A stretch of DNA of 64,000 bases, from positions 22,235 through 86,234 of IMG/VR virus record IMGVR_UViG_3300035698_022898; one strand, 5' to 3'. Of this stretch, positions 1 to 64,000 are shown piece by piece. The notes below the pieces were generated by a model. The model saw only the letters and a list, made by a program, of their open reading frames with translations. It did no database searches and was not told the DNA's origin. The translations under genes were made by a program, and so were the position numbers. Within the stretch, counting starts at the first letter, position 1, and every line of letters begins with the position of its first letter. Source of the DNA: a virus.

Positions 1-3000
1 AAAGGTGCTGTACGAGTAACCACTGCATACGGCATTGCTGCCCGAGCCATTTTTGGATTTACCGAAGCAGTTAGTGGAGGCGTTGTTGAAATCGTATTAT
101 ACGATCAGGCACTCCGAAATCTGCAAGCCATCTCTGGTGCCACCGAAGCACAATTATCAGCCATGTCTAAAGAGATGGTTCGGGCAGCACAAAGCACAAA
201 ATTCTCCACCACAGAAATAGCAGAAGGTATGGTTCTTCTAGCTCAAGCAGGCTTGACTGCGGGTGAGGCGATGGATTCTGTCAATCCTACGATCACACTT
301 GCTGCGGGTACTCTGAGTGATATGAAGTTTACGACTGACTTGATGACCACAACCTTGAGGGCATTTAATCTCCAAGCCATAGAATCTGCTCGTGTTGCAG
401 ATGTTATGGCAAATGCCATCAACAGATCCAAACTCACAATCGACAAATTGCGTACTGCATTTAACTATGTAGGTGCGGGTGCTGCACAGATAGGGCTTTC
501 ACTCGAAGAAACCGCTGCCAGTATGATGGTACTTGCTAATAATGGTATGAGAGCAAGCACTATTGGTACTGGTCTTAGACAAGTTTTGAGTAGACTTGTT
601 GGTCCAAATAAAAAACTTCGAGAAGAGTTCAAAGCGTATGGTATTTCTTTACAAGATGTTAACCCGAGAATAGTGGGATACCAAAAAGCTTTGGAGAACC
701 TGGCTCCTGTTTTGTGGGATGTAGAAAAAGCTCAAGTTGATATGACAAAAGCGTATGCCCTTTTTGGATTGAGAGGGGCTCAAGCTTCCGCAGTTTTAAT
801 CAAGTCTCTTGTTAGTGGAGACTATCAAAAGATGTTGGATTATACTTATAGGGTAGGGTCTGCTAATAAAATGGCAGCTACTCAGGCTGAAGGTCTCGGT
901 TTTAAATTTAAGCAGTTGGTAGACATCGCAAAGACATTAGCGTTGGCACTCGGGGATGCCGGTATAGAAGGTGCTCTTCATACGTTTGTGGACACTTTAA
1001 GAACAGGCACCAAAGCAGCGGCCGACTTTGTTGAAACGGGCCTTGGTCGACTTATTACCAAAGCTACTTTGATAATTCCTTTACTTTTGGGTGTAGCCCT
1101 CGCTGCCAAAGGAGCTATGTTGGCAGTACGTGGTTTAGGAATGGCTTTAGAATTTGTAAAGTTACATCCTGTGGTACTAGCAATTTCTTTACTCACGGGT
1201 GGACTTGCTCTGCTTGCATCCATAGTAGATGAGGTTGTTAGTGCAGAAAGACGCTGGTTCACAGAGTTGGAGGTTGTAGCTGTTCAATTGGAAAGAACGT
1301 TGGCCGCCTCAAAGTCTTATTTAGGATTTTTTAAAGCCCTGCATGAAAAGTTCGGTGAAGGTGTTGAAGAAACCGAGGAGTACAAAAGCACTGTAATTCG
1401 ACTTAAGGAACAGCTTCCCGAACTTTCTAGTATGATAGATGAAAATACGGACTCTGTGGATGATTTGGTAAAGTCTTTGGAAGACTTTACCAATTCAAAA
1501 GCTGAGGAAGCCTTCTCCGCTTTGGTTACTACCATGGCCATAGCTCAAAGGAAAGCCAGGGAGTTAGACGATACTCCAGCTTTTAAGAATTTTAAAAAGC
1601 ACATGTCCATATCCCAAGGTTTTATAGGAAGTTTAGCAGCCTTGGGTAAAGAACTTAAATTAGAACCTTATCAAGGTAAAAAAGCTGAGGTTGATAAAAA
1701 GTATACGGCATTTTTTAAGGCCATGCTTAGGGATATGCCCAACGAGCTTTTAACAATAGAAGGTATTCAAGAAAGGATGAATCGCCTTTTAGTGGATAGA
1801 AATGTAACTGTAGAGTTTTCGGAAGAAATAATGGAGCGTTCTTCGGAGGCTCTTGCAAAATATGTTACGAGTACTCGTGAAGGACTTTTGGTTTTAAGTA
1901 AAGAAAGTAGAGCACTTCCTCAGAATTTTAAAGAGTCTATGGAAAGGTTAATGAACTCTTCCGAAAGAAGTGTAGCCATTTCCATAGCACAACAAAAAGT
2001 ATATTTTGAGAAAGGAAAGGTCACTGAGGAAGAATATACTAGATTCAAAGAAAATCAGGAATTAAAACTTTTGGATCTTAAGGTAAAAAATTTAACGGTA
2101 ATGCGGAATGCTTTAGGGGTTTCTTTAGGTTGGGAGACTGAGGAGTACCTGGCAGCCAATGAAGAAATTGTGGCAGCTAGGAGTGAAAAAGTAGAAAAGG
2201 AACTAGAAATAGAGGCGGATAGGGCCGAACGTGAAAGGGAATTGCGTTTGGAAGAAACCAAGGATTCTTTAAAACTATTCGATAAAATTAAAAAAGCTAG
2301 AGAAAAAAGTGCAGATGATCAAGTAAAAAAGATATCAGCAGAAATCAAAGCTACTGAAAAGATAGCTAAACTTCGATATGATATAGAAGTAGCGACCATA
2401 CAGGCTATATTCAATATCAATAAACATATGTGGCGTTTGTCGGAACAAATAGATATTAAGAAAGCTGAGGAAAATCGTCGTCGTCGTGAGAAAGACGCTA
2501 AAGACCAAATCAAGGATGCAATAGAACTTGCCCAAGTTTTAGAGCTTATTCGTATGGAACATGAAGCTAAAATGGCAGAACTTCATGAGAAATATGCTGA
2601 CCAACGCATAGCTGAGGAAGGCGGTGTAATAGATCAGATTAACCGGGGTTTGAAGAATGCTCAAAAGTCCGTTCAAACTTGGGGGATGTTTGTTATAAAA
2701 ACCACGGAACAAGTGGCTGAAAGATTTGCCGACGGAATGTCCTCAGCATTTACCGACTTTATTATGGGAACAGAAAAAGCCGGAAAAGCGTTTGAAGAGT
2801 TTGCCAAAGAGACATTATCTTGGCTTATTCAAATGATCATACGTCAACAACTGTACAATGCTTTAGTTGGTTCGCCGGGGGGCGGGGGCGGTCTTTTAGG
2901 AATGGCAACCAACTTAATAGGATCTTTTTTTTCACCGACTATGGGAGCAGGAGCCACAACCTCCGGAGTTGCTGCTTCTGGTGCAACAGGTTACGCCGCT

Positions 3001-3321
3001 TCACCTTCATTTGTTGTACACGGTGGGATGGATACAGGAAATGTAATTAGAGGCATATCCAACGGTCTTAAAGGAATGCACGTTCGACATAGTGGATTAG
3101 GTTCTGATGAAGTTCCAGCCATTCTACGAAAAAACGAGACCGTGTTGACACCTGCTCAGTTGGCCAGTGTATCAAAACCAGGATTAAATTTTAAAATGAT
3201 TGTTCATAATGAAATGCCTGAACAAGCATATGTATCTTCTAAACCTCCTAAATTTGATGGAGTTCGTTGGGTATCAGAAATGTATATTGAAGGAAAAAAA
3301 CGTAAAATGATTCCTAGTTAG
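1..3321 (+). CDS. Tail tape measure protein, 5'-truncated by the window edge
   Basis: Sets tail-tube length during assembly and lies inside the tube. The frame is open from base 1, so the gene begins upstream; 1106 residues are visible. The first 200 or so residues resemble the TP901-type tape-measure core (for example STKFSTTEIAEGMVLLAQAG near bases 187-250). A strongly hydrophobic stretch follows near 1066-1140 (IIPLLLGVALAAKGAMLAV). Bases 2050-2620 encode a highly charged coiled-coil region. Near 2870-3000 there is a Gly/Ala-rich linker, and the C-terminus has the GSDEVPAILRKNETVLTP motif common at the end of tape measures. The minor tail genes follow directly, as in lambda-like tails. Family assignment is firm; full length is unknown. 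Confidence 0.95.
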   Translation, partial: KGAVRVTTAYGIAARAIFGFTEAVSGGVVEIVLYDQALRNLQAISGATEAQLSAMSKEMVRAAQSTKFSTTEIAEGMVLLAQAGLTAGEAMDSVNPTITLAAGTLSDMKFTTDLMTTTLRAFNLQAIESARVADVMANAINRSKLTIDKLRTAFNYVGAGAAQIGLSLEETAASMMVLANNGMRASTIGTGLRQVLSRLVGPNKKLREEFKAYGISLQDVNPRIVGYQKALENLAPVLWDVEKAQVDMTKAYALFGLRGAQASAVLIKSLVSGDYQKMLDYTYRVGSANKMAATQAEGLGFKFKQLVDIAKTLALALGDAGIEGALHTFVDTLRTGTKAAADFVETGLGRLITKATLIIPLLLGVALAAKGAMLAVRGLGMALEFVKLHPVVLAISLLTGGLALLASIVDEVVSAERRWFTELEVVAVQLERTLAASKSYLGFFKALHEKFGEGVEETEEYKSTVIRLKEQLPELSSMIDENTDSVDDLVKSLEDFTNSKAEEAFSALVTTMAIAQRKARELDDTPAFKNFKKHMSISQGFIGSLAALGKELKLEPYQGKKAEVDKKYTAFFKAMLRDMPNELLTIEGIQERMNRLLVDRNVTVEFSEEIMERSSEALAKYVTSTREGLLVLSKESRALPQNFKESMERLMNSSERSVAISIAQQKVYFEKGKVTEEEYTRFKENQELKLLDLKVKNLTVMRNALGVSLGWETEEYLAANEEIVAARSEKVEKELEIEADRAERERELRLEETKDSLKLFDKIKKAREKSADDQVKKISAEIKATEKIAKLRYDIEVATIQAIFNINKHMWRLSEQIDIKKAEENRRRREKDAKDQIKDAIELAQVLELIRMEHEAKMAELHEKYADQRIAEEGGVIDQINRGLKNAQKSVQTWGMFVIKTTEQVAERFADGMSSAFTDFIMGTEKAGKAFEEFAKETLSWLIQMIIRQQLYNALVGSPGGGGGLLGMATNLIGSFFSPTMGAGATTSGVAASGATGYAASPSFVVHGGMDTGNVIRGISNGLKGMHVRHSGLGSDEVPAILRKNETVLTPAQLASVSKPGLNFKMIVHNEMPEQAYVSSKPPKFDGVRWVSEMYIEGKKRKMIPS

Positions 3322-3335
3322 GTTAGGAGGAAACT

Positions 3336-3719
3336 ATGCATATAGCTGGACAAAAAGTAAAAGATCCGCTTCTTCCTATTAAGGAAGTTAAAATAAAAAA
3401 GATGGTAAGAACCAGCAAAGAAGCTTCTTACACTCAAATTCGTTCTCGTAGTACTCGCACTAGGAGAAAATGGACTTTAGAATGGAAGAATGAGGGTTGT
3501 TTGACCGAAGTGGATTTTCAAAAACTTATGGATATACAAGACGATTATTGGGGGTCTGTTTTAGAATGGACACACCCTTTTACCAACGAAACCTACACTA
3601 ATGTTTTTATAGCCGATGAGGAATTATCCAGTGAAGTAGTTATTCCTTCTCATGTTAGTGGAGAAGCTATAGCCTGTGGTGGTTATAGATCTCTAACTTT
3701 ACATTTGGAGCAGATATAA
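3336..3719 (+). CDS. Minor tail protein, probable tail-tip component (127 aa)
   Basis: A small protein between the tape measure and the gpL-like gene, the slot occupied by gpM in lambda. A strong ribosome site (AGGAGG) sits 6 nt before the ATG. The N-terminal half is very basic (RSRSTRTRRKW) and the rest is beta-rich with several Trp and Thr residues. No catalytic motif is visible. The role is inferred from position rather than from a recognised domain. Confidence 0.7.
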   Translation: MHIAGQKVKDPLLPIKEVKIKKMVRTSKEASYTQIRSRSTRTRRKWTLEWKNEGCLTEVDFQKLMDIQDDYWGSVLEWTHPFTNETYTNVFIADEELSSEVVIPSHVSGEAIACGGYRSLTLHLEQI

Positions 3720-3720
3720 A

Positions 3721-4338
3721 ATGCATCCTTTAAGCACAGCTGCCATTCAAGAAAAAAACAAACTTTCTTCAACCGAAGTATGGTGTTGGTTGTTGGAAGT
3801 TGCCATTGACACAGGTACGTTGCGTGTGACAGATAACGGTGAAGATATAGTTTGGCCTTCTTCCGGCAGCAATACTTATATCGCGTTTCCGTTTGAAATC
3901 GATGTTATCGCCGAAACGAGGACAGGGGAACTGCCCTACGTTGAAATTAGAATAAGTAATGTTACTAGAGCGATAGAACAGTATTTAGAGAATGAAATTC
4001 TTAGAACCGGGCAAGCTGTGTATCTTCGATTAGTAAATACAACTGCTCTAGCCAACACTTCATCTGAAATAGACTTTATTTTTTCTATCAACGGTATATC
4101 CTCCAATGCACAATGGGTCACTTTTAAATTGGGGGCTCGAGATATTTTTACAAGACGATTTCCTAGAAATCGTATTCATAAAAACAAGTGCAATGTTCGT
4201 AGATTTAAAGATGGTCATTGTGGGTATGCCGGTGCAGAAACCGTGTGTGATAGAACTTATGCCCGTTGTGTTGAACTAGGCAATCAATCCAGGTTTGGTG
4301 GGTATCCTGGAGTTGGAAGGAAGGGTTTGTATGTTTAG
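3721..4338 (+). CDS. Minor tail protein L-like, cysteine-cluster tail-tip protein (205 aa)
   Basis: Resembles the lambda gpL family of tail-tip proteins, whose C-terminal domain binds an iron-sulfur cluster. The C-terminal part has the expected cysteine pattern: KCNVRRFKDGHCGY, then CDRTYARC, then FGGYPG, matching the gpL signature of four conserved cysteines. The N-terminal portion is beta-rich like DUF2163/gpL N-domains. The gene starts 1 nt after the previous stop and overlaps the NlpC/P60 gene by 8 nt. The cluster-binding role is inferred from the motif. Confidence 0.85.
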   Translation: MHPLSTAAIQEKNKLSSTEVWCWLLEVAIDTGTLRVTDNGEDIVWPSSGSNTYIAFPFEIDVIAETRTGELPYVEIRISNVTRAIEQYLENEILRTGQAVYLRLVNTTALANTSSEIDFIFSINGISSNAQWVTFKLGARDIFTRRFPRNRIHKNKCNVRRFKDGHCGYAGAETVCDRTYARCVELGNQSRFGGYPGVGRKGLYV

Positions 4339-4768
4339 TGCCTATAAATACCTCAGAGTTCCTTTTGTTGCATTTGGTAAAGACCTCAACGGATTGGATT
4401 GTTGGGGGCTTGTGGTACAAGTCTTTAAGGATTTTGGAATGGATCTTCCTGACTACTATCAAGCTTGTTATGATAAAATTATTGAAATTCAAGGGCAAGT
4501 GGTGCCTGACCCTATTTGGTTAAATAAAGCCATTGAAAGTCATCGACCAGATTGGATACCGTTAGAAGAACCAGAAATTCCCTGCCTTGTAGTTTTTAGA
4601 GGCACATACATTGAAAACATTCATTTGAATGGACATTTAGGTGTTTATATAGGAAATGGAAAAATGCTTCATACTTTTCCGAAAAAGGGAGTTCATAAAA
4701 CTAGGCTGGACAACCCTTTATGGAAAAACAAAATAGAAGGGTTCTACAGGTATGTTGGCAAAAAATAA
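4331..4768 (+). CDS. NlpC/P60-family tail-tip peptidase (145 aa)
   Basis: Probably a tail-associated cysteine peptidase that nicks host peptidoglycan peptides or helps tip assembly (lambda gpK role). NlpC/P60 features are visible: catalytic Cys in GLDCWGLVVQVF, and the His in LNGHLGVYIGNGKMLHT. I chose the ATG at 4331 rather than an upstream one at 4295 because a GGAAGG ribosome site precedes it and it overlaps the gpL-like stop by 8 nt, typical of coupling. It overlaps the next gene by 17 nt. The N-terminal JAB domain of lambda gpK is absent. Confidence 0.85.
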   Translation: MFSAYKYLRVPFVAFGKDLNGLDCWGLVVQVFKDFGMDLPDYYQACYDKIIEIQGQVVPDPIWLNKAIESHRPDWIPLEEPEIPCLVVFRGTYIENIHLNGHLGVYIGNGKMLHTFPKKGVHKTRLDNPLWKNKIEGFYRYVGKK

Positions 4769-7700
4769 AGTTCTTCTTACGGTTGTTCACAACCCGTTTC
4801 GGTTCGTTTCTAATCCTCATGAGGGACGAATTGTAAAGGTTATGGACTTTATTCCGGGAAAAACTTCTCAGGAATACTATGAAGAAGTGGAACCCCTTCT
4901 CAAAAGGGACATGGGCTTTTCTGTTTCAATAGACGGAAAACCTGTTCCCTTTGAGTTTTTAGGAACTAAAGAAGTAGAACCAGGAAGTAATATTGTTATT
5001 TGTCCTACTTATCACGGAGGTGGTGGTGGTCTTAAACTTGTGGCTATGATAGCCGTTGTTGTAATAGCTGCGATAGTTGCCCCTTATTTAGCCCCAATGA
5101 TAGGCAAGGGAATGGTTGCCATGGGAGTAGGGACCACGACCTTGACTGTAAGCGGAGGAGTAATATCTGCAGCCACAATGGCTACGGCCACCAGTATTGC
5201 TTTTAGTGCCGTAGCAATGATAGGTGCTTTTGCTGTAAATGCATTGATGCCTGCCCCTACTCCTTCTCTACCTTCAATAGGCGGATTAGGTGGTGCAATA
5301 GGAGGTTCTACTGGAACCAGTGTATCCTTAGATAAAGAGTCACCTACTTATTCTTGGCAATTAAGCAATAATACTTTGGAAGAGGGCGGAGTAGAGCCTG
5401 CTCTTTATGGATCTTTTAAAGTAACCCCGCCCATTATATCTAGACATATTACCACAGGAACAGATAATAAACAGTATCTTAATTTACTTTTATTGGTAAC
5501 TGGACATGAATTAGATTCCATCACAGACATACAATTAAACGATAACCCAATAGCCAACTTTACGGGTGTATCCACAGAAACTAGGTTAGGCACTTTAGAC
5601 CAATCTGTGATTTCCTATTTTAATGACACAATAACCGATCAAGCTGTCGGGGCAACAATGTCTACCTCTTGGATTACTCGGGTAACTTCGGGTAATTCTG
5701 TTGAAGGTTTGGGCATTGTTTTTACTTTTTTTGGTGGATTGTTTTGTCAAGCTACTACTGGAGAACTGGAATCTACTTCCGTAACCATAGAAATGCAATA
5801 TCAAAAGGATGCCGAGGGCTGGACATCTTGGCAAACGGTTACTGTTTCAGGAGCAACCTCAGCCCCTGTTCGAAAATATTACAGAGTTAACGATCTTACT
5901 CCTGGTTCATATAGTGTAAGAGCTCGTTTTACGACTACACCAGAATCCGGTGTTCGTTATCAAAACGGGTGTGTGCTAGATTACCTACAAGAAATTCTAT
6001 ATTCAGATTTTTCTTACCCAGGAAAATCTTTGTTGGCAATAAGAGCATTAGCCACAGACCAATTATCAGGGGGAGTTCCTAGAATAACTTGTGTAACAAC
6101 CAGAAGCACCGTACAAGTTTGGAATGGAAGTAGTTGGGTTTCTAAAGGGGCAACCAACCCTGCTTGGGCTTCTTACGATATGCTTGTAAATGGGTACTAC
6201 GGCGGAGAAGCAGATGAAACCAAAGTAAACTACGACGAGTTTTCGGAATGGGCAGATTGGTGTACTCTTAAAGGGTATGCTTGTGCAATTTATTGGGATG
6301 TGGAAACAGCCATCCCGTTAGCTTTAGGACGTGTATCCGAAGTAGGTAGAGGCACTGTTATTCAAAGGGGAGTCAACTATGGTGTGCTGGTTGACAAAAA
6401 AGACGACCCCGTACAATTTTTTTCAGTCGGCAGTATAGCGGAAGACAGTTTAAACATGGAGTTCATGGATCTAAGCGCACGATCAAATGCTGTCGAAATA
6501 ACTTACTTTGACGCAACAAAAAACTACGATAGACACACAGTTTTTGTTCAGAACGATCAATATGACGATACGTCAGAATTGGATAAAGTTACGAATCAAA
6601 CGATGTACGCTTGTACGAATAGAACAGTTGCAGCTCAGTTCGCTCAATTTCTTTTAAACGGCAATGCTTACCTTAAACGAATAATCAGTTTTCAAGTAGA
6701 TGTAGACGGTGTTGGTTGTCAACCTGGGGATGTAATTGAAGTTCAACATGATGTCCCCCAGTGGGGTTATGGTGGACGCATATTGTCTGCAACCACTTTT
6801 TCAGTTGTGTTGGATCGAGATGTTTTATTGGAAGTTGGAGTTGCTTATGTTGTAAAGGTAACTCACTCCCAATTACCTCCTAATTGGAATAATATTACTG
6901 GTTATGCTCAGGGGGATTATGTTGTTCATGAAGGCTATATGTATAAAGCCAAATTGTCGAACACCGATCAAGTACCCACTGTTCCTGCATATTGGCGTGC
7001 TGTTTCAGATTATTACGAACAGCAGAGTGTGGCTGCTGTTTTGGTCGAGACTACCACAAATGAAATTACTTTGTCAGGGTCTTGGGATGTAACTCCTTCT
7101 GAATACGATGTATTTAGTTTTGGTACCACTGCCAATGTTATTAAAAAGTTCAGGCTTTTATCCATAGAAAGAAGTCAGGATGTTCTTTGTGACTTGACTA
7201 TGATGGAATACTTTGATGAAATTTATGAGGATGGAGTAGAAATTCCAGAGTACCCAAATGAATCTTCTTTAGTAACATTAGCCGGCCTTGCTGGGGTTGC
7301 TTCTTGGTCCATAGTAGGAGGATCCGGTGTTCCTAGTGTGTACTTGACTTGGAGAGGTCAATCCATAGGGTGGGAAGTTTTTTATAAGGATGAAGCTGAC
7401 ACGGAATGGACTCTGTACTCCAATGCTAAGAATCCAAATTGCACCATAACCGGCTTGATCCCTGGAAAAACTTATGACTTTAAGGTAAACGGTGTAGCCG
7501 AAGAACAAGGAGCAGAAGAAGTATCCGTGGCATATACTTTTAATGTTCCCCCTCCTCAATTAGGAACTATTGTTTCAGACGAGTCTTCACTTTTATCAAC
7601 AGCAAGTGGAGACTTGATTAGTAGAATTCAAATACCTTTTGAAACAAGCTACAATGCATGGAACGGTCCTTACATAGATTTTGATACGGAGGTGCAATCT

Positions 7701-8900
7701 AAGAAATCTGCAGATGCAGATTGGGTTTCCTCCGGAACGGTAGCCTCCTCTTCTGAATTGGTTTTCGTATCCCCTGTAGACGATGGGGAAGATTACGATA
7801 TTAGACTTAGAAACGGGAAGGCAGGGTTTTACTCTGAATGGGTGTATTCCTATGACAACACTGTAATAGGTAAATCCTCTTTACCACCTGATATAGATTC
7901 TATGTTTTTAAACGGCACTCGTTTAGTATGGAGATACCCGTCTCCCCCCAGAGACTTTGCAGGGTTTAAACTGAAAATAGGTTTTGATTCTAATGCAAAC
8001 TGGAACACAGCTCAACTTTTACACGATGATTTAATTTTAGATTTATTCTTTAATATCCCCACAGTAACGGGGTATGCTGCATTTATGGTCAAAGCTGTTG
8101 ATGTTGCTGGCAACGAGAGCTCCAATTTTGCTTATGTTATAACAGGTTTTGGAGACGCTATTGTTGGTAATTTAATCACTACTTATGACCATCGTATATT
8201 AGGATGGCCTGGAGAAAAAACAGGGTGTACTCCTTTTGCAGGTGATTTGGATGCAGACGGGACTGTAGCTTTTTGGACTGAGGATGGGAATGTCTTTTGG
8301 ACTGAGGATGGGAATGCCTTTTGGAGAGCTATGTATTCCCAGATGACCTACATAGCAGAATATAATCCTATTGTAAATGAGTATACGGAAGAGCTCAAAT
8401 GGGATTATACTGTAGAAGGCACGAACGTACGAGCTTATTATGCTTTGGATAATAGACAAATCTTTTGGCCTTCATCTGAAACAGAATTATTTTGGGCAAC
8501 TACACATCCCGATGCGGATTTATTTTGGGAGGAACTTACTTGGGATGTTTGGCAAGGATCTTGGTCTCCCATAAGTGAGGGTTTTGCTTATTTTAAATTG
8601 CTTATAGCCGGCGGTATTGTAGGTGGAGAAGTTTCAGAATTTAAATTGTACATCGATGCAGAAGATATATTGGAACATTTTGAGGATGTGGTAATAAGTG
8701 TGGGCGGTTCTAGGCTTTCTTTAACCAAAACTTATAGAGTTATTCAAAACGTTCAAACGTCATTACAATATGACGGGGGTTCCGCTAAAAGAGTAGAGAC
8801 TTTAGATAAAGATAGTGCATTGGGACCTCTGCTCGTATGCTATGACAATTCAGATGTTTCTGTATCGGGAACTATTGATGCAGACATTCAAGGGTACTAA
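4752..8900 (+). CDS. Tail tip / host-specificity protein J-like, with N-terminal gpI-like region (1382 aa)
   Basis: The large central tip protein that contacts the host receptor. Residues 1-180 resemble the lambda gpI tail assembly protein: a ubiquitin-like start, then GGGGGLKLVAMIAVVVIAAI and further hydrophobic Ala/Gly-rich segments, so gpI and J seem fused here. The middle (about 190-830) is typical TipJ. Residues about 835-1130 contain fibronectin III-like domains. Near base 8260-8330 there is a Trp-rich tandem motif (FWTEDGNVFWTEDGNAFW), echoed at 8455-8560. Position directly after the NlpC gene and before fibres supports the call. The C-terminal receptor-binding part is unrecognised. 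Confidence 0.88.
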   Translation: MLAKNKVLLTVVHNPFRFVSNPHEGRIVKVMDFIPGKTSQEYYEEVEPLLKRDMGFSVSIDGKPVPFEFLGTKEVEPGSNIVICPTYHGGGGGLKLVAMIAVVVIAAIVAPYLAPMIGKGMVAMGVGTTTLTVSGGVISAATMATATSIAFSAVAMIGAFAVNALMPAPTPSLPSIGGLGGAIGGSTGTSVSLDKESPTYSWQLSNNTLEEGGVEPALYGSFKVTPPIISRHITTGTDNKQYLNLLLLVTGHELDSITDIQLNDNPIANFTGVSTETRLGTLDQSVISYFNDTITDQAVGATMSTSWITRVTSGNSVEGLGIVFTFFGGLFCQATTGELESTSVTIEMQYQKDAEGWTSWQTVTVSGATSAPVRKYYRVNDLTPGSYSVRARFTTTPESGVRYQNGCVLDYLQEILYSDFSYPGKSLLAIRALATDQLSGGVPRITCVTTRSTVQVWNGSSWVSKGATNPAWASYDMLVNGYYGGEADETKVNYDEFSEWADWCTLKGYACAIYWDVETAIPLALGRVSEVGRGTVIQRGVNYGVLVDKKDDPVQFFSVGSIAEDSLNMEFMDLSARSNAVEITYFDATKNYDRHTVFVQNDQYDDTSELDKVTNQTMYACTNRTVAAQFAQFLLNGNAYLKRIISFQVDVDGVGCQPGDVIEVQHDVPQWGYGGRILSATTFSVVLDRDVLLEVGVAYVVKVTHSQLPPNWNNITGYAQGDYVVHEGYMYKAKLSNTDQVPTVPAYWRAVSDYYEQQSVAAVLVETTTNEITLSGSWDVTPSEYDVFSFGTTANVIKKFRLLSIERSQDVLCDLTMMEYFDEIYEDGVEIPEYPNESSLVTLAGLAGVASWSIVGGSGVPSVYLTWRGQSIGWEVFYKDEADTEWTLYSNAKNPNCTITGLIPGKTYDFKVNGVAEEQGAEEVSVAYTFNVPPPQLGTIVSDESSLLSTASGDLISRIQIPFETSYNAWNGPYIDFDTEVQSKKSADADWVSSGTVASSSELVFVSPVDDGEDYDIRLRNGKAGFYSEWVYSYDNTVIGKSSLPPDIDSMFLNGTRLVWRYPSPPRDFAGFKLKIGFDSNANWNTAQLLHDDLILDLFFNIPTVTGYAAFMVKAVDVAGNESSNFAYVITGFGDAIVGNLITTYDHRILGWPGEKTGCTPFAGDLDADGTVAFWTEDGNVFWTEDGNAFWRAMYSQMTYIAEYNPIVNEYTEELKWDYTVEGTNVRAYYALDNRQIFWPSSETELFWATTHPDADLFWEELTWDVWQGSWSPISEGFAYFKLLIAGGIVGGEVSEFKLYIDAEDILEHFEDVVISVGGSRLSLTKTYRVIQNVQTSLQYDGGSAKRVETLDKDSALGPLLVCYDNSDVSVSGTIDADIQGY

Positions 8901-8911
8901 GGAGAAATAAA

Positions 8912-10045
8912 ATGGCTGATTATCCTGCTGCTGGAGAAATTTCGGATGTGTCTGCTAATGAAGCTCAAATGAAAGCTAGGTTTGAGGAATGGTTAGCTGC
9001 AACAAAACAAAGTTTGGGTGGACTTCCTTACGCCGCATATACCATTTCTTCGGGGGATGTAACTCCTGTGGTGGGTTTATTTACTGTCGATGAGGAAGTT
9101 AACGGTATACCTGATAATTTAGATCATGTTGTATATACCAGTTTGAGAGACGGTGCTTTAATAGCCATTCAAGCCGCCGACGATGATGCAGTTATTACGG
9201 TCAGACATGCTCAGGGAGGAAACGGTCAATTTACCTTAGCCAGCGGTGCTGACAAAGTCCTTAAAAGTGATCGATGGATGCTTTTTTTTAGAAACGGGAC
9301 AGTGTGGGTTGAGCTTTCTTTGGAATCCTCTCTTCCTTCTTCAAATATACTAACCACAGACACCGCTCAAGATATTTCTGGAGACAAAGAGTTCCAAGAT
9401 GGAAACAAAGTATTGTTTGGAACGGATGGCGACACAGAAGTTTACCACGATGGTAGTAATTTTAAGTTACTAAACACCACAGGGGATGCGCAGTTTTATT
9501 CCAATACTGCAAAGTTAGGTCTGGTGTTAGTTCCCGATGCCGGTGTGCATCTGTACTTCAATGCCGTTTTGAAGGCACAAACCACAGCTCTGGGACTACA
9601 ACTTTCTGCAACAAATACCCTTATGGATCTTAATCAGGGTCAGTTGTTGGTGCACGAAACCCCTGCCTCGGACTTGACTGTTACCGGTGAAATTGTATCC
9701 TTAACTGCGGGGGAATTACTCGCTTTTGGTGATGTTTGTTATATAAAAGCGGCGGACGGGAAACTTTGGAAAGCAAACGCCACAGTTAGGGCAACCATGC
9801 CTTGTTTTGCTTTAGCTACTGCTGCCATTGCTGCTGATGCGACAGGTCTTTTCTTACTCACTGGGTTTGCGAGAAAGTCTACTTGGTCTTGGACTATTGG
9901 AAGTCTTATGTTTGTAAACACTTCCGATGGGGAATTAACACAAACTCAACCTAGTAGTTCTGGCGAACAAATTCAAATAGTCGGTATAGCTACTCATGCA
10001 AACAGAATATGGTTCCGACCTGAATTGATTATGGCCGAGGTTTAA
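8912..10045 (+). CDS. Tail fibre / receptor-binding protein A (377 aa)
   Basis: A virion surface protein with a short helical N-terminus (about 1-35) that is nearly shared with the next gene, followed by beta-strand-rich sequence. It holds one copy of the repeat module EFQDGNKVLFGTDGDTEVYH, found three times in the next gene. The C-terminal about 110 residues also match the neighbour (LTAGELLAFGDVCYIK against LTAGEALTFGQLCYMK). Both genes share an identical leader (AAGGAGAAATAAAATGGCTGA), consistent with gene duplication. The receptor is unknown. Confidence 0.8.
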   Translation: MADYPAAGEISDVSANEAQMKARFEEWLAATKQSLGGLPYAAYTISSGDVTPVVGLFTVDEEVNGIPDNLDHVVYTSLRDGALIAIQAADDDAVITVRHAQGGNGQFTLASGADKVLKSDRWMLFFRNGTVWVELSLESSLPSSNILTTDTAQDISGDKEFQDGNKVLFGTDGDTEVYHDGSNFKLLNTTGDAQFYSNTAKLGLVLVPDAGVHLYFNAVLKAQTTALGLQLSATNTLMDLNQGQLLVHETPASDLTVTGEIVSLTAGELLAFGDVCYIKAADGKLWKANATVRATMPCFALATAAIAADATGLFLLTGFARKSTWSWTIGSLMFVNTSDGELTQTQPSSSGEQIQIVGIATHANRIWFRPELIMAEV

Positions 10046-10061
10046 TTTAAGGAGAAATAAA

Positions 10062-11690
10062 ATGGCTGACTTCCCTACCGCAGGACAGTTTGAGAGTAAT
10101 ACCGCAACTGGTGCTGAAATGAAGGCCCGGTTTGAAGCTCAATTGGCTGCTACCAAACAGTTAATAGGTGCTGAGTATAAAGAGGATCTCATCATTTCTG
10201 CAGGAACGGTAACTCCGACCTCTGTAGTTCTTACTATTGATGAAGAAACTGGTGGGATTGCTGATGATTTAGATAATATAGAACTCACCAATTTTAGGGA
10301 CGGAACTATTTTAGCTCTTAAAGCTTATGATGCAGATGCAGCCATTACCTTAAAGCATATGAGTGGGGGTTCTGGAGAAATATCTTTATCCAGTGGAGCA
10401 GATCAAGTATTGTCTTCTTCTGACTGGACTTTGTTGATTCGGGAAGGAGGGCAGTGGGATGAAATGGTGTTCAACTTCACCACTGCTCCTGGTACTACTC
10501 TAATGACTTTGGATACCGATCAAGATGTTTCTTCTAATAAAGAGTTTCAGGACGGCAAGAAAGTTCTTTTTGGAAGTGATGGGGATACTGAAAACTATCA
10601 TGACGGGAGCAATTTTTATCTTATCAATACTACCGGTAGTATGTACTTTAGGCCCAAAGCTGGAGAAGAAGGTATCGTTATTGCCCCAGACGGAGCAGTG
10701 TCTCTTTACCACAATGCTCTGTTGAAATTTGCTACCAGTGCAACCGGTGCTTCTGTTACCGGGTCTTTGGTTGCTACCGGGTTTTCTTTATTAGACGGTA
10801 ATTTTATGTACTTTGGTACTGATAATGATGCCAGTGTACAACACGACGGTTCCGATTTTTACTTACTGAATACCACAGGGACCATGTACTTTAGGCCCAA
10901 GACCGGAGAAGTTGGACTTTCTTTAGTTCCAGACGGAGCGGCCTCCCTGTATTATGATAATTCTGTAAAGTTTGCTACTTCGGCGACCGGAGCTACTTTA
11001 ACAGGAGATCTTGTTGCAGATAGTTTTTCATTGTTGGACGGTAAAAAAATGTTTTTTGGTAGTGATGATGATACTGAAATCTATCACGACGGAAGTAATT
11101 TTTATCTCCTCAATACTACCGGAAGCATACATTTTAGACCTAAGTCTGGAGAAGAAGGAATCATTATTGCTCCAGATGGAGCAGTAACCTTTTATCACGA
11201 TAATGTGTCTAAATTAGCTACGACGGCAGATGGAATGGCTCTTTCTCAAACCAATGATGAAGTAGACCTAAATTCTGGCACAGTTGAGATTGGTGCCGCT
11301 GGGGGTGGTTCAGACCATACTGTTTCAGGTCAGACCATTACTTTGACTGCTGGGGAAGCCCTCACTTTTGGTCAACTTTGTTACATGAAATCTGACGGAA
11401 AACTTTGGAAAGCCCGAGCAAATGCAGTTGGAACCATGCCGGCTTTGTTTATGGCTACCGCTAGTATAAGTGCAGACACCACAGGAAAGTTTTTAAAGGA
11501 TGGAACAGCAGTAGACGCCAGCTGGTCTTGGACTGCTGGACAAATTCTCTACACTTCTGAAACCACCGCGGGGTCAATGGAAAGCACAGCCCCGGCGGTT
11601 AGTGGAGATCAACTACAAGCCGTTGGAATAGCTCTCAGTGCCACGGTTGTTTTATTCGATCCGGATAAGATCCAAGGAGAGGTGCTGTAA
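10062..11690 (+). CDS. Tail fibre / receptor-binding protein B, three internal repeats (542 aa)
   Basis: A longer paralogue of the preceding fibre. N- and C-terminal domains match it, while the middle carries three copies of a module of about 65 residues with a core like DGSNFYLLNTTGSMYFRP and APDGAVSLYH. Variation between copies is concentrated in a few positions, so the module has been amplified and is diverging. Such modular repeats occur in phage fibres and adhesins. The stop TAA shares its last A with the ATG of the next gene. Confidence 0.82.
   Translation: MADFPTAGQFESNTATGAEMKARFEAQLAATKQLIGAEYKEDLIISAGTVTPTSVVLTIDEETGGIADDLDNIELTNFRDGTILALKAYDADAAITLKHMSGGSGEISLSSGADQVLSSSDWTLLIREGGQWDEMVFNFTTAPGTTLMTLDTDQDVSSNKEFQDGKKVLFGSDGDTENYHDGSNFYLINTTGSMYFRPKAGEEGIVIAPDGAVSLYHNALLKFATSATGASVTGSLVATGFSLLDGNFMYFGTDNDASVQHDGSDFYLLNTTGTMYFRPKTGEVGLSLVPDGAASLYYDNSVKFATSATGATLTGDLVADSFSLLDGKKMFFGSDDDTEIYHDGSNFYLLNTTGSIHFRPKSGEEGIIIAPDGAVTFYHDNVSKLATTADGMALSQTNDEVDLNSGTVEIGAAGGGSDHTVSGQTITLTAGEALTFGQLCYMKSDGKLWKARANAVGTMPALFMATASISADTTGKFLKDGTAVDASWSWTAGQILYTSETTAGSMESTAPAVSGDQLQAVGIALSATVVLFDPDKIQGEVL
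10525..11230 (+). repeat. Three imperfect tandem repeats of about 200-250 bp inside fibre gene B
   Basis: Each copy encodes a block starting near LLDG/FQDG-KKVLFGSDGDTE and ending near KFATSATG. Approximate copies are 10540-10760, 10786-11000 and 11025-11230. A fourth, more diverged copy is in fibre gene A (about 9390-9600). Confidence 0.85.
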
Positions 11691-12700
11691 TGGCGGATGT
11701 TGGTAAAATATGGGCCACTACTGCAAGTGAGCTAGGCGGAGATTTATTGGGAACCGCTTATGAAGACGTAAGCAAATTGTGGGGAACTTCTGTACCACAT
11801 GGACCAGCGGATGGTTTATATTTTGCTTTTTGCCGGTATATCTCCTCTCCATATTATCGCGATGATACTTTTTGGTACGACCCCGTAGGAAATTCTTGGG
11901 CTACTTTAACAGACCAGCCCTTATCTGCGGGATCATGGGATACCGGTCCATGTTCTCAACCGGAGGATGGTCTTTGGTATAATTTTTCTTACTATATTAC
12001 CAGTTACCAGCAAAAAACAAACATTTGGAATTTGGGGGCGGATTCTTGGTCCACTGGATCAGATGGTTCAGGAACATCTGGGTATGGAAAAATTGCGACC
12101 TTCGATGGAGGGGACACTTTTTATAGATACCTGGCCGCTGACAACTTGTGTTATAAATATACGGTCAGCACAGACACCTGGTTAGTTAGAACTGCTCCAA
12201 TCTTTACTAGTTATTATGGTGGACACGCACTTAATACGCAGGGGGATCGTTGTTTGTCCGTCACTGGGAATGGGGGTGGATGGAATACTAATCTATGCCA
12301 TTATTACGATTCTGGCTCAAATTCTTGGGGTTCCGTTGCTAACCACCCTGTGACTATGTGTGGTCCAGGTGGAGGAAATAATCAAGCAAGCGATCAAAGT
12401 TATTCCATGGGGGGAAGAAGCTATGCTGCTGGAGGCTCTTCTTTAAGTGCCAGTTATAAATTTGATTATTCGGCCAATTCTTGGTCAGCTATTACTTCTT
12501 TAAATATAGCGGATTCGGACTGTGGTGGCGGAAATCCAATCATAGACGATGATGTATGGTGTGCGGTTGGATATAATAAAAACGGTTCACCAGAACATGG
12601 TGGGAGATGTCAAATGTATGATATTTCAGCTAATACTTGGACTACCAAGACCCAAGGAACCACCGGTTATAACGGAATGCCAGGTTGGTCGAACACGTAA
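11690..12700 (+). CDS. Kelch-like beta-propeller virion protein (336 aa)
   Basis: Repeating blades with the kelch-type pattern of aromatic-Asp followed by NSW or DSW are visible: WYDPVGNSWATL, WNLGADSWSTG, YKYTVSTDTW, YYDSGSNSWGS, FDYSANSWSAI and MYDISANTWTT. Six or so blades fit a propeller. Position among the fibres suggests a surface-exposed binding protein. It has a 1-nt overlap with the previous stop (TAATG). Ligand unknown. Confidence 0.75.
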   Translation: MADVGKIWATTASELGGDLLGTAYEDVSKLWGTSVPHGPADGLYFAFCRYISSPYYRDDTFWYDPVGNSWATLTDQPLSAGSWDTGPCSQPEDGLWYNFSYYITSYQQKTNIWNLGADSWSTGSDGSGTSGYGKIATFDGGDTFYRYLAADNLCYKYTVSTDTWLVRTAPIFTSYYGGHALNTQGDRCLSVTGNGGGWNTNLCHYYDSGSNSWGSVANHPVTMCGPGGGNNQASDQSYSMGGRSYAAGGSSLSASYKFDYSANSWSAITSLNIADSDCGGGNPIIDDDVWCAVGYNKNGSPEHGGRCQMYDISANTWTTKTQGTTGYNGMPGWSNT

Positions 12701-12716
12701 ATCAAGGGAGAATAAA

Positions 12717-13496
12717 ATGAGTTTAAAAGTATTTTTAGAAGATCATAATTCTGGCATGTCTGCATTCCAAGAAAAATATTTCGTCATTGGCAGCAATGGT
12801 TGTACGGCCTTTGGACAATACCATCAGTGTTTGCGAGAATTGATGACTCGGGTAGGAGAACTCCATAACGATTTAAATGGTCGACAGGGGTACCTTAGTC
12901 TTCTGCTTAAAATAGAAAAACAAGAAGAGGTGGTAAAAACCACTGGAGAAGAAACTATAAAACGTGGAGCAATTTTAGAAATTGTTCGATTTCGATCTCA
13001 GATAGTCACCGTGCTTATTCGTATGAAAAGTAATTGGAAAGCTTTTCTTCATTTTAAAGCAATGGCCACTAGATTGAAACAAATAGTAGGGGAACTTACT
13101 CCAGAACATACCTTAAAGTTAGAGCGGGAAGAGTGGGCACAGCATTTTCAAACTCTTGCAGCTTTAAATATTTTGGGGGAGGGTCGGATCAGAACATCCA
13201 CTTGGAGATTGGTGCGCACTCTTCCTGAACCGGAAAGGTCCAGAGTGGCTGCTTTGATGATGGCGAACCCCCCGGTTGATTCGGATGGGCGTATTTGTGG
13301 TATTCACCCTGTGGTAGCCTGGTACTTGAATCAATCGCCGAGTCAAATATTTGATATGGATTCTCTTGTTTCAGAAGAAGTGGATATTTTAAAAATGCTT
13401 CCTTCTATTCAAGATGCAGTTGAGCATTACCAAGCCACAGGGGCAACCATGGTTGGTTTATCTTCATCCAAAGCACTGGAGGAATCTAATGTCTAA
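12717..13496 (+). CDS. Unrecognised tail-region protein (259 aa)
   Basis: Not recognised. The ATG at 12717 is preferred over the earlier in-frame one at 12549 because a GGGAG site lies 7 nt before it and the earlier one lies deep inside the previous gene. The protein is mostly helical, with a charged region around residues 60-90 and no membrane segment. It lies between the propeller gene and a fibre-associated gene, so a structural or assembly role is likely. It overlaps the next gene by 8 nt. Confidence 0.7.
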   Translation: MSLKVFLEDHNSGMSAFQEKYFVIGSNGCTAFGQYHQCLRELMTRVGELHNDLNGRQGYLSLLLKIEKQEEVVKTTGEETIKRGAILEIVRFRSQIVTVLIRMKSNWKAFLHFKAMATRLKQIVGELTPEHTLKLEREEWAQHFQTLAALNILGEGRIRTSTWRLVRTLPEPERSRVAALMMANPPVDSDGRICGIHPVVAWYLNQSPSQIFDMDSLVSEEVDILKMLPSIQDAVEHYQATGATMVGLSSSKALEESNV

Positions 13497-14064
13497 TTTT
13501 GAGCCCATTATATTATCCACTGGTAGAATTATCAAGTCAACAAGAGAAGAGCTGGTATTGGATAATGGTCTGGTGATAAAAGGAAATGGGTGGACAGACC
13601 CCGATCGTCTGGCTGAAATGACTAGAACAATAACCTATAAAATGTATGTTGACAATCCTCCTTATTATGGAAAATTTCATTTACGAGTACAGGGAGAACC
13701 GGTCGAAACAGATACGGTATATGAGGAAATATATTCAGTTATTCCCAACCCTCTTTGGAGTGAAGATTTGCCGGCATTAAAAACAGAAGTAATAAACGAG
13801 GTAAAGTACAAAGTCAGAATGTTCCTGTCTCAATTTTCAGGGCTGCGTTGGGAAGTGGAAAGGGCTATTGCTACGGCCCAGGACGCCAATCCAATTCCAG
13901 TTAGTGATGAAACAAAGCTTTTTAGAAAACAAGTTCTTAAAGTAGTTGAAGATTACGAGCAAGCAGTAAACGATGCAGGAACCTTTGAAGCCATTTTGGC
14001 TATCAAACAACCGCTTGAACCTAATCCAGCCGAGATGGATAAAATTCGGCTTGTAGAGGTGTAG
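13489..14064 (+). CDS. Unrecognised tail-region protein, possible fibre accessory (191 aa)
   Basis: Start chosen at 13489: GGAGG is 6 nt upstream and the ATG overlaps the previous stop. The N-terminal half is beta-rich (VLDNGLVIKGNGWTDPDRLA), and the C-terminal half is helical and charged, a layout seen in small tail-fibre chaperones. That role is a guess from layout and position only. Confidence 0.65.
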   Translation: MSNFEPIILSTGRIIKSTREELVLDNGLVIKGNGWTDPDRLAEMTRTITYKMYVDNPPYYGKFHLRVQGEPVETDTVYEEIYSVIPNPLWSEDLPALKTEVINEVKYKVRMFLSQFSGLRWEVERAIATAQDANPIPVSDETKLFRKQVLKVVEDYEQAVNDAGTFEAILAIKQPLEPNPAEMDKIRLVEV

Positions 14065-14065
14065 A

Positions 14066-15127
14066 GTGTCAAATGCCACTAAATTGTTTGATGTAGATAT
14101 CAATAATATAGTAAAGCTTTATGATACTGATAGAGCAAATTTGTCATCTGTAATGGACGGCGTGGTCATAGCTGTTCCTATGCCTGCAGGTTTGATTATT
14201 CTTTTAAATGACAACGCGGCCCCTGCTGGTTGGACTCCGCTTGCGGCTGCGGATGGCCGAATGATCGTAGTGGCTGGAAATACTTATGCAGTGAAAGAGT
14301 CTGGTGGTAGTTGGACCACCGCTTCTCAAGTAACTAGCTCTACAGACGGCACGCATGTCAATCACCCATCTGTGGGCGGCAAAATGGCTGTAGGTGGAAA
14401 ACCAGATACGGATATATATGGAGGAGCTCATTCACACGAAGTAGGTGTAGTACATAAACCTGCGCGTCAAGAATGCCTTCTTATAAAAGCCGATGCTGAA
14501 GAGACCGTGTTGCCAACTAATGCGGTAATGTTAGCAGACCAGGCTATTGGAGCTCTATCCACTATTTTTAATGACGGTCATTATTTGTATGGCGGTACTG
14601 TAGTACAAACAGTGGCTTTGGAAACCAATGAAGATATAGCGGCAGCTGGTACCCACGACCATGTAAAAGACCAATCAGGTACCGGTGGGTATGTTGGTAA
14701 GCTTAGACATATTTCATCTGGATCACATGATAGTGAACACGGAATAACTGGTTTAACAGTCACCGAAAAAATTAAAAAAGTGGTATTGCGGGCGCTTAAT
14801 TGCTCTGGACAAAATTTACAGGCGGATTTAATTGGTCTTTGGGATGGAGCCACCATCCCTTCTGGATGGTCTGAGCTTTCCAGCTTACAAGATTATTTTA
14901 TAGAATTAGATGCCGCAGGGGATGGAACTAAATCCGGTACGAATGAATTGGAATTGTCCGGCGGGATAGACACATATGCTTGGTTACATGCTCATTTGGG
15001 GATAAACGATTCATACTTGAATGCTCCAAGTGGAACAATGACTGCCTCGCATAGCCACACTGTTGCGGGGGATGTGGATTACGTTCCTTCTTATTATGCT
15101 CTTAAATTAATCAAATATACTGGATAG
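14066..15127 (+). CDS. Collar-domain-like fibre protein, GTG start (353 aa)
   Basis: Two copies of a tail-collar-like motif are visible: an early one, PAGWTPLAAADGRMIVVAG followed by HSHEVG, and a later one, IPSGWSELSSLQDYFIELDA followed by HAHLG. In this family a short proline/glycine stretch is followed by a metal-binding-type HxH. The start is GTG with AGAGG upstream, 2 nt after the previous stop. Likely part of the adsorption apparatus. Confidence 0.72.
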   Translation: MSNATKLFDVDINNIVKLYDTDRANLSSVMDGVVIAVPMPAGLIILLNDNAAPAGWTPLAAADGRMIVVAGNTYAVKESGGSWTTASQVTSSTDGTHVNHPSVGGKMAVGGKPDTDIYGGAHSHEVGVVHKPARQECLLIKADAEETVLPTNAVMLADQAIGALSTIFNDGHYLYGGTVVQTVALETNEDIAAAGTHDHVKDQSGTGGYVGKLRHISSGSHDSEHGITGLTVTEKIKKVVLRALNCSGQNLQADLIGLWDGATIPSGWSELSSLQDYFIELDAAGDGTKSGTNELELSGGIDTYAWLHAHLGINDSYLNAPSGTMTASHSHTVAGDVDYVPSYYALKLIKYTG

Positions 15128-15139
15128 GAGAGGCACAAC

Positions 15140-15709
15140 ATGGAAAAGTATACTCATGACAAATGGCCAATGTTGTTGGTAGAGAAAGGCACGATTGTTT
15201 GTGTTCGTGATGGTTTAGTTGAGGTTTACTTTGACATAGGAGAATTTAAGGCCTATTCTGGGTATGACCTTACTGATAAAACATACTTGGATTACCAACC
15301 GGATCGTAAGCATCATATAGATGAATCTTTGGGGATAAAAAAGTTCACCGAAAGGATTCCTGCGTACGATTCCATAATTTCTTCTGCCAAAGTTCTTAAA
15401 GAACGCCGTAATGACCCCTTCTTTGGAAAATCCTTAGAGGAGACAAAAGAAATAAAGATCATGCAGATCAAAATGGAAGCATCCGCAAAGCTTAGATTGG
15501 TTTGGGCGGAACACAAACAGACCAACGCTGCCATCGGTGGGATACTAAAACGTGAGGACGAAGTTGCGATTAAGGCAGATATCAAAAAGACAATCCTCGC
15601 AGTGGCTAAAACCAAAACAAAGATTTTAAGTGCCAGAAACCACGAACAAGTTTTAAAGATCGTCCTTTCCGTCTTCACATTGACAAAGAGAGGAATCTCC
15701 AATGATTAA
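15140..15709 (+). CDS. Unrecognised protein (189 aa)
   Basis: Not recognised. GGAGAGG precedes the ATG. The N-terminal about 60 residues look like a small beta domain (VEKGTIVCVRDGLVEVYFD), and the remainder is helical and Lys/Glu-rich. It overlaps the next gene by 8 nt, so it belongs to the late tail/lysis operon. Confidence 0.65.
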   Translation: MEKYTHDKWPMLLVEKGTIVCVRDGLVEVYFDIGEFKAYSGYDLTDKTYLDYQPDRKHHIDESLGIKKFTERIPAYDSIISSAKVLKERRNDPFFGKSLEETKEIKIMQIKMEASAKLRLVWAEHKQTNAAIGGILKREDEVAIKADIKKTILAVAKTKTKILSARNHEQVLKIVLSVFTLTKRGISND

Positions 15710-16139
15710 ATTACTTGAGGGTTGGAAAGAACGTTGGTTGAAAAAGGAAGAATTTGTAGATACTTACTCTCAAATTCTTCCTCCCGAAGTTATAATCGAT
15801 GCCAAAACAAGTAGTGGTTACGCTGTTGGTACCAACGACATAAACACTCTGTTCTACTTTAAAACAAAACTCAGGACGATACTATATGTGCTTCTGTATT
15901 TTCCTGGGTGTGTCTATGACTTCTTTCTTATCACTCATGAACGAACGCATCCCATCCATAAAACAAATGGATGGGATATGAAAGATTGTGAGAAGAAAAC
16001 CTGTGTCATGTCTCAATATAAAGATGCTTTCACTCGAATCAAAATAGTAATTTGGGGAATTGGAAGATATTTGAGGAGGGAGGATAATCCTTTTCATTGT
16101 CGAGAGTGTGACTTTCGATTGCGTGTTCATAAAACCTAG
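15702..16139 (+). CDS. Unrecognised Cys/His-containing protein (145 aa)
   Basis: Not recognised. An aromatic hydrophobic stretch (TILYVLLYFPGCVYDFFLI) near residue 65 is followed by a His-rich segment (HERTHPIHK) and several Cys residues, including CRECDFRLRVHK at the C-terminus, which may bind metal. AGGA lies upstream, and the start overlaps the previous gene. Confidence 0.6.
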   Translation: MIKLLEGWKERWLKKEEFVDTYSQILPPEVIIDAKTSSGYAVGTNDINTLFYFKTKLRTILYVLLYFPGCVYDFFLITHERTHPIHKTNGWDMKDCEKKTCVMSQYKDAFTRIKIVIWGIGRYLRREDNPFHCRECDFRLRVHKT

Positions 16140-16149
16140 GAGCCGATAT

Positions 16150-16665
16150 ATGGGAAAAAACCCATCAGGTGGTTTTTCTGTGGACCCCGAGAGTTCTACT
16201 TCTTTTCTTCCTCCGGATGAAGCTTGGATTCTGAAAAAAATCAAAGAAGGAATATCTGCTGAATCTGATATACAATCCACTAAATTGGCAAAAGCTGTTG
16301 TTGCCATTTTGGAGGAACTTGAGCCCGCTCTTATTCGAAGTGCCGCCGCCGCCGCCGTACAAGCTATAAACGCAAAACCTCCTTGTGGAATGGATTCTAA
16401 AGTTCTTTCTCAAGCAGTTCATTCTTTGCACATGTTAGGGGATTTAGGTGGGGGTGGAGGTAGTGCCGAAGCTATCTCCCGCGGTATTGAAGAATCCAGA
16501 GAAAATCATAAGTACGTTAAAGATTTACGAGAACGATCGCGTCGGTTACGAGAACGAGTAGCCTCAGGTTGTATCGTGGGAGTTATTGTTCTTGTTTTAG
16601 GTGGCATAGGCACTCTTATTTGGTTTGCTATAACGTACGGCGGAAAATCAGGAGTGGGAGTTTAA
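16150..16665 (+). CDS. Single-span membrane protein (171 aa)
   Basis: One clear membrane segment near the C-terminus (CIVGVIVLVLGGIGTLIWFA, residues about 140-160), preceded by an Arg/Glu-rich helix. The N-terminal 130 residues are soluble with an Ala-rich helix. The start at 16150 has TAGGAG 7 nt upstream. Its position next to a DUF5675 gene and a holin candidate makes a role in lysis or membrane function plausible, but nothing more can be shown. Confidence 0.65.
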   Translation: MGKNPSGGFSVDPESSTSFLPPDEAWILKKIKEGISAESDIQSTKLAKAVVAILEELEPALIRSAAAAAVQAINAKPPCGMDSKVLSQAVHSLHMLGDLGGGGGSAEAISRGIEESRENHKYVKDLRERSRRLRERVASGCIVGVIVLVLGGIGTLIWFAITYGGKSGVGV

Positions 16666-16692
16666 ACCTGCATACATCGTATAGGATTATTG

Positions 16693-17142
16693 GTGCAAAC
16701 AATGCTCGATGTGTATATACTCCGGGATGAAACAAGTTACCAAGGAACATTTGGCCGTCTTATTATTCCAGGCAAACTAACTCTATTTGTAGGGGAGTTG
16801 CCCTGGAGAGATAACGAGCAGATGTATTCCTGTATTCTCTCGGGGACGTACATCGTAGTACCCGGGGTTCCCAATAATAGGCGTCTGCTAGCCGGTCTTC
16901 CTTACATTTATCGAATAAAAAACATCCCCAACCGTTCTGGTGTATTTGTACACAGTGGAAACCTCTGTGGTGATAGAAGACAAAACCTGATAAGTCACTC
17001 CAGAGGGTGTCCTTTATTGGGCAGACGTTTAGGCACCCTCAGAGGGCAACAAGCTGTATTGGTATCTAGACCTGCCGTTAGAGACTTAATAAACTGTATT
17101 GGGGAACAATCTTGGAAGCTTCATATCCTATGGAATATTTAA
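16693..17142 (+). CDS. DUF5675 family protein (149 aa)
   Basis: Matches the phage-enriched DUF5675 layout: an N-terminal beta region, the RSGVFVHSGN segment in the middle and RGCPLLGRRLG afterwards. The family's biochemical function is not known to me. The start is uncertain: TTG 16690, GTG 16693 and ATG 16702 are all in frame. I favour GTG 16693 from its spacing to AGGA. It sits in the likely lysis group. Confidence 0.75.
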   Translation: MQTMLDVYILRDETSYQGTFGRLIIPGKLTLFVGELPWRDNEQMYSCILSGTYIVVPGVPNNRRLLAGLPYIYRIKNIPNRSGVFVHSGNLCGDRRQNLISHSRGCPLLGRRLGTLRGQQAVLVSRPAVRDLINCIGEQSWKLHILWNI

Positions 17143-17152
17143 GGAGGTGTAT

Positions 17153-17731
17153 ATGGAATGGGTAGCAAGTTTAATGGGCGGTCCTTTTTCCGCTATCTTT
17201 GGTGGGGTGTTGGGAGCCGCTGCTGGTATTTTTAAACAGTGGCAAGAACTCAAAGCCATTCGTGAGCAAAACCGTCATAAAGAAAATATGATGGAAAAAG
17301 AAATGCTCATGATGGAAAAGGAACTAGCTTCCACCGAAAAACTACAACAAATCAACGCCGACAAAGAACGGGATGTTGCTCAAGAAGGAACTTTCCGGGA
17401 AGCTGTTCGTCAAGAAGGCAAAGATATTTTGGGAAGCATATCCCAAGGAGCTCCTGACTGGGCACGGGGCATTGTGATGGTAGTGCTCACACCTGTTGAA
17501 GTCTTACGTAGAGGTATACGACCTGGCGTATTTATTTACCTGACATATAAAGTGGTGGGTTTTATGAATGAATTCAAAGCTGCGGGGATTGCTATGACCC
17601 CCGCAGTAGCTGGGGATTTGTATTTACTCACTGTCAATGCAATCATAGCCGGGTTTATGACTGCACTCAATTTCTGGTTCGTAGGTCGGAGTAAATTTGT
17701 TCAAAACAAATTGGAGAAAATGACCAGCTAG
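17153..17731 (+). CDS. Probable holin, GTA-holin-like 3-TM protein (192 aa)
   Basis: Hydrophobic helices lie near residues 5-25, 100-130 and 155-180, with a charged Met/Glu/Lys coiled coil between the first two. The C-terminal NFWFVGRSKFVQNKL resembles the conserved FWFGSR end of the three-TM GTA-type holins. The ribosome site is excellent (AAGGAGG, 7 nt). It would make inner-membrane holes at lysis. It is the last rightward gene, and its stop codon interlocks with that of the convergent gene in the palindrome CTAG. Confidence 0.65.
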   Translation: MEWVASLMGGPFSAIFGGVLGAAAGIFKQWQELKAIREQNRHKENMMEKEMLMMEKELASTEKLQQINADKERDVAQEGTFREAVRQEGKDILGSISQGAPDWARGIVMVVLTPVEVLRRGIRPGVFIYLTYKVVGFMNEFKAAGIAMTPAVAGDLYLLTVNAIIAGFMTALNFWFVGRSKFVQNKLEKMTS

Positions 17732-18291
17732 TTTCGGGGGCCGCCACCTACTCGACCTCCTTCACTACCATATCCAGAGGTGGAGTAATCGTCTGCTTCT
17801 CGAATTGCTGCCCAACACTCCTCACATCGATAATTAGAGGTGGGTTTTCCGCAAGTAGTACATACGCGAGACCCACCTCTTGAATTTTTTTGTACTCTTA
17901 TATTAGCTTTTTTTAGACAAGACGGACAGAGTTTTTTATAGGATCTAATGTCTCCCATGGGGTGTATTTCTAAGCACTGAGAACAAGGTGCTTTTCCTTC
18001 ACAACGTAATTCTTTTTTATGTTGATTTGTGGCGATTCTTATCTGCCGTACGAACTTTTCGTAGTTGAAGACTACATTACCCTTATAGTGTTTCATTAAG
18101 GAGAACAAAGATATCTTGACGAGACCGCCGTCTCCTGTTGTAAGGACATAGTGTGCATTGCTATTCCCCGCTGTAACAATAATGGGAAAGGAAAATAGGC
18201 CCTCTTTTTTAATTCTAAGTCGAGTAGAAATGAAGTGGTCAGGGTATCCTTCATACGGCTGCCACGTCTCTGGTGGTATTTTCTTTTTCAT
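17728..18291 (-). CDS. Zinc-ribbon protein with NUMOD4-like N-terminus (187 aa)
   Basis: The N-terminus (PPETWQPYEGYPDHFISTRL) resembles the NUMOD4 module found before HNH homing endonucleases, but no HNH motif follows. Instead there are four CxxC-type pairs (CSQC, CPSC, CTTC, CEEC), suggesting two zinc ribbons, and a Gly-rich tail. It could be a remnant of a homing endonuclease or a nucleic-acid-binding protein. It overlaps the SbcC C-terminal gene by 41 nt. Confidence 0.55.
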   Translation of the reverse strand: MKKKIPPETWQPYEGYPDHFISTRLRIKKEGLFSFPIIVTAGNSNAHYVLTTGDGGLVKISLFSLMKHYKGNVVFNYEKFVRQIRIATNQHKKELRCEGKAPCSQCLEIHPMGDIRSYKKLCPSCLKKANIRVQKNSRGGSRVCTTCGKPTSNYRCEECWAAIREADDYSTSGYGSEGGRVGGGPRN

Positions 18292-18913
18292 TGATTACCT
18301 TTATGGTTTGTTCCTTTACCTTCACCATCCCCTCATCCACTTCAAAAACAGTGTCCGCGGATTCTATAATTCTAGGCAGATGAGAGATCATGATTATTTG
18401 GATGCCCAACTTCTCCGAAATCATTTTAAGCATCTCTGAACAAGCTTCTTGAAGATCTACAGATACATATTTGAACGGTTCATCCAGAATGACTACTCGT
18501 CTCTGGTTGGCTAAGCTTATGAAAGCTATCCTAAGAGCAAAGGATGCAACATCCATCGGTCCACAACCAGAAGCATCCTCAGGCTTTAAGAGTTCTTCAC
18601 CACGTTTGAACCACAGCATTGCTTCTGTCTGGTTCCTCCTCTCTACGAATTCTAATACAAACTCGTAGGGGTCAGGAAAAACAGAACTCAACGCCAAGGA
18701 AACTATGGAGGCTATATGGAGTTCTAGTTTAGATAGTGTGGATTTGGCAACATCCTGCACAACGGCACGAGCTTGAACCAGATACTCTGCTGACTGCACA
18801 TTAGTATCTAACTTGATTTTTTCAGAGGCAAGTTGTTCGTTCAAGACTTTTCGTTCCCCTTCAAACTGGGAGATTCTTCTAAGGATTTTGTTCAATTCTT
18901 CTTTAGGAGTCAC
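18251..18913 (-). CDS. SbcC/Rad50 C-terminal ATPase half (220 aa)
   Basis: Carries only the C-terminal half of an SbcC/Rad50 ATPase: a helical N-terminus of about 70 residues, an ABC-signature-like segment (ASGCGPMDVASFALRIAF) and Walker B (RRVVILDEPFK) followed by the H-loop ISHLP. No Walker A is present. The matching N-terminal half is encoded separately upstream (20308-21453). GTG start with GGAGG 6 nt upstream, overlapping the previous gene by 11 nt. The two halves would have to assemble with the SbcD-like nuclease. Confidence 0.85.
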   Translation of the reverse strand: MTPKEELNKILRRISQFEGERKVLNEQLASEKIKLDTNVQSAEYLVQARAVVQDVAKSTLSKLELHIASIVSLALSSVFPDPYEFVLEFVERRNQTEAMLWFKRGEELLKPEDASGCGPMDVASFALRIAFISLANQRRVVILDEPFKYVSVDLQEACSEMLKMISEKLGIQIIMISHLPRIIESADTVFEVDEGMVKVKEQTIKVINEKENTTRDVAAV

Positions 18914-19145
18914 CTAAAGCCTCCTTGATAGATGCTAAGACTTCGGTAATCTGTCCTTCCAGAAGATCGGCCTCCTTCTGGAAAGTACACAGAAGCTCGT
19001 CACCCTCTTTGGTAGAGGTGACACTAAATTCTTTTTCCAGTTGGTCTCGATTAGCAGAGAGTTGACCCTCGACACGAGCTTTACTCTGTTCCGCTTCACT
19101 TACTTTTTTATCAAGTCGTTCTAATTCACTAACTATTGGGTCCAT
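18903..19145 (-). CDS. Small coiled-coil protein in the SbcCD operon (80 aa)
   Basis: An almost entirely helical, heptad-like sequence (LERLDKKVSEAEQSKARVEG) without other motifs. It lies between SbcD and the SbcC C-terminal half and overlaps both (17 and 11 nt). It may supply part of the coiled-coil arm missing from the split SbcC. That role is inferred from position. Confidence 0.6.
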   Translation of the reverse strand: MDPIVSELERLDKKVSEAEQSKARVEGQLSANRDQLEKEFSVTSTKEGDELLCTFQKEADLLEGQITEVLASIKEALGDS

Positions 19146-20061
19146 CGTCTATCTCCTCAAATGCTCTTTGTATAACGTCCTTTACACCCAAAGGAACGCT
19201 TTCAACAACCTTCCCTAAGTTTTCTCTAAAATTGAGAGTCACTTCATGTTGGACGGTTAAAGAAGTAACAAACTCCTCCAGCTTCTCGTTTCGATCCGAG
19301 ACAATCTGCACCCTGTCAAGATCCATAACTTCTTCAATAGGTTCGATAGGAATAAGATATTTTTCCAAACTTGTATCGTCCGTATCATAAACATAGAAAC
19401 AGGGTTGGTGTTTTGTTTGAGCAATCGTAGTACGCATCATAGAACCACAATTAACTAAGTAACGCATCCTGTATGTTTGATCAAACGAAGTATGATTATC
19501 TCCAGATATAATTAAATCATATGGATGATTTTTTAAGAACGCACTACAAAAATCAAAGGATTCCTGCCCAGCCCAAAGTTTTTCATTTACAATCATTCTG
19601 TGGAGTATAAGAATGTTGGTCACTCCGGGAACAGATTTTATTTTAGGGACTTCTTCTCCCCAGGCCGCAAAATGGAAATTAACAGTTCTGTTTGAAGTTA
19701 CAGTGATTGGGTTAGTCGCCAATCCTATTTCCAAAACGCCTGCTTTTTGTAATGTAGTTAACGGGGTATTGAACCTGGATTGTAAAGAGTGATAACGAAG
19801 ATCATGCTGTCCGAAAGTAGTATATATCGGAACAGGTGTGATAAACCCTTTTAAGTAATCCAGGTATTTGTTTAGTAAAGAGTAGGGCGGAGAATGAAAA
19901 TCAAAGAAATCTCCAGGTTGTGCAATCGCATCAACAAAATTATCTATCGCCCACTCGTAAATGTAACAAAATTTATCGAATTGAGTTTCAAGATAATCGT
20001 CCATGCGATTCTTAGGGCGGGAAGCCCTTAAGTGAACATCCCCTAAACAAAGTATTTTCAT
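19129..20061 (-). CDS. sbcD: SbcD/Mre11-like metallophosphoesterase nuclease (310 aa)
   Basis: DNA double-strand-end nuclease subunit. Calcineurin-like phosphoesterase motifs in order: GDVHL (D8, H10), GDFFD, GQHD (a GNHD variant), ILHRM, and GDNHTSFDQ in place of the usual GHxH. These supply the two-metal site. The partner ATPase is split between genes 20308-21453 and 18251-18913. ATGA overlap with the upstream 90-aa gene. Probably processes recombination or replication intermediates, like T4 gp47. Confidence 0.9.
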   Translation of the reverse strand: MKILCLGDVHLRASRPKNRMDDYLETQFDKFCYIYEWAIDNFVDAIAQPGDFFDFHSPPYSLLNKYLDYLKGFITPVPIYTTFGQHDLRYHSLQSRFNTPLTTLQKAGVLEIGLATNPITVTSNRTVNFHFAAWGEEVPKIKSVPGVTNILILHRMIVNEKLWAGQESFDFCSAFLKNHPYDLIISGDNHTSFDQTYRMRYLVNCGSMMRTTIAQTKHQPCFYVYDTDDTSLEKYLIPIEPIEEVMDLDRVQIVSDRNEKLEEFVTSLTVQHEVTLNFRENLGKVVESVPLGVKDVIQRAFEEIDDGPNS

Positions 20062-20330
20062 CTGGTAGCCCTTCTAGTTCTGGATTCCACCACAGTATCA
20101 CTCTTTTGTTCTGCCAATTGTTCTAAGGCAAAATCTGAGGGGGTTGTGAACATAGGAGCGGCTTCTTTATCTGAATCCTCTACTTTCATAGTGATACATC
20201 TTCCGCTTACAACCCCTAAAATTTTATGTTCTTCACCATCCAGAACAATAGTTTTGCCTTTTCCGAAAAGATTTAAAAGGTAACCCAAATCTTCTCTGTC
20301 CTTAGTTTCAGGAACCATTGCTATGGTCAT
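20058..20330 (-). CDS. Unrecognised protein between SbcC-N and SbcD (90 aa)
   Basis: Not recognised. The start at 20330 is chosen because GGGAGGAG lies 4 nt upstream; a longer reading to 20369 would have no site. The sequence is mixed alpha/beta, ending in a basic tail (ESRTRRATR). It overlaps SbcC-N by 23 nt and SbcD by 4 nt, so it is translated within the same operon. Confidence 0.6.
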   Translation of the reverse strand: MTIAMVPETKDREDLGYLLNLFGKGKTIVLDGEEHKILGVVSGRCITMKVEDSDKEAAPMFTTPSDFALEQLAEQKSDTVVESRTRRATR

Positions 20331-21453
20331 GTGACTCCTCCCAGGGTTTTTTGCACACAGGACAGACACCTATTTTCTTTCGGTAAAGTCTCAGAGCTTC
20401 CTGTGCATCATATAATTTTTCTTGTTCGCCTTCTTCAAAAAAGTATAGATCTTTTGATTGCTTTATGAGTGTAACCAAGGATTTTATTTTTCGATCCAAT
20501 TCAGTTTTTTTATTTAGAACCACACGAACAGGCTCTAGAAAACTTCTACATGCTATAATTCCATCAAAAGTAGGTAACTTTTCATCCAATTCTTTAATGC
20601 TGTTCAGTAAGGGTCCCAGTTTACCTATTTTCTTATCTAGTTCTACTTTATCCCCCACCAAACCTCGCAATAAATCTATCATTTTGCGTTGTAAAGCTAT
20701 CTTGGCAAACTTTCTACGATTAGCATTTTGAGTATCTATAAAATCAAGTATAAAAATCAACCTTTCAATTTTTTCTCGTAATTTCTCAAGTGCAACTACT
20801 TTAGATTGGAGACCCTCAGCTTGCTGTTTGATATCATCTAGTCCGTCATAACTCAGCAATCGTTCTTCGGTGTCAGTGATAACACCTCTACCTGTTTCGA
20901 TATCTCTGTTAGTGCCCAGAGTCCATTTATTGATTATCTTAAAGACAGCTTGAATATCTTCTAATCCAACTACAGAGTTCAACTCCCGCATAACTTCGCC
21001 AGGTGTGGATCTGATAAGAAAGTGCTCGTCAAGCTGGGGTTGTAAGCTATATTTGGATATGTTGAGAAGAGAAGCAACCTCAGGGGGAACATCGGATTTT
21101 ATGGCTTCATACTTATTAGAGTCATCTGTTTTTCCTTCCCCTCTGGATCTACGAAGAACCCCGTCTTCTCGTTGTGCTTTGGAAACTAGATATACATTCT
21201 CTCCTTCCGTTTTTCTTCTGGTGATTGTTTGTTCATCTATATCTAAGTTAACGGTTACAAGACCGCCTTTTCCGCAGTCCCAATTACGAAAGGCAAAACC
21301 TCCAGGTCGGTTTAGAATAACCCAACGTAATGCCCTGAATACAGAAGACTTGCCGTTATCAGAACTTCCTACGATGGCGTTGACACCGGGCCCGAATCCC
21401 ATGAAGGATTCTTTATGGATCTGGAAGTTCTTTATGCGTAGGCTTCGTATCAT
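20308..21453 (-). CDS. sbcC: SbcC/Rad50 N-terminal ATPase half with zinc-hook CxxC (381 aa)
   Basis: The N-terminal half of an SbcC/Rad50/RecF-type ATPase. Walker A is GSSDNGKSS at about residue 30, followed by the ATP-binding lobe to about residue 150 and then coiled coil from about 180 to 360. The protein ends shortly after CPVC, which fits a zinc-hook apex. Walker B is missing and lies in the separate gene 18251-18913, so the polypeptide is split at the hook. T4 gp46 is the functional analogue. Confidence 0.88.
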   Translation of the reverse strand: MIRSLRIKNFQIHKESFMGFGPGVNAIVGSSDNGKSSVFRALRWVILNRPGGFAFRNWDCGKGGLVTVNLDIDEQTITRRKTEGENVYLVSKAQREDGVLRRSRGEGKTDDSNKYEAIKSDVPPEVASLLNISKYSLQPQLDEHFLIRSTPGEVMRELNSVVGLEDIQAVFKIINKWTLGTNRDIETGRGVITDTEERLLSYDGLDDIKQQAEGLQSKVVALEKLREKIERLIFILDFIDTQNANRRKFAKIALQRKMIDLLRGLVGDKVELDKKIGKLGPLLNSIKELDEKLPTFDGIIACRSFLEPVRVVLNKKTELDRKIKSLVTLIKQSKDLYFFEEGEQEKLYDAQEALRLYRKKIGVCPVCKKPWEESHDHSNGS

Positions 21454-21491
21454 TTTTGAAGTCCTTATAGTTCCTAAATATATACTTGATA

Positions 21492-22889
21492 TTATAGATC
21501 GTCCCGCACCCGTTGAAAGATGGGGAAGAACAAACTCTTGTCCTCAGTCTCACTCTCTGCAAATACTTCTATGATCTGTGGGGTATTGGTCATAAAATCT
21601 ACTCGTTGTGCTTCGGAGTACCCGCCACCCACACTTACTTCCACACCATTGTAGTCGCATATTAAGGAGCCCATACAATCTTTGAACTTTCCTGTGGGCT
21701 TTCCGTATTCCCATCTAAGAACGGGCAAGTCAACTTCAACTCCAGAACCTTTAATGTACAATGCTTTATTTTTGCACCACTGATTGTCTCTTTTTCTTTT
21801 GTATCCACCATCTATCTTTTTAAGAACCAAACCTTCACATTTCTTAGAAATGAAAGCTTTGGTCAGTTGATCAACATCCTCTTTCGATCTTAAATCATGA
21901 TTAAAAACGTGTTGCAAAGTAAGAACTTTATTGGGAACATTCAACTCTGCAGGTATGCCCGTTTGTATGGGAAAGTGTTGAGTTAGAAGATCGTATCGAG
22001 CATAAAAAGGAAGATCACAAATTACATCAAAGATAAAGAATCTAAAAGTGGACGGGTCCATTTCTTTTTGTCTTCGAACTTGAGTCATAACTTTCTGGAA
22101 TCGAACATCTGTTGTGGTCACTTCACCATCAAGTTCTAACGGCCAACCTACATTGTGCATATTTTGAATATGCTCTGCTTGAGCAAGGATCTCTTCATTT
22201 AATACAGCAAAATTGGGGTACGGAAGACCGTTGCGGGAAATATGATGTATATCTCCGTGTTCGAAAACCATAGCCGTATTGCGTACACCGTTCATCTTTA
22301 CGGAGTAACAAAACATATCCCAGAAACAGGAATTATAAGCGTCCATACCTGCTACAGCTTTTCGGAATTTATTGAAATCTCTTTGACAAAGCATAACCTC
22401 ATAAATCTCAAAGTCGGGCCATACTTTCTGGATGGTCTTAGCACCCACACCACAACGAAGGTCCTTGGTCACAATCCTACGTATCACTTCCACAGTTTGT
22501 CTATCGTAAGAGGAAAGTACATCCAAGGCTGCTCTTTCATCGTTGGTACAACCCCGTTTCTTTGCTAAAATCTCCAGGTAGTCTAGGGCCGCTTCTGCAT
22601 CAGCCATAGCTGTACGGCCTAAAAAATTTACTTGTGTGGTATTAAATCGAAGAAGAGGATCATATGCCATAAAGAATATTCTTTTGAAGACCCCGCCTAG
22701 CTTTTGGTACTCTTCTGCAAGTATATCCTGTTTGGCATTTTTACTACTTACCGCCGCCAACCTTTCGAGGGCATTAAAAACTACTGCTAACGATGCAGTC
22801 GAGTCCTCGGCAGTAACTTCTGCAACCTGCCTATGAATTCTTCGCACTTTAGGAGCATCGGCTAAGGAAAAAAATTTGTTGTCTGACAT
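21492..22889 (-). CDS. ATP-dependent DNA ligase (465 aa)
   Basis: Seals nicks during replication and repair. The active-site lysine is in YSVKMNGVRN (a KxDGxR variant with Asn for Asp). Other ligase motifs: LELDGEVTT (motif III), KCEGLVLKK (motif IV) and WCKNKALYIKGSG (motif V region). Length and order are like T4-type ligases. The in-frame GTG at 22904 is part of the ribosome site itself, so I place the start at the ATG at 22889, 8 nt after GAGGAG. Confidence 0.88.
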   Translation of the reverse strand: MSDNKFFSLADAPKVRRIHRQVAEVTAEDSTASLAVVFNALERLAAVSSKNAKQDILAEEYQKLGGVFKRIFFMAYDPLLRFNTTQVNFLGRTAMADAEAALDYLEILAKKRGCTNDERAALDVLSSYDRQTVEVIRRIVTKDLRCGVGAKTIQKVWPDFEIYEVMLCQRDFNKFRKAVAGMDAYNSCFWDMFCYSVKMNGVRNTAMVFEHGDIHHISRNGLPYPNFAVLNEEILAQAEHIQNMHNVGWPLELDGEVTTTDVRFQKVMTQVRRQKEMDPSTFRFFIFDVICDLPFYARYDLLTQHFPIQTGIPAELNVPNKVLTLQHVFNHDLRSKEDVDQLTKAFISKKCEGLVLKKIDGGYKRKRDNQWCKNKALYIKGSGVEVDLPVLRWEYGKPTGKFKDCMGSLICDYNGVEVSVGGGYSEAQRVDFMTNTPQIIEVFAESETEDKSLFFPIFQRVRDDL

Positions 22890-22899
22890 ACAAGAACTC

Positions 22900-22990
22900 C
22901 TCACTTTTCCGTTAAAACTCGCTACGAGCTCTTCGTTCTAAGCATAGGTAAAGTGTTTTCTTGACATAGTATACATAGCTTTTTTGTTCC
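22900..22990 (-). promoter_or_regulatory. Leader upstream of the ligase gene, shared with the 41352 gene
   Basis: The - strand carries TCAAGAAAAC...AGAACGAAGAGCTC, nearly the same string found between promoter and start codon of the gene at 41352 (TCAAGAAAAC...AGAACGAGGAGCTC). Only a weak promoter is visible here (ACTATG, 18 nt, TATGCT). A small hairpin (CTCG-CTA-CGAG) lies just downstream. The function is unclear. Confidence 0.35.
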
Positions 22991-23031
22991 AGCGTTCTCC
23001 GTGAAATTTCCCTAGTTGTAATCATTGAAGT

Positions 23032-23283
23032 TTAATGTATGATACCAGCAGACGCACGCCTTGTGATATCTGCAACCGTGCCTTCAAACTCTGCAGAGTG
23101 ATTGTCTCTACGAGCAACAGCATCCATGAGCGAAATATTCAGTTCGTTTGCTGCCAGTGATACGGTGATCAGTTCGTCGAAGGAACCCAGCTTTTGAAGA
23201 GCACCTCTGACAGTCAAGGGGTTCTCCCCCAAAGTAGTTGCTACAGATTCGACTAGGTTGTTGAATAGTTCTGTGGTTTCCAT
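23032..23283 (-). CDS. Unrecognised small helical protein (83 aa)
   Basis: Not recognised. AGGA precedes the ATG. The sequence is acidic, helical and Leu-rich (ELFNNLVESVATTLGENPLT), with no metal motif or membrane segment. It lies alone between RuvC and ligase with short gaps on both sides. Confidence 0.6.
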   Translation of the reverse strand: METTELFNNLVESVATTLGENPLTVRGALQKLGSFDELITVSLAANELNISLMDAVARRDNHSAEFEGTVADITRRASAGIIH

Positions 23284-23346
23284 TTCGATTTCCTTTTAAT
23301 AGATTAAATCTAATGCATGTACTTATAATATATGTATTTTTTAGAT

Positions 23347-23931
23347 TTAGCAAGTCGTTCTTATAGAACGTTTTATTTTCCCCATAGGGTATGTATAATT
23401 GTTTTGGTGTGCCAAAGACAGTAGAGACTCGTCTACACGACCTGGGTTTCCCCCTTTGGAATGAAACAACATATAAATCATTTTAGCCAGTCCGACTGCA
23501 TCGGCTTCGTCGTCACACCTAGACTCAATTCCCCAAGTTTTGAATACTTCCAACATCATTTTATCTTTTTGAGCGTTACCCTTACCGGCAACGAAAATCT
23601 TTAATGTAGTAGGAGAAACATCCAGAATGTTTCTTACAGGAACCGCCATTTCCTGTGCCAAAATATAGCGCAGTACGCCGCCCAACTCAGCTATGTCAAA
23701 AGTTCTGCCCTTTGCCCCCATAGCATACCCTTCAAACAGAACGAACGTGTCTGTCTTGATATCAGAAATAAAGGAATTAAGAAACACATCCGCAATCATC
23801 AAAACACGTTGAACTTTAGTAACCTGTTTCTTGGAGGGGATAGAACCTAAACCCACAACCTCTCCTTCTTCATCAAGAAGACACCAGCCTGTATTAGATA
23901 GACTTACATCCAATCCTAGGTAGTTAGGCAT
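23347..23931 (-). CDS. ruvC: RuvC-like Holliday junction resolvase (194 aa)
   Basis: Cleaves four-way DNA junctions before packaging. RNase H-fold acidic residues are visible: Asp in LGLDVSLSNTG, Glu in VLFEGYAMG, and the Asp pair in CDDEADAVGLA. The middle LGGVLRYIL and VSPTTLKIFVAGKG segments are typical of RuvC. AAGGA upstream; overlaps the flap-nuclease stop by 8 nt. Confidence 0.9.
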   Translation of the reverse strand: MPNYLGLDVSLSNTGWCLLDEEGEVVGLGSIPSKKQVTKVQRVLMIADVFLNSFISDIKTDTFVLFEGYAMGAKGRTFDIAELGGVLRYILAQEMAVPVRNILDVSPTTLKIFVAGKGNAQKDKMMLEVFKTWGIESRCDDEADAVGLAKMIYMLFHSKGGNPGRVDESLLSLAHQNNYTYPMGKIKRSIRTTC

Positions 23932-24772
23932 TAAAAAATATCCTTTTCCAGTTAGTTAAGGAGTTCCCCGAGTTGAGGGACATAAAAGAATATCTATCAC
24001 AAACAGCAAGAAATCCATCTATATCAAATTCGTCTTCTACTAATGTGATGGGGTTTGTTCTTGGGTGAGGAAGTCTTACCAAAGTTTCATTCAAAGGAAA
24101 CTGAGGGTCAGCTTTAAATTCTAATATTGCAGGTAGCTTAGACACTACAGCACCCTTAAGATATTTGATAGCAGTTTTTACTCCTACACCCTTTACCCCA
24201 GGAACACAGTCACCAGGGCAACCCATAAGCTGTTTTGCTTTCCACCATAAGGAAGGTTCGATTCCAAACTCTTCAATGAAATCCTTTTTGGAGTACACAC
24301 CCTTCTTCCGAAGTTTATACATTTTACAGTAGTCTAACAACTGATATAAATCCTCATCTGAGGATACTAAAATATTAGATCCGGGGGTATGCATGACGAT
24401 CTCAGCAACCAGATCGTCTGCTTCCATTCCGTTTTGTATAAATATGTTACGAAATCCTATTTCTGGAAGAACTTTTGTGCGTAAAAGATTAAATTGATCA
24501 ATCGCTAACCGTTGTAAGTTTTTCTCTTCCTCGGTCATCTCCTTTCTTCTGTTGGACTTATATCCATCGTATACAGCATGGCGACAAGAAAGAGGGGAGT
24601 CCCAGGCAAACGCGAATCTCTTTGTCTGGAACTCCACCGCTAACTTGAGCACCTGTCGCAGGAACCCGTACATCACACCCGTCTGTTGGTCCTCGAAAGA
24701 CATGTCTTTGATTGAGTGTTTTACAGTATGCCCAACCGCATGAGAATCGAAGACAACAAGGGTGTTATCCAT
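23924..24772 (-). CDS. 5'-3' exonuclease / flap endonuclease, PIN-FEN family (282 aa)
   Basis: Removes RNA primers and flaps on the lagging strand (T5 D15 / T4 RNase H role). Motifs in order: LVVFDSHAVGH (first Asp), AWDSPLSCRHAVYDGYKSNR (arch basic region), GMEADDLVAEIV and VSSDEDLYQLL (metal ligands), and the helix-hairpin-helix GVKGVGVKTAIKYL. Length fits. Overlaps the RecA-like stop by 8 nt. Confidence 0.92.
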   Translation of the reverse strand: MDNTLVVFDSHAVGHTVKHSIKDMSFEDQQTGVMYGFLRQVLKLAVEFQTKRFAFAWDSPLSCRHAVYDGYKSNRRKEMTEEEKNLQRLAIDQFNLLRTKVLPEIGFRNIFIQNGMEADDLVAEIVMHTPGSNILVSSDEDLYQLLDYCKMYKLRKKGVYSKKDFIEEFGIEPSLWWKAKQLMGCPGDCVPGVKGVGVKTAIKYLKGAVVSKLPAILEFKADPQFPLNETLVRLPHPRTNPITLVEDEFDIDGFLAVCDRYSFMSLNSGNSLTNWKRIFFNA

Positions 24773-25883
24773 GGAACTTCGCCTTTCGTGTAAGTTTTAA
24801 AGAGTCCTCTCTGTCAAGCCATACCGTCCTAGCTATTTCAAAGAGTTTATCCTCCAGTCCTTGTTCCTCAATTTCTTGAATCAACTCAGCTTGGGAACCC
24901 CCCATGTCGAGGTCGAAGGCGTCGATTTCACGAGTACGAGCAGCACGTTTCCAGTGCTTCTCCTCAACTAGAAAATCGAACACGGATGTGATATCATCCA
25001 CACCGTAGTCGTCAAAGATGGAAAATTCCACCTTTCTTTTCTTTCCAGTAACTTTGTTTTTGGATACTTTACCAATAACTTTGTTTCCAATTTGTTGCCC
25101 CTTGGCCTTCTCTGCTCCCCGCCCAGCTAACCAGATTTCATGGGTAGAGTAAAACTTGAGAGCCCTGCCTCCAGAGCGAACATTCTTGGGGTCCCAGGGG
25201 CTTTTTGCTTTCATGTTATCCCTTGTTTGGGAGATAACGAGAAGCATACCCTCAGACTTGAGAATGTCCCGAGCAACAACCCGAAACAACTCACTCATAA
25301 GGCGTTGTTTGTCTGTCTTGAAAGAACCACCTACCTCTTCTTCATTAGCGTACTCGTCAGAGCGTTCAACCTCAGCTTTGGAAGTGAGGGCGTCCAAACT
25401 GTCAAGGACATAGATGAAGGGTTTGTTTTTCCGGATTGCTTTTAGAATGTTAGTGTAAAATTCTTCCACAGTCCCTGACATGACATCCTTGGTAAGTCTT
25501 TGGACCAAGTTCGGTCCAAACATTGCCTCCATGTTGAACTGTCGAGCAGCTTCCGCGTCGTCGTGAATAAGATCATAATCTTTCCAACGATCGTGGTTAG
25601 CCATTTCAGCCAGCCCCGAAAGAGCAAGCAATGACTTACCTGCGGAACTATCCCCGATCAAGTTTGCCATTCTGCCGACACCGTAACCCCCAAAAGGGTC
25701 GTTACTACAAGCAAGGTTCAGCATAACGGATCCTGTCGGAAGAAAAATACGAGGTGCAGGAGCATCCTTTAAAAAAGAATTATCTCCTTCATCATCTCCT
25801 TCCTTAAACCCGTCGTCGTCAGGAGGTGCTTCGGGTTGTTTTTCAGGAGTTGTGGAACGTCGGGCCCTTCTCAACTCTGCCAT
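24765..25883 (-). CDS. RecA/UvsX-like recombinase (372 aa)
   Basis: Forms filaments on single-stranded DNA and drives strand exchange. Walker A is GDSSAGKSLLAL (about residue 78) and Walker B is IYVLDSLDAL. The first 45 residues are a charged, disordered tail. The SSB gene lies directly upstream, and the SbcCD, flap nuclease and RuvC genes downstream, forming a recombination block. GAGGA is at good spacing. Confidence 0.9.
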   Translation of the reverse strand: MAELRRARRSTTPEKQPEAPPDDDGFKEGDDEGDNSFLKDAPAPRIFLPTGSVMLNLACSNDPFGGYGVGRMANLIGDSSAGKSLLALSGLAEMANHDRWKDYDLIHDDAEAARQFNMEAMFGPNLVQRLTKDVMSGTVEEFYTNILKAIRKNKPFIYVLDSLDALTSKAEVERSDEYANEEEVGGSFKTDKQRLMSELFRVVARDILKSEGMLLVISQTRDNMKAKSPWDPKNVRSGGRALKFYSTHEIWLAGRGAEKAKGQQIGNKVIGKVSKNKVTGKKRKVEFSIFDDYGVDDITSVFDFLVEEKHWKRAARTREIDAFDLDMGGSQAELIQEIEEQGLEDKLFEIARTVWLDREDSLKLTRKAKFHG

Positions 25884-25929
25884 GTGTTCCTCTTTTGAGT
25901 TAAGGGGGAGTTTCCTCCCCCTTTATTTA

Positions 25930-27183
25930 CTACGCTCCGCCACCCCGTCTACGGGAAACGGGGGTCTCTTCTTTGGCGGAAGAAGCTCTGCGGGCAGTTC
26001 CGGAAGGTGTCTGAGCTTTACGAGCATGTTCTAGCTCGTCTGCTTTTTTCATGCATTCCTCCCAGACAGCACAGGGTTTGGAACAATGATCCAAAGTGTC
26101 GATGTCCTTGCCGAAGGTCCCACCACCCGGACATGCTCCCTGAGCAACCTTTTCCGGGGCTTTCTGTTCCGGGGGTTCTTCTGCGGTCTCAGGTTCTTTG
26201 GGGGTGTCTGAGCCTTCTTCAAAAGGGATATCGTCCTCGGGAGGCGTATCCGGCTCTTGTTCGGGTTCTTGTTCCGGCTCTTGTTCCGGTGTTGCTGCCC
26301 GTCGTTTCGGGGAAGCTTCATCCGGTGCCGGAGTTCCTGTTTGAGGAGCACCACCAGCTCGACGAGAAGTACGAGGAGCATCTGCAGGGGTGTCGTCGGA
26401 TTTATTCTTCTCGCCAGTATTGAATAAAGCTTCACCCGAAGCACCCGCATAGAACATAGCGCAGAGTTCCTCGTAATTCTTGATGTGTAGTCTCTCGTCC
26501 AGTTGGATACAAGCTTCGAGTTCGTCGTCGGAGATTTTGTAATCCCTTTCGAGGAACTCGTGGGCCGAGTACTCCGTGGAGTTCATGGTAGTACCGGTGC
26601 GTGTGAAGAAAACCTGCTTACCCTCGTCGGGGTCGGTGAAGAGCATGAAACCGCCGTCTTTCTTGTTACGAGCACGCTCTGCCAGATGTTTCTGCATGTA
26701 GAAATGGGAGACTTCCCAAACCTGCACACCTTTTCGTTCTTCGTTACCGTCGTAACAAATGAGGTTGTACATAGTTCGACGGGCAGCACGAATCTTTCCG
26801 ATCATCTTCTTGAGAGGTTCCTTGTCGGCGTCAGGGTCTTTGCGAAGTTCGTTCACGTATTCGCAGACAGGACAGGGCAACCCGTAGTTGGCCAAGGGGC
26901 AAACGATCGAGTCGTCACCGGCACCGATGTTGCGATGGATCCATACGTCCAAGAAGTACGCCCACTTTCCAGGAACGATGTTTGCATAGTTTTTGGTTGG
27001 GTATTTGGTTCCAACTTGCCAAGGAAGAATGTCCACATAGTGGTCACCCTCAGCACATTTCCAGAGTTTCATGTTTGCTTTGTCAAAGAACGTTCCGAAT
27101 CGACCAGAGTCATCCTTGTTCTGATATGACTCCTCACTTCGACCCAGAAGGTCATCCTTCATTGCTTTACGATCAATCCCCAT
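25930..27183 (-). CDS. Single-stranded DNA-binding protein, T4 gp32-like (417 aa)
   Basis: Coats single-stranded DNA at the fork. The core has a gp32-type zinc region (IVCPLANYGLPCPVCEYVNEL) and OB-fold-like strands (WAYFLDVWIHRN, RRTMYNLICYDG). A long low-complexity tail contains tandem EQEP units (near 26255-26300) and acidic stretches, then a second Cys motif common in phage SSBs (CPGGGTFGKDID...CSKPCAVWEEC). The extreme C-terminus is basic rather than acidic. GGAGG upstream; overlaps the next upstream gene by 11 nt. Confidence 0.85.
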   Translation of the reverse strand: MGIDRKAMKDDLLGRSEESYQNKDDSGRFGTFFDKANMKLWKCAEGDHYVDILPWQVGTKYPTKNYANIVPGKWAYFLDVWIHRNIGAGDDSIVCPLANYGLPCPVCEYVNELRKDPDADKEPLKKMIGKIRAARRTMYNLICYDGNEERKGVQVWEVSHFYMQKHLAERARNKKDGGFMLFTDPDEGKQVFFTRTGTTMNSTEYSAHEFLERDYKISDDELEACIQLDERLHIKNYEELCAMFYAGASGEALFNTGEKNKSDDTPADAPRTSRRAGGAPQTGTPAPDEASPKRRAATPEQEPEQEPEQEPDTPPEDDIPFEEGSDTPKEPETAEEPPEQKAPEKVAQGACPGGGTFGKDIDTLDHCSKPCAVWEECMKKADELEHARKAQTPSGTARRASSAKEETPVSRRRGGGA

Positions 27184-27667
27184 TGGCTTTCCTCCTTTCT
27201 TCTATTTTTTGTAATCGGGGGTTGTTACCTAAACCAGCAGAAGTTTCTTGTTGTTCCTCAACCTCCTTTTTAGAGAAATGAGAATCGGCATAGTAAGCCG
27301 CAAAATATAATCGTTGTAGGCTTTCCAGAGCAACCTTTCTGTCCTGTAAAGCAAACACTCTACCGCGTAACATGTTGGCGTGTTTGTTGGCATAAATCAA
27401 TTTTAATTGCATTGCTTGAAGCTCAGGATCTCTTATTATGGCTTTAGGAATGGCAGTTTCTGCAGGCTTATATTGGAAATCATAGACCTCAGGGTTTTCC
27501 CTAATGTCTTTGTCCAACAAAGCTTCCCTGTTTCGTATGTCGTTGGCGATTAAATCCCGTGTTTCCATCGCTTCGGCTAACTCGTCCTGGTACGCTTCAA
27601 CTAACTCTGGTTGAAGTTCCCACTCTGTATCTAACGACCATTTATCTATGACGGGTAGTTTTTCCAT
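27173..27667 (-). CDS. Helical protein in the SSB operon (164 aa)
   Basis: Not recognised by domain. Charged, almost wholly helical, with Ala/Leu/Glu/Arg runs (YQDELAEAMETRDLIANDIR) that look like a coiled coil. Genes of this size next to gp32-like SSB are common in phages, so a replication or recombination accessory role is plausible. It is first in its unit, behind a visible promoter. Confidence 0.65.
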   Translation of the reverse strand: MEKLPVIDKWSLDTEWELQPELVEAYQDELAEAMETRDLIANDIRNREALLDKDIRENPEVYDFQYKPAETAIPKAIIRDPELQAMQLKLIYANKHANMLRGRVFALQDRKVALESLQRLYFAAYYADSHFSKKEVEEQQETSAGLGNNPRLQKIEERRKANGD

Positions 27668-27673
27668 AGCTTC

Positions 27674-27701
27674 ATTTTAACTTATCGCGTTTAAAAAGCA
27701 A
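27674..27701 (-). promoter_or_regulatory. Sigma70-like promoter for the SSB-RecA unit
   Basis: On the - strand TTGCTT, 16 nt, TAAAAT, immediately before the 164-aa gene. The mRNA would have a very short leader. It probably drives 27667 down through SSB, RecA, flap nuclease and RuvC. Confidence 0.6.
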
Positions 27702-27717
27702 GATATATTTTGCGGGG

Positions 27718-28659
27718 TTATGCTTTGCAGCACATATAGATTTGGGCTGTGAGCCCCGGCATCCCCGAGTACATGACCGACTCCGAAAGTACAACCAACA
27801 TCCTGGCTATCGAATCATCCCCGTTGGCTTTTCCTACCAACACTTTACTCAAGTATGTGAGTAAAGCATAACGGGATTTTTCTGCATCTTCTTCCAAAAT
27901 CTTCAACACAGGAATTATGCGTGTCCACTTGCTGGCAAAGTCACCTTTGTCTGCAAGCACCCTGCATACTTCGATAATAGATGCTTCATCGGGAGAAAAA
28001 GATTCAATGGCAGCCAGAGCCCCCGCGTCACTTGGAATATCTATTATTTGATCTAAAATCTTAATTCCTGCTCTCGGAGAACCTTCCGCTACTTTGACAA
28101 TAGCTTGTATGATGTTATCCGGAAAATTTACTCCCTCTTCTTTACAAATGGAGTTCAAAAGCCTGGTCATTTGTGACCGTTGCAGACTGGACACTTTGAA
28201 AGTAGAACACCTGTTTCGGATTGTTCCCAGAAGTTTTTGAGGATCCGTAGTACAAAGAATGAAGTATACATGATCAGGAGGATACTCCAATATACGAAGT
28301 AGAGCATTCTGAGCCTCGTTGGTCAGCTTATGACACTCGTCCAAGAGATATACTTTCGTAGGACCAGCCATGGGTCTGTATGACGCTTTGGCAGTCAAGT
28401 CCCTGATGGTGTCAATGCCCCTCAAATTGGAAGTATTCAAATACATGAAGTCCGTATCCGCACACTTGAGGTATTGTTGCAGGATGAATCCTAGGGTAGT
28501 CTTCCCACAACCTGATGGTCCGTGAAATAGAAACGCATGGGGAAGACCTGTTTCCCTTGCAACGATAGTTCCTAAGCTTTCCAGGATGCTTTCATTCCCC
28601 ATCATTTCAGCGAAGTTTCTGGGGCGATATTTTTCGGGGAGGTTCCTAGTTGCGTCCAT
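27718..28659 (-). CDS. Clamp loader ATPase, RFC-small/DnaX-like (313 aa)
   Basis: Loads the sliding clamp on primed DNA. AAA+ motifs: Walker A GPSGCGKTT (about residue 46), Walker B LLDECHKL, sensor 1 FILCTTDP, and the Arg finger region TIRNRCSTFK. The start RNLPEKYRPRNFAEMMGNE is the usual RFC-box beginning. AAAGGAG site. T4 gp44 equivalent; no separate gp62-like subunit is recognised here. Confidence 0.93.
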   Translation of the reverse strand: MDATRNLPEKYRPRNFAEMMGNESILESLGTIVARETGLPHAFLFHGPSGCGKTTLGFILQQYLKCADTDFMYLNTSNLRGIDTIRDLTAKASYRPMAGPTKVYLLDECHKLTNEAQNALLRILEYPPDHVYFILCTTDPQKLLGTIRNRCSTFKVSSLQRSQMTRLLNSICKEEGVNFPDNIIQAIVKVAEGSPRAGIKILDQIIDIPSDAGALAAIESFSPDEASIIEVCRVLADKGDFASKWTRIIPVLKILEEDAEKSRYALLTYLSKVLVGKANGDDSIARMLVVLSESVMYSGMPGLTAQIYMCCKA

Positions 28660-28822
28660 GTTTTTTAACTCCTTTCCACATTAAGAAATGCTTATTGAAT
28701 TCCCTACCATCCCCGTGCCAGAAAAAGGAGAAGATTCTATTTCCCCCTACTCGGAGGATCATATCTTCTCTCATTATGCCCGTTTTTCCGTTACCGGAAT
28801 TACCTGCTAGGTATAAATTCAC
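28646..28822 (-). CDS. Small YLAG-family protein, GTG start (58 aa)
   Basis: A short gene reading MNLYLAGNSGNGKTGIMRE and onward to IFSFFWHGD. It overlaps the 71-aa gene upstream by 23 nt and the clamp-loader start by 14 nt, and fills a gap otherwise empty. It belongs with three other small proteins in the window (31702, 33591, 34093) that share the pattern M-x-I/L-Y/F-x-A-G near the start and an F-S-F/Y-aromatic segment near residue 35. The GxxGxGKT string looks like a P-loop but may be chance. GTG start with a weak GAAGAG site. Confidence 0.5.
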   Translation of the reverse strand: MNLYLAGNSGNGKTGIMREDMILRVGGNRIFSFFWHGDGREFNKHFLMWKGVKKHGRN

Positions 28823-29015
28823 GTTTTATACACTCTTCAGTGTTGATTTTAAGATCGTGGATCTTTTGTTCGAAGTCTCTAAACTTCCTATCCAATTCCA
28901 TAAGATGCACATCCACATCTATTTCATGAATAGGGTTTTGAACTAGAGCAGCAAGGTCTGCCGCATCCTCGGTCACACTTTCCGTCCACGCTAGGAATAC
29001 TTCTTTCCGTGTCAT
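28800..29015 (-). CDS. Unrecognised small acidic protein (71 aa)
   Basis: Not recognised. TAGGAG is 7 nt before the ATG. Acidic and helical, with a likely coiled coil (MELDRKFRDFEQKIHDLKIN). Lies between the polymerase stop and the small YLAG-type gene, within the replication operon. Confidence 0.6.
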   Translation of the reverse strand: MTRKEVFLAWTESVTEDAADLAALVQNPIHEIDVDVHLMELDRKFRDFEQKIHDLKINTEECIKREFIPSR

Positions 29016-29023
29016 AGGTTCTC

Positions 29024-31705
29024 CTAATGAACTAGGTTGTACTCAACACCCTTCTTGTCTTTCCAGGTGTTGTCAGTAAAGGTGACTTCCGTCTTGTCGA
29101 ACCAACTCCCGTCAATGGGGGTGAACTCTGTTTCAATGTCAAGTGGAACGATAATCCAGGGGTGTTCCTCTCTGATGTATTCACAAGAGATAGTTCGTAT
29201 GGTAGACACCACTTTGTTTTGTTCTTCGGGAACAGTATCCGTGAGCATACAGTCATGTATCTGCCCTATAAGGTCAGAATCCCACCCAGCAGCCTTAGCT
29301 TCCTCGTTAACCTCATTTGCTGACCAAAGCAGACAGTGAAAAGCAGTCCCCTGAATCTTTGTATTGATAATCTCGTTTTTCGATAGGTATCCAGAGCGTC
29401 TATGTCCAAAGAACATTTCCACATACCCATCGCGAACAAAATCTTTGATGGATTTTTCTTGCCACTTCTTGGTAGCTGCAAGGCGTGTCCAGAAATCATC
29501 TTCAACATCTTTCATGTGTTTTTCAAAATCTTGGAATACATGAATGCCTATATCATGGAAGTGTTCTTGTATGGGTATACCGTCTTCGGTCTTCATATTG
29601 GTAACCCAACAGGCATCCCAAATAGTTCTGGCACATGCTTTATACCATGAACCGTAAACCATGGGAAAGACTTGTCCGTTTTTAGCATGGAAACGTAACA
29701 TCTTAGCAACTTGATCTTGGCGCAACTGAAAAATCTTCATTGCTTGGTCCCTGTGCATATCTGTAGTTGGGTCTTGAATATAATTTACTAACACAGGGTC
29801 CTGAGTATAACATGCTAAAATACGAATTTCAATCGCGCCGTAATCGTTTTCAGCCAAACGTCTTCCGGGTGAAGCTTTTACACCGCTCCTACAAGCTCTA
29901 CGTGCCGCTTCATCTCTTACAGGAACATTATGAAAATTAGGTTTACTACTAGAACTACGATATGTTCGAGCAGTATGTAGATCGAAGAAGGGGTGGATTT
30001 TTTCATCGTCGTCAATTTCCCTGAGGAATTGAGCCATATAAGTATCACATATCTTTTCTAACTTCCTCAAGCGCATGAGGCGTTTAATGAATGGATTATC
30101 CATCCCTACAAGCACTTCCTCATCTACGGAAGCAAGCCCGGACTCTGTTTTCTTTTCAGGAACCATCCCCATGAGGTCAAACAATAAGTACCTAAGATCT
30201 TTATCCGATCCTATTTTAATGCGACGACCGGTATTCTTTATAAAAATCTCTGCTTCGAGAGAATCTTGTAGTCGGATAGTTATTCTATTTATCTGTTCTC
30301 GTAGGCGTTTTTCTTCCTCAAGATAGTATTGTCTATCCATGGGGATGCCTTTCCGTTGCATCTCACCACATACAACTAATCCTTGTTGCCAGAAACGACG
30401 AGCCCGAAGCAACCCGTTCTTTCCCTTTAATTCTGCACGTTGTTCCAAGTACAGTCTCTTAGTGAGCAGAGAATCTATTCCGTTGTATTTTAAAACATGG
30501 GGGAGTGGCACTTCCTCCATACGATTAAAGAATTCTCCAGGAGCCGATTTTTTGTAAGGGTCTATGTCTTTATCATATTCTTCTACACCCCATCGAACAT
30601 AAGCTTGAAATTTTAATCCCGATACTTTCTTTCTATCATCAAGTAGGTGAGCCGTGTTCATGGAACACCAACTTAAATTCTGAACCTCAACACCGTGTAT
30701 TTCTCTATCCCACTCCCCCTCAAATTTAGAGTTATGAGCAATTTTTAGTATTTCTTTATGCTCTAAGATCCGTTTCCACATGTCCGTGATGCCCTTGAGT
30801 TGATTGGAGTCCCAATAAGACTTCCACATCATAGGCCAAGCATAAGCAAGATCATCGTATCCTAAAGAAGTGGTCAGTATTTTGCAACCGCGTCTGTACG
30901 GTTTCAAGGCGTTGGTTTCTATGTCATAAGAAATAGGAGGCTTTTGATCTAATACATTCTTAAACATTCCGATAACATCTTCATACTTATATAAACAATG
31001 TACAGTGGTTTCTATGTCCACAGGAGCTGGCATTTTCCTTTTGAGGCATTGTACAGCAAACTCTAAATCCTTACGAAAGACAGATAAGGTAACATCACTT
31101 CGGTCCTTTCTATCCCGATAAGCATAAGAAGGGTGAAATAAAGGTATAATGAGTGCGTTTAAGAAATGATCTGGAATACAGAACTTGCGAAACCGAGAAG
31201 CTGTGATTTGAGAGAACCTACCCATAAACATCGACTCCATAGGTGCTTTACCCAGAAGCCATATATGAGTAGGTTTAAGGTCTCTAATAGCCTTCATCAC
31301 ATAAGGCTTGCAACATTTTAATTCTGTTTTGTTCGGGGGTCTGTTGGCAGGGGGGCGACAATTTGCGGCATTGATTACATGTGCGTCTCTAAATACATTT
31401 ATTCCAAAGGATTTAAGTTCATCTCGAAACCAGTTACCTATAGATCCTTGTAGCGGCATCCCGTTATTATCTCCTACTTCATCCGGAGCCTCAAGAATAA
31501 TCAACAGTCGTTTCTCCCCTTTGCCCATCCAAGGCATTCTAGGAGTCACACAACCTTTGTCTAGCCCGCAAGACTCACACATAGGTGGGCCGGGGTTCAT
31601 ATAAGTGTAAGGATTTGGAAGAGATGTTCCAAAAGGGGTAGCATTCTTGGATAAACTGACACAAGTATTGCCGGGCATATCTTTAATAGAGAAAAATCCG
31701 TTCAT
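29024..31705 (-). CDS. Uracil-DNA-glycosylase domain fused to family A DNA polymerase (893 aa)
   Basis: Replicative polymerase. Residues about 1-215 are a family 4 uracil-DNA-glycosylase-like domain: CESCGLDKGC and NCRPPANRPP...CCKPYV (four Fe-S cysteines), LEAPDEVGDNNG and LFHPSYAYR. Residues about 240-430 are a 3'-5' exonuclease (SYDIETNALK, AHNSKFEGEWD, YNGIDSLLTKR). The rest is PolA-type: motif A ENDYGAIEIRILA (about residue 615), motif B KMLRFHAKNGQVFPMVYGS, and motif C IGQIHDCM, where the usual HDE is HDC. The fusion resembles those in some large phages. ATGA overlap with the upstream small gene. Confidence 0.93.
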   Translation of the reverse strand: MNGFFSIKDMPGNTCVSLSKNATPFGTSLPNPYTYMNPGPPMCESCGLDKGCVTPRMPWMGKGEKRLLIILEAPDEVGDNNGMPLQGSIGNWFRDELKSFGINVFRDAHVINAANCRPPANRPPNKTELKCCKPYVMKAIRDLKPTHIWLLGKAPMESMFMGRFSQITASRFRKFCIPDHFLNALIIPLFHPSYAYRDRKDRSDVTLSVFRKDLEFAVQCLKRKMPAPVDIETTVHCLYKYEDVIGMFKNVLDQKPPISYDIETNALKPYRRGCKILTTSLGYDDLAYAWPMMWKSYWDSNQLKGITDMWKRILEHKEILKIAHNSKFEGEWDREIHGVEVQNLSWCSMNTAHLLDDRKKVSGLKFQAYVRWGVEEYDKDIDPYKKSAPGEFFNRMEEVPLPHVLKYNGIDSLLTKRLYLEQRAELKGKNGLLRARRFWQQGLVVCGEMQRKGIPMDRQYYLEEEKRLREQINRITIRLQDSLEAEIFIKNTGRRIKIGSDKDLRYLLFDLMGMVPEKKTESGLASVDEEVLVGMDNPFIKRLMRLRKLEKICDTYMAQFLREIDDDEKIHPFFDLHTARTYRSSSSKPNFHNVPVRDEAARRACRSGVKASPGRRLAENDYGAIEIRILACYTQDPVLVNYIQDPTTDMHRDQAMKIFQLRQDQVAKMLRFHAKNGQVFPMVYGSWYKACARTIWDACWVTNMKTEDGIPIQEHFHDIGIHVFQDFEKHMKDVEDDFWTRLAATKKWQEKSIKDFVRDGYVEMFFGHRRSGYLSKNEIINTKIQGTAFHCLLWSANEVNEEAKAAGWDSDLIGQIHDCMLTDTVPEEQNKVVSTIRTISCEYIREEHPWIIVPLDIETEFTPIDGSWFDKTEVTFTDNTWKDKKGVEYNLVH

Positions 31706-31896
31706 CGCACCCTCTCTGCAAAATCTTTAAATTGGGAACTATCTACATCCAAACCCTTGTAATATTGAAGGGTCACTACTGTCTTTTGAGTGTAGAAAAA
31801 GGTGACGAGTCGATTTGTCATATCCCCCCTTTCCAAGAGTTCTACTTCACGTTGTTTTTGAGCCCCGCCTGGAACACCTGCAAAATATATAATCAT
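31702..31896 (-). CDS. Small YFAG-family protein (64 aa)
   Basis: Begins MIIYFAGVPGGAQKQREVEL and continues through NRLVTFFYTQK, the same layout as the small proteins at 28646, 33591 and 34093. Its stop overlaps the polymerase ATG (ATGA), so it is translationally coupled to the polymerase. The start MxIYxAG resembles the N-terminal segment that I recall preceding the LLDSGAF motif in some phage DpdA-like proteins; that link is tentative. Confidence 0.6.
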   Translation of the reverse strand: MIIYFAGVPGGAQKQREVELLERGDMTNRLVTFFYTQKTVVTLQYYKGLDVDSSQFKDFAERVR

Positions 31897-31899
31897 AAT

Positions 31900-32084
31900 A
31901 TCGGGTTGTTGCCCTTATTTTAAATTGGAATAGACCCTTGGCTACCCCCGGAGTCTAGGCCTCTCTGTGTGCGAATTTGCGGGTGAGAGCCTCTCAGAGC
32001 GTGCAGGGCAACAACACTGCAGTCCCTCTGAGCATGATTGTTGCCCGCTTCAACGATTGCGAATATGACTGCGGGATGGCAAGA
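31900..32084 (-). other. Intergenic segment with three copies of a 9-mer and a hairpin
   Basis: No gene. GGGCAACAA occurs at 32006-32014, and its complement TTGTTGCCC at 32038-32046 and 31906-31914. The first two form a 9-bp hairpin, just downstream of the sliding-clamp stop on the - strand. No clear U-tract, so it may be an attenuator, processing site or leader of the polymerase unit. Confidence 0.45.
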
Positions 32085-33116
32085 TTATGACTTGCCGCTA
32101 TTACTCACGGGCAGGGATATCAGGTGCTTGAAAGTACCTGAGGTAAACAACGCTGCCCCTTCCGCGATTGTGAGTATGGTTGCTTTCTCCAGAATCTGAG
32201 AAAGAAAACTCGGGTTGATGACAAAGCGAACCGGATCTCTTTTGAACTCGAAGTCCAGTTGCTTTTCGATCCAGCCCACTTCCTTCTCTGCGCGACAGGA
32301 GATTACCTTTCCAGTCACGTTGACGTCCACTCTCTTATCGAGAGAAACTTCACCCTCTGTCATAAAAGAGATGGAGTCAATAAGGTCTTTGAGTTCCCCA
32401 GGAAGTTTGAGTTTCGTCCCCTCCACGTCCAAAAATTTGGAAAGATCGGGGAAGTCGCCGACCAGGATGCGGGAACTGAAAACCACACCTTCTTCCGTTG
32501 TGAAGTGGATCCAGTTGTCGGTCATGGCATACTTGACGACGTTGAATTTGACAAGCTCAGCGACGGAACGTGCGGGGATAAGCACTTGCATACCCGTGTC
32601 GCTTTCCAGCTGGTAGATGCTGATTCTCGTTTCATCTGACGACATCAAACGAGGGCCGTCAACGTAAACGCAAGTCAAAACGCCTTGCGTCATGTCCGAA
32701 GCAGCGGCAAACATTGTGAGAAACATTCCCTGGATGAAATCGGGGGGAACAGGTTTCCACATTTCCGTAAGCCTGGGCAGATCGAGAACAGCAATCAGTT
32801 TTTCCGCTTCCTGTTCCACAGTAGTTGAAAGGCCGGCTTTGGTCTTTCCCGAGTTGACATTCAACTGACCGTCTTCAAAAGAAATGTCTATCTCTTCTTC
32901 CTGGATGCCGGCAAGCATCTTGTGAAGGTCATCGGCCTTAACCGAACAAGCGAAGTCTGTCTCAAAAGGGTGACAGATACAGAGTGTGTCGTTGTAGGTC
33001 ACAACCTCACCACCTGTGAAGATGAAGTGAGTAAACTGTTCAACGATTGCTTTCTTCGCCAAACCAGGTTTGACTTTAGTAAGAACAGTGATTGCGGTGT
33101 TTCGATTAAGCTTCAC
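32085..33116 (-). CDS. DNA polymerase sliding clamp, DnaN-like (343 aa)
   Basis: Ring-shaped processivity factor. The sequence has the three-fold repeated beta-clamp character, with segments like DLHKMLAGIQEEEIDISFED, YVDGPRLMSSDETRISIYQL and QVLIPARSVAELVKF, the last typical of bacterial DnaN domain 3 entry. I choose GTG 33116, 5 nt after AGGAGG, over the ATG at 33152 that lies before that site. It has its own promoter. Confidence 0.85.
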   Translation of the reverse strand: MKLNRNTAITVLTKVKPGLAKKAIVEQFTHFIFTGGEVVTYNDTLCICHPFETDFACSVKADDLHKMLAGIQEEEIDISFEDGQLNVNSGKTKAGLSTTVEQEAEKLIAVLDLPRLTEMWKPVPPDFIQGMFLTMFAAASDMTQGVLTCVYVDGPRLMSSDETRISIYQLESDTGMQVLIPARSVAELVKFNVVKYAMTDNWIHFTTEEGVVFSSRILVGDFPDLSKFLDVEGTKLKLPGELKDLIDSISFMTEGEVSLDKRVDVNVTGKVISCRAEKEVGWIEKQLDFEFKRDPVRFVINPSFLSQILEKATILTIAEGAALFTSGTFKHLISLPVSNSGKS

Positions 33117-33140
33117 GGAAACCTCCTGTAATTTCAATAA

Positions 33141-33169
33141 GAAATAGCACAATTAAAAATGGTATGCAA
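33141..33169 (-). promoter_or_regulatory. Sigma70-like promoter for the sliding clamp
   Basis: On the - strand TTGCAT, 17 nt, TATTTC, ending 24 nt before the clamp GTG. The spacing is ideal; the -10 box is weak. Confidence 0.5.
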
Positions 33170-33201
33170 GCATTACCACTACCCCAATTTAATTTTCTCC
33201 A

Positions 33202-33579
33202 TTAGTGTGTTATTTCAGAATAAATCCTTTCTTTTTTACCTTTTAAGTAAGCAACAAAACCAATGGCGTCCTCTACAGCATCGAACAAAGTGTTTTCTGA
33301 AAAAGATAAATTTCCTGTTTCTAATTTTTTCCAGTAATATTTTTTATCGCTTCCTTTAACAATGATAAACCCTTTAGGTAAATCCTTTATAGTATACATT
33401 TGTTTTTGAGTATGAACTTTTTTAATCGACTTCTTTTTAACACTTTGAGTTTTGGATAAAACACCTTCATTGAAACTGTTGATAGCCAAAGAAAAATTTG
33501 GTTGTGAACCTATAAATCCTCCCAATGCAACCGAAAGAAGTATAATACCAAGTAAAGTAAACGCTTTCGGTGTGTCCAT
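33202..33579 (-). CDS. Membrane-anchored or secreted small protein (125 aa)
   Basis: Residues 6-26 form an N-terminal membrane anchor (AFTLLGIILLSVALGGFIGS). The following 35 residues are Lys/Ser-rich, then a small alpha/beta domain (YTIKDLPKGFIIVKGSDKKY) that is not recognised. It could sit in the inner membrane facing the periplasm. GGGGG precedes the ATG. AT-rich compared with its neighbours. Confidence 0.6.
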   Translation of the reverse strand: MDTPKAFTLLGIILLSVALGGFIGSQPNFSLAINSFNEGVLSKTQSVKKKSIKKVHTQKQMYTIKDLPKGFIIVKGSDKKYYWKKLETGNLSFSENTLFDAVEDAIGFVAYLKGKKERIYSEITH

Positions 33580-33590
33580 AAGACCCCCTT

Positions 33591-33782
33591 TTATAGGTTA
33601 TTCATATCCTCAGGTAGTACAGAGTTGGTTATATTTTGCCAACTACGCCTACGGAACTTAAATCCTGCTAGGAATAAATCATAAAAAGAAAATATAACCG
33701 TGGGTTTAACTCCAGCCTTTTCACAAGCACCCTCTACACAATCCCACAAATCGTCTCCTGCCCCTGCTAAATAGATATGCAT
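33591..33782 (-). CDS. Small YLAG-family protein (63 aa)
   Basis: Begins MHIYLAGAGDDLWDCVEGAC and has VIFSFYDLF near residue 32, like the small proteins at 28646, 31702 and 34093. GGAG precedes the ATG by 5 nt. It follows a likely terminator. Function unknown. Confidence 0.6.
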   Translation of the reverse strand: MHIYLAGAGDDLWDCVEGACEKAGVKPTVIFSFYDLFLAGFKFRRRSWQNITNSVLPEDMNNL

Positions 33783-33798
33783 AATTCTCCAAATTAAA

Positions 33799-33826
33799 AG
33801 GGGAGGGGGTGTTGCCCGCCTCCCCT
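33799..33826 (-). terminator. Rho-independent terminator
   Basis: On the - strand an 8-bp stem AGGGGAGG/CCTCCCCT with a 12-nt loop, followed by TTTTAATTT. It lies 23 nt after the stop of the DUF7352-like gene and probably ends the DpdA transcript. Confidence 0.65.
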
Positions 33827-33848
33827 GTAGATAGGGTCAGAGCCCTCC

Positions 33849-34127
33849 TTACCCTACATGAAACAAGTGCCAAATATCGAAGTTTGCTCTGTTTTCCCAG
33901 GAGCCTAAGTAGACCCCCTTTTTGGGTAATTTATGTCCAGTTCCTACAGCTTCAAACGTGTGTGTGATTTTGACGGCATCCGTATCCACCTCTATCCACA
34001 TGCAGGCTTGATCGTCTTGTGTATCTACTCGTATAATTCTTTCCCAAATGCATTTGCCACTTGCGGGCGGTATTTCTAAGGCAAATTTACCACTACTCGG
34101 GATTAGGTACTTCCAAATCGTTTTCAT
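33849..34127 (-). CDS. DUF7352-like phage protein (92 aa)
   Basis: Starts MKTIWKYLIPSSGKFALEIP, with later VGTGHKLPKKGVYLGSW and a WHLF end, which matches a small phage-only domain family (DUF7352) of unknown function as I remember it. The start at 34127 has GGGAG upstream and lies within the previous gene's 3' end. It is the last gene before a terminator. Confidence 0.6.
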   Translation of the reverse strand: MKTIWKYLIPSSGKFALEIPPASGKCIWERIIRVDTQDDQACMWIEVDTDAVKITHTFEAVGTGHKLPKKGVYLGSWENRANFDIWHLFHVG

Positions 34128-34290
34128 CTTCCACTCCCAGAGCCCGGAACACCGTTTCGCAATCCCCTTTATAGTAGAATGCCAACAGTCTGGCATAATG
34201 AGGACTCCGTTGAAGAACTAGATCACGCATACCTCGTTCCAAATCCGGGCTCTTCATTTGGGGAAAGTTCCCTGCGTGAAATATGATCAT
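34093..34290 (-). CDS. Small FHAG-family protein (65 aa)
   Basis: Begins MIIFHAGNFPQMKSPDLERG and reads ARLLAFYYKGD near residue 35, the fourth member of the small xAG family in the window. It overlaps the next gene by 35 nt. It sits two genes downstream of the DpdA-like gene, strengthening the association of the family with the modification cluster. Confidence 0.6.
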   Translation of the reverse strand: MIIFHAGNFPQMKSPDLERGMRDLVLQRSPHYARLLAFYYKGDCETVFRALGVEDENDLEVPNPE

Positions 34291-34296
34291 GTACTC

Positions 34297-34674
34297 TTAC
34301 CCTTTGTTAGCAGGGTTGAGGTGTTTGGGGATAATGAGTCCTGTGGGAGGAGCAGCTACTTTGGAGGGGCCTTGAATATGGGCCTCCTTAGCCCTGGCTA
34401 CGGACTCTTCCCACTCAATCATTTTCCGAACAAGGATGGAATTGGCCTTGTAAGTGATTACAATTTTGTCCTTGGAAACAGCTTTGCAGCTTTTGAAATC
34501 CGAGAATATCAACCAGTCTTCAATTTGAAGACCTTTCATCATAGGTTGTTCGGGGTTGGTGTGGACAATTATACTCCTGGGATTATGCCACAAATCATCA
34601 CCAGGGACTTTGTAATAGGCTATAAGTTGCCCGGAGACGAGTTCTGCCACATGTAATTCTTTTTCCTTAACCAT
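34297..34674 (-). CDS. Unrecognised protein downstream of DpdA (125 aa)
   Basis: Not recognised. The N-terminal half is beta-rich (VAELVSGQLIAYYKVPGDDL), the second half a charged helix, with a Pro-rich tail. It overlaps the DpdA-like stop by 8 nt, so it is in the same operon and may serve the modification system. Confidence 0.6.
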   Translation of the reverse strand: MVKEKELHVAELVSGQLIAYYKVPGDDLWHNPRSIIVHTNPEQPMMKGLQIEDWLIFSDFKSCKAVSKDKIVITYKANSILVRKMIEWEESVARAKEAHIQGPSKVAAPPTGLIIPKHLNPANKG

Positions 34675-35776
34675 TGTTTCCTCCCTGTAAGTCCTTCAAA
34701 CAGAAGAGCTTGGGTTGTGATTGTTGTTTTACCTTATGTTGAAACACCCAGGGCCATTCTGGAATACTTTTTTCCAGATCTAAATAATAAAGGATGTTTA
34801 GTTCATCCCTTTTCCGATAATCGTTAGACAAGCCTCGAATAAGAATTTTCTCGACACTACGTTGACCGTCAACGGCTTTTCCGTCCCAACGCTCGTCTTC
34901 TTCGAGTTTGTAGTCTGACGGTTCCATGCGAAACTCGGATTCTCCGAGAACGAACCCTTTTTCTTCAAAGTAGCGAGTAATGAATTTTCGCTCAGCATCG
35001 GTAAAGTTTTTCAAATGCTTTCCTTCAATCTTAATAGAAGGTGAGCGGGTAGAGACGACAACGGACCACGCAGGCTCGTCATAAATGTATTCTCCTGACC
35101 TCCATCTAGGTACACACACAATGCCATATTTTCCGAACTTGACCCAACTGGTACTGTCACAACTATACCAGGGGTAACGATTGACAAGCTTTGCAGATGT
35201 GACCGCGAACCCATGTACTTTGACAAGGGGCATTCCTTTGTCGTCGGTTAACATGGTAGACCAAATTCTGTCAAGGTTGGGGATAAGCACTTTGGGAGGG
35301 TTAGGAATCATACCGCCCATAGCAATGTAAGTATATCCCAATTCCAAGTACATTTCCAACCACTTTTCATCACACCCGAAATGAAATACTGGAATAGGTG
35401 TCAACCCGAAAGACTCTAGGTACTTCTGATTATCCCATGTCGCTTCTGGGTTGTTAATCACATCCAAATTTGCGTAAACCTCCAGATGGTCTTTGTACTT
35501 TAGAATAAATTGTACATAACCGTCTCTGTACTCTAAATATATTTTCCTACTACTGCATATTTCAGAAAGAGGACAAGATAAACAGGGCTCCGCATTTTCC
35601 CAAGTACCGTAGTCCCTACTATTGGGACATTGGTGAACATCTAAAAAAGGGTAAACGTCAAATTTCCTATCCTCAAGATAGGAGCCCATATAGGTAGCCT
35701 TTTTGTCTTTACGCACCAGAGTGTTGTAAAGACTAGGGGCACCAGAGTCAAGAAATATTCTTACATTCTCGGTCAC
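34667..35776 (-). CDS. dpdA: DpdA-like DNA-guanine transglycosylase with Cys-rich insertion (369 aa)
   Basis: Related to tRNA-guanine transglycosylase; phage DpdA proteins exchange guanine in DNA for a 7-deazaguanine. Visible: the FLDSGA start (D10) typical of phage DpdA, then YANLDVINNP, IPVFHFG and YIAMGGM, the barrel strands of TGT-like enzymes. An insertion at residues 50-74 contains four cysteines (C50, C65, C68, C74) that could hold zinc or Fe-S. It follows the glycosyltransferase with a 4-nt overlap and lies in one unit with folE, so the substrate is probably made by the FolE/QueD/QueE products. Confidence 0.8.
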   Translation of the reverse strand: MTENVRIFLDSGAPSLYNTLVRKDKKATYMGSYLEDRKFDVYPFLDVHQCPNSRDYGTWENAEPCLSCPLSEICSSRKIYLEYRDGYVQFILKYKDHLEVYANLDVINNPEATWDNQKYLESFGLTPIPVFHFGCDEKWLEMYLELGYTYIAMGGMIPNPPKVLIPNLDRIWSTMLTDDKGMPLVKVHGFAVTSAKLVNRYPWYSCDSTSWVKFGKYGIVCVPRWRSGEYIYDEPAWSVVVSTRSPSIKIEGKHLKNFTDAERKFITRYFEEKGFVLGESEFRMEPSDYKLEEDERWDGKAVDGQRSVEKILIRGLSNDYRKRDELNILYYLDLEKSIPEWPWVFQHKVKQQSQPKLFCLKDLQGGNNG

Positions 35777-36771
35777 AGAAGCCTCATCTCGTTGATCATT
35801 TTGGGGATGGCTTTTTCACCCATTCTCCGAAGAACTTTTTGAGTAACTTTAATTTGAGTATCAAATAATTGGTTATTTACGGGGTTCTGAATCATATGGA
35901 TTTTGTCAACTAAATCATTCCAGCTTGTATAAATGAATCTTTTGGGGTATAATTCAGGATAACTGAGGTCATTGGGCACCAAGGGGATACACCCACAGAA
36001 AAGAGCTTCCTGCATGGCAATTCCCCACGTTTCTTGTAAAGCAAAGGAAACGGCTATTTTTCCAGTGCCCAACAATTCATAGTACGACCGTTTATCCATG
36101 CAAGCATTTTTGGTTCTGAGGAATCTTGTTTCTGGTAATTGAAATTCCAAGTTATCGAAAAGATCCGGTCGTTTTTCAGGATCCAAACGGTGAGGAAACA
36201 GGATGCACTCCCTTTCGGCGTCGGGTTCTGTTTCTGGAATAAATTCGTCGGGGTACATGGGGAATCTTGTTACTTTCACCTTTTTCGCGGATCTGGTCTT
36301 TAACAAAAGATTCCTGTGATAATCTGTGGCTACAAAGATGCAGTCTATGAAGTTGAACCAGGCATTCTCTTGAAAAGAAGCCCAATATCGCATTCCTTTA
36401 CGAGTAAGGAAATCCTGGGAATCGTAAGTCCCTGCGTGAAGGCACCCAGCGATTTTGAAATTTATGTCATTTCCTTGACGGATGTATTGCAAAGCTTCCA
36501 GCCCAGGAAACCACAAATCATGGAAAAACAGTATGTCTCCGTCCTTCAACAAATGTAGATTTTTTATGAACCATTGAAGTTGGGAAAGCTTGTAATGGTT
36601 GGTAGAAACCACATCCAAGAAAGCACCTGTGATGATGGAATCTGTCAGAGCTATTCCGGGAACGTCAATCACAGGAATGTCATGATTGGCAAACTCCCGC
36701 AGAAACCACTTTGCCCATTGGCCTGAGTATCTTTCTTCCAGAGGCTCTATGGAGAAGTTCCAAATTCTCAT
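35773..36771 (-). CDS. GT4-type glycosyltransferase (332 aa)
   Basis: Nucleotide-sugar-dependent glycosyltransferase of GT-B/GT4 type. Signatures: ILFPHRLDPEKRPDLF (nucleotide-binding loop) and ALQETWGIAMQEALFCGCIP (the EX7E-like donor region). I choose the ATG at 36771, which overlaps the radical SAM stop in ATGA. Being sandwiched between a DpdA-like gene and a radical SAM gene suggests it glycosylates the modified DNA base rather than a surface glycan. That target is inference. Confidence 0.8.
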   Translation of the reverse strand: MRIWNFSIEPLEERYSGQWAKWFLREFANHDIPVIDVPGIALTDSIITGAFLDVVSTNHYKLSQLQWFIKNLHLLKDGDILFFHDLWFPGLEALQYIRQGNDINFKIAGCLHAGTYDSQDFLTRKGMRYWASFQENAWFNFIDCIFVATDYHRNLLLKTRSAKKVKVTRFPMYPDEFIPETEPDAERECILFPHRLDPEKRPDLFDNLEFQLPETRFLRTKNACMDKRSYYELLGTGKIAVSFALQETWGIAMQEALFCGCIPLVPNDLSYPELYPKRFIYTSWNDLVDKIHMIQNPVNNQLFDTQIKVTQKVLRRMGEKAIPKMINEMRLL

Positions 36772-38090
36772 AAAATTCCCAACCTTCCACAAATTGCGTA
36801 ATATGTGGAAATATCTTCGAGACTAATCTCGAGTACTTTGGATTGTTTCAAATGATCTTTTACAGTCTTTCCCGAAAAGTCGGACATGTTGTAAGGGTCG
36901 ATTTTATACATTCTAAACCAAACAAGATCTGAATCTTGAATATCCCTTTTGTACACGATTTCCTCATTCAAAAAGGAATTGGGGATAAAACTCGGAAGCA
37001 GTCTCATTGGACGTTCTGTGAGAATAAACCCGTCTTCCCAAGTAACTTCGGCCGCCGTTCCGTGATAAGGTTGAAAGAACTGACCCAACCCTGCTTCGGT
37101 CCCGTTAGTTTGCACCCTGCTGTACAGTTCTTCGGGCTTAAACCCGTATTTTCGCAGGAAGTCTCCCGTCATATTGAGAGTCTTGAAAGTTTCTCCAGGG
37201 AAGAAAGTCATCGTAAGCCAGAAAATATTTGTGGGTTGGTTTTCCGCAAGTTCCATACAGGAACGAATTACACCGCTTTTTTTCATTTCCGAAGCCACTT
37301 CGGGGGAAGCAGTTTCCAAACCGACTTCAAGAAGGCGTACACCCTGTTCACGGAAAGTTTCGTGTCCGTATTTTTGGGTGTACTTGAGAACGCTTATGGG
37401 TTCTGCCAAGGCGATGAAGTTAAAGCCCCCCAATTTGCGGGCATATTCCAAAATGTGGTAAGCACGATCAGTATCGAAAAGGAAGTTTTCATCAGTGAAA
37501 TGCAGATTTCTTATTCCACGATCGTGCATTTCATGAAGAATATTACAAACTACACTCTCAGGCAACGCTAATCGTTTTCGTTCACAATTCCTTGTGGCGG
37601 GGCAAAAAGTGCAACCCTTGGGGCATCCGTATGAAGTAAAAAACGGATAAACCTGACCTTCGTATTCTCGTAAGTGCATATCACAATCACTCAGGAGAAT
37701 TGTTTGAAAATCCTCATAATATCTATGATACTTGGAAATCCCTTCAAGTATGCGATGATTGGGGATTACTTCCGAGGGCAAACAGTATCTGTCGATCAGC
37801 GGGTAATAGCCGAAGAAGACTTTGTAGCCCTCAAGGAAACGATTTATTACTTGACAAGCCTCAATCTGCGGGTATGACCACAAAGCAACCATGTACTTCT
37901 TTGCTTTGGGAAGATTGTCCAAATTGGCAACAGTGAAATCCTCAATCAGGAGGGTATCCAAACCATCTGCCTTACATGAAGCATAGAGAATGTAAGGTAG
38001 GTAGCAGAAGCTTCCCCTGTTAAACTCGGTAGATGCAGGGTCTATGATAACTACATCGTAGACCTTATCCTTCGACAGATTTACAGTCAT
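36768..38090 (-). CDS. B12-type radical SAM protein (440 aa)
   Basis: The radical SAM cluster motif CPKGCTFC is at C156, C160 and C163. The first 130 residues look like the Rossmann-type cobalamin-binding domain of class B radical SAM enzymes, starting DVVIIDPASTEFNRGSF, though the usual DxHxxG is not clear. Later segments (RNLHFTDENFLFD, LLEVGLETASPEV) follow the radical SAM barrel. Start at 38090 with GGAGG upstream. Co-operonic with folE, dpdA and the glycosyltransferase, so it probably acts on the 7-deazaguanine nucleotide. The reaction is unknown. Confidence 0.82.
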   Translation of the reverse strand: MTVNLSKDKVYDVVIIDPASTEFNRGSFCYLPYILYASCKADGLDTLLIEDFTVANLDNLPKAKKYMVALWSYPQIEACQVINRFLEGYKVFFGYYPLIDRYCLPSEVIPNHRILEGISKYHRYYEDFQTILLSDCDMHLREYEGQVYPFFTSYGCPKGCTFCPATRNCERKRLALPESVVCNILHEMHDRGIRNLHFTDENFLFDTDRAYHILEYARKLGGFNFIALAEPISVLKYTQKYGHETFREQGVRLLEVGLETASPEVASEMKKSGVIRSCMELAENQPTNIFWLTMTFFPGETFKTLNMTGDFLRKYGFKPEELYSRVQTNGTEAGLGQFFQPYHGTAAEVTWEDGFILTERPMRLLPSFIPNSFLNEEIVYKRDIQDSDLVWFRMYKIDPYNMSDFSGKTVKDHLKQSKVLEISLEDISTYYAICGRLGIL

Positions 38091-38433
38091 AATAAGCCTC
38101 CGCTCCATTTTCGTTATCCTCAAATACCGAGGTGTAAGCAGCACCGAATCTGTCTATCAGTTCGGCACACATCATTTCGCATGACATTTTACCTAAGTCT
38201 TGGTCCCACCAGTTATCTTTAAGGAACTTTTCGACGAGCATTTTTTTGCTGATAAATTCAATATCTCTATCATCATGAAATACCGGCCATTTCATAGTAA
38301 TGTGGAATACATGACGATGGGGAGTCTTTAGGAAGGATACAGCTTCAATGGGACATTCGGGCCAACAATGGATAGCGGGGAAACTTGTCTTTATGATAAC
38401 CGAGGATATTTTCCTAACGCTCATAATTGTCAT
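38065..38433 (-). CDS. Candidate T-fold (QueD-like) small protein (122 aa)
   Basis: Contains TPHRHVFHI, followed by FHDDRDIEFI, then KMSCEMMCAELI and SVFEDNENGAEAYY. The order (His motif, long helix with SCE, final Glu strand) is like QueD (HGHN, PTAE, WETSTCYAEW in this phage), so I infer a tunnelling-fold relative. It may bind a pterin or deazapurine. It starts the radical SAM-glycosyltransferase-DpdA run and overlaps the radical SAM gene by 26 nt. Homology to QueD needs structure-based confirmation. Confidence 0.55.
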   Translation of the reverse strand: MTIMSVRKISSVIIKTSFPAIHCWPECPIEAVSFLKTPHRHVFHITMKWPVFHDDRDIEFISKKMLVEKFLKDNWWDQDLGKMSCEMMCAELIDRFGAAYTSVFEDNENGAEAYYDCKSVEG

Positions 38434-38460
38434 TTCCGACTCCGGGTAAAGTGTTAATCA

Positions 38461-38490
38461 AAGAAGGGGTTGTGGAGGTAACCCCTTCTT
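38461..38490 (-). terminator. Hairpin between folE and the T-fold gene
   Basis: A perfect 11-bp stem (AAGAAGGGGTT/AACCCCTTCTT) with an 8-nt loop, 11 nt after the folE stop on the - strand. Only a short T-poor tail follows, so it may be a weak terminator or an mRNA-stability/attenuation hairpin that lowers expression of the distal genes. Confidence 0.5.
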
Positions 38491-38500
38491 CTCAAAGACT

Positions 38501-39079
38501 TTAACCTTGTTTAATGGATAAGTGAATGAGGGATAGCGCCTCCCCTCGAGCTTTGGCGTCTTTTTCATGAACACCATACACCGCTGATGTTGTCATAGAG
38601 GCTCCACCATACTGGTTAACACCCCTACAAGTCATACAGCCGTGTTCTGCTCTCATGACCACAATAACCCCAGCGGGATCTACGGTTTTGACGATGCAGT
38701 CCAGAACTTGTTTACAGAGGTTCTCCTGCAACTGAGGACGAGCTGCGAAATGGTTGACAATTCTTGAGGGCTTGGACGCTCCCAAAAGAAAATCTTTGGG
38801 AACGTAAGCGATCCAAGCCTTCCCGTAAAAGGGAAGGAAGTGGTGGGAACACATGGAAACGAAATGAATGGTGTCTAGTAGGATCAGCTCGTTATACTTC
38901 TCGTCGTTGGGGAATACCGTGACTTTGGGGGGCTTCTCATTCAAGCCTTTTAAGAACTCCGTACACCACATTTTTGCAATGCGTTTCGGAGTTTCCTTCA
39001 GGTTGGGGTCAGACAAGTCCAACCCCAACCCTTTGGATAGAATCTCCGTTAGGAGATCGGTAATCAGTGCTTGGTTCAT
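38501..39079 (-). CDS. folE: GTP cyclohydrolase I (192 aa)
   Basis: Converts GTP to dihydroneopterin triphosphate, the first step of 7-deazaguanine synthesis. Zinc and active-site residues are visible: MCSHHFLPFYGKAW (C77, H80) and EHGCMTCRGV (C148, C151). Length is normal for type IA enzymes. It follows the 222-aa gene by 12 nt. With queD and queE in the window, its product most likely feeds DNA modification and not folate. Confidence 0.95.
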   Translation of the reverse strand: MNQALITDLLTEILSKGLGLDLSDPNLKETPKRIAKMWCTEFLKGLNEKPPKVTVFPNDEKYNELILLDTIHFVSMCSHHFLPFYGKAWIAYVPKDFLLGASKPSRIVNHFAARPQLQENLCKQVLDCIVKTVDPAGVIVVMRAEHGCMTCRGVNQYGGASMTTSAVYGVHEKDAKARGEALSLIHLSIKQG

Positions 39080-39091
39080 GAAGGTGCCGGA

Positions 39092-39760
39092 TTACTTGGT
39101 TTTGGCGTCGGTGGCCGGCGCGGCAGTTTCCGTTTTGGTCTCGGCGGCTTTTTCAGCAGGGGCTTCCGTTTTGGTCTCGGCGGCTTTTTCAGCAGGCTTC
39201 TCGGCGGGCTTTTCCTTCTTTTCCGGCTTGAGGGATTCGCGGGCCTTGGTGGCGAAGGCGATCTGGTCGGCGGTGTAGGTCTTTTTCTCGTTTTTGATGA
39301 CCCGTTTGGCGCCGATATCGTAGTAGATCTTGGCACGGCCGGCGATGAAGGTGGCGTCGGTCTGACCCTTGGCTTTGTAGATCTCGGTATAGAGGGCCAC
39401 GGCATCAGGCATGCCCTTGCCGGCGGCAACCAGGTCTTCGGCTTTCTGCTCGTTGTTCGGGCCGCGTTCCTTGGGCTCCTTCTTCTTCTTGGCCGCTTGC
39501 TCTTCTTCCGTGGGGTCTACCCCGTCCACGATGGAGTTGAACATGTCGATGACGCTCTCGGGGATTTTCTTTTCATCCTCGGAGCCTTCGGGAACGGATT
39601 CCACACCGGCCAGAAAGTCCTTCACGAGCTGTTCCTTCTTGGAGCCCATGGTCTGGATTTTGCGGAGTTTGCCGTCGGCGTCTTTGAGCACGCCGGCATG
39701 ATTGAGAATCCCGATTTCCACTCGCAGGTTTTTTGCGTTTACAAATTCCGGTGACAACAT
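39092..39760 (-). CDS. Ala/Lys/Glu-rich tail protein (222 aa)
   Basis: Not recognised. The first 150 residues are a mixed helical domain; the last 40 are low-complexity with tandem AEKAAETKTE units, encoded by near-identical 39-nt repeats (39120-39200). GC is much higher than in adjacent genes, and a long antisense reading frame results from that composition. Such tails can bind DNA or ribosomes. It has its own promoter and is first in the folE unit. Confidence 0.65.
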   Translation of the reverse strand: MLSPEFVNAKNLRVEIGILNHAGVLKDADGKLRKIQTMGSKKEQLVKDFLAGVESVPEGSEDEKKIPESVIDMFNSIVDGVDPTEEEQAAKKKKEPKERGPNNEQKAEDLVAAGKGMPDAVALYTEIYKAKGQTDATFIAGRAKIYYDIGAKRVIKNEKKTYTADQIAFATKARESLKPEKKEKPAEKPAEKAAETKTEAPAEKAAETKTETAAPATDAKTK

Positions 39761-39835
39761 TGTTGGCTTCCTCCTTTAGAGGTTTTAAGAGGTTAATGAC
39801 CTTTCCTGTAAATTGTCCTCCACGTACAAAAAAAT

Positions 39836-39863
39836 ACTATACAGGAGTTCACAGCTTTGTAAA
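39836..39863 (-). promoter_or_regulatory. Sigma70-like promoter for the 222-aa/folE/radical SAM/dpdA unit
   Basis: On the - strand TTTACA, 16 nt, TATAGT, about 75 nt before the 222-aa start. It may drive the whole run to the terminator at 33799. Confidence 0.65.
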
Positions 39864-39897
39864 GAGGTTTATTTGGTATTTATTAAAAGTATCGTTT

Positions 39898-40539
39898 TTA
39901 CTCCAACCCTAAAAGTTTGTGAAGTTGAACATTGAGCACGGCAGTACAGCATTGTGCTTCCAAAGCACTCAATATCTTTTTGGGGTGTATGGCAAAACCA
40001 TTATTGTCACAAACAGGAGAGATTGCAAAACGAGCTTCGGTTGCAGATTGCAAAGATTTAATAATCTTGATAGCCCTAAGAAGTTGCGGCTCGTTAGCAA
40101 TCACAAACTTAATAAAATCTTTAAATCGAAGCTTCGGCAAATTCTCTGCCAAAAAGTAAGAATTTTCGGTTAACTTGTAATCAATAACCCAGAAACAATC
40201 TGCATTGTACCAAACTTCTTGAGTACCGTTAGTTTCTACAGTGACAGAGTATCCCTCTATTCCCAAGGCTTCAACAAGTAAACGTAAATCTTTTTGGAGG
40301 AGAGGTTCACCCCCCGTAATTGTTACCTTTTTGGTGTGTGAGTATTGAGGCAACTCCTTAACTATTCTACTTGCAGCCATATTTCGATCCGATTCATTAT
40401 ACTCTTTTGCCTCGGGGGCATCACAGTAAACACAGTCCAGATTACACCCTGCAAGACGAATAAAAATTGACATGGTTCCTTGACCAAAGGCGTTGACCTC
40501 ACCGTCAATGGAAGAAAAAATATTATTCACCCGAAGCAT
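39898..40539 (-). CDS. queE: 7-carboxy-7-deazaguanine synthase (213 aa)
   Basis: Radical SAM enzyme turning 6-carboxy-tetrahydropterin into 7-carboxy-7-deazaguanine. The cluster motif is GCNLDCVYCD (C32, C36, C39), preceded by the family start NNIFSSIDGEV...GTMSIFIRLA and followed by VTITGGEPLLQ. Start at 40539 with AAGGAG 7 nt upstream. It lies 16 nt inside the 81-aa gene's 3' end and downstream of queD. Confidence 0.93.
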   Translation of the reverse strand: MLRVNNIFSSIDGEVNAFGQGTMSIFIRLAGCNLDCVYCDAPEAKEYNESDRNMAASRIVKELPQYSHTKKVTITGGEPLLQKDLRLLVEALGIEGYSVTVETNGTQEVWYNADCFWVIDYKLTENSYFLAENLPKLRFKDFIKFVIANEPQLLRAIKIIKSLQSATEARFAISPVCDNNGFAIHPKKILSALEAQCCTAVLNVQLHKLLGLE

Positions 40540-40768
40540 CGTGAAACTCCTTTTCTGGAAGAGTTTTGTATGGTTTAGCCACACATTCTATCAAATGTTT
40601 TTCTGGATTATGAATAATTCGTATAATTCTAAAACTGACCGGTCCTTTCAAATCTAAGGACTTTTCAAGAACAAGAGACTCCCCTTCTCTAGGTAGTATA
40701 TCCAGAAATAAATCTAACTGATCTACTGGTCCACCCTTCCACCTTTTGAAGAGGAGTCTAATTTTCAT
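40523..40768 (-). CDS. Unrecognised small protein between queD and queE (81 aa)
   Basis: Not recognised. Starts MKIRLLFKRWKGGPVDQLDL, beta-rich and basic. Start placed at 40768, 2 nt after the queD stop, with GGA nearby. Overlaps queE by 17 nt. Operon position suggests a role with the deazaguanine genes, but no motif supports this. Confidence 0.6.
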   Translation of the reverse strand: MKIRLLFKRWKGGPVDQLDLFLDILPREGESLVLEKSLDLKGPVSFRIIRIIHNPEKHLIECVAKPYKTLPEKEFHDASGE

Positions 40769-40770
40769 GG

Positions 40771-41187
40771 CTATTCCGTATCCGTCCATTCTGCGTAACA
40801 AGTGGATGTTTCCCAAATCCTGACACGGGTAAGTCCACAGCCGATGGGTGTTTGATGGATTTTGTCCCGAACATAGAGACACATGTGTTCTGCGGTAGGA
40901 GGAAGGTACCTGCCGGTGTACTCTGGTCTAGCCAAAACTTCATTGAGATTGGCATGATCCAAAGAATCGATGATCGGATTGAGATACTCCTTCAATTCAC
41001 CAAAGTCGAGGACCATGCCCGTTGAATCGTCCTCATTTGGGTATCGTATTTCCTCGTTGTGATCGAGCAGACGGAACTCCACCTCAATCTTGGCGTTGTG
41101 TCCGTGGGGGTTTTTGCATTTCCCAGGATGTTCCGGAAGTACATGAGCATACGCCACGTTCTCAAAAATCTTAACTACACTGAGCAT
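40771..41187 (-). CDS. queD: 6-carboxy-tetrahydropterin synthase (138 aa)
   Basis: Converts dihydroneopterin triphosphate to 6-carboxy-tetrahydropterin. Zinc ligands H15, H28, H30 and catalytic C24 lie in AYAHVL and CKNPHGHN. DHANLNEV, PTAEHMCLYV and RIWETSTCYAEW complete the QueD pattern. The second of two nearby ATGs (41187) is chosen because AAGGAGG lies 7 nt before it. Confidence 0.94.
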   Translation of the reverse strand: MLSVVKIFENVAYAHVLPEHPGKCKNPHGHNAKIEVEFRLLDHNEEIRYPNEDDSTGMVLDFGELKEYLNPIIDSLDHANLNEVLARPEYTGRYLPPTAEHMCLYVRDKIHQTPIGCGLTRVRIWETSTCYAEWTDTE

Positions 41188-41199
41188 TTTCATTCCTCC

Positions 41200-41352
41200 T
41201 TACTTGTGATCTTCCAAGTGACGATTAAGATCTGCCAAAAAACTAGAACCTTTCAAAAGTTGTTGCCCCTTATCCGTATATACAATTTTTGTGGGTTTAT
41301 GTCCTAATTCACACAAAGGACAAAGCTTTACGTCCCGTTTATCTTTTTTCAT
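41200..41352 (-). CDS. Small CPLC zinc-motif protein (50 aa)
   Basis: Reads MKKDKRDVKLCPLCELGHKP and ends LNRHLEDHK. CPLC plus two His near the end could bind one zinc. GAGGAG is 5 nt before the ATG, and a clear promoter precedes it. It is the first gene of the queD-queE unit, ending 13 nt before queD. Confidence 0.65.
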   Translation of the reverse strand: MKKDKRDVKLCPLCELGHKPTKIVYTDKGQQLLKGSSFLADLNRHLEDHK

Positions 41353-41372
41353 AAGAGCTCCTCGTTCTATGT

Positions 41373-41401
41373 ATTGTATAAAAGTTTTCTTGATAATGCA
41401 A
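41373..41401 (-). promoter_or_regulatory. Sigma70-like promoter for the queD/queE unit
   Basis: On the - strand TTGCAT, 17 nt, TACAAT, 20 nt before the 50-aa gene. The leader contains AGAACGAGGAGCTC, also found before the ligase gene. Confidence 0.65.
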
Positions 41402-41421
41402 GAGAATCAAGAAAATATATC

Positions 41422-42981
41422 TTAGGATGTTCCATCTTCATCCTCAGGGGATACAATCTGTTGTTCAACGTATATTTCACCATCCAAGAAAGGCTGCCCC
41501 AAATACAGACATTGCAGAAGTTCCGCTTGTAAGAACTCGTCAAAGAAATGGTGCCTGTGAGCTAATAGACCAATACGCATGATTCCGTTTCTCTTTTCTA
41601 TAGGTGTCTGATTTAAAACAATCATCATATCCAAGTGAGCAAGCTTTCTAATATCCTCACCGGTGTGTTTCTGCTTCACGTTTTTACGGTCAAAGGAATC
41701 CCTGTTTGACTGGGTAGCAGTAACTACCAAACAACCTCTGGATTGTGCCATTCCTTTCAAAGCTTTCCAAGTAGCATTGGTAGCTTCTCGTTCCTTTTGC
41801 CCCGATTGCTCAGGAGCAAGAATATCTGCGTAGTCAATTATTATTACATCAGGAACAAACCCTTCTGTGTATTCCAACATGTCCAGATTTCTTTCTACCA
41901 TAGACACGTTTGCACTTCCCATTGGGTGAGCAATCAAACGCACACCTGCTCCTCCCCAAGTCTTCTGGAAAGCATTTATTTTATTCATTGTACGACCGTA
42001 ATTCAAACCTCTTCTTTCTACAGTTGTGTACCACACCGCAGGAATGAAATCTCCATCACGTTTGCCTCTACAAGCAGAGCAAGGCTGATATGTCATGTGC
42101 TTCCTAAATTTAGGAATATCCCCGTCTTCATCCATAAGAGGAACATCACAAGTCCTGCAAGCTAGATTACACTCTCCATTTTGATTAAGCAAGCAATCAA
42201 ATATAGGTAGCGTAAACTCTCCCTCTTCTAAGGGTTCCCCCATTAGACGCATATAGCCTCTTTGGGCCATTTCTTCTCGTGTCATCTCCAATGAAACAAC
42301 ACATACTCGCAAGTTAGTAGTAAGAGCAGCATACATAAACTCATTTAGGTACCAAGTTTTGCCTCGTTTCATGGGGGCCATCCAGGATAATAGCCAACCT
42401 CTTTTCAGTTTGCCAAGAAGTTGTCCTAGTATTCCGGGCATCGCCATTAAATAATCGTCCCCTTTCTCAAAAGAGGATGTTGCAAATTTCGGGTCAAATA
42501 AGTTTACCCACTCCGTAGTTTGTTGCGCTACTTCTTTATAACCAGCAACCTCATCCTCAGCTTCATCGAGTTTGCCGGCATCTGTTAAAGCTTTAACCAT
42601 ATCCGAATGAAACAACAATCTACGGGAACGAATATAGTCACGAGATTTATCTAAATGATAGTCTTCATTGAAGTGATCTAGGTCTGCATAATTTTCGGAA
42701 AGTTCCGTTAGAAACCTTCGAACATTATCAGCCTGTTCCTCAATAAGATTCTGTTTTTCGGAAAGGAATATTTCTTGTATGTCCCGACCAGGAGCTTTTT
42801 CATAATCCTCGTAATGTCTTTTAATCCATCGAAACAGGATGCGAGCGTAATCTAATTCTAAGTGTTCGGGTTTTATTGCAGGAATCAAATCTCTGCAAAA
42901 TCTATTGGACACAATCAACCCTGTAACAAGCTTCTTTTCATCATCAGAATCAATACGTTCTCTACGCATTCGTGGGCACAT
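41422..42981 (-). CDS. Replicative DNA helicase, DnaB/gp41-like, with zinc-finger insertion (519 aa)
   Basis: Hexameric helicase opening the fork. The Walker A is unusual (SWMAPMKRGKTW, Ala replacing the first Gly), then VCVVSLEMTREEMAQRGYMR and Walker B DVIIIDYADIL, followed by VTATQSNR. Between them is an insertion with CNLACRTC and QPCSACRGK, a probable zinc-binding module. The N-terminal 130 residues form the helical DnaB N-domain. Start overlaps the initiator stop (TAATG). Confidence 0.88.
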   Translation of the reverse strand: MCPRMRRERIDSDDEKKLVTGLIVSNRFCRDLIPAIKPEHLELDYARILFRWIKRHYEDYEKAPGRDIQEIFLSEKQNLIEEQADNVRRFLTELSENYADLDHFNEDYHLDKSRDYIRSRRLLFHSDMVKALTDAGKLDEAEDEVAGYKEVAQQTTEWVNLFDPKFATSSFEKGDDYLMAMPGILGQLLGKLKRGWLLSWMAPMKRGKTWYLNEFMYAALTTNLRVCVVSLEMTREEMAQRGYMRLMGEPLEEGEFTLPIFDCLLNQNGECNLACRTCDVPLMDEDGDIPKFRKHMTYQPCSACRGKRDGDFIPAVWYTTVERRGLNYGRTMNKINAFQKTWGGAGVRLIAHPMGSANVSMVERNLDMLEYTEGFVPDVIIIDYADILAPEQSGQKEREATNATWKALKGMAQSRGCLVVTATQSNRDSFDRKNVKQKHTGEDIRKLAHLDMMIVLNQTPIEKRNGIMRIGLLAHRHHFFDEFLQAELLQCLYLGQPFLDGEIYVEQQIVSPEDEDGTS

Positions 42982-44273
42982 TAAAAATTCTCCTGTAGTA
43001 CGCCGTGAGAATTAAGAAATGAAGGTAGCCTTTGTGTGAATGTGATGTCAGACGACATAAATCCTGGAGAAATCGTTTGTTGCATGTTTTCGGTATACTC
43101 TTCAATACATTCACAAACTAAATCTACCCAATCTCTTTGACCGTTCCGCATGAGTGATTGTCTAAATCTTCTTTTGTTTTTGGTGAAAAATTCATAAGTA
43201 CGAGCAGCAGCTTTCCTGGCGTGGAAAACTTCCATCTCTGTAGGTTGCCTAGTTTCCAAACCTTTCAGTACATTCTTAAACCACCATTTTAGGAATCGAG
43301 CAGAAATCTTAGGGTATGTATCTGGCATATCATCTAGAGGGGTCTTTTTTAGGTCTGTTCTTTTCGGGGGGTCCAAGAAGTTTAGAACTTCAAACAAGCC
43401 GCCTTCAAACTTGGCGTAGGGGAAATGAAGAAACTGATCTAGAGCAATATTTTTTAAATATTGGTGATGTTTAGATCCTTTCCTAGGTAAATAATTATTT
43501 TCAAATACAGCTAGATGTAGATTATGAAAAGCTTTTTTGAGTGTATCTGCATCTAACCCCTCAGCTAGTTCATACCTGTTGTGCATTTTAAACAGGGTAC
43601 CTTTGATTGTTTGTTTGATTGTAGCTATCAACTTCAAATTGGTCTTTACAGCACGAACTCCTGGAAGTTTGAAACCTTCTAATTCCCAGGTATGCATTAT
43701 TTCTGCAATGTTTTGTGGTAGATCCTCCAACAGGGTTTCTGCTTGCTCTGAATCTTTAAGTATATTATCACACATCATTCTTTCAGCCCTTGTTCGTCTC
43801 CTTATTACAGGTTTTCTTTCTTCCACACAAGATTCTTGATCTTGTGTTAATTTAAAAGTATTAAAGGAACTTAAAGGACGAAGGACTTTTAAGTCTTTAA
43901 GGCTTTTAAATTCTTTTTCTACTATTTTTGCGCGCGAAGCACCTTGGATGTTTTCCTTGCTAGAGCCTCCATCTGGCGCCTCAGAGCCTCCATCTGGCGC
44001 CTCAGAAACAGCCTTACCGGCTATTGTAATTTTTCTAATTCCGTTTTCAGAAACGATAGACAGGTAACCAAGTTCCTGTAAATGTTTTAGGGAAAAGGCA
44101 ACCTTAGAACCAGAAAGTTCCAAACATTCTGCAATGTATTTATTAGATGAGGTTGTAAGTGTGGTTAAATCTAAAGTGTGTATGAGACTAAATATTATTA
44201 TGTCGGCTTTGGTGAGTTCTTTATCTAAAAGAACGGCCATAGGAAGTACAGCGTACCGAGGGCTGTCATTCAT
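42981..44273 (-). CDS. Replication initiator/helicase-loader-like winged-helix protein (430 aa)
   Basis: The N-terminal 85 residues form a winged helix-turn-helix (IIIFSLIHTLDLTTLTTSSN ... VAFSLKHLQELGYLSIV), as in phage replisome organisers. The linker has a tandem duplication SEAPDGGSEAPDGGS (43975-44010). The C-terminal domain is helical and unrecognised. It lies between helicase and primase genes, next to an inverted repeat that could be its target. Confidence 0.65.
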   Translation of the reverse strand: MNDSPRYAVLPMAVLLDKELTKADIIIFSLIHTLDLTTLTTSSNKYIAECLELSGSKVAFSLKHLQELGYLSIVSENGIRKITIAGKAVSEAPDGGSEAPDGGSSKENIQGASRAKIVEKEFKSLKDLKVLRPLSSFNTFKLTQDQESCVEERKPVIRRRTRAERMMCDNILKDSEQAETLLEDLPQNIAEIMHTWELEGFKLPGVRAVKTNLKLIATIKQTIKGTLFKMHNRYELAEGLDADTLKKAFHNLHLAVFENNYLPRKGSKHHQYLKNIALDQFLHFPYAKFEGGLFEVLNFLDPPKRTDLKKTPLDDMPDTYPKISARFLKWWFKNVLKGLETRQPTEMEVFHARKAAARTYEFFTKNKRRFRQSLMRNGQRDWVDLVCECIEEYTENMQQTISPGFMSSDITFTQRLPSFLNSHGVLQENF

Positions 44274-44595
44274 CTACAGCTCTCCTTGGCTTGGGGGATA
44301 TTCTAATTGAGTTTTTGTGCCGAATGGAGATTAGCGTTGTAAGCACTCTTTGGGAGTTTTTGCCACGTTTACGCTCAAAATATTTCTTGGAGCATAAACT
44401 TCCTATCAAAAAGGAAATGCGACCTACATTTACATCTAATAGGTCGGCAAAGTATTCATTTGTGGCAGTACACCCCACACCGGTTTCTAAATTATGCACC
44501 AACACCCACAGGATCCTTTCAGAATCTGTTAGATCTGGTGACAATAATATAGCCACAGGTGCTACAAGTGTATCTATATCGACAAATTCACTCAT
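44266..44595 (-). CDS. Winged-helix protein, paralogue of the adjacent initiator N-domain (109 aa)
   Basis: The layout matches the first 100 residues of the next gene (VAPVAILLSPDLTDSERILW against LPMAVLLDKELTKADIIIF; NEYFADLLDVNVGRISFLIG against NKYIAECLELSGSKVAFSLK). Probably DNA-binding. AAGGG upstream. It may repress or assist initiation at the nearby inverted repeat. Overlaps the initiator start by 8 nt. Confidence 0.65.
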   Translation of the reverse strand: MSEFVDIDTLVAPVAILLSPDLTDSERILWVLVHNLETGVGCTATNEYFADLLDVNVGRISFLIGSLCSKKYFERKRGKNSQRVLTTLISIRHKNSIRISPKPRRAVDE

Positions 44596-44617
44596 TTCAG
44601 CCCTTACATGTTGCAGG

Positions 44618-44695
44618 TTTTATAGATGTCGGGGGCCGTAAGAAATTCACTGGGGCTGGCAGCAAAAAACCTTCGGACCCCCGACATCTATAAAA
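44618..44695. repeat. Perfect 18-bp inverted repeat beside the initiator genes
   Basis: Arms 44618-44635 (TTTTATAGATGTCGGGGG) and 44678-44695, separated by 42 nt. It lies in the gap between primase and the winged-helix genes. The arms start AT-rich and end in five G, unlike a terminator. It could be a paired binding site for the winged-helix proteins, an origin element or a cruciform. Confidence 0.75.
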
Positions 44696-44770
44696 TCAAC
44701 AGCGTGAAGTATTAAAATGACACACTCAAAACGAAAAAGCAATAGTGATTTTCATTTATATCGTAAAATT

Positions 44771-45688
44771 TTATGAGGTCAACAACTCTTTTTTCAATGA
44801 AATGGCATCTTTAGGGGATAAATCAGCGGGGTCTCCGTCTTCCAATGCTACATTTTCAACATAAGGGATCAAAGAAGAGAGATTTTTAGCCAAGATTCTA
44901 GCTAATTTTTGTGCTTGGGGTTCCCCGTCGAATAGCACAAAAGCTCTTCTCACACCTTTTTTAAATAGTGCATTTACTTGCCCAGAAGTAACCTCAGTAC
45001 CTAAGGTTGATACAGTTCCGTCTCCTAGACGCCACACATCTGTGGGACCTTCTACAAGAATTACCGTATCTTTTACGGTGTCAATATTATATAACCATAA
45101 TCTTGGGTCTAGAGTAACTTCAGTTTTAGGACACATTCTATATCGTTTACTGCTTCGATTTGTGATGTCTCTTGATGTAAACCCCACAATTCTGCCATAC
45201 ATTATAATTGGTATAATAATTCTAAATTTGTAGGTTCCCACAAAGGTGCAGCATTTAATACGGTATTTTTCTCTAAGCTCTTCTACCGAGAAATTTCTCG
45301 TATTAAGATAGTCTGTAAACACTTCGGGGAATTGATCGGTAGATTCAGGAGGTAGTTTAGCTTCTCCTTTCCGGACAATTAGCTCTCGAGCTTTACCTAT
45401 GGAATTGAGGAAGAAAGGGTCTATAAATTCACTGATAATACCGTTTGCTTCCATTCGCGAACAGTTCTCAATCTCCTGTATGAATTGAGTAACCACTCCT
45501 TTCTTCTTACATCTCCAACATTTGAAGTATTTAGATTCGATATTGATACCTAGGTGTGTGCTTCTGTCGTCACACCAAAGGCATTGAGTTCCTATCCACC
45601 CTGGAGAGATATTGGGTCCCTCCAGGGCGTAGTGAATACCTCTATTTTCGAGGTAGTTGATAGTATCAAAAAGCTGGAATTTATTCAT
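44771..45688 (-). CDS. DNA primase, zinc-finger plus Toprim (305 aa)
   Basis: Makes RNA primers. N-terminal zinc finger CLWC...CWRC (residues about 36-61), then the primase core and Toprim motifs VILVEGPTDVWRL and AFVLFDGEPQA. No helicase domain is attached; the helicase is separate (41422-42981). The start follows the 73-aa gene with an 8-nt overlap and no strong ribosome site, so translation is probably coupled. Confidence 0.88.
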   Translation of the reverse strand: MNKFQLFDTINYLENRGIHYALEGPNISPGWIGTQCLWCDDRSTHLGINIESKYFKCWRCKKKGVVTQFIQEIENCSRMEANGIISEFIDPFFLNSIGKARELIVRKGEAKLPPESTDQFPEVFTDYLNTRNFSVEELREKYRIKCCTFVGTYKFRIIIPIIMYGRIVGFTSRDITNRSSKRYRMCPKTEVTLDPRLWLYNIDTVKDTVILVEGPTDVWRLGDGTVSTLGTEVTSGQVNALFKKGVRRAFVLFDGEPQAQKLARILAKNLSSLIPYVENVALEDGDPADLSPKDAISLKKELLTS

Positions 45689-45902
45689 CTAGTAGTCGAT
45701 GACTTTCATTCAGGATTGTTTCCCCAGCATCTTCAAGTTCTCTGGCTTGAATATAGTTCTGGGATCGACTTCTATACATTTCCCCCATTGTGTGAAAGAT
45801 ATCGGATGCCAGTTTCATTAAAGGTTTAATCTCAGAACAGAGAATCTTCTCCCCGACGCGCAGGGAGAGCTCATCTGCCACTTCCTGAGTTGTGTACCGC
45901 AT
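45681..45902 (-). CDS. Unrecognised small helical protein (73 aa)
   Basis: Not recognised. GGAGG is 5 nt before the ATG. The start MRYTTQEVADELSLRVGEKI could be a small helix-turn-helix; the rest is helical. Overlaps and probably couples to primase. Confidence 0.6.
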   Translation of the reverse strand: MRYTTQEVADELSLRVGEKILCSEIKPLMKLASDIFHTMGEMYRSRSQNYIQARELEDAGETILNESHRLLDE

Positions 45903-45964
45903 CGCCGCCTCCAGGTAAAATGCCTTGCTTTTATGGAAATTTGAAGAATTCGTCTATAGGCCTA

Positions 45965-45993
45965 ATACTAGCATGACCAAAAAAATTAGTCAA
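45965..45993 (-). promoter_or_regulatory. Sigma70-like promoter for the primase unit
   Basis: On the - strand TTGACT, 17 nt, TAGTAT, placed across the stop of the 68-aa gene downstream of tas. It would start a transcript for the 73-aa protein, primase and initiator genes, separate from tas. Confidence 0.6.
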
Positions 45994-46192
45994 GACGTAC
46001 CAGTTCCACGTACTCTTCAATCACAGCAAGGGCTTCCTCGTACCCGCCAGCCGAGAAAGCCCTTTTTTTCATTTCTTCGGAATGTTTCTTTCTTCCATCC
46101 CCACAGAGGGCTTTGGACGCTTTGGCAAGAATCACCATTGTGTTTCCTTCGGGACCATCCGTATCAATTTCCACTACGGGTTTGTTGGGCAT
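45986..46192 (-). CDS. Small acidic protein coupled to tas (68 aa)
   Basis: Reads MPNKPVVEIDTDGPEGNTMV, then ILAKASKAL and a helical second half (SAGGYEEALAVIEEYVELV). Its ATG shares an A with the tas stop (TAATG), so it is translated with tas. Similar small proteins occur in phages, but I know no function. It could be a Tas accessory; only the coupling supports that. Confidence 0.6.
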   Translation of the reverse strand: MPNKPVVEIDTDGPEGNTMVILAKASKALCGDGRKKHSEEMKKRAFSAGGYEEALAVIEEYVELVRLD

Positions 46193-47184
46193 TATTTGTT
46201 CCTTGTTTTGAGGATGTTGCCTCGGTAATCGTACTTTCCAAAAGGAGAAAGTTCCATTTCCCAAGGCTTGCTGTGTTGTATGTGGAGTTTTTCCTCGGCG
46301 TATTCTCTCGCGACAGGTAGATTTTCTTGTTCCTTCCAGGCAACGTATAGATCGACAAGAAATCTTTTGATCATATATCGCATTGCCATTCGTTGGAGAT
46401 GTTTGTCAGAGGCTTCCAAAAGATCAACCCTGTGTTGGAGACGCATACGGTAGTTATCGTAAATAAGTCGATACTTTCCGCCGCCGATGATTATTCCGCC
46501 CTTGTCTTTGGGCTTATTGTAAACCACTTGTTTCATAAAGCTTGAGGCAAGAACCTCAACCAGTTTGGTTTTCAGCCAGGGATTAAAAGTGATACTATCC
46601 TTTTCCTTAACTTCTCCTTCTTTATCAGTGTACGCTTTTTTTACCAAGTGCTCTTTGCGTTTACTTGTTCCTTTTCCGTCTTTTTCAACGCCAAGACCTG
46701 CGTAAGCCCAGAAACTGGAAGGGTACTGAGCTTTGTAGATGTCCAGTTCACTAATAATAACGCCAGCCATAGCTGGACCTACACCTAGAATCTTGTCTAA
46801 GAAGTTTTTGAAGATAGGGAAGTCGCCGAGAATTTTTTCAATGAGAGCAAAATGTTCCTTCTCAGCTGCAACGAGTTTTTGAAGTTGATGGATAAGAACC
46901 AATTCCGTGTAGCTGGAAATCAGTCCGAAGGGTTTAAACTGTTTGAGTGTGGGGAGTTTGAAACCCTTGGTGTTTTCAATCCCTCCCCCAGTTACAGTGC
47001 GATAGTTTTTTACAAGAAGAGGGAGGAGTTTGCTTGCTTCCAAGGGTTTTTCCCCAGAAGCAATAGCTCTGTCTCTCCAGTTGCTTGCGATTCGATTAGA
47101 CGTTTGCATTCGAAGTTTTTGGACGTCATACGCACCTCTAACCAATGCTCTCAAATTCTCTTTTAAAACCGAATTGCACAACAT
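46192..47184 (-). CDS. tasA: Tas protein, Nop/IS110-like RNA-guided protein without a visible nuclease domain (330 aa)
   Basis: Tas proteins of TIGR-Tas systems bind short dual-guide RNAs through a Nop domain related to that of box C/D RNP proteins and to IS110 recombinases. Visible: the helical N-terminus LRALVRGAYDVQKLRMQTSN (11-30), the helix-hairpin-helix-like LGVGPAMAGVIISELDI (133-149) with WAYAGLGV (159-166), and the conserved NPWLKTKLVEVL and YRLIYDNYRMRLQHR segments. No HNH or RuvC motif is seen, so it is closest to nuclease-less TasA. The 36-nt-period array ends 20 nt upstream of its start. Strong AGGAGGAG site. Could be misannotated as an IS110 transposase, but no IS ends are present. 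Confidence 0.85.
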   Translation of the reverse strand: MLCNSVLKENLRALVRGAYDVQKLRMQTSNRIASNWRDRAIASGEKPLEASKLLPLLVKNYRTVTGGGIENTKGFKLPTLKQFKPFGLISSYTELVLIHQLQKLVAAEKEHFALIEKILGDFPIFKNFLDKILGVGPAMAGVIISELDIYKAQYPSSFWAYAGLGVEKDGKGTSKRKEHLVKKAYTDKEGEVKEKDSITFNPWLKTKLVEVLASSFMKQVVYNKPKDKGGIIIGGGKYRLIYDNYRMRLQHRVDLLEASDKHLQRMAMRYMIKRFLVDLYVAWKEQENLPVAREYAEEKLHIQHSKPWEMELSPFGKYDYRGNILKTRNK

Positions 47185-47203
47185 AAGACTCCTCCTATTT
47201 AGA

Positions 47204-47783
47204 TGTTCGTTTTTGGCTTTTGGGTTTCTCCAGTGAAATGACTCGCTACCAATATTTGGGTTTCTTGGTTTAAGTGGCTCGTTTTTTCTATTTGGGCATC
47301 TTCCACATAAAGACTCACTTGCTTATCTAGGGTTTCTACATCATATTGGTTCGTTTCCGGCACAGGTTTCCTTAGAGAATTTGTCTCGCTCGATAACTAA
47401 GGGTTTCTTGCCCACTCTGGCTCGTTTTATCTACCTGGGTTTCTACGCAATGCTGACTCGCTCCTTGCTACGGGTTACTAGAAACTAATGACTCGATGCC
47501 GCACTTTGGGTTTCTTCGGTCAATGTCTCGCTAGTTAGATTCGGGTTTCTTAGGGGCCGTGGCTCGTTTCTGGGTGTGGTTTACTCTAATCCTTGACTCG
47601 CTGTATGATTTTGGGTGTCTCTTTTTCATCGACTCGCTTTCTGGTTCTGGGTTTCTCCCGATCCTAGGCTCGCTCCACTTTTTTGGGTGTCTTTAAAGAT
47701 ATGGCTCGCTCGTTGAGGATGGGTTACTTGCCTCGGATGGCTCGTTTCACGCTGATAGGGTTTCTTCCCGGCTCCGACTATGT
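47204..47783. repeat. TIGR array: about 16 units of 36 nt, two alternating 8-nt boxes with 9-11-nt spacers
   Basis: On the + strand box A (GGGTTTCT, variants GGGTTACT, GGGTGTCT) starts at 47222, 258, 294, 330, 365, 401, 437, 472, 508, 543, 578, 613, 649, 685, 721 and 758. Box B (GACTCGCT, variants GGCTCGTT, GTCTCGCT) starts at 47240, 276, 312, 348, 383, 419, 455, 490, 525, 561, 595, 631, 667, 703 and 739. Degenerate B boxes flank both ends (47204, 47776). Box-to-box distance is 18 nt with only 1-nt slips. The intervening 9-11-nt sequences all differ. This is the dual-spacer design of TIGR arrays, which yield RNAs of about 36 nt. The transcribed strand cannot be decided here. Confidence 0.9.
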
Positions 47784-47812
47784 AAAATTGTCAAAGAACC
47801 TAGCTACTTACT

Positions 47813-47889
47813 CTTTCGTTCTAAGACACGGAACTTTTCAGTGTGACGTAACATACACAAGACAGGCGTTCCATGTCTTAGAACGAAGG
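47813..47889. repeat. 22-bp inverted repeat at the distal end of the TIGR array
   Basis: Arms 47813-47834 and 47868-47889 pair over 22 nt with two mismatches around a 33-nt loop. They contain TTAGAACGAA, also present before the ligase gene. It separates the array from the UvsW-like stop (47937). It may be a terminator, an RNA-processing hairpin or a boundary of a transferred cassette. No convincing promoter for the array was found nearby. Confidence 0.7.
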
Positions 47890-47936
47890 ATTCTACGTAG
47901 GTTTTTCACAGATCCAGCTTCATTATTACAGACTAG

Positions 47937-49433
47937 CTACATCCACCCCCATTCACAGTACATTGCAAGTCTCTGTCCAAAATGAGAGATGAAGTAGGTG
48001 CAATCGAAATCTAAAATGTCAATGATCAGTCCCTCTTCTTTTCCCTCAGCCTTAGTAAGTGATCTACTGGCAGACTGGATTGTAATTATTTCAGACTTAC
48101 CTCCGCCAGCATTTATAACAGCATTAAGAGTAGGTAAGTTGATACCTTCATTCCATATTTTTGTGGCTATGACACAACGATGGTCCCCTTCGATAAGACC
48201 ATGTCTGTATTCCCCTCGATTTTTAGACCGGGTTTCAACTTGACGACGGAGAGCATCCAACTCTTCTAATCGTTTTTCTATTTTATGAATACTTTCTTGG
48301 GCAATACGACCAGACATTCTATGCAGTCGAGTCTTTTGTGTCTCTATCTCTTTTCGGGTGTCTGCATCAATTCCTGCACAGATGAAGGGCACCTTAAGTT
48401 CTGGTGACATCTTTTCAAACATCTGTTCCAGTTTGAATCCGTGCAACACTCTAGTTACCAGGATGAGGACAGTGTTGCCTTCTTCCACAAGCTTTCGAGT
48501 TTCTAATACAATAGCTCTATTCCTGGAATTACTGATAACGATTCCATGATGGTAAGCATCTTGGTAAGCTTTTCGTTCCCTCAATCCAGGATTAGGTGGG
48601 GCTTTGATAAATTTCATTCTTGGTTTAGCTTGTATGTCCATATCCAACGCTTCCTGTGAGGTTATTTTATCTACAATGGGACCTAAGTAGGCTTCCATAG
48701 CCATTAACCCTTCTGGGTCGTTAATCTTAGGAGTTGCTGTCAACCCAATACGAAATTCAGCCAATAGTCTGCTAAGTATCTTAGCGTACTCCCCGTCAAA
48801 CTTGGATACATGGTGACATTCGTCTACTATAACCACATCATATTTGTCGATGTAAGTTGCAGGATCCAGTAAAGCAAAGGATCTGCGGGTGGCAACGAGT
48901 ATTCTTTTGTGTACTTCTCGTTTACCATTTCCTAGCATTCCTACATCTTCTTTGGGGAAGCCCATTTTTATGAGTTCTTCCACAGTCTGCTCGACCAAGT
49001 CTTTACTATGACATAAGAAAAGAAGATTGGATTCAGGGAAACAAGAGAAGATCATTCCAGCCATAACAGTCTTCCCTGTTCTTGGAGGGGACTGAATCAC
49101 ACCCCTACGTGCCTGGAGTATATTGTCAACAAGTTTTGTTTGATGTAGTTGTGGGGTTATGTTGGGTAAATTTACCGGGCAGTGTTGCAAAGAGGGCTCA
49201 AATCCAACAAGTTCTATCTCTTCATCGTGGAGTCGAGCATATTCCATTACACGGTCAAGCAAACCTGTAGGAAATCGGCCATCTTTGACCAAGTTGCAGC
49301 GGTAGGTTTTTCTTTCTTTGCTATATCTTCCAGGTCGCCACATCTCGGTTTCGTAAGATAGACAAGGCTTGAGGAATTTAGCCCCAGCCTTGTCTACCTC
49401 ACAATGAACAGGATGTAAAACTTTTATGATCAT
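47937..49433 (-). CDS. UvsW-like superfamily 2 DNA helicase (498 aa)
   Basis: Recombination/branch-migration helicase. Motif I SPPRTGKT (about residue 117), motif II VDECHHV, motif III LTATPK, and late motifs VIATKIWNEGINLP and QSASRSLTKAEGK (motif VI, with Ser-Leu instead of the common G-R). A charged helical insertion lies between the helicase lobes (IHKIEKRLEELDALRRQ). ATGA overlap with the DUF932 gene upstream. Confidence 0.88.
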   Translation of the reverse strand: MIIKVLHPVHCEVDKAGAKFLKPCLSYETEMWRPGRYSKERKTYRCNLVKDGRFPTGLLDRVMEYARLHDEEIELVGFEPSLQHCPVNLPNITPQLHQTKLVDNILQARRGVIQSPPRTGKTVMAGMIFSCFPESNLLFLCHSKDLVEQTVEELIKMGFPKEDVGMLGNGKREVHKRILVATRRSFALLDPATYIDKYDVVIVDECHHVSKFDGEYAKILSRLLAEFRIGLTATPKINDPEGLMAMEAYLGPIVDKITSQEALDMDIQAKPRMKFIKAPPNPGLRERKAYQDAYHHGIVISNSRNRAIVLETRKLVEEGNTVLILVTRVLHGFKLEQMFEKMSPELKVPFICAGIDADTRKEIETQKTRLHRMSGRIAQESIHKIEKRLEELDALRRQVETRSKNRGEYRHGLIEGDHRCVIATKIWNEGINLPTLNAVINAGGGKSEIITIQSASRSLTKAEGKEEGLIIDILDFDCTYFISHFGQRLAMYCEWGWM

Positions 49434-50263
49434 TCCCAGCTCTTCCCGTACAGGATATGACGCATTGCTTCCTGGAGTTGGATGCGTCTGCTTAAGGAGT
49501 ATATGTCGTGGGTGGTGAACTGTGTCAGAATGTTGAAGGCGACCCAGAGGTTCATGCCGTATGACTTGTCGGCACCGGCCTCGTGGTAGCTTTCCCAGTC
49601 AAGCAGAGACAGATTGGTACTGGTCTCTTTTACCAGTTTCAGATTGGTAGTTTCTGTCTGGTTCAGCTTGAGAGGCTTGAGAATCTTGGCTTGGAAGGTG
49701 TCGAAGGGGAGTTCAATATCTTTCCAACGATCCCACATAGTCACCTGTTCCCCGATTCTCTCCATTCCTTTTTCGAGAACAAGAGAAATGTCTTCGAGAA
49801 ACAGGTCAGGGAGGTGCCGTTTACGGAATTGAGCGAATCTTTCGCCGACGATCATGCCGTTTGCACAAACGAGTCGGAAGACACCCAACTCAATTTGCAA
49901 TCGTCTGCTGAGGTCATAGGAGTTGAAAACTTCGATAGTCGGGTGAACCATGTCTCCTTTACCGACGGCAATTTTTTGATCCGTCATGGTGAAGGTAGTT
50001 TGCATACTGGCTCCACCGAATTCCATGCGAAGTGTTCTACCCCAGGTGCCCCCAACAGTTTCAAGTTGTTGTTCCACCTTTTCGAGAATTTCCTGATGTG
50101 AAACCAACTTGTAGTCGTTGGACACGATAGAGAATATTTCCTCAGTTTCCGGATTGACAATGGCCTTCTTCCCTTCGATGGGAATGAAGTCCTTACCATA
50201 GTAAACGGGGTGCTCTTCAACAGGAGGTAGCAACTCCAATCCTGCCGAAACGATTTCTTTCAT
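49430..50263 (-). CDS. DUF932 protein (277 aa)
   Basis: Belongs to the phage/plasmid DUF932 family: ending of the first strand KAIVNPETEEIFSIVSNDYK, central IEVFNSYDLSRRLQIELGVF and RLVCANGMIVGERF, C-terminal helices. The biochemical role of the family is unknown to me. Such genes often lie near replication or recombination genes, as here. AAGGAG upstream; it has its own promoter. Confidence 0.8.
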   Translation of the reverse strand: MKEIVSAGLELLPPVEEHPVYYGKDFIPIEGKKAIVNPETEEIFSIVSNDYKLVSHQEILEKVEQQLETVGGTWGRTLRMEFGGASMQTTFTMTDQKIAVGKGDMVHPTIEVFNSYDLSRRLQIELGVFRLVCANGMIVGERFAQFRKRHLPDLFLEDISLVLEKGMERIGEQVTMWDRWKDIELPFDTFQAKILKPLKLNQTETTNLKLVKETSTNLSLLDWESYHEAGADKSYGMNLWVAFNILTQFTTHDIYSLSRRIQLQEAMRHILYGKSWE

Positions 50264-50302
50264 GAGTAACTCCTTTGCGGTTAAACGTCCTTGCTTTCAA
50301 AC

Positions 50303-50331
50303 ACTATACTTGATTTCTTCTGGGAAAGCAA
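50303..50331 (-). promoter_or_regulatory. Sigma70-like promoter for DUF932-UvsW
   Basis: On the - strand TTGCTT, 17 nt, TATAGT, 40 nt before the DUF932 start. A transcript continuing past 47937 would enter the TIGR array on the - strand. Confidence 0.65.
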
Positions 50332-50360
50332 TAGGTTCCAGAAAATTTCTCATATTAGTA

Positions 50361-50963
50361 TCATATTACATGCAGGTTCTTGGCTCGGTGATACAGGGCA
50401 CCAAAACTCTCCACATCCAATTTGATAGCAAATACTTCACCGCCAGTGTTGGGAATTAGTTTAAGAAGAACTCCATTGGGTATCGCATCCATGGTGTAGC
50501 CACAGCCCTGTATGGAGTTTTGTGCAGGAAGATACGGTTGTGGAGCATGAACAGTAGGTGGTTCCACATCTTCCTGAGAACAATTTCCAATAGGAGGCAC
50601 CCCCTGTTCGATAGCCCACTCCCTTCTTCGGAGAGCAAAGTTGAGCTGTTTGATCTGATCTTCTCTGAGGAAATGGGCCTGCTTGATCCATTCTTGGAGT
50701 TTTTCCGCGGTGACAGCACCCAGATAGTGATGGTCTACTCTGGGGTTTTTCTTGAAGAAATCGAAATCGGCTTTGGAAAGCCAGGACATCTGTAGACCTT
50801 CCGCTTCCATCTTCATTGCATAGTAGCGTTGGGTTCGTGTGGCACGATTGGTGAGGATGTTTCCATGCATCCAACCATCCGGCCAAATCCCCTTCTCCTT
50901 CTTTTTTAGGTAGAAGTGGGGATCGTTTACGTGATAAATCGTCATCGTTTGTTTCTCAGCCAT
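50361..50963 (-). CDS. Unrecognised protein (200 aa)
   Basis: Not recognised. The start at 50963 has AGGAGG 8 nt upstream; longer readings lack one. It begins TIYHVNDPHFYLKKKEKGIW and has a helical middle, a Pro-rich linker (PPTVHAPQPYLPAQ) and a small C-terminal beta domain. No known domain seen. Confidence 0.65.
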   Translation of the reverse strand: MAEKQTMTIYHVNDPHFYLKKKEKGIWPDGWMHGNILTNRATRTQRYYAMKMEAEGLQMSWLSKADFDFFKKNPRVDHHYLGAVTAEKLQEWIKQAHFLREDQIKQLNFALRRREWAIEQGVPPIGNCSQEDVEPPTVHAPQPYLPAQNSIQGCGYTMDAIPNGVLLKLIPNTGGEVFAIKLDVESFGALYHRAKNLHVI

Positions 50964-51011
50964 GATACGAACCTCCTTTTTATGAAAATTCCTCGAATTC
51001 CATGCCAGTTT

Positions 51012-51062
51012 AATGGCCCCTATATCCCGTTTCGGAGGTGCCGTTAGCAGGCTGGGGCCATT
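51012..51062 (-). other. Hairpin upstream of the 200-aa gene
   Basis: Perfect 9-bp arms AATGGCCCC (51012-51020) and GGGGCCATT (51054-51062) with a 33-nt loop, between the 94-aa gene stop and the 200-aa gene start on the - strand. No T-tract follows. Likely a leader or processing structure. Confidence 0.45.
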
Positions 51063-51066
51063 TAGG

Positions 51067-51351
51067 CTAGGATGGAATCCAGCGCAGACAGCGGTTCCTG
51101 TTGCATACATCGAACAGGACTTCTTTCGCTTTCCGCTGACCAGAGCCATCCTGCGACCTGTCTAGGATGTAATACTGATGCAATGCTCTTCCATAAGGAC
51201 CGCCCACACGTTGTTTGCAGATGTGTAGGTGTCCCACTAAATGTTGGACATTTTTGTCTTTCGACCATGAAAGCCGACGTGGAAACGAAACGCCGAAGGA
51301 CTTAGCCACGTTTGCTGCATCGATAGCTAGTATCCGAGCGGTATTTGGCAT
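51067..51351 (-). CDS. Unrecognised protein (94 aa)
   Basis: Not recognised. Starts MPNTARILAIDAANVAKSFG, basic, with two isolated Cys near the C-terminus. GGGGAG lies just before the ATG, inside the 3' end of the upstream gene (25-nt overlap). The start is uncertain; the longer ORF to 51390 is possible. Confidence 0.5.
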   Translation of the reverse strand: MPNTARILAIDAANVAKSFGVSFPRRLSWSKDKNVQHLVGHLHICKQRVGGPYGRALHQYYILDRSQDGSGQRKAKEVLFDVCNRNRCLRWIPS

Positions 51352-51962
51352 GACTCCCCACTCTCCCATTTGTGGCCACATTCGGGACATCTGCTGTTTT
51401 TTGTCCTCATCTGTGTCCAGTTTGCAAACAACTCTGTTTGAGTTATTTTGTGGAACTCGTGGTTGCAGGGGTTGTTGACCAACGTGGGCCTAAAGTACGT
51501 CTCAGAGGCATAACGGTTGTCGGTGTCAACAACTTCCACAGATGTTAATCGTACATTGGGAAGAAATTGAACCAACGCTTCCTGTACAACGGAAAGAAGC
51601 ATTGCTCCTCCGAAGAAGGTGTACCCCCTTTCCCAAGCATCCAACTCTGCTGTGTAGGATACTTCGAGAGAGGGGGGAAATCCCATCTGGGTCATTACGG
51701 AAGAGCGTGACGACCAGGGACCTATTAGTGTTTCGACGGTGCCGTCCTTCATGGGAAGTTCAAACTTCCTGCCAGTGTACCCCTCACCAGGTTGTACATA
51801 ATAAAAGAAACGCACAAAGCCGTCGGCGTTGGCAGCAAAGTAGCAACCGCTTCTCATTTCGTAGACGAAATCGTTTTTGAGTGGTTCTGCTTCCACAAGG
51901 GCTTTTAAACTGGAAGAGTTGGCCCAGTCAAAGTTCCAGTCAACCTTGAGTTTTTTTATCAT
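51327..51962 (-). CDS. Unrecognised protein with C-terminal zinc ribbon (211 aa)
   Basis: Start at 51962 with GGGAGG 5 nt upstream. The N-terminal 160 residues are a mixed alpha/beta domain (YEMRSGCYFAANADGFVRFF). The C-terminus has CNHEFHKI and CPECGHKW, a plausible zinc-binding pair. Function unknown. Confidence 0.62.
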   Translation of the reverse strand: MIKKLKVDWNFDWANSSSLKALVEAEPLKNDFVYEMRSGCYFAANADGFVRFFYYVQPGEGYTGRKFELPMKDGTVETLIGPWSSRSSVMTQMGFPPSLEVSYTAELDAWERGYTFFGGAMLLSVVQEALVQFLPNVRLTSVEVVDTDNRYASETYFRPTLVNNPCNHEFHKITQTELFANWTQMRTKNSRCPECGHKWESGESCQIPLGY

Positions 51963-51986
51963 AGATCCTCCCCCGAGGATAAGAGA

Positions 51987-52017
51987 AGAGCCCCCAGCCC
52001 GTAAAGCAGGGGGCTCT
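51987..52017 (-). terminator. Terminator-like hairpin after the 180-aa gene
   Basis: A 9-bp G/C-rich stem (AGAGCCCCC/GGGGGCTCT) with a 13-nt loop, 10 nt after the stop of the gene at 52027 on the - strand. The tail is TC-rich rather than a clean T-run. Confidence 0.55.
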
Positions 52018-52026
52018 TGTTGAGGT

Positions 52027-52569
52027 TTACGCCTCGGTCGCGGTCTCGGCTTCGTCGGTGACCGGGGCTTCCGTCGTGGGCTCTTCCGTGGCCTCGGCGT
52101 CAGCTTTGGGCTCTTCCGGGGTTTCGGCTTTGGTCTCGACCTTGGGAATCTCGACGACGATGGCGCCGTTTTCACCCGACTTCGTGACCCAGCCTTTGTT
52201 TTTCTTCATGTCGGCCAGAGTACCAGCGATAGCCTTCTTGTTCGCCGATTCGGGCCAGTCCCCGTTGATCTCTTCCAGCTTCTTGGCCAAGGTAGCCGGT
52301 GTCCAGGTGCCCTGTTGCACCAATTCGATGATCGTTCCCCGACGAGAGGGGCTCTTCACCGTGGGGGTTTCCTCCGCCGCCTCGGCGAAGTCGAAGGCCA
52401 GTTCTTCGGGAAGATCGCCTTCCACGTAATCCTTGAGACGCAACTTGTACTTGGAACACAGGCTTTCGAGAACCTGTTTGGCACTGGAACGTGCCTTGTC
52501 GTCGCCAGCTTCTTGGTAACGCTGGAACATCGACGTAACCTTTTCCCGAGTTTTCTTTGAAACGTTCAT
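52027..52569 (-). CDS. Two-domain protein with winged-helix-like core and acidic tail (180 aa)
   Basis: Residues 1-55 are helical (REKVTSMFQRYQEAGDDKAR...LCSKYKLRLKDYVEGDLP). Residues about 80-140 look like a winged helix (RRGTIIELVQQGTWTPATLA...KKAIAGTLADMKKNKGWV). The C-terminus is a Glu/Thr/Ala-rich tail. The same two-domain plan recurs in the gene at 60873. GC-rich. Possibly a DNA-binding or nucleoid-type protein; the start at ATG 52569 has AAGGAG 8 nt upstream. Confidence 0.65.
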   Translation of the reverse strand: MNVSKKTREKVTSMFQRYQEAGDDKARSSAKQVLESLCSKYKLRLKDYVEGDLPEELAFDFAEAAEETPTVKSPSRRGTIIELVQQGTWTPATLAKKLEEINGDWPESANKKAIAGTLADMKKNKGWVTKSGENGAIVVEIPKVETKAETPEEPKADAEATEEPTTEAPVTDEAETATEA

Positions 52570-52634
52570 AACCACGACTCCTTATTCATTGAAGTTAAAA
52601 TCTGAAATCGTTGTTCCTGCCTCTGCATGTAAAG

Positions 52635-52663
52635 ACTATATGACAATTCAAATGGTATTGCAA
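52635..52663 (-). promoter_or_regulatory. Sigma70-like promoter for the 180-aa gene
   Basis: On the - strand TTGCAA, 17 nt, TATAGT, 66 nt before the start. With the hairpin at 51987 it forms a probably single-gene unit. Confidence 0.7.
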
Positions 52664-52720
52664 GCTTTTCTCTAGGTAACAATTACAATTTTTTAACTTT
52701 TACCAGGGTTTAATAAGTCC

Positions 52721-53239
52721 TTATTGAGAAGACGCCGAACCTTGTTTAAATCTTCTTCGGTATGAGGTGTTCCCCCAAGAGTTCATTTCCAAACACCAGT
52801 TCAGTATATCCTTATGATGTTCCAGATCGTTGATGTTAAAGAGTAAATCATATTTTCGGAGTAGGATTTCCCACCCATCTATATCTTTGAGTTTGTGTCC
52901 TCCAAAAACTTCCAGTTCGTTATTAACGAAATCCCATATCGCTGTAATTCTTTGGAGGCCGTCCACTAACTCAAAAGGTCCGCGGAAGTCATTCATCCAT
53001 CCTGGGCAGTTGAAATAAATAACTCTTCCTGAACGTCCCCCTCGTAGTATGTATTCCACAAAGGTGATTTGTTGCTCCTCTGTCCAAACGTGTGCTCGTT
53101 GATAGTCAGGGTACATATTGAGTGGAAAGGATCGGTCTTCATTGCAGTATCTATCTAGAGTTTCTATAAAATGATCCAATCCTATGTTCACTTGGTAATG
53201 ACCGTCTCGGGTCATTTGATGTATATCTGTGTGTTTCAT
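52721..53239 (-). CDS. DUF262/ParB-like domain protein, short form (172 aa)
   Basis: Contains the DUF262 hallmarks PDYQRAHVWTEEQQITFVEY and FELVDGLQRITAIWDF (the DGQRR-type motif). Full-size DUF262 proteins are larger and often part of restriction or GmrSD-type systems; here only the N-terminal domain is present. ATG overlaps the previous stop (TAATG). Function in phage is unclear. Confidence 0.8.
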   Translation of the reverse strand: MKHTDIHQMTRDGHYQVNIGLDHFIETLDRYCNEDRSFPLNMYPDYQRAHVWTEEQQITFVEYILRGGRSGRVIYFNCPGWMNDFRGPFELVDGLQRITAIWDFVNNELEVFGGHKLKDIDGWEILLRKYDLLFNINDLEHHKDILNWCLEMNSWGNTSYRRRFKQGSASSQ

Positions 53240-53472
53240 TACCACTTCCCGTTTTCGTTAGGAATAAATCTAGGGTTGACTATTGCATCTAGTCCTATAA
53301 GATTTAAACTGTCTCTGCTTGCTTCGATGTCCTGACCTCTACGGATAGAGTCAATGTGAGGTAAAGCTTTCTGGAGATTCTCCCAATCAACTTGATCCCA
53401 AGGAAACTCCTCAGGTGCGTTGAAATTGAAACAGGGATGATCGTAAGCAAAGTAGGGAGCAAGTTTGATCAT
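53239..53472 (-). CDS. Unrecognised small protein (77 aa)
   Basis: Not recognised. Pro/Asn/Asp-rich with aromatic residues (FAYDHPCFNFNAPEEFPWDQ). Coupled by stop-start overlaps to both neighbours, so it is probably made together with the DUF262 protein. Confidence 0.6.
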   Translation of the reverse strand: MIKLAPYFAYDHPCFNFNAPEEFPWDQVDWENLQKALPHIDSIRRGQDIEASRDSLNLIGLDAIVNPRFIPNENGKW

Positions 53473-53867
53473 ACAAACCAGTGCTTGTGTTTTTGGGCCT
53501 TTTTCCAGCTAACCCACAGATTGTTTGCAATCTTCCACAGGTTGCCCGGGTCCTGTATTTCTTTCAGGGTGCAATTAGTGATCTTGGGGGCAAGGCAGGC
53601 TACGTGGGCTTGTCTGTTGGGAAGAATATTTGGAGCAGTAATCCAGACCGCCATGTGTCCCCTCACATCTTCTCTGCAGATAGGACATAGAACCTCGTGG
53701 ACGTGATTGGCAGGGAATCGTTCGTCGTAGAACCCAAAGACTACTGGGTGCTCTTTAATCAGAATACTTACCCTTTTCATTTCCATTCTCCTAGACTTCT
53801 CCAAAACCTTTTTAACGGCTTCCGCCATTTCGAGTATGTTTCCAGAGTTTACAGTGAGGACTTTCAT
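53469..53867 (-). CDS. Unrecognised protein with CPIC motif (132 aa)
   Basis: Not recognised. CPICREDVRGH in the middle and a later HVAC could form a zinc site. AAGGGG lies upstream. Overlaps by 4 nt on both sides in a run of small coupled genes. Confidence 0.6.
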   Translation of the reverse strand: MKVLTVNSGNILEMAEAVKKVLEKSRRMEMKRVSILIKEHPVVFGFYDERFPANHVHEVLCPICREDVRGHMAVWITAPNILPNRQAHVACLAPKITNCTLKEIQDPGNLWKIANNLWVSWKKAQKHKHWFV

Positions 53868-54061
53868 CGTCCCCTTCTTTCCTCTTCATACGCCTCTTGG
53901 TGTAGTTTCCAGTAACATTTGGAGCATATTCCCCCAGATTCCATATCTCCAATACACATCTCTTTACCGCAGTCTGGACACGGAATGCCAGAAGGGGAGT
54001 CAAGTCGAGTTTGTTCCTCAGGAGAAATCTTCAATTCTTGTAGATCCAGTATATCCATCAT
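53864..54061 (-). CDS. Small zinc-ribbon protein (65 aa)
   Basis: CPDCGKEMC and ICSKCYWK give a classic four-Cys ribbon. The acidic N-terminus (ILDLQELKISPEEQ) may contact a partner. Two ATGs lie 3 nt apart (54061, 54058); spacing to AGGAGG favours the second slightly. Confidence 0.62.
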   Translation of the reverse strand: MMDILDLQELKISPEEQTRLDSPSGIPCPDCGKEMCIGDMESGGICSKCYWKLHQEAYEEERRGR

Positions 54062-54396
54062 CCCCTCCTAAATAAGCCCGTAATCCATAAAGGAAAAGGG
54101 CAATTTTTATGATCTTCTAGGGGGCAATCCCCTGTTTCCTCTGGAGTAGGAACTGGCATAGCTTCCGCTTCCTCTTCTAAGTAAACAGGGCAGGGTCCCT
54201 TCTTCATCTTGCACTTGGCTTTGGGAAACTTCTCTTTAATAACACGGATTTCCGCTGCCATGGTAGTTATTGTTGCATGGCCACAGTGAACACCCAGCCC
54301 GTCTGCTTCTTTAGCTTGGCAAGCTGGTATTCCGTTTATAGTCCAGTGGTATACAGTTTCCCTTTTGATTCTTTTTATGGTGTTAAGCACACCCAT
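54058..54396 (-). CDS. Unrecognised Cys-rich protein (112 aa)
   Basis: Not recognised. Eight Cys residues are spread along the chain (CQAKEADGLGVHCGH, CKMKKGPCPVY, CPLEDHKNCPF), consistent with zinc or Fe-S binding. Weak ribosome site; overlaps both neighbours. Confidence 0.58.
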   Translation of the reverse strand: MGVLNTIKRIKRETVYHWTINGIPACQAKEADGLGVHCGHATITTMAAEIRVIKEKFPKAKCKMKKGPCPVYLEEEAEAMPVPTPEETGDCPLEDHKNCPFPLWITGLFRRG

Positions 54397-54577
54397 GTAA
54401 GTACACTTTTCCGTTGTGTAGATAGTATTGGTATAGTTTGATGAGTCTGCCTCTCTTCATTTTATCAATAAGAGACATAAACTTATATGACAAGTTGTTG
54501 TCCGCACGGTAGAACTTATTTGCCAGCTTTAAAACTTTGGCTCTAAGTTCGAGCGTGGTTAGTCTAGGACTAAGCAT
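54383..54577 (-). CDS. Unrecognised small basic protein (64 aa)
   Basis: Not recognised. Helical and basic (LELRAKVLKLANKFYRADNN, KMKRGRLIKLYQYYL). Overlaps neighbours by 8 and 14 nt; no strong ribosome site, so its expression rests on coupling. Confidence 0.5.
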   Translation of the reverse strand: MLSPRLTTLELRAKVLKLANKFYRADNNLSYKFMSLIDKMKRGRLIKLYQYYLHNGKVYLHGCA

Positions 54578-54833
54578 CTTTTATTATCCTATCGTAGTAG
54601 AAAGTTCCATTAAGGAAAAACCCCAGCCTAAATGAACCAACACCAATAATCTGTAATCCTATATTTTCACATTTCCATAGGTAGTAAATTCGTTTGTACC
54701 AAGGAAGTTCTGTTGCAAGCTTTACATCTATTTCATTTGGTGAAACTCTGATACTTTTACTGTTCATGAGTAGAGATGTAAAGTTATCAGAGTCTTTTTG
54801 GGTCATAAGCCTACCGTTTTGTCTGTATCGCAT
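54570..54833 (-). CDS. Unrecognised small protein (87 aa)
   Basis: Not recognised. The ATG at 54833 overlaps the previous stop as TGATG. The C-terminal half is beta-rich and aromatic (LQIIGVGSFRLGFFLNGTFY). Confidence 0.58.
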   Translation of the reverse strand: MRYRQNGRLMTQKDSDNFTSLLMNSKSIRVSPNEIDVKLATELPWYKRIYYLWKCENIGLQIIGVGSFRLGFFLNGTFYYDRIIKDA

Positions 54834-55111
54834 CACCACTCTCCTCCAAAGAGGAAGTCAAAGCACTTCTCACACATACCAGAAATGCCGTACTCCTTTT
54901 TGCCAGCATCGGTGAAGAACAGGTCTCTTCGGAACTCGCCTTTATCGTCACTGACCTGCTCTTTACATTTGATACAAACTAATCGATCAAGGGCATCTGT
55001 TCTGGTCACCCCGAAAGCCGTCATAGCCGTTTGGTCTTGAAGCTTAGTGAGTGCATCGTTTGATACACTAAGCATATCAGGATGCATGGGTCCTTTAATA
55101 CCTTTTTTCAT
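54833..55111 (-). CDS. Small zinc-motif protein (92 aa)
   Basis: CIKC and MCEKC, 36 residues apart, suggest one zinc site. The start at 55111 has AGGAGG 8 nt upstream. First gene of a unit behind a clear promoter; the leader folds a GCTTCG...CGAAGC hairpin. Confidence 0.65.
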   Translation of the reverse strand: MKKGIKGPMHPDMLSVSNDALTKLQDQTAMTAFGVTRTDALDRLVCIKCKEQVSDDKGEFRRDLFFTDAGKKEYGISGMCEKCFDFLFGGEW

Positions 55112-55192
55112 TTTGTGTTCCTCCTTGGAGTCGCGAGCTTCGATGCAACCCAACACCGAAGCCCGCTGTTCTTAGGGGGACGCTATGAAGTA

Positions 55193-55221
55193 AATATAAT
55201 GTTAACCATCTGGGATTGCAA
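55193..55221 (-). promoter_or_regulatory. Sigma70-like promoter for the small-gene run 55111 to 52721
   Basis: On the - strand TTGCAA, 17 nt, TATATT, about 80 nt before the 92-aa start. Confidence 0.65.
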
Positions 55222-55261
55222 GATAAAACTAACAATTTCTCAGATGTAAAATTTTCTCATA

Positions 55262-55648
55262 CTAATTCCAAATCCCCTTATCGGAAGGTAAATCGTCCAT
55301 TGAGTCTTCAACCATCAACATACCTACACGGTATGTGGTGTTGAGTAGGAAACAACACATTTGCAAACAGATGTCGGCTTCTCCATGAATGACAACACAC
55401 CGATCTCCTCCTTGGAGAACCAGGCCACCTGTTGTGGTGGGATACATTCTGGCTCCGACGTCCAGAAGTTCTTTGATTGTGTCGTTGATAGTGTCTCGTT
55501 TCCTCAATTCCAGATTAAAGGAAGCTTTAAACACCTTCCCATCTTTTGAACCATCTATGAGGACTTCTCCTCTCCAAAAACCCTCAGGATTCATTGCTAT
55601 GTTCACAGGAACTGTTCCTATGATTACTTTGTCCTCAAAATTATCCAT
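55262..55648 (-). CDS. Unrecognised protein (128 aa)
   Basis: Not recognised. Start at 55648, inside the Asp/Glu-rich end of the previous gene, chosen because earlier in-frame starts lie deep inside that gene. Beta-rich first half (VIIGTVPVNIAMNPEGFWRG), helical middle with Cys-Cys. Confidence 0.58.
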   Translation of the reverse strand: MDNFEDKVIIGTVPVNIAMNPEGFWRGEVLIDGSKDGKVFKASFNLELRKRDTINDTIKELLDVGARMYPTTTGGLVLQGGDRCVVIHGEADICLQMCCFLLNTTYRVGMLMVEDSMDDLPSDKGIWN

Positions 55649-55958
55649 CGTCCTCGTCCTCGTCCTCAAACAAGCTGCTGGGGTTAATGGAAAAGGTAAT
55701 GCCGTTGAGCATATTGAGAATGGCCTTGGTTTCAATAATAGCACCTTCAACCTGCTCTTCTTTGTAGACCTTACATTGCACGCCTGGGGTGAGTTGCCTG
55801 AGACGGAGAATAGCTTTCTCAAGAAAAGCTATCTCTATGTCTATCGTTTCTTCATTTTCCTTCCAGAATTCCGCGTGGAGCCTTTTTATGGCTCGATGTC
55901 GTTCTTTTAGCCCGTTAGAAAGAATTCTTTGTACTTTAGCCTCATTGGATTCTGACAT
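55641..55958 (-). CDS. Unrecognised helical protein with acidic tail (105 aa)
   Basis: Not recognised. Helical, ending in DEDEDD. AAGGAGG precedes the ATG at good spacing, and a promoter lies just upstream. Overlaps the next gene by 8 nt. Confidence 0.62.
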   Translation of the reverse strand: MSESNEAKVQRILSNGLKERHRAIKRLHAEFWKENEETIDIEIAFLEKAILRLRQLTPGVQCKVYKEEQVEGAIIETKAILNMLNGITFSINPSSLFEDEDEDDG

Positions 55959-55979
55959 TATGTTCTCCTCCTTTTTCTT

Positions 55980-56008
55980 ATAATAGCATATATCATAGTG
56001 TTCTACAA
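55980..56008 (-). promoter_or_regulatory. Sigma70-like promoter for the 105-aa gene
   Basis: On the - strand TTGTAG, 17 nt, TATTAT, about 22 nt before the ATG. Confidence 0.6.
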
Positions 56009-56046
56009 GATAAAAATAGTAGGCCTTGTATTTGTATCATAATTGT

Positions 56047-56074
56047 AAAAAAGCCCCCCGACCAAGCCGAGGGG
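56047..56074 (-). terminator. Rho-independent terminator
   Basis: On the - strand CCCCTCGG-CTTGG-TCGGGGGG followed by CTTTTTT. It ends the transcript that starts at the promoter 56478-56506. Confidence 0.8.
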
Positions 56075-56471
56075 ATTTAGTTTGTCCAGCTTTGCACTTA
56101 TCGGTGCATTTGTCTTTTCTGACAGGGCTGGCGCTTTTTAGGGATTCGGAGGTATCGATTGCTTTCACGGGCCACTTCCGTGAGCGATTTCATATGGTAG
56201 CCTCTTTACCGTTGTTTACAGTGTTCTCTGTGGGTACAGAGTATTTCTCTAGTTAAAACCCACACTTCTTCCCCTCAACCGCCACGCTTCTACCGGCCTT
56301 TTCGGTATGCGCTTTCACGGGCCCTCTCTTTGGGAAATTTTGGGCAGTTGCTCCGCAGCAATATGCTTGGAGCGACGCTGGTGGATGTGGTTCAATTTTT
56401 ACCTATCCCGATGTTTTTCAGGACAATCATAAAAACCACCTCCTTTCACTTGGTTTATTTTCCTTCTTTAA
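56047..56471 (-). ncRNA. Candidate structured RNA / short-peptide transcript of about 420 nt
   Basis: A strong promoter and a strong terminator bracket a segment with no normal gene. Near its 5' end an ideal AAGGAGG opens a 12-codon reading frame (MIVLKNIGIGKN, ATG about 56430). A possible 31-aa frame (MKSLTEVARESNRY...) starts near 56194 behind AGAGG. A 13-nt string GGCCCGTGAAAGC occurs twice (on + as its complement at 56161-56173 and 56311-56323), and many short self-complementary blocks are present. It could be a regulatory RNA, a leader-peptide RNA or a decayed gene. Confidence 0.55.
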
Positions 56472-56477
56472 AAATAG

Positions 56478-56506
56478 ACTATAGCATGTCCAATTGCGAT
56501 GTGCAA
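56478..56506 (-). promoter_or_regulatory. Sigma70-like promoter for the candidate RNA
   Basis: On the - strand TTGCAC, 17 nt, TATAGT. Confidence 0.7.
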
Positions 56507-56523
56507 GATAAAAATTTGTGTAT

Positions 56524-56901
56524 CTACATGATTGCAGACATGTCCTGGTGACAAGTCACAATGCATCCGCAATTGGCACACAGGAAGAGAGTTTCTCCCG
56601 GAAAGCCATCTGCGGAGATCAATTTCCGGCACTGACAAGAGGGGCAAGTGTACCGAATGCGGGTATAAGCTTTCTCGAAAGCCCAGAGATTCAATCCGGT
56701 AATGTTTTGGAATTCCTGTTCAGCTTCTTTGAAATCCATGTAATCGGTTCTTACGCCGGCAAAGTTAACCCAGATTGCCAATCCGGCGTGTATAGTGGCT
56801 TCCGCACCGTTTTCAACCAGTGTGTACTCTCCGTACCCATAAGGATCGTGCCTGGGACCCTCAGTTCCTGTCTTACGATATAATCTTCTCTCGTCTAGCA
56901 T
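56524..56901 (-). CDS. Zinc-ribbon protein (125 aa)
   Basis: The C-terminus has YTCPSCQCRK and FLCANCGCIVTC, a four-Cys ribbon. The N-terminal 80 residues are unrecognised (VENGAEATIHAGLAIWVNFA). The leader has GGAGGACGC before ATG and a hairpin, shared with other genes here. Confidence 0.65.
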   Translation of the reverse strand: MLDERRLYRKTGTEGPRHDPYGYGEYTLVENGAEATIHAGLAIWVNFAGVRTDYMDFKEAEQEFQNITGLNLWAFEKAYTRIRYTCPSCQCRKLISADGFPGETLFLCANCGCIVTCHQDMSAIM

Positions 56902-56918
56902 AGCGTCCTCCTTATTGG

Positions 56919-56955
56919 TTGATTAGAGACAACGATCACTCGCTGTCTCTATCAA
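56919..56955 (-). promoter_or_regulatory. Leader hairpin before the 125-aa gene
   Basis: A stem of about 15 bp with one bulge (TTGAT.AGAGACAGCGA/TCGTTGTCTCTAATCAA), 4-nt loop, followed by GGAGGACGCTATG. The same arrangement precedes the genes at 57470 and 58440. Confidence 0.6.
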
Positions 56956-56982
56956 TCAGGAGTTACACAGTTAAGTGATGCT

Positions 56983-57177
56983 TTACGGGGTATATGTTTC
57001 ACCCATAATCTTACCAGTTTCGATAGCATCTACCATGTCCGACGTAAAGTAGACACCTGAATCTTGCATGTGCCCGTTTACGATAGGAACACAACGATAC
57101 TCGTTCCAATTTGCGTCATGAACTACACGGATAACACCGTCTCCTTTCATCATCGGATACTCTGCAATTTTTCTCAT
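56983..57177 (-). CDS. Unrecognised small protein (64 aa)
   Basis: Not recognised. ATG overlaps the previous stop (TAATG). Reads MRKIAEYPMMKGDGVIRVVH, mixed alpha/beta. Probably coupled to the 97-aa gene. Confidence 0.6.
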   Translation of the reverse strand: MRKIAEYPMMKGDGVIRVVHDANWNEYRCVPIVNGHMQDSGVYFTSDMVDAIETGKIMGETYTP

Positions 57178-57470
57178 TAGTCGGCAGCCTCCATCGGAAA
57201 GACTTTCAGTCCCGAAAAGCGGGGCTCTTCCCAATTCAACACGGACGCCTTCACGGGAGCAGACATATTGATTTGGTTGGCGATGTTAATCAGTTCTTTA
57301 TCCGTAGTCCGATGCATGTACAGCAGAACAGTACAGTATCCAAACATGTCCCGCTCTGTGATTGACATGGACTTCATGATTGGATTGAAGTCCGTCTTGA
57401 ACAACTTGTGGAACTCTTCGTTGTCCCTGGGCCGTCCCATCATAATGATTTGAATCACACCTTTACTCAT
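57177..57470 (-). CDS. Unrecognised protein (97 aa)
   Basis: Not recognised. GGAGGACGCTATG leader. Helical core (FHKLFKTDFNPIMKSMSITE). Preceded by a long leader hairpin. Confidence 0.6.
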   Translation of the reverse strand: MSKGVIQIIMMGRPRDNEEFHKLFKTDFNPIMKSMSITERDMFGYCTVLLYMHRTTDKELINIANQINMSAPVKASVLNWEEPRFSGLKVFPMEAAD

Positions 57471-57493
57471 AGCGTCCTCCATTTGGGTTAGTC

Positions 57494-57560
57494 ATTAATC
57501 AGAGCGGCGAGTATTGTACGGGGTGGTTTCTACTCGCTTATGACTCGCCGCCCTGTTAAT
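57494..57560 (-). promoter_or_regulatory. Leader hairpin before the 97-aa gene
   Basis: Arms 57494-57512 and 57543-57560 pair over about 17 bp with one bulge; each contains GCGAGT or its complement. The 3' arm is 24 nt before the ATG. Confidence 0.6.
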
Positions 57561-57562
57561 AC

Positions 57563-57793
57563 CTAATCGTGGATAGTAAGTTCGATCAGTTTGTCATGCG
57601 GGATAACGTCTTTGAAAAAGTCGGTCGCAACGATGTAACGTCGGCCGATGTGGTCGATGCAGGCAATGTGTGTATAACCAGCCCAGGCACCTGCTTTTCC
57701 ACCTGGGGTAAGCAGTCTGTGGTGACCTTGATTGTTTCTCTCCCACTTAAAATCCTTCCCCAGTTTCTTGGTTCCTGTGATAAACTTAGGCAT
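57563..57793 (-). CDS. Unrecognised protein (76 aa)
   Basis: Not recognised. Start at 57793 with GGGAGGAC upstream. Reads MPKFITGTKKLGKDFKWERN and has a His-containing middle (YTHIACIDHIGRRYIV). Confidence 0.6.
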   Translation of the reverse strand: MPKFITGTKKLGKDFKWERNNQGHHRLLTPGGKAGAWAGYTHIACIDHIGRRYIVATDFFKDVIPHDKLIELTIHD

Positions 57794-57828
57794 TTTTCGT
57801 CCTCCCATATGGGTTTTTGTGCATTTGA

Positions 57829-58173
57829 TTAGTAAATGACGATTCGGCTTATGGAAATGGTAAAGAGACAAACTTTGCTTCTTGGGGCTGTGGGGTAATC
57901 TATCAGGATTTCTGTCACATCCTTCCTGCCCAACAGCTCCATCACAGTACCTATAAGCATACTTGCTTGGTTGATGCCGGTGTGATGCTTTGTGGTCCCA
58001 GAATCAGTACTCCGTATCGAAGTAATATCTAGGGGAAGTGTGTCAGTATCACACAAATGATGTGATCTGCCGGTGATTAGCTCAGTGAGTAAAGCCATGT
58101 CGAGCCCTTTCTCAGTATTCCGACAGAAGGACTCTGTGTTGCACCAGCTACTTGATACTTTGAGTGCTTTCAT
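57829..58173 (-). CDS. Unrecognised protein (114 aa)
   Basis: Not recognised. TAGGAG is 6 nt before the ATG at 58173. Rich in Ser/Thr, with a hydrophobic C-terminus (VCLFTISISRIVIY). Confidence 0.58.
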   Translation of the reverse strand: MKALKVSSSWCNTESFCRNTEKGLDMALLTELITGRSHHLCDTDTLPLDITSIRSTDSGTTKHHTGINQASMLIGTVMELLGRKDVTEILIDYPTAPRSKVCLFTISISRIVIY

Positions 58174-58182
58174 CACATGCTC

Positions 58183-58440
58183 CTAAGCGGCGGGGATTGC
58201 TTCCCCGTTTTGGGTGGTCATGCTGCCGTCGGGGTAGACATAGTAATCAGGCTCAAACGGACATTCCTCAGACCAATCCTCAACCCTTGCTCTGAAAGAA
58301 TCTCCCTCATACTTCAATTCTAACGCTTGAAGAGCAAGAGCAGTGGCGCCGACGCTACTGAAATCGTCCCTGGTGAAGTCTCCCCACCAACAGGGAGTCT
58401 TTTCATTCCTGACCTGTATGATGATCTGATACTTTTTCAC
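58183..58440 (-). CDS. Small protein, paralogue of the one at 58969 (85 aa)
   Basis: Reads KKYQIIIQVRNEKTPCWWGD, then RARVEDWSEE and DYYVYPDGSMTTQNGE, closely matching the gene at 58969 (TWQVVIQVRNPNRN, RAKVEDWTTT, DFYIYPDGAITDHNDG). GTG start after GGAGGACGCC; an ATG overlapping that site is less likely. Function unknown. Confidence 0.65.
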   Translation of the reverse strand: MKKYQIIIQVRNEKTPCWWGDFTRDDFSSVGATALALQALELKYEGDSFRARVEDWSEECPFEPDYYVYPDGSMTTQNGEAIPAA

Positions 58441-58471
58441 GGCGTCCTCCATTTGGGTTGTTGTATCAATT

Positions 58472-58497
58472 GAAGCAACGAGCGGACTCGCTGCTTC
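58472..58497 (-). promoter_or_regulatory. Leader hairpin before the 85-aa gene
   Basis: An 11-bp stem (GAAGCAGCGAG/CTCGTTGCTTC, one G-U pair) with loop TCCG, 31 nt before the GTG. Contains GACTCGCT on the + strand. Confidence 0.62.
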
Positions 58498-58504
58498 TCA
58501 GATA

Positions 58505-58744
58505 CTAATTCGGATTGATGTTGGTCAGATCGTCTACCTGGACATTGCGCTGTCTGTTGTAACGGACTTGGACAGTGGTGTAGCCGCCTTCAATCAGATT
58601 GGAACGGTTGCAAGGCTTTCCATCCCAAGGTGACATAATGTCACAAAGGATGAAATCCTTGTTGGCGTGGAAGGCTGCCAAAGCATCGGCCTTGTTCTTA
58701 TAGTCTCTACCGTAAGCTGGAACAACACTACATCCTCTCGACAT
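58505..58744 (-). CDS. Unrecognised protein (79 aa)
   Basis: Not recognised. GGAGGACGTC precedes the ATG and a good promoter lies just upstream. Reads SRGCSVVPAYGRDYKNKADA and CDIMSPWDGKPCNRSNL, with three Cys. Confidence 0.62.
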   Translation of the reverse strand: MSRGCSVVPAYGRDYKNKADALAAFHANKDFILCDIMSPWDGKPCNRSNLIEGGYTTVQVRYNRQRNVQVDDLTNINPN

Positions 58745-58767
58745 GACGTCCTCCTTCAGTTTCCACT

Positions 58768-58797
58768 ACTATACTGTCTTCCAGGTTAGGGAGTCAA
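58768..58797 (-). promoter_or_regulatory. Sigma70-like promoter for the 79-aa gene
   Basis: On the - strand TTGACT, 18 nt, TATAGT, 24 nt before the ATG. The -35 box overlaps the stop of the upstream gene. Confidence 0.68.
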
Positions 58798-58976
58798 GGC
58801 AATAATGCTGCATCCGAAATTGTTACCGTGTACCCGTTATGTTCCCAGCAACTCTTAACGATCTTTGCTGCTCGCATAGTGGCACAGTTGGTGGCTACCT
58901 TTAAACCATCTTTCTCACCAGCAATGTGAACACTACTCATAGAATCTTCTTCTGGGGGGCAACTCTTATCATGCAT
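58794..58976 (-). CDS. Unrecognised small protein (60 aa)
   Basis: Not recognised. Start at 58976 with AAGGGA upstream; overlaps the previous gene by 8 nt. Reads MHDKSCPPEEDSMSSVHIAG and ends in a beta/alpha segment. Confidence 0.55.
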   Translation of the reverse strand: MHDKSCPPEEDSMSSVHIAGEKDGLKVATNCATMRAAKIVKSCWEHNGYTVTISDAALLP

Positions 58977-59283
58977 TAGCTTTTCCCTTGTTAATCGCAA
59001 TTTGGTTTTCGTGTACTACCATCTCCAAGGGGAGCTCACATCCTCCGTCATTGTGATCGGTGATTGCGCCGTCGGGGTAGATATAAAAGTCTTGAATCGG
59101 TATCAGCGTAGTCGTCCAATCCTCCACCTTTGCTCTCCAGAAATCTTCTTCAAAGTCGTCAGAGAGTTGATTCAATTTATCAAGTGTTACCTCCATACCT
59201 AACCAGTCCATCAAATCGTAATTAACGTATCCTAAATTACGATTAGGGTTTCTGACCTGGATAACAACCTGCCAAGTTCTCAT
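58969..59283 (-). CDS. Small protein, paralogue of the one at 58183 (104 aa)
   Basis: Shares the VIQVRN start, KVEDW core and YPDG end with the 85-aa gene downstream, with an extra 25-residue C-terminal tail. AAGGAG upstream. The two copies mark a local duplication. Confidence 0.65.
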   Translation of the reverse strand: MRTWQVVIQVRNPNRNLGYVNYDLMDWLGMEVTLDKLNQLSDDFEEDFWRAKVEDWTTTLIPIQDFYIYPDGAITDHNDGGCELPLEMVVHENQIAINKGKANA

Positions 59284-59435
59284 CAGCTTCTCCTTTTGGC
59301 GTTTTTGCAGCATTTATCTGAACCTCGCATAAACTCTTTCCTCTCCATACAGTAATAGTCGTATGAGGTTTGGAAAGCGCAAGGAGCAGGTAAACTCTTG
59401 GTACATTCGCTGCACCTTTCGGGCTTCTTACTCAT
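59283..59435 (-). CDS. Small Cys-rich protein (50 aa)
   Basis: Seven Cys in 50 residues (RCSECTKSLPAPC, YYCMERKEF, KCCKNAKRRS), so probably metal-binding. GGGAG precedes the ATG at 59435. First gene after a consensus promoter. Confidence 0.6.
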   Translation of the reverse strand: MSKKPERCSECTKSLPAPCAFQTSYDYYCMERKEFMRGSDKCCKNAKRRS

Positions 59436-59493
59436 AGCATACTCCCTGGGGTTAAAGTTTTCTCTTGAACCTATACCTTCAGCGTACAGCACT

Positions 59494-59522
59494 ACTATAA
59501 TGACACCCGCTGAGTTTGTCAA
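59494..59522 (-). promoter_or_regulatory. Near-consensus sigma70 promoter
   Basis: On the - strand TTGACA, 17 nt, TATAGT, about 60 nt before the 50-aa gene. The best promoter match in the window. Confidence 0.78.
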
Positions 59523-59523
59523 G

Positions 59524-60566
59524 ATAATAATAGCAGATGTCCGAAAGAATTACCAGGAACATGCTGTTCTCCCAAAATAAGAGGTGTATGAAAGGCAGCA
59601 CAGAATACTGGAGAGTCAACGTGGGACATCGCCTACCAGCATCCATGATCTATTTCTCTCAATCTAATCAATAGAGTAGATTTTCTCGTATTTTCTCACG
59701 ACCTCCTATCAGCCAACCCCAACAGCAAAAGGGAAGAGGTAAACTCTAGGAACAATCCTAAAAGTTACAAACTATCACCCAACCATAAAGAAGCAGTAAA
59801 GACTGAAAACAACTTATTTGGTATGAACGCACTAATCAACCATGAAAAACAATAAAAAGCAAGTAGTAAAGTGAGTACTAATGGTAGATAGGATACTGTC
59901 AAGAGACTAATTGTAGTAGAATAGATAATAATTAAATGTATCTAATCAGTTAATAGATAATAGTAGATAAGTAATCGAATCAAGTAATCTAAAAATGTAT
60001 ATATCAGAATCAATCCTAAAATGTTTTTGTAGTAAGTGGAGAAGTAGTAGAGTAGATAAAAGAGTAGCAATCATTATCTGTCAGAGGTGTTTGTTAAATG
60101 AGGATGGAATTGGGGAGGAGAATCTGTTTGAGGAGTTTATAGGGGAAATTGGGTGGTGGTGGTGGTGGATTGACGCAGAGCTCATTTATGGAGGAGCGGC
60201 TGTATATGTCCGAGAATAAAACACCAAACCCCAACCATTGAGGCTATAGGAGTGGATGATGGTGTGGGTTGAGTTGGCGGTGGGGAAACCTATTGTGAGA
60301 CCGCTCAATATCAGACCGCCGTGGATATGGGTATCAGACCCACTCACGCCAATAAAAATAGGACGGCTTGGCACCGCCCTTGGTATACGTCCATCTGTCC
60401 TGGCACATAACGAACGTCCTGTACCATTATAGACCATCCTTGGTAAGCGTCCACCCATACCCAAACCTGGTGATTGCGTAACGAATGTACGCACTCTTAT
60501 AGACCAGGACAAGGACGTGTTCATCCACACCCAAATCAGGCGGTTGCTTCCCACTTTCAATCAGCC
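59524..60566. other. Gene-poor tract of about 1 kb
   Basis: No convincing gene. Bases 59640-60080 are AT-rich and full of TAGATA/AGTAG-type strings. Around 60145-60166 there is a GGTGGTGGTGG run. Bases 60378-60547 hold imperfect repeats. A + strand 74-aa frame (59995-60219) and a - strand 124-aa frame (60186-60560) are probably chance openings. It could be a genome-end, origin or recent-deletion region. Confidence 0.5.
60378..60547. repeat. Imperfect direct repeats of about 60-70 bp
   Basis: Copy 1 (60378-60435) and copy 2 (60437-60505) share TTGGTAxxCGTCCA at the start, TAACGAAxGT in the middle and TTATAGACCA at the end. A partial third copy (60507-60547) follows. On + the second copy contains TTGCGT-N18-TATAGA, a weak promoter-like pair. 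Confidence 0.6.
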
Positions 60567-60595
60567 AAAAAAAAGGGGACCGAAGTCCCCTTTTT
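60567..60595. terminator. Bidirectional rho-independent terminator
   Basis: Stem GGGGAC-CGAA-GTCCCC flanked by A8 and T5, so functional in both directions. It lies 4 nt after the stop of the - strand membrane-protein gene. Confidence 0.82.
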
Positions 60596-60598
60596 CAC

Positions 60599-60775
60599 CT
60601 ACCCGCGCTTTGCCCACCAACTTGCAAAACCTGCAATCGCCAATGTTGACATTCCCAAGACAAGCAAAAAAACGAAAAGCTCACCCAAGTACCCAAACTC
60701 GCCGCCGTAAAGGGCCCCGTAAACGTCTGCAAAAAACTGGGAGATAGCCTCGCTTGACTGCGGAAAAAACGGCAT
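60599..60775 (-). CDS. Small single-span membrane protein (58 aa)
   Basis: Start at 60775 behind GAGG. Reads MPFFPQSSEAISQFFADVYG, then a membrane helix (LGELFVFLLVLGMSTLAIAG) and a short basic tail (WWAKRG). GC-rich relative to the flanks. The small-coat-protein-like layout is notable but no family is recognised. Confidence 0.6.
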   Translation of the reverse strand: MPFFPQSSEAISQFFADVYGALYGGEFGYLGELFVFLLVLGMSTLAIAGFASWWAKRG

Positions 60776-60799
60776 ACGCACCTCGCTGGTTAGTGGTGT

Positions 60800-61441
60800 G
60801 AGGGACGCTTTCTGCACTCGCTGCCATTAGGGTTATTTTACACTGTTACTTTTTGCTGGTACAGAGGTTCAGCTATGCTGCGGTAGCGTGCAACTTGCCG
60901 TCTTTTTCAAAGACAACATACTTATGAGTCTTGAGGTCGTAGGCACAACCCGAAATCGCTTTGTCGTTTGCTTTGTCGCTGTCGGCGTATTTGGGGCATT
61001 GCGCGGCGACTGCGGCAAGTATGTCTTTGCGGGTATACATTCCCGCTTTTAACATTGACATAATGACGGCGCGTCGGGATACTGCTTTCGGGCCGCTGCT
61101 TTTCTTGTTTTCTTGCTTCTTTTCGGTGCGAGCTTGCTTTGCTTGCTGAGCGCGGGCTTGTTGCTTTGCGTATGCCTCTCTGACAAGCTTTTCTTTTTCG
61201 GCGCGTTTTACTTCTTCGGGTCGAAAGTCGAGGTCAAAGGTGCAGTCAGTAACAAAGTCAGACAGTCTCGCGGCGTATTTTTGAAGCATTGCAGAAAGCT
61301 TGCTATGAGCAGTGGCAGACTCGTTGGTGTTGTCATTATTGACACAATGCTGGTAATAGTCATTGATACGCTTAAGTTCTTTCGCTTTCATGGGGATCTC
61401 CCTTTCGCTTTTAATGACAGCGAGTGCAGAAAGCGTCCCTC
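60800..61441. repeat. Near-perfect inverted repeat of about 31 bp bracketing the 172-aa gene
   Basis: Arms 60800-60830 and 61411-61441 share 24 perfect nt (GAGGGACGCTTTCTGCACTC followed by GCTG) and then YCATTAR. No flanking target duplication is seen. The enclosed segment is GC-rich. It may be a mobile cassette, paired regulatory sites or the result of a leader duplication. Confidence 0.7.
60873..61391 (-). CDS. Two-domain helical / winged-helix-like protein (172 aa)
   Basis: Same plan as the 180-aa protein at 52027: a helical N-domain (RINDYYQHCVNNDNTNESAT...MLQKYAARLSDFVTD), a basic Ala/Gln/Lys linker, and a winged-helix-like C-domain (SRRAVIMSMLKAGMYTRKDI...DKAISGCAYDLKTHKYVVFE). Probably nucleic-acid-binding. 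AAGGGAG upstream. It lies inside the inverted repeat. Confidence 0.65.
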   Translation of the reverse strand: MKAKELKRINDYYQHCVNNDNTNESATAHSKLSAMLQKYAARLSDFVTDCTFDLDFRPEEVKRAEKEKLVREAYAKQQARAQQAKQARTEKKQENKKSSGPKAVSRRAVIMSMLKAGMYTRKDILAAVAAQCPKYADSDKANDKAISGCAYDLKTHKYVVFEKDGKLHATAA

Positions 61442-62285
61442 TATTTAATTGTCAAATAACAAGTTACAGTGACACACTACGCTTCTCAGAGCTTTTGTAT
61501 ATAGGCCTAAACATGCGAGTTAATTGACTATTCATTGTACTAAATAATAAACACAACAAACACGACGGCTTACAGATAAAAATAAATTGCAAATAATTTG
61601 TACATCTCCTATCTACTTGAAATAACACAACAAAGCACAACCCCTGCACTACGAGCATACGCTGTCAGAAGACTACGCATCACTGCCTATTCAGCGTTCT
61701 GTGCTGCCTCTCTTGCACGTTGCCTAGCAAGGCAGACAAGTATACGTTTCTTCATTTTAAAACGCTGGAGATGTGCGGCTTTCTATTGGCTCCCTTCAGC
61801 CTTTGTCTGGGCATCTTCTTCCCCAGCTTCCCCTTGTGTCATCAGCTGATGTGTTGCTGGTGTGTCAGGTGTGTGGAGCATCAGCTGGGCATCTGGCTAA
61901 CCTATTAGGTGTGTCTGGTACTATACAGCACCAGCTTACCAGTGCGCTCCACGTGTCCATCTACTACCTCATAGAGTATCAGCATGTGGTGTGTCGGCGA
62001 GTCTATCCGTGTGGGGGGCTATGTGGTATGCTATCCTAATCAGTGCACCAGCCTATGCCTACGTATCAGTGCGTAGATGCTATGTGTTGGGGGATATAGA
62101 TGGTGGAGACCCGACCCCTCGGTTTCCCTTCTGTAGGGGTGGGTGTATGCTGTAGCGGGGTACCCACCACAATTTTTTTTGTCAATTTTCAGAGGTAGAA
62201 AGGGGACTCTGGTCAATAGTTAGTCGCGCACGTATCACCACCAACCACAACCAGAGTCCCCTAACGATTGCAGATACTTGAGGAT
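61442..62285. other. Gene-poor tract of about 840 bp
   Basis: No gene I can support. Short + strand frames between 61598 and 62039 lack ribosome sites. Bases 61840-62040 are rich in GTGTG and CATCAG strings. At 62201-62213 and 62250-62262 there is a perfect 13-bp inverted repeat (AGGGGACTCTGGT) with a 36-nt loop. A T8 run lies at 62173-62180. Confidence 0.5.
62201..62262. repeat. 13-bp perfect inverted repeat
   Basis: Arms AGGGGACTCTGGT at 62201-62213 and its complement at 62250-62262, 23 nt downstream (on -) of the 91-aa gene stop. Probably a terminator-like or boundary hairpin, without a clear T-tract on the - strand. Confidence 0.55.
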
Positions 62286-62561
62286 CTACACGCCATCAAA
62301 AACGAAAGAAGCACCAAAATCAAACAATACCAAATATTTGAATCCGTGTCGCGTGTACGGCTTAGCTTGTAAAAAAGGAATGAGCGTTTCTTGCAATCGT
62401 TCAAGTGTGATGCTTTCTATTAGAGGAGGCACAGGATTAAACCAATCCAACATAGTAAAGTGTACTGTGATTCCTCCCATGAAACAAAAGTCATCCGAAA
62501 AAGAAGAAGGCAACTCAAACACTCGACAAAAATTGTTTCCTTCATGAACTACATATTCCAC
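62286..62561 (-). CDS. Unrecognised protein, GTG start (91 aa)
   Basis: Not recognised. GGAGG sits 6 nt before GTG 62561; the TTG at 62567 abuts that site. Aromatic and beta-rich (FCFMGGITVHFTMLDWFNPV). Last gene of its operon. Confidence 0.58.
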   Translation of the reverse strand: MEYVVHEGNNFCRVFELPSSFSDDFCFMGGITVHFTMLDWFNPVPPLIESITLERLQETLIPFLQAKPYTRHGFKYLVLFDFGASFVFDGV

Positions 62562-62563
62562 AA

Positions 62564-62812
62564 TCAACCTCCTGTTACAGATTTTACGATACCGGACCCC
62601 CTGTTATTCAAAGACACCCTGGACAAAGTTTTCCTGTAGCTTGCTGCTCTAACACAAGACGGACAGTAATGCGTATGTGGTTTGCCCTTCACTGTTACCC
62701 AACCAATCACACCTGCGTCACGCTCCGCGCGATAAAGTGTTTTGGCTCCGTCTACAGTCTCGGCCTGCCCACAATAGTCACACTCTAATATTATAGCTGG
62801 ATAGTAACTCAT
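62564..62812 (-). CDS. Small zinc-ribbon protein (82 aa)
   Basis: CDYCG near the start and YCPSCVRAAS in the middle give a four-Cys ribbon, with HTHY between them. AAAGG precedes the ATG. Similar ribbon proteins are frequent in phage small-gene blocks. Confidence 0.65.
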   Translation of the reverse strand: MSYYPAIILECDYCGQAETVDGAKTLYRAERDAGVIGWVTVKGKPHTHYCPSCVRAASYRKTLSRVSLNNRGSGIVKSVTGG

Positions 62813-63027
62813 CTTGGACCTTTATAAGACATTAAACCACATCCATATCCATTCCACAAACCACATTCTGATGCTAGACAGCGGGACGATGGAGGATTTG
62901 GAACATCCGAAGTTCTGTTTACACTTGCCATACTTATGCCGGTTACAGAACCCAAGGTTGTAACCTGGACTGTAGATTTTACTCTAGAGAACGGACACCA
63001 CTTTGTTTTGGCTTCATCTTCGGTCAT
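62809..63027 (-). CDS. Small Cys-motif phage protein (72 aa)
   Basis: WCPFSRV at the start, then RCLASECGLWN and GCGLM, a spacing found in a common family of small phage proteins of unknown function. A 10-bp tandem duplication (ATGACCGAAG) at the start places two ATGs; only the one at 63027 opens this frame. Confidence 0.68.
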   Translation of the reverse strand: MTEDEAKTKWCPFSRVKSTVQVTTLGSVTGISMASVNRTSDVPNPPSSRCLASECGLWNGYGCGLMSYKGPR

Positions 63028-63038
63028 CTTCGGTCATC

Positions 63039-63338
63039 TTAGTCTCCTATTGGACATGTCCGGCGTTTTCTTCCTTTTAGGTGCAGAACTTCTCTGCGAG
63101 CTTGCCGTAAACGCTTGAGCAAATCCGGAACACTTCTGATTGACCATACTAAAAATTCGGACAGTTTTGAAGGAAGATCGGAGTAGACATCCTCATCTAT
63201 GATAAGATGTACTCCAAAACCATTCTTACCCAGATGTACTTCATACTCCTTGATTTCTTTCAAAGCACAATCAACCTGTTTTAATGTCTGTAGATTGGTC
63301 TTCCGCTTTTTTGGGGTACGTCTTTTCTTTTTGATCAT
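63039..63338 (-). CDS. Unrecognised basic protein (99 aa)
   Basis: Not recognised. Very basic N-terminus (IKKKRRTPKKRKTN) and C-terminus, with an acidic/hydrophobic middle (FGVHLIIDEDVYSDLPSKLS). Nucleic-acid binding is plausible from charge alone. The ribosome site is weak. Confidence 0.58.
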   Translation of the reverse strand: MIKKKRRTPKKRKTNLQTLKQVDCALKEIKEYEVHLGKNGFGVHLIIDEDVYSDLPSKLSEFLVWSIRSVPDLLKRLRQARREVLHLKGRKRRTCPIGD

Positions 63339-63341
63339 TTC

Positions 63342-63536
63342 CTACCACCCTATTGATTTGCTGGCAGCAACATGACCCGCATTACCGACGGCTTTTCGTT
63401 TCTCTGCCAGTACCTTAGAATAATACTTTCCTGAATCCCCGTGGAATATACTATCCCCAGCTGGAGCTTTTCTCCAACGTTCTAATAATGTTGAGTAAGA
63501 AGATTCATCTATCCATTTTTTTTCTTGGGCATTCAT
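63342..63536 (-). CDS. Unrecognised small protein (64 aa)
   Basis: Not recognised. GGAGGAAGG precedes the ATG and overlaps the previous stop (ATGA). Reads MNAQEKKWIDESSYSTLLER, and is polar throughout. Confidence 0.6.
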   Translation of the reverse strand: MNAQEKKWIDESSYSTLLERWRKAPAGDSIFHGDSGKYYSKVLAEKRKAVGNAGHVAASKSIGW

Positions 63537-63979
63537 TTTCCTTCCTCCAGTTCTTTGTCGAGGGCTACACGGGCGCGATTGCCGTAGTCAAAAAAGATTT
63601 CGGCTATCCCAACCCCTTCAGGTTTTTGCCACTTGTCCAAATCCCCATAGAACTCCAGTGCAACCCGTAGCGCATCCCGCTCCTTCTCGGCGGCTTCGGC
63701 GCGATCACGCTCTAACCGTAGACCATCCCTCATTTCCTTACGGCCATTGACCGCGCTCTTGTACATACCCTCTAGCTGATCGGCCAGTGCCTCGGCTGCT
63801 TCTCTTAACTGTTTTTCCTCTTCCCAGTATGTTTCCCACTCTTGTACCCGTTGCTTATAATCTTCAAGCACTGTCACTGGATCATAGATTTCAAATGCAT
63901 TATTATACCGCTCCACCTCGCCGCCCTTGAGCGCGTTCGCTATCCACCAGTCAGGCATAAATGAGCAGAAGCGTTTCAT
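63533..63979 (-). CDS. Coiled-coil protein (148 aa)
   Basis: Starts MKRFCSFMPDWWIANALKGG behind GGAGAG; the earlier in-frame ATG at 63994 lies before that site. A long coiled coil of Glu/Ala/Arg (EWETYWEEEKQLREAAEALA and RLERDRAEAAEKERDALRVA) fills residues 40-115. Unrecognised otherwise. Confidence 0.62.
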   Translation of the reverse strand: MKRFCSFMPDWWIANALKGGEVERYNNAFEIYDPVTVLEDYKQRVQEWETYWEEEKQLREAAEALADQLEGMYKSAVNGRKEMRDGLRLERDRAEAAEKERDALRVALEFYGDLDKWQKPEGVGIAEIFFDYGNRARVALDKELEEGK

Positions 63980-64000
63980 GGGGTCTCTCCGCACTCCGGA

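What the first reader, a model, noticed from the sequence alone, without database searches (positions are those of the whole stretch)
46192..47783. A TIGR-Tas locus in a phage replication module
The + strand of 47204-47783 alternates two 8-nt boxes (GGGTTTCT and GACTCGCT types) exactly every 18 nt, so one unit is 36 nt, and the 9-11-nt sequences between boxes are all different. Immediately beside it is a 330-aa protein with the helix-hairpin-helix and helical features of Nop/IS110-related Tas proteins. Array period, dual spacers and adjacent Nop-type gene together match the recently described TIGR-Tas RNA-guided systems. About 31 spacers are present, giving roughly 15-16 dual-guide RNAs.
Basis: partly seen in the sequence, partly recalled or inferred. 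Interest (0 to 1): 0.96.

Follow-up and report, generated by a model that had tools for sequence, protein, structure and literature searches.

The report
Phage TIGR-TasA guide-RNA locus
An uncultivated phage carries a complete TIGR-Tas locus, a recently discovered RNA-guided DNA-binding system, with 16 two-part guides and a nuclease-free guide-binding protein; its relatives reveal a pairing rule between the two halves of each guide that may help to find what these systems target.

Summary
At 47203-47783, 31 full repeats alternate between two types (16 loop, 15 edge) with a truncated edge at each end: 32 spacers, 16 dual-spacer units. The adjacent 330-aa protein is a Tas protein: its family profile matches solved TasH (1e-76) and TasR (6e-41), its predicted fold has TasH and TasR chains as its eleven best PDB matches, and NCBIfam's TIGR-Tas model matches at 2e-27. 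No nuclease domain is present, so it is TasA. One correction: the guide strand is minus, the tas strand. This holds for every array tested in relatives (35 of 35, then 95 of 95) and is supported by G-U pairing between tigRNA ends. A new result came from 936 non-redundant units in related phages: the last bases of spacers A and B covary as strict Watson-Crick complements (discovery z=5.5, second set z=7.0, clear outlier of 81 position pairs). This suggests that both spacers read one contiguous DNA site and share its central base pair. No target was found in the phage itself or in related phages, so the biological role stays open. A new member of a known kind.

The parts
47203..47783 (-). TIGR array: 16 loop and 15 edge repeats, truncated edge at each end, 32 spacers, 16 dual-spacer units
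47775..47783 (-). 5'-truncated edge repeat at the array start (ACATAGTCG; only the 3' part AGTC is conserved)
   Evidence: Sequence read directly
47203..47211 (-). 3'-truncated edge repeat at the array end (AACGAACAT)
   Evidence: Sequence read directly
46192..47184 (-). tasA: 330-aa solo Nop-type Tas protein without nuclease domain
47191..47196 (-). AGGAGG ribosome-binding site of tasA, between array end and start codon
   Evidence: Sequence read directly
47815..47887 (-). Hairpin with a stem of about 20 bp upstream of the array; possible leader or terminator of the preceding gene; not conserved in most relatives, so membership in the system is uncertain

Best explanation
This is a dual-repeat TIGR-TasA locus carried by an uncultivated phage. 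Inferred from published TIGR systems: the array is transcribed on the minus strand, probably together with tasA just downstream, and is cut within the edge repeats into 36-nt tigRNAs. A dimer of TasA holds each tigRNA by the box motifs of its loop and edge repeats, with the two tigRNA ends closed by a short edge-edge helix; covariation here supports that helix. Spacer A pairs with one strand of a short DNA site and spacer B with the other, and in some units the two spacers appear to share the central base pair. TasA has no nuclease, so its most likely action is to bind and bend target DNA and so block transcription or replication of a competing element. That last step is inference (about 0.4).
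For: Protein identity by profile, family model and fold. Array anatomy with truncated edge ends. Repeats and tas found together in independent searches, always on one strand. Edge-edge pairing between tigRNA ends with G-U pairs on the tas strand. Spacer A/B end covariation in two sets. Published biochemistry of TIGR systems: PMC12045711.
Against: No RNA data for this locus. No spacer target found. The window protein scores just under the NCBIfam cut-off (96.5 against 100 bits). No terminator directly follows the array, unlike the typical published layout; here tasA follows instead.
Confidence: 0.95

Rival explanations
1. TasA is a guide-directed DNA architectural or recombination aid, for example bending DNA for integration or for the phage's own replication, rather than a weapon against other elements.
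For: The locus sits among replication genes. [quoted passage not shown]
Against: None of the 16 guides matches the phage's own 86-kb contig better than chance. Replication genes are a common location for phage cargo and do not by themselves imply a role.
Confidence: 0.2
2. The A9-B9 covariation is an RNA-RNA contact within the tigRNA at the point where the two spacers meet, not a shared target base pair.
For: The two bases occupy equivalent places next to the box at the 5' side of loop and edge repeats, and would be near each other at the centre of the target complex.
Against: G-U combinations are depleted rather than favoured in both sets, unlike the edge-edge RNA pairs where T-G is the commonest. 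A strict Watson-Crick RNA contact is not excluded.
Confidence: 0.3
3. The protein is an IS110-family transposase or its decayed remnant and the repeats are unrelated.
For: Weak Pfam Transposase_20 match and PHROGs 'transposase' label.
Against: The protein lacks the N-terminal DEDD transposase domain, Tas structures outscore IS110 ones, and the same array type recurs beside tas in many phages.
Confidence: 0.01

Closest known systems
TIGR-TasA with dual-repeat array (Flavonifractor plautii type), Faure et al. 2025, PMC12045711
   Same: Solo Nop-domain protein, alternating edge and loop repeats of 8-12 nt, 9-nt spacers, 36-nt unit, truncated edges at array ends, phage location
   Different: Array lies upstream and runs straight into tasA; 16 units, slightly above the usual 5-15; last bases of spacers A and B covary across relatives, which the paper does not report
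TIGR-TasH (Salicola phage CGphi29; PDB 21kl, 9w04)
   Same: Best structural and profile match; some TasH-type relatives share the same repeat sequences
   Different: No HNH nuclease in the window protein
TIGR-TasR (PDB 9mty)
   Same: Same guide-binding fold; extra pair between edge repeats
   Different: No RuvC nuclease; TasR repeats begin UG and end CCA, here AG and CA
IS110 transposases (IS621) and box C/D proteins Nop5/Prp31
   Same: Related Nop-type RNA-binding fold (IS621 clear, Nop5/Prp31 weak)
   Different: No DEDD transposase domain; weaker matches; arrays of many short guides instead of one bridge RNA or dispersed C/D RNAs

Membership tests
TIGR-Tas | Tas protein with Nop-type RNA-binding domain | tested here: met
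   Profile to TasH 1e-76 and TasR 6e-41; fold search top eleven all TasH/TasR; NCBIfam 2e-27, 96.5 bits, just below its cut-off of 100
TIGR-Tas | Two alternating 8-12-nt repeats with 9-nt variable spacers, unit about 36 nt | tested here: met
[quoted passage not shown]
TIGR-Tas | Array next to tas | tested here: met
   Array ends 18 bases before the tas start codon; same in relatives
TIGR-Tas | Processing into 36-nt tigRNAs | not testable with these tools
   Only indirect: edge-edge covariation fits units running from edge to edge
TIGR-Tas | Dual-spacer DNA targeting | tested here: inconclusive
   No target found; A/B end covariation fits the published geometry
TasA subtype | No HNH or RuvC domain | tested here: met
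   Protein starts at the coiled-coil helix; no N-terminal nuclease region in alignment or model
IS110 transposase | N-terminal DEDD (RuvC-like) transposase domain | tested here: not met
   NCBIfam IS110 model 19.8 bits against cut-off 140

The most novel reading that the evidence does not exclude
In TasA-type arrays the two spacers of a guide descend from one contiguous stretch of double-stranded DNA and share its central base pair, so a guide addresses a 17-bp site written as spacer A followed by the reverse complement of spacer B with a one-base overlap. This would be evolutionary evidence for tandem targeting in nature and a concrete rule for finding natural targets. The discovery paper reports no obvious covariation between spacers.
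Probability: 0.5. Interest if true: 0.65.

Novelty: new member of a known kind. Interest (0 to 1): 0.5.

Why it matters
TIGR-Tas systems were described in 2025, and the role and targets of the nuclease-free TasA form, the commonest one, are unknown. This locus adds a complete phage example and leads to a large set of relatives. The A-B end covariation is measurable from sequence alone, gives a geometric rule for target searches, and can be tested directly in binding assays. The edge-edge covariation also shows how to call the guide strand and unit boundaries without RNA data.

Tried and rejected
Self-targeting: all 16 guides against the phage's 86-kb contig gave no hit below three mismatches, with counts near shuffled pairing; the overlap-by-one form gave none at two mismatches or fewer. 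Targets in related phages: 936 units against about 0.79 Mb gave numbers like shuffled pairings. IMG/VR scans with two 17-mers gave 10 and 23 contigs, but each set collapses to two unrelated families, so chance is enough; no control scan was run. Longer overlaps between A and B than one base were tested and not supported. The upstream hairpin as a general leader was rejected: only a few of 101 array flanks have one. The covariation test was repeated after two levels of near-duplicate removal to guard against counting related units twice. Rfam and tRNA scans of the window found nothing.

Full report
Observation. On the minus strand, 47783 down to 47203, two repeat types alternate: loop AGAAACCCA and edge AGCGAGTCA (often AACGAGCCA). 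There are 16 loop and 15 edge repeats with a truncated edge at each end, so 32 spacers and 16 units. Steps are 18 nt in 24 of 30 cases, the rest 17 or 19. The repeat-chain score is 68.3; ten random windows from a first-order Markov model reach at most 4.1. The window is part of an 86,234-base IMG/VR virus record.

Protein. The 330-aa ORF at 46192-47184 has only a weak Pfam match (Transposase_20, E=0.033), but phmmer finds TasR 9mty at 3e-8. A profile of 26 relatives hits TasH 21kl at 1.2e-76 and TasR 9mty at 6e-41; the profile contains TasH-type members, which helps the TasH score. NCBIfam's TIGR_Tas_endo matches the window protein at 2e-27, 96.5 bits against a cut-off of 100, and matches all 26 members. 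AlphaFold2 gives pLDDT 84.6 and pTM 0.79; the best eleven PDB matches are TasH and TasR chains, followed by IS621 and ISCro4, with Nop5 and Prp31 weak. The protein begins at the coiled-coil helix and lacks the N-terminal HNH-like region seen in TasH-type relatives, so it is TasA.

Association. A DNA pattern made of the repeats alone found 28 viral stretches. Of the 32 records behind these and the protein-found loci, 28 have a Tas match by direct search; distant TasH-type ones are joined to the family by iterated search. A later profile search found 223 relatives and kept 80; 75 of the 79 new loci have an array of this type.

Strand. All 35 arrays in the first set and all 95 in the second lie on the tas strand. 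Pairing between successive edge repeats gives an independent test: position 6 of one edge pairs with position 1 of the next, and position 5 with position 2 (positions counted from 0). In the first set of 484 edge pairs, 255 are T-G at 6-1, which is a pair only on the tas strand. Against within-array shuffles the second set gives 568/576 (expected 558.5) and 574/576 (expected 566.7), 0 of 5000 shuffles each; the reverse direction shows nothing. This matches the extra edge pair reported for TasR (PMC12045711). Most of these pairs are nearly invariant, so the test rests on the varying minority. In the window itself 13 of 14 such pairs form.

Spacer covariation. Across 360 non-redundant TasA-type units the last bases of A and B are complementary in 121 against 86.8 expected, z=5.5. 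The same test on 576 further units, mostly from other contigs and with units close to the first set removed, gives 195 against 141.9, z=7.0, 0 of 5000 shuffles; it is the clear outlier among 81 position pairs (next |z| 3.4). Stricter removal of similar units keeps the effect: 80/240 against 58.3 and 77/212 against 57.8. Pairing A of one unit with B of a neighbouring unit shows nothing. G-U combinations are depleted. The TasH-type arrays hardly vary at these bases and are uninformative. The effect is an excess of about 12% of units. My reading is that both spacers read one contiguous site and share its central base pair, with drift toward A at that position hiding many cases; a strict Watson-Crick RNA contact is the main rival. 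The published geometry (8-nt 3' overhangs, cut 5' to the base paired with the fifth tigRNA base after box C; PMC12045711) implies by my derivation that the target reads spacer A then the reverse complement of spacer B, which is the arrangement tested. The paper states that A and B show no obvious covariation.

Targets. None found: not in the phage's own contig, not in related loci. Two IMG/VR scans are compatible with chance.

Surroundings. The locus lies among replication genes on the minus strand: a DnaB-like helicase, a DnaG-like primase, a DEAD/ResIII helicase, a DUF932 protein and a family A DNA polymerase. The polymerase has only remote relatives in phage records, so host and taxonomy are unknown.

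Verdict. A genuine TIGR-TasA locus, new as an instance but of a kind described in 2025. The covariation between spacer ends goes beyond the published description, as far as the papers held here show; most subscription papers are not held, and the TasH structures of 2026 have no paper in the library.

Noticed in passing
47815-47887: A hairpin with a stem of about 20 bp lies between the helicase gene and the array; one pair is G-U only on the minus strand. Few relatives have a comparable hairpin.
   Followed up: partly
29024-31705: A uracil-DNA-glycosylase-superfamily domain is fused in front of a family A DNA polymerase.
   Followed up: no
38501-41193: A GTP cyclohydrolase I gene lies next to ORFs that look, by eye, like QueE and QueD, suggesting a preQ0-type 7-deazaguanine DNA modification pathway.
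   Followed up: no
52721-53245: A GmrSD N-terminal (DUF262, ParB-like fold) protein about 5.5 kb upstream of the array; the discovery paper reports ParB-like genes in operons with some tasA genes, but this one is not adjacent.
   Followed up: no
L028:3574-4680: The predicted tas ORF reads through its upstream array (36 nt is 12 codons), giving a false repetitive N terminus; such start calls could mislead annotation.
   Followed up: partly
L015, L023, L026, L027, L035, L036, L061: TasH-type proteins with an HNH-like N terminus share the same repeat sequences as the TasA clade, so repeat type does not track nuclease content.
   Followed up: partly
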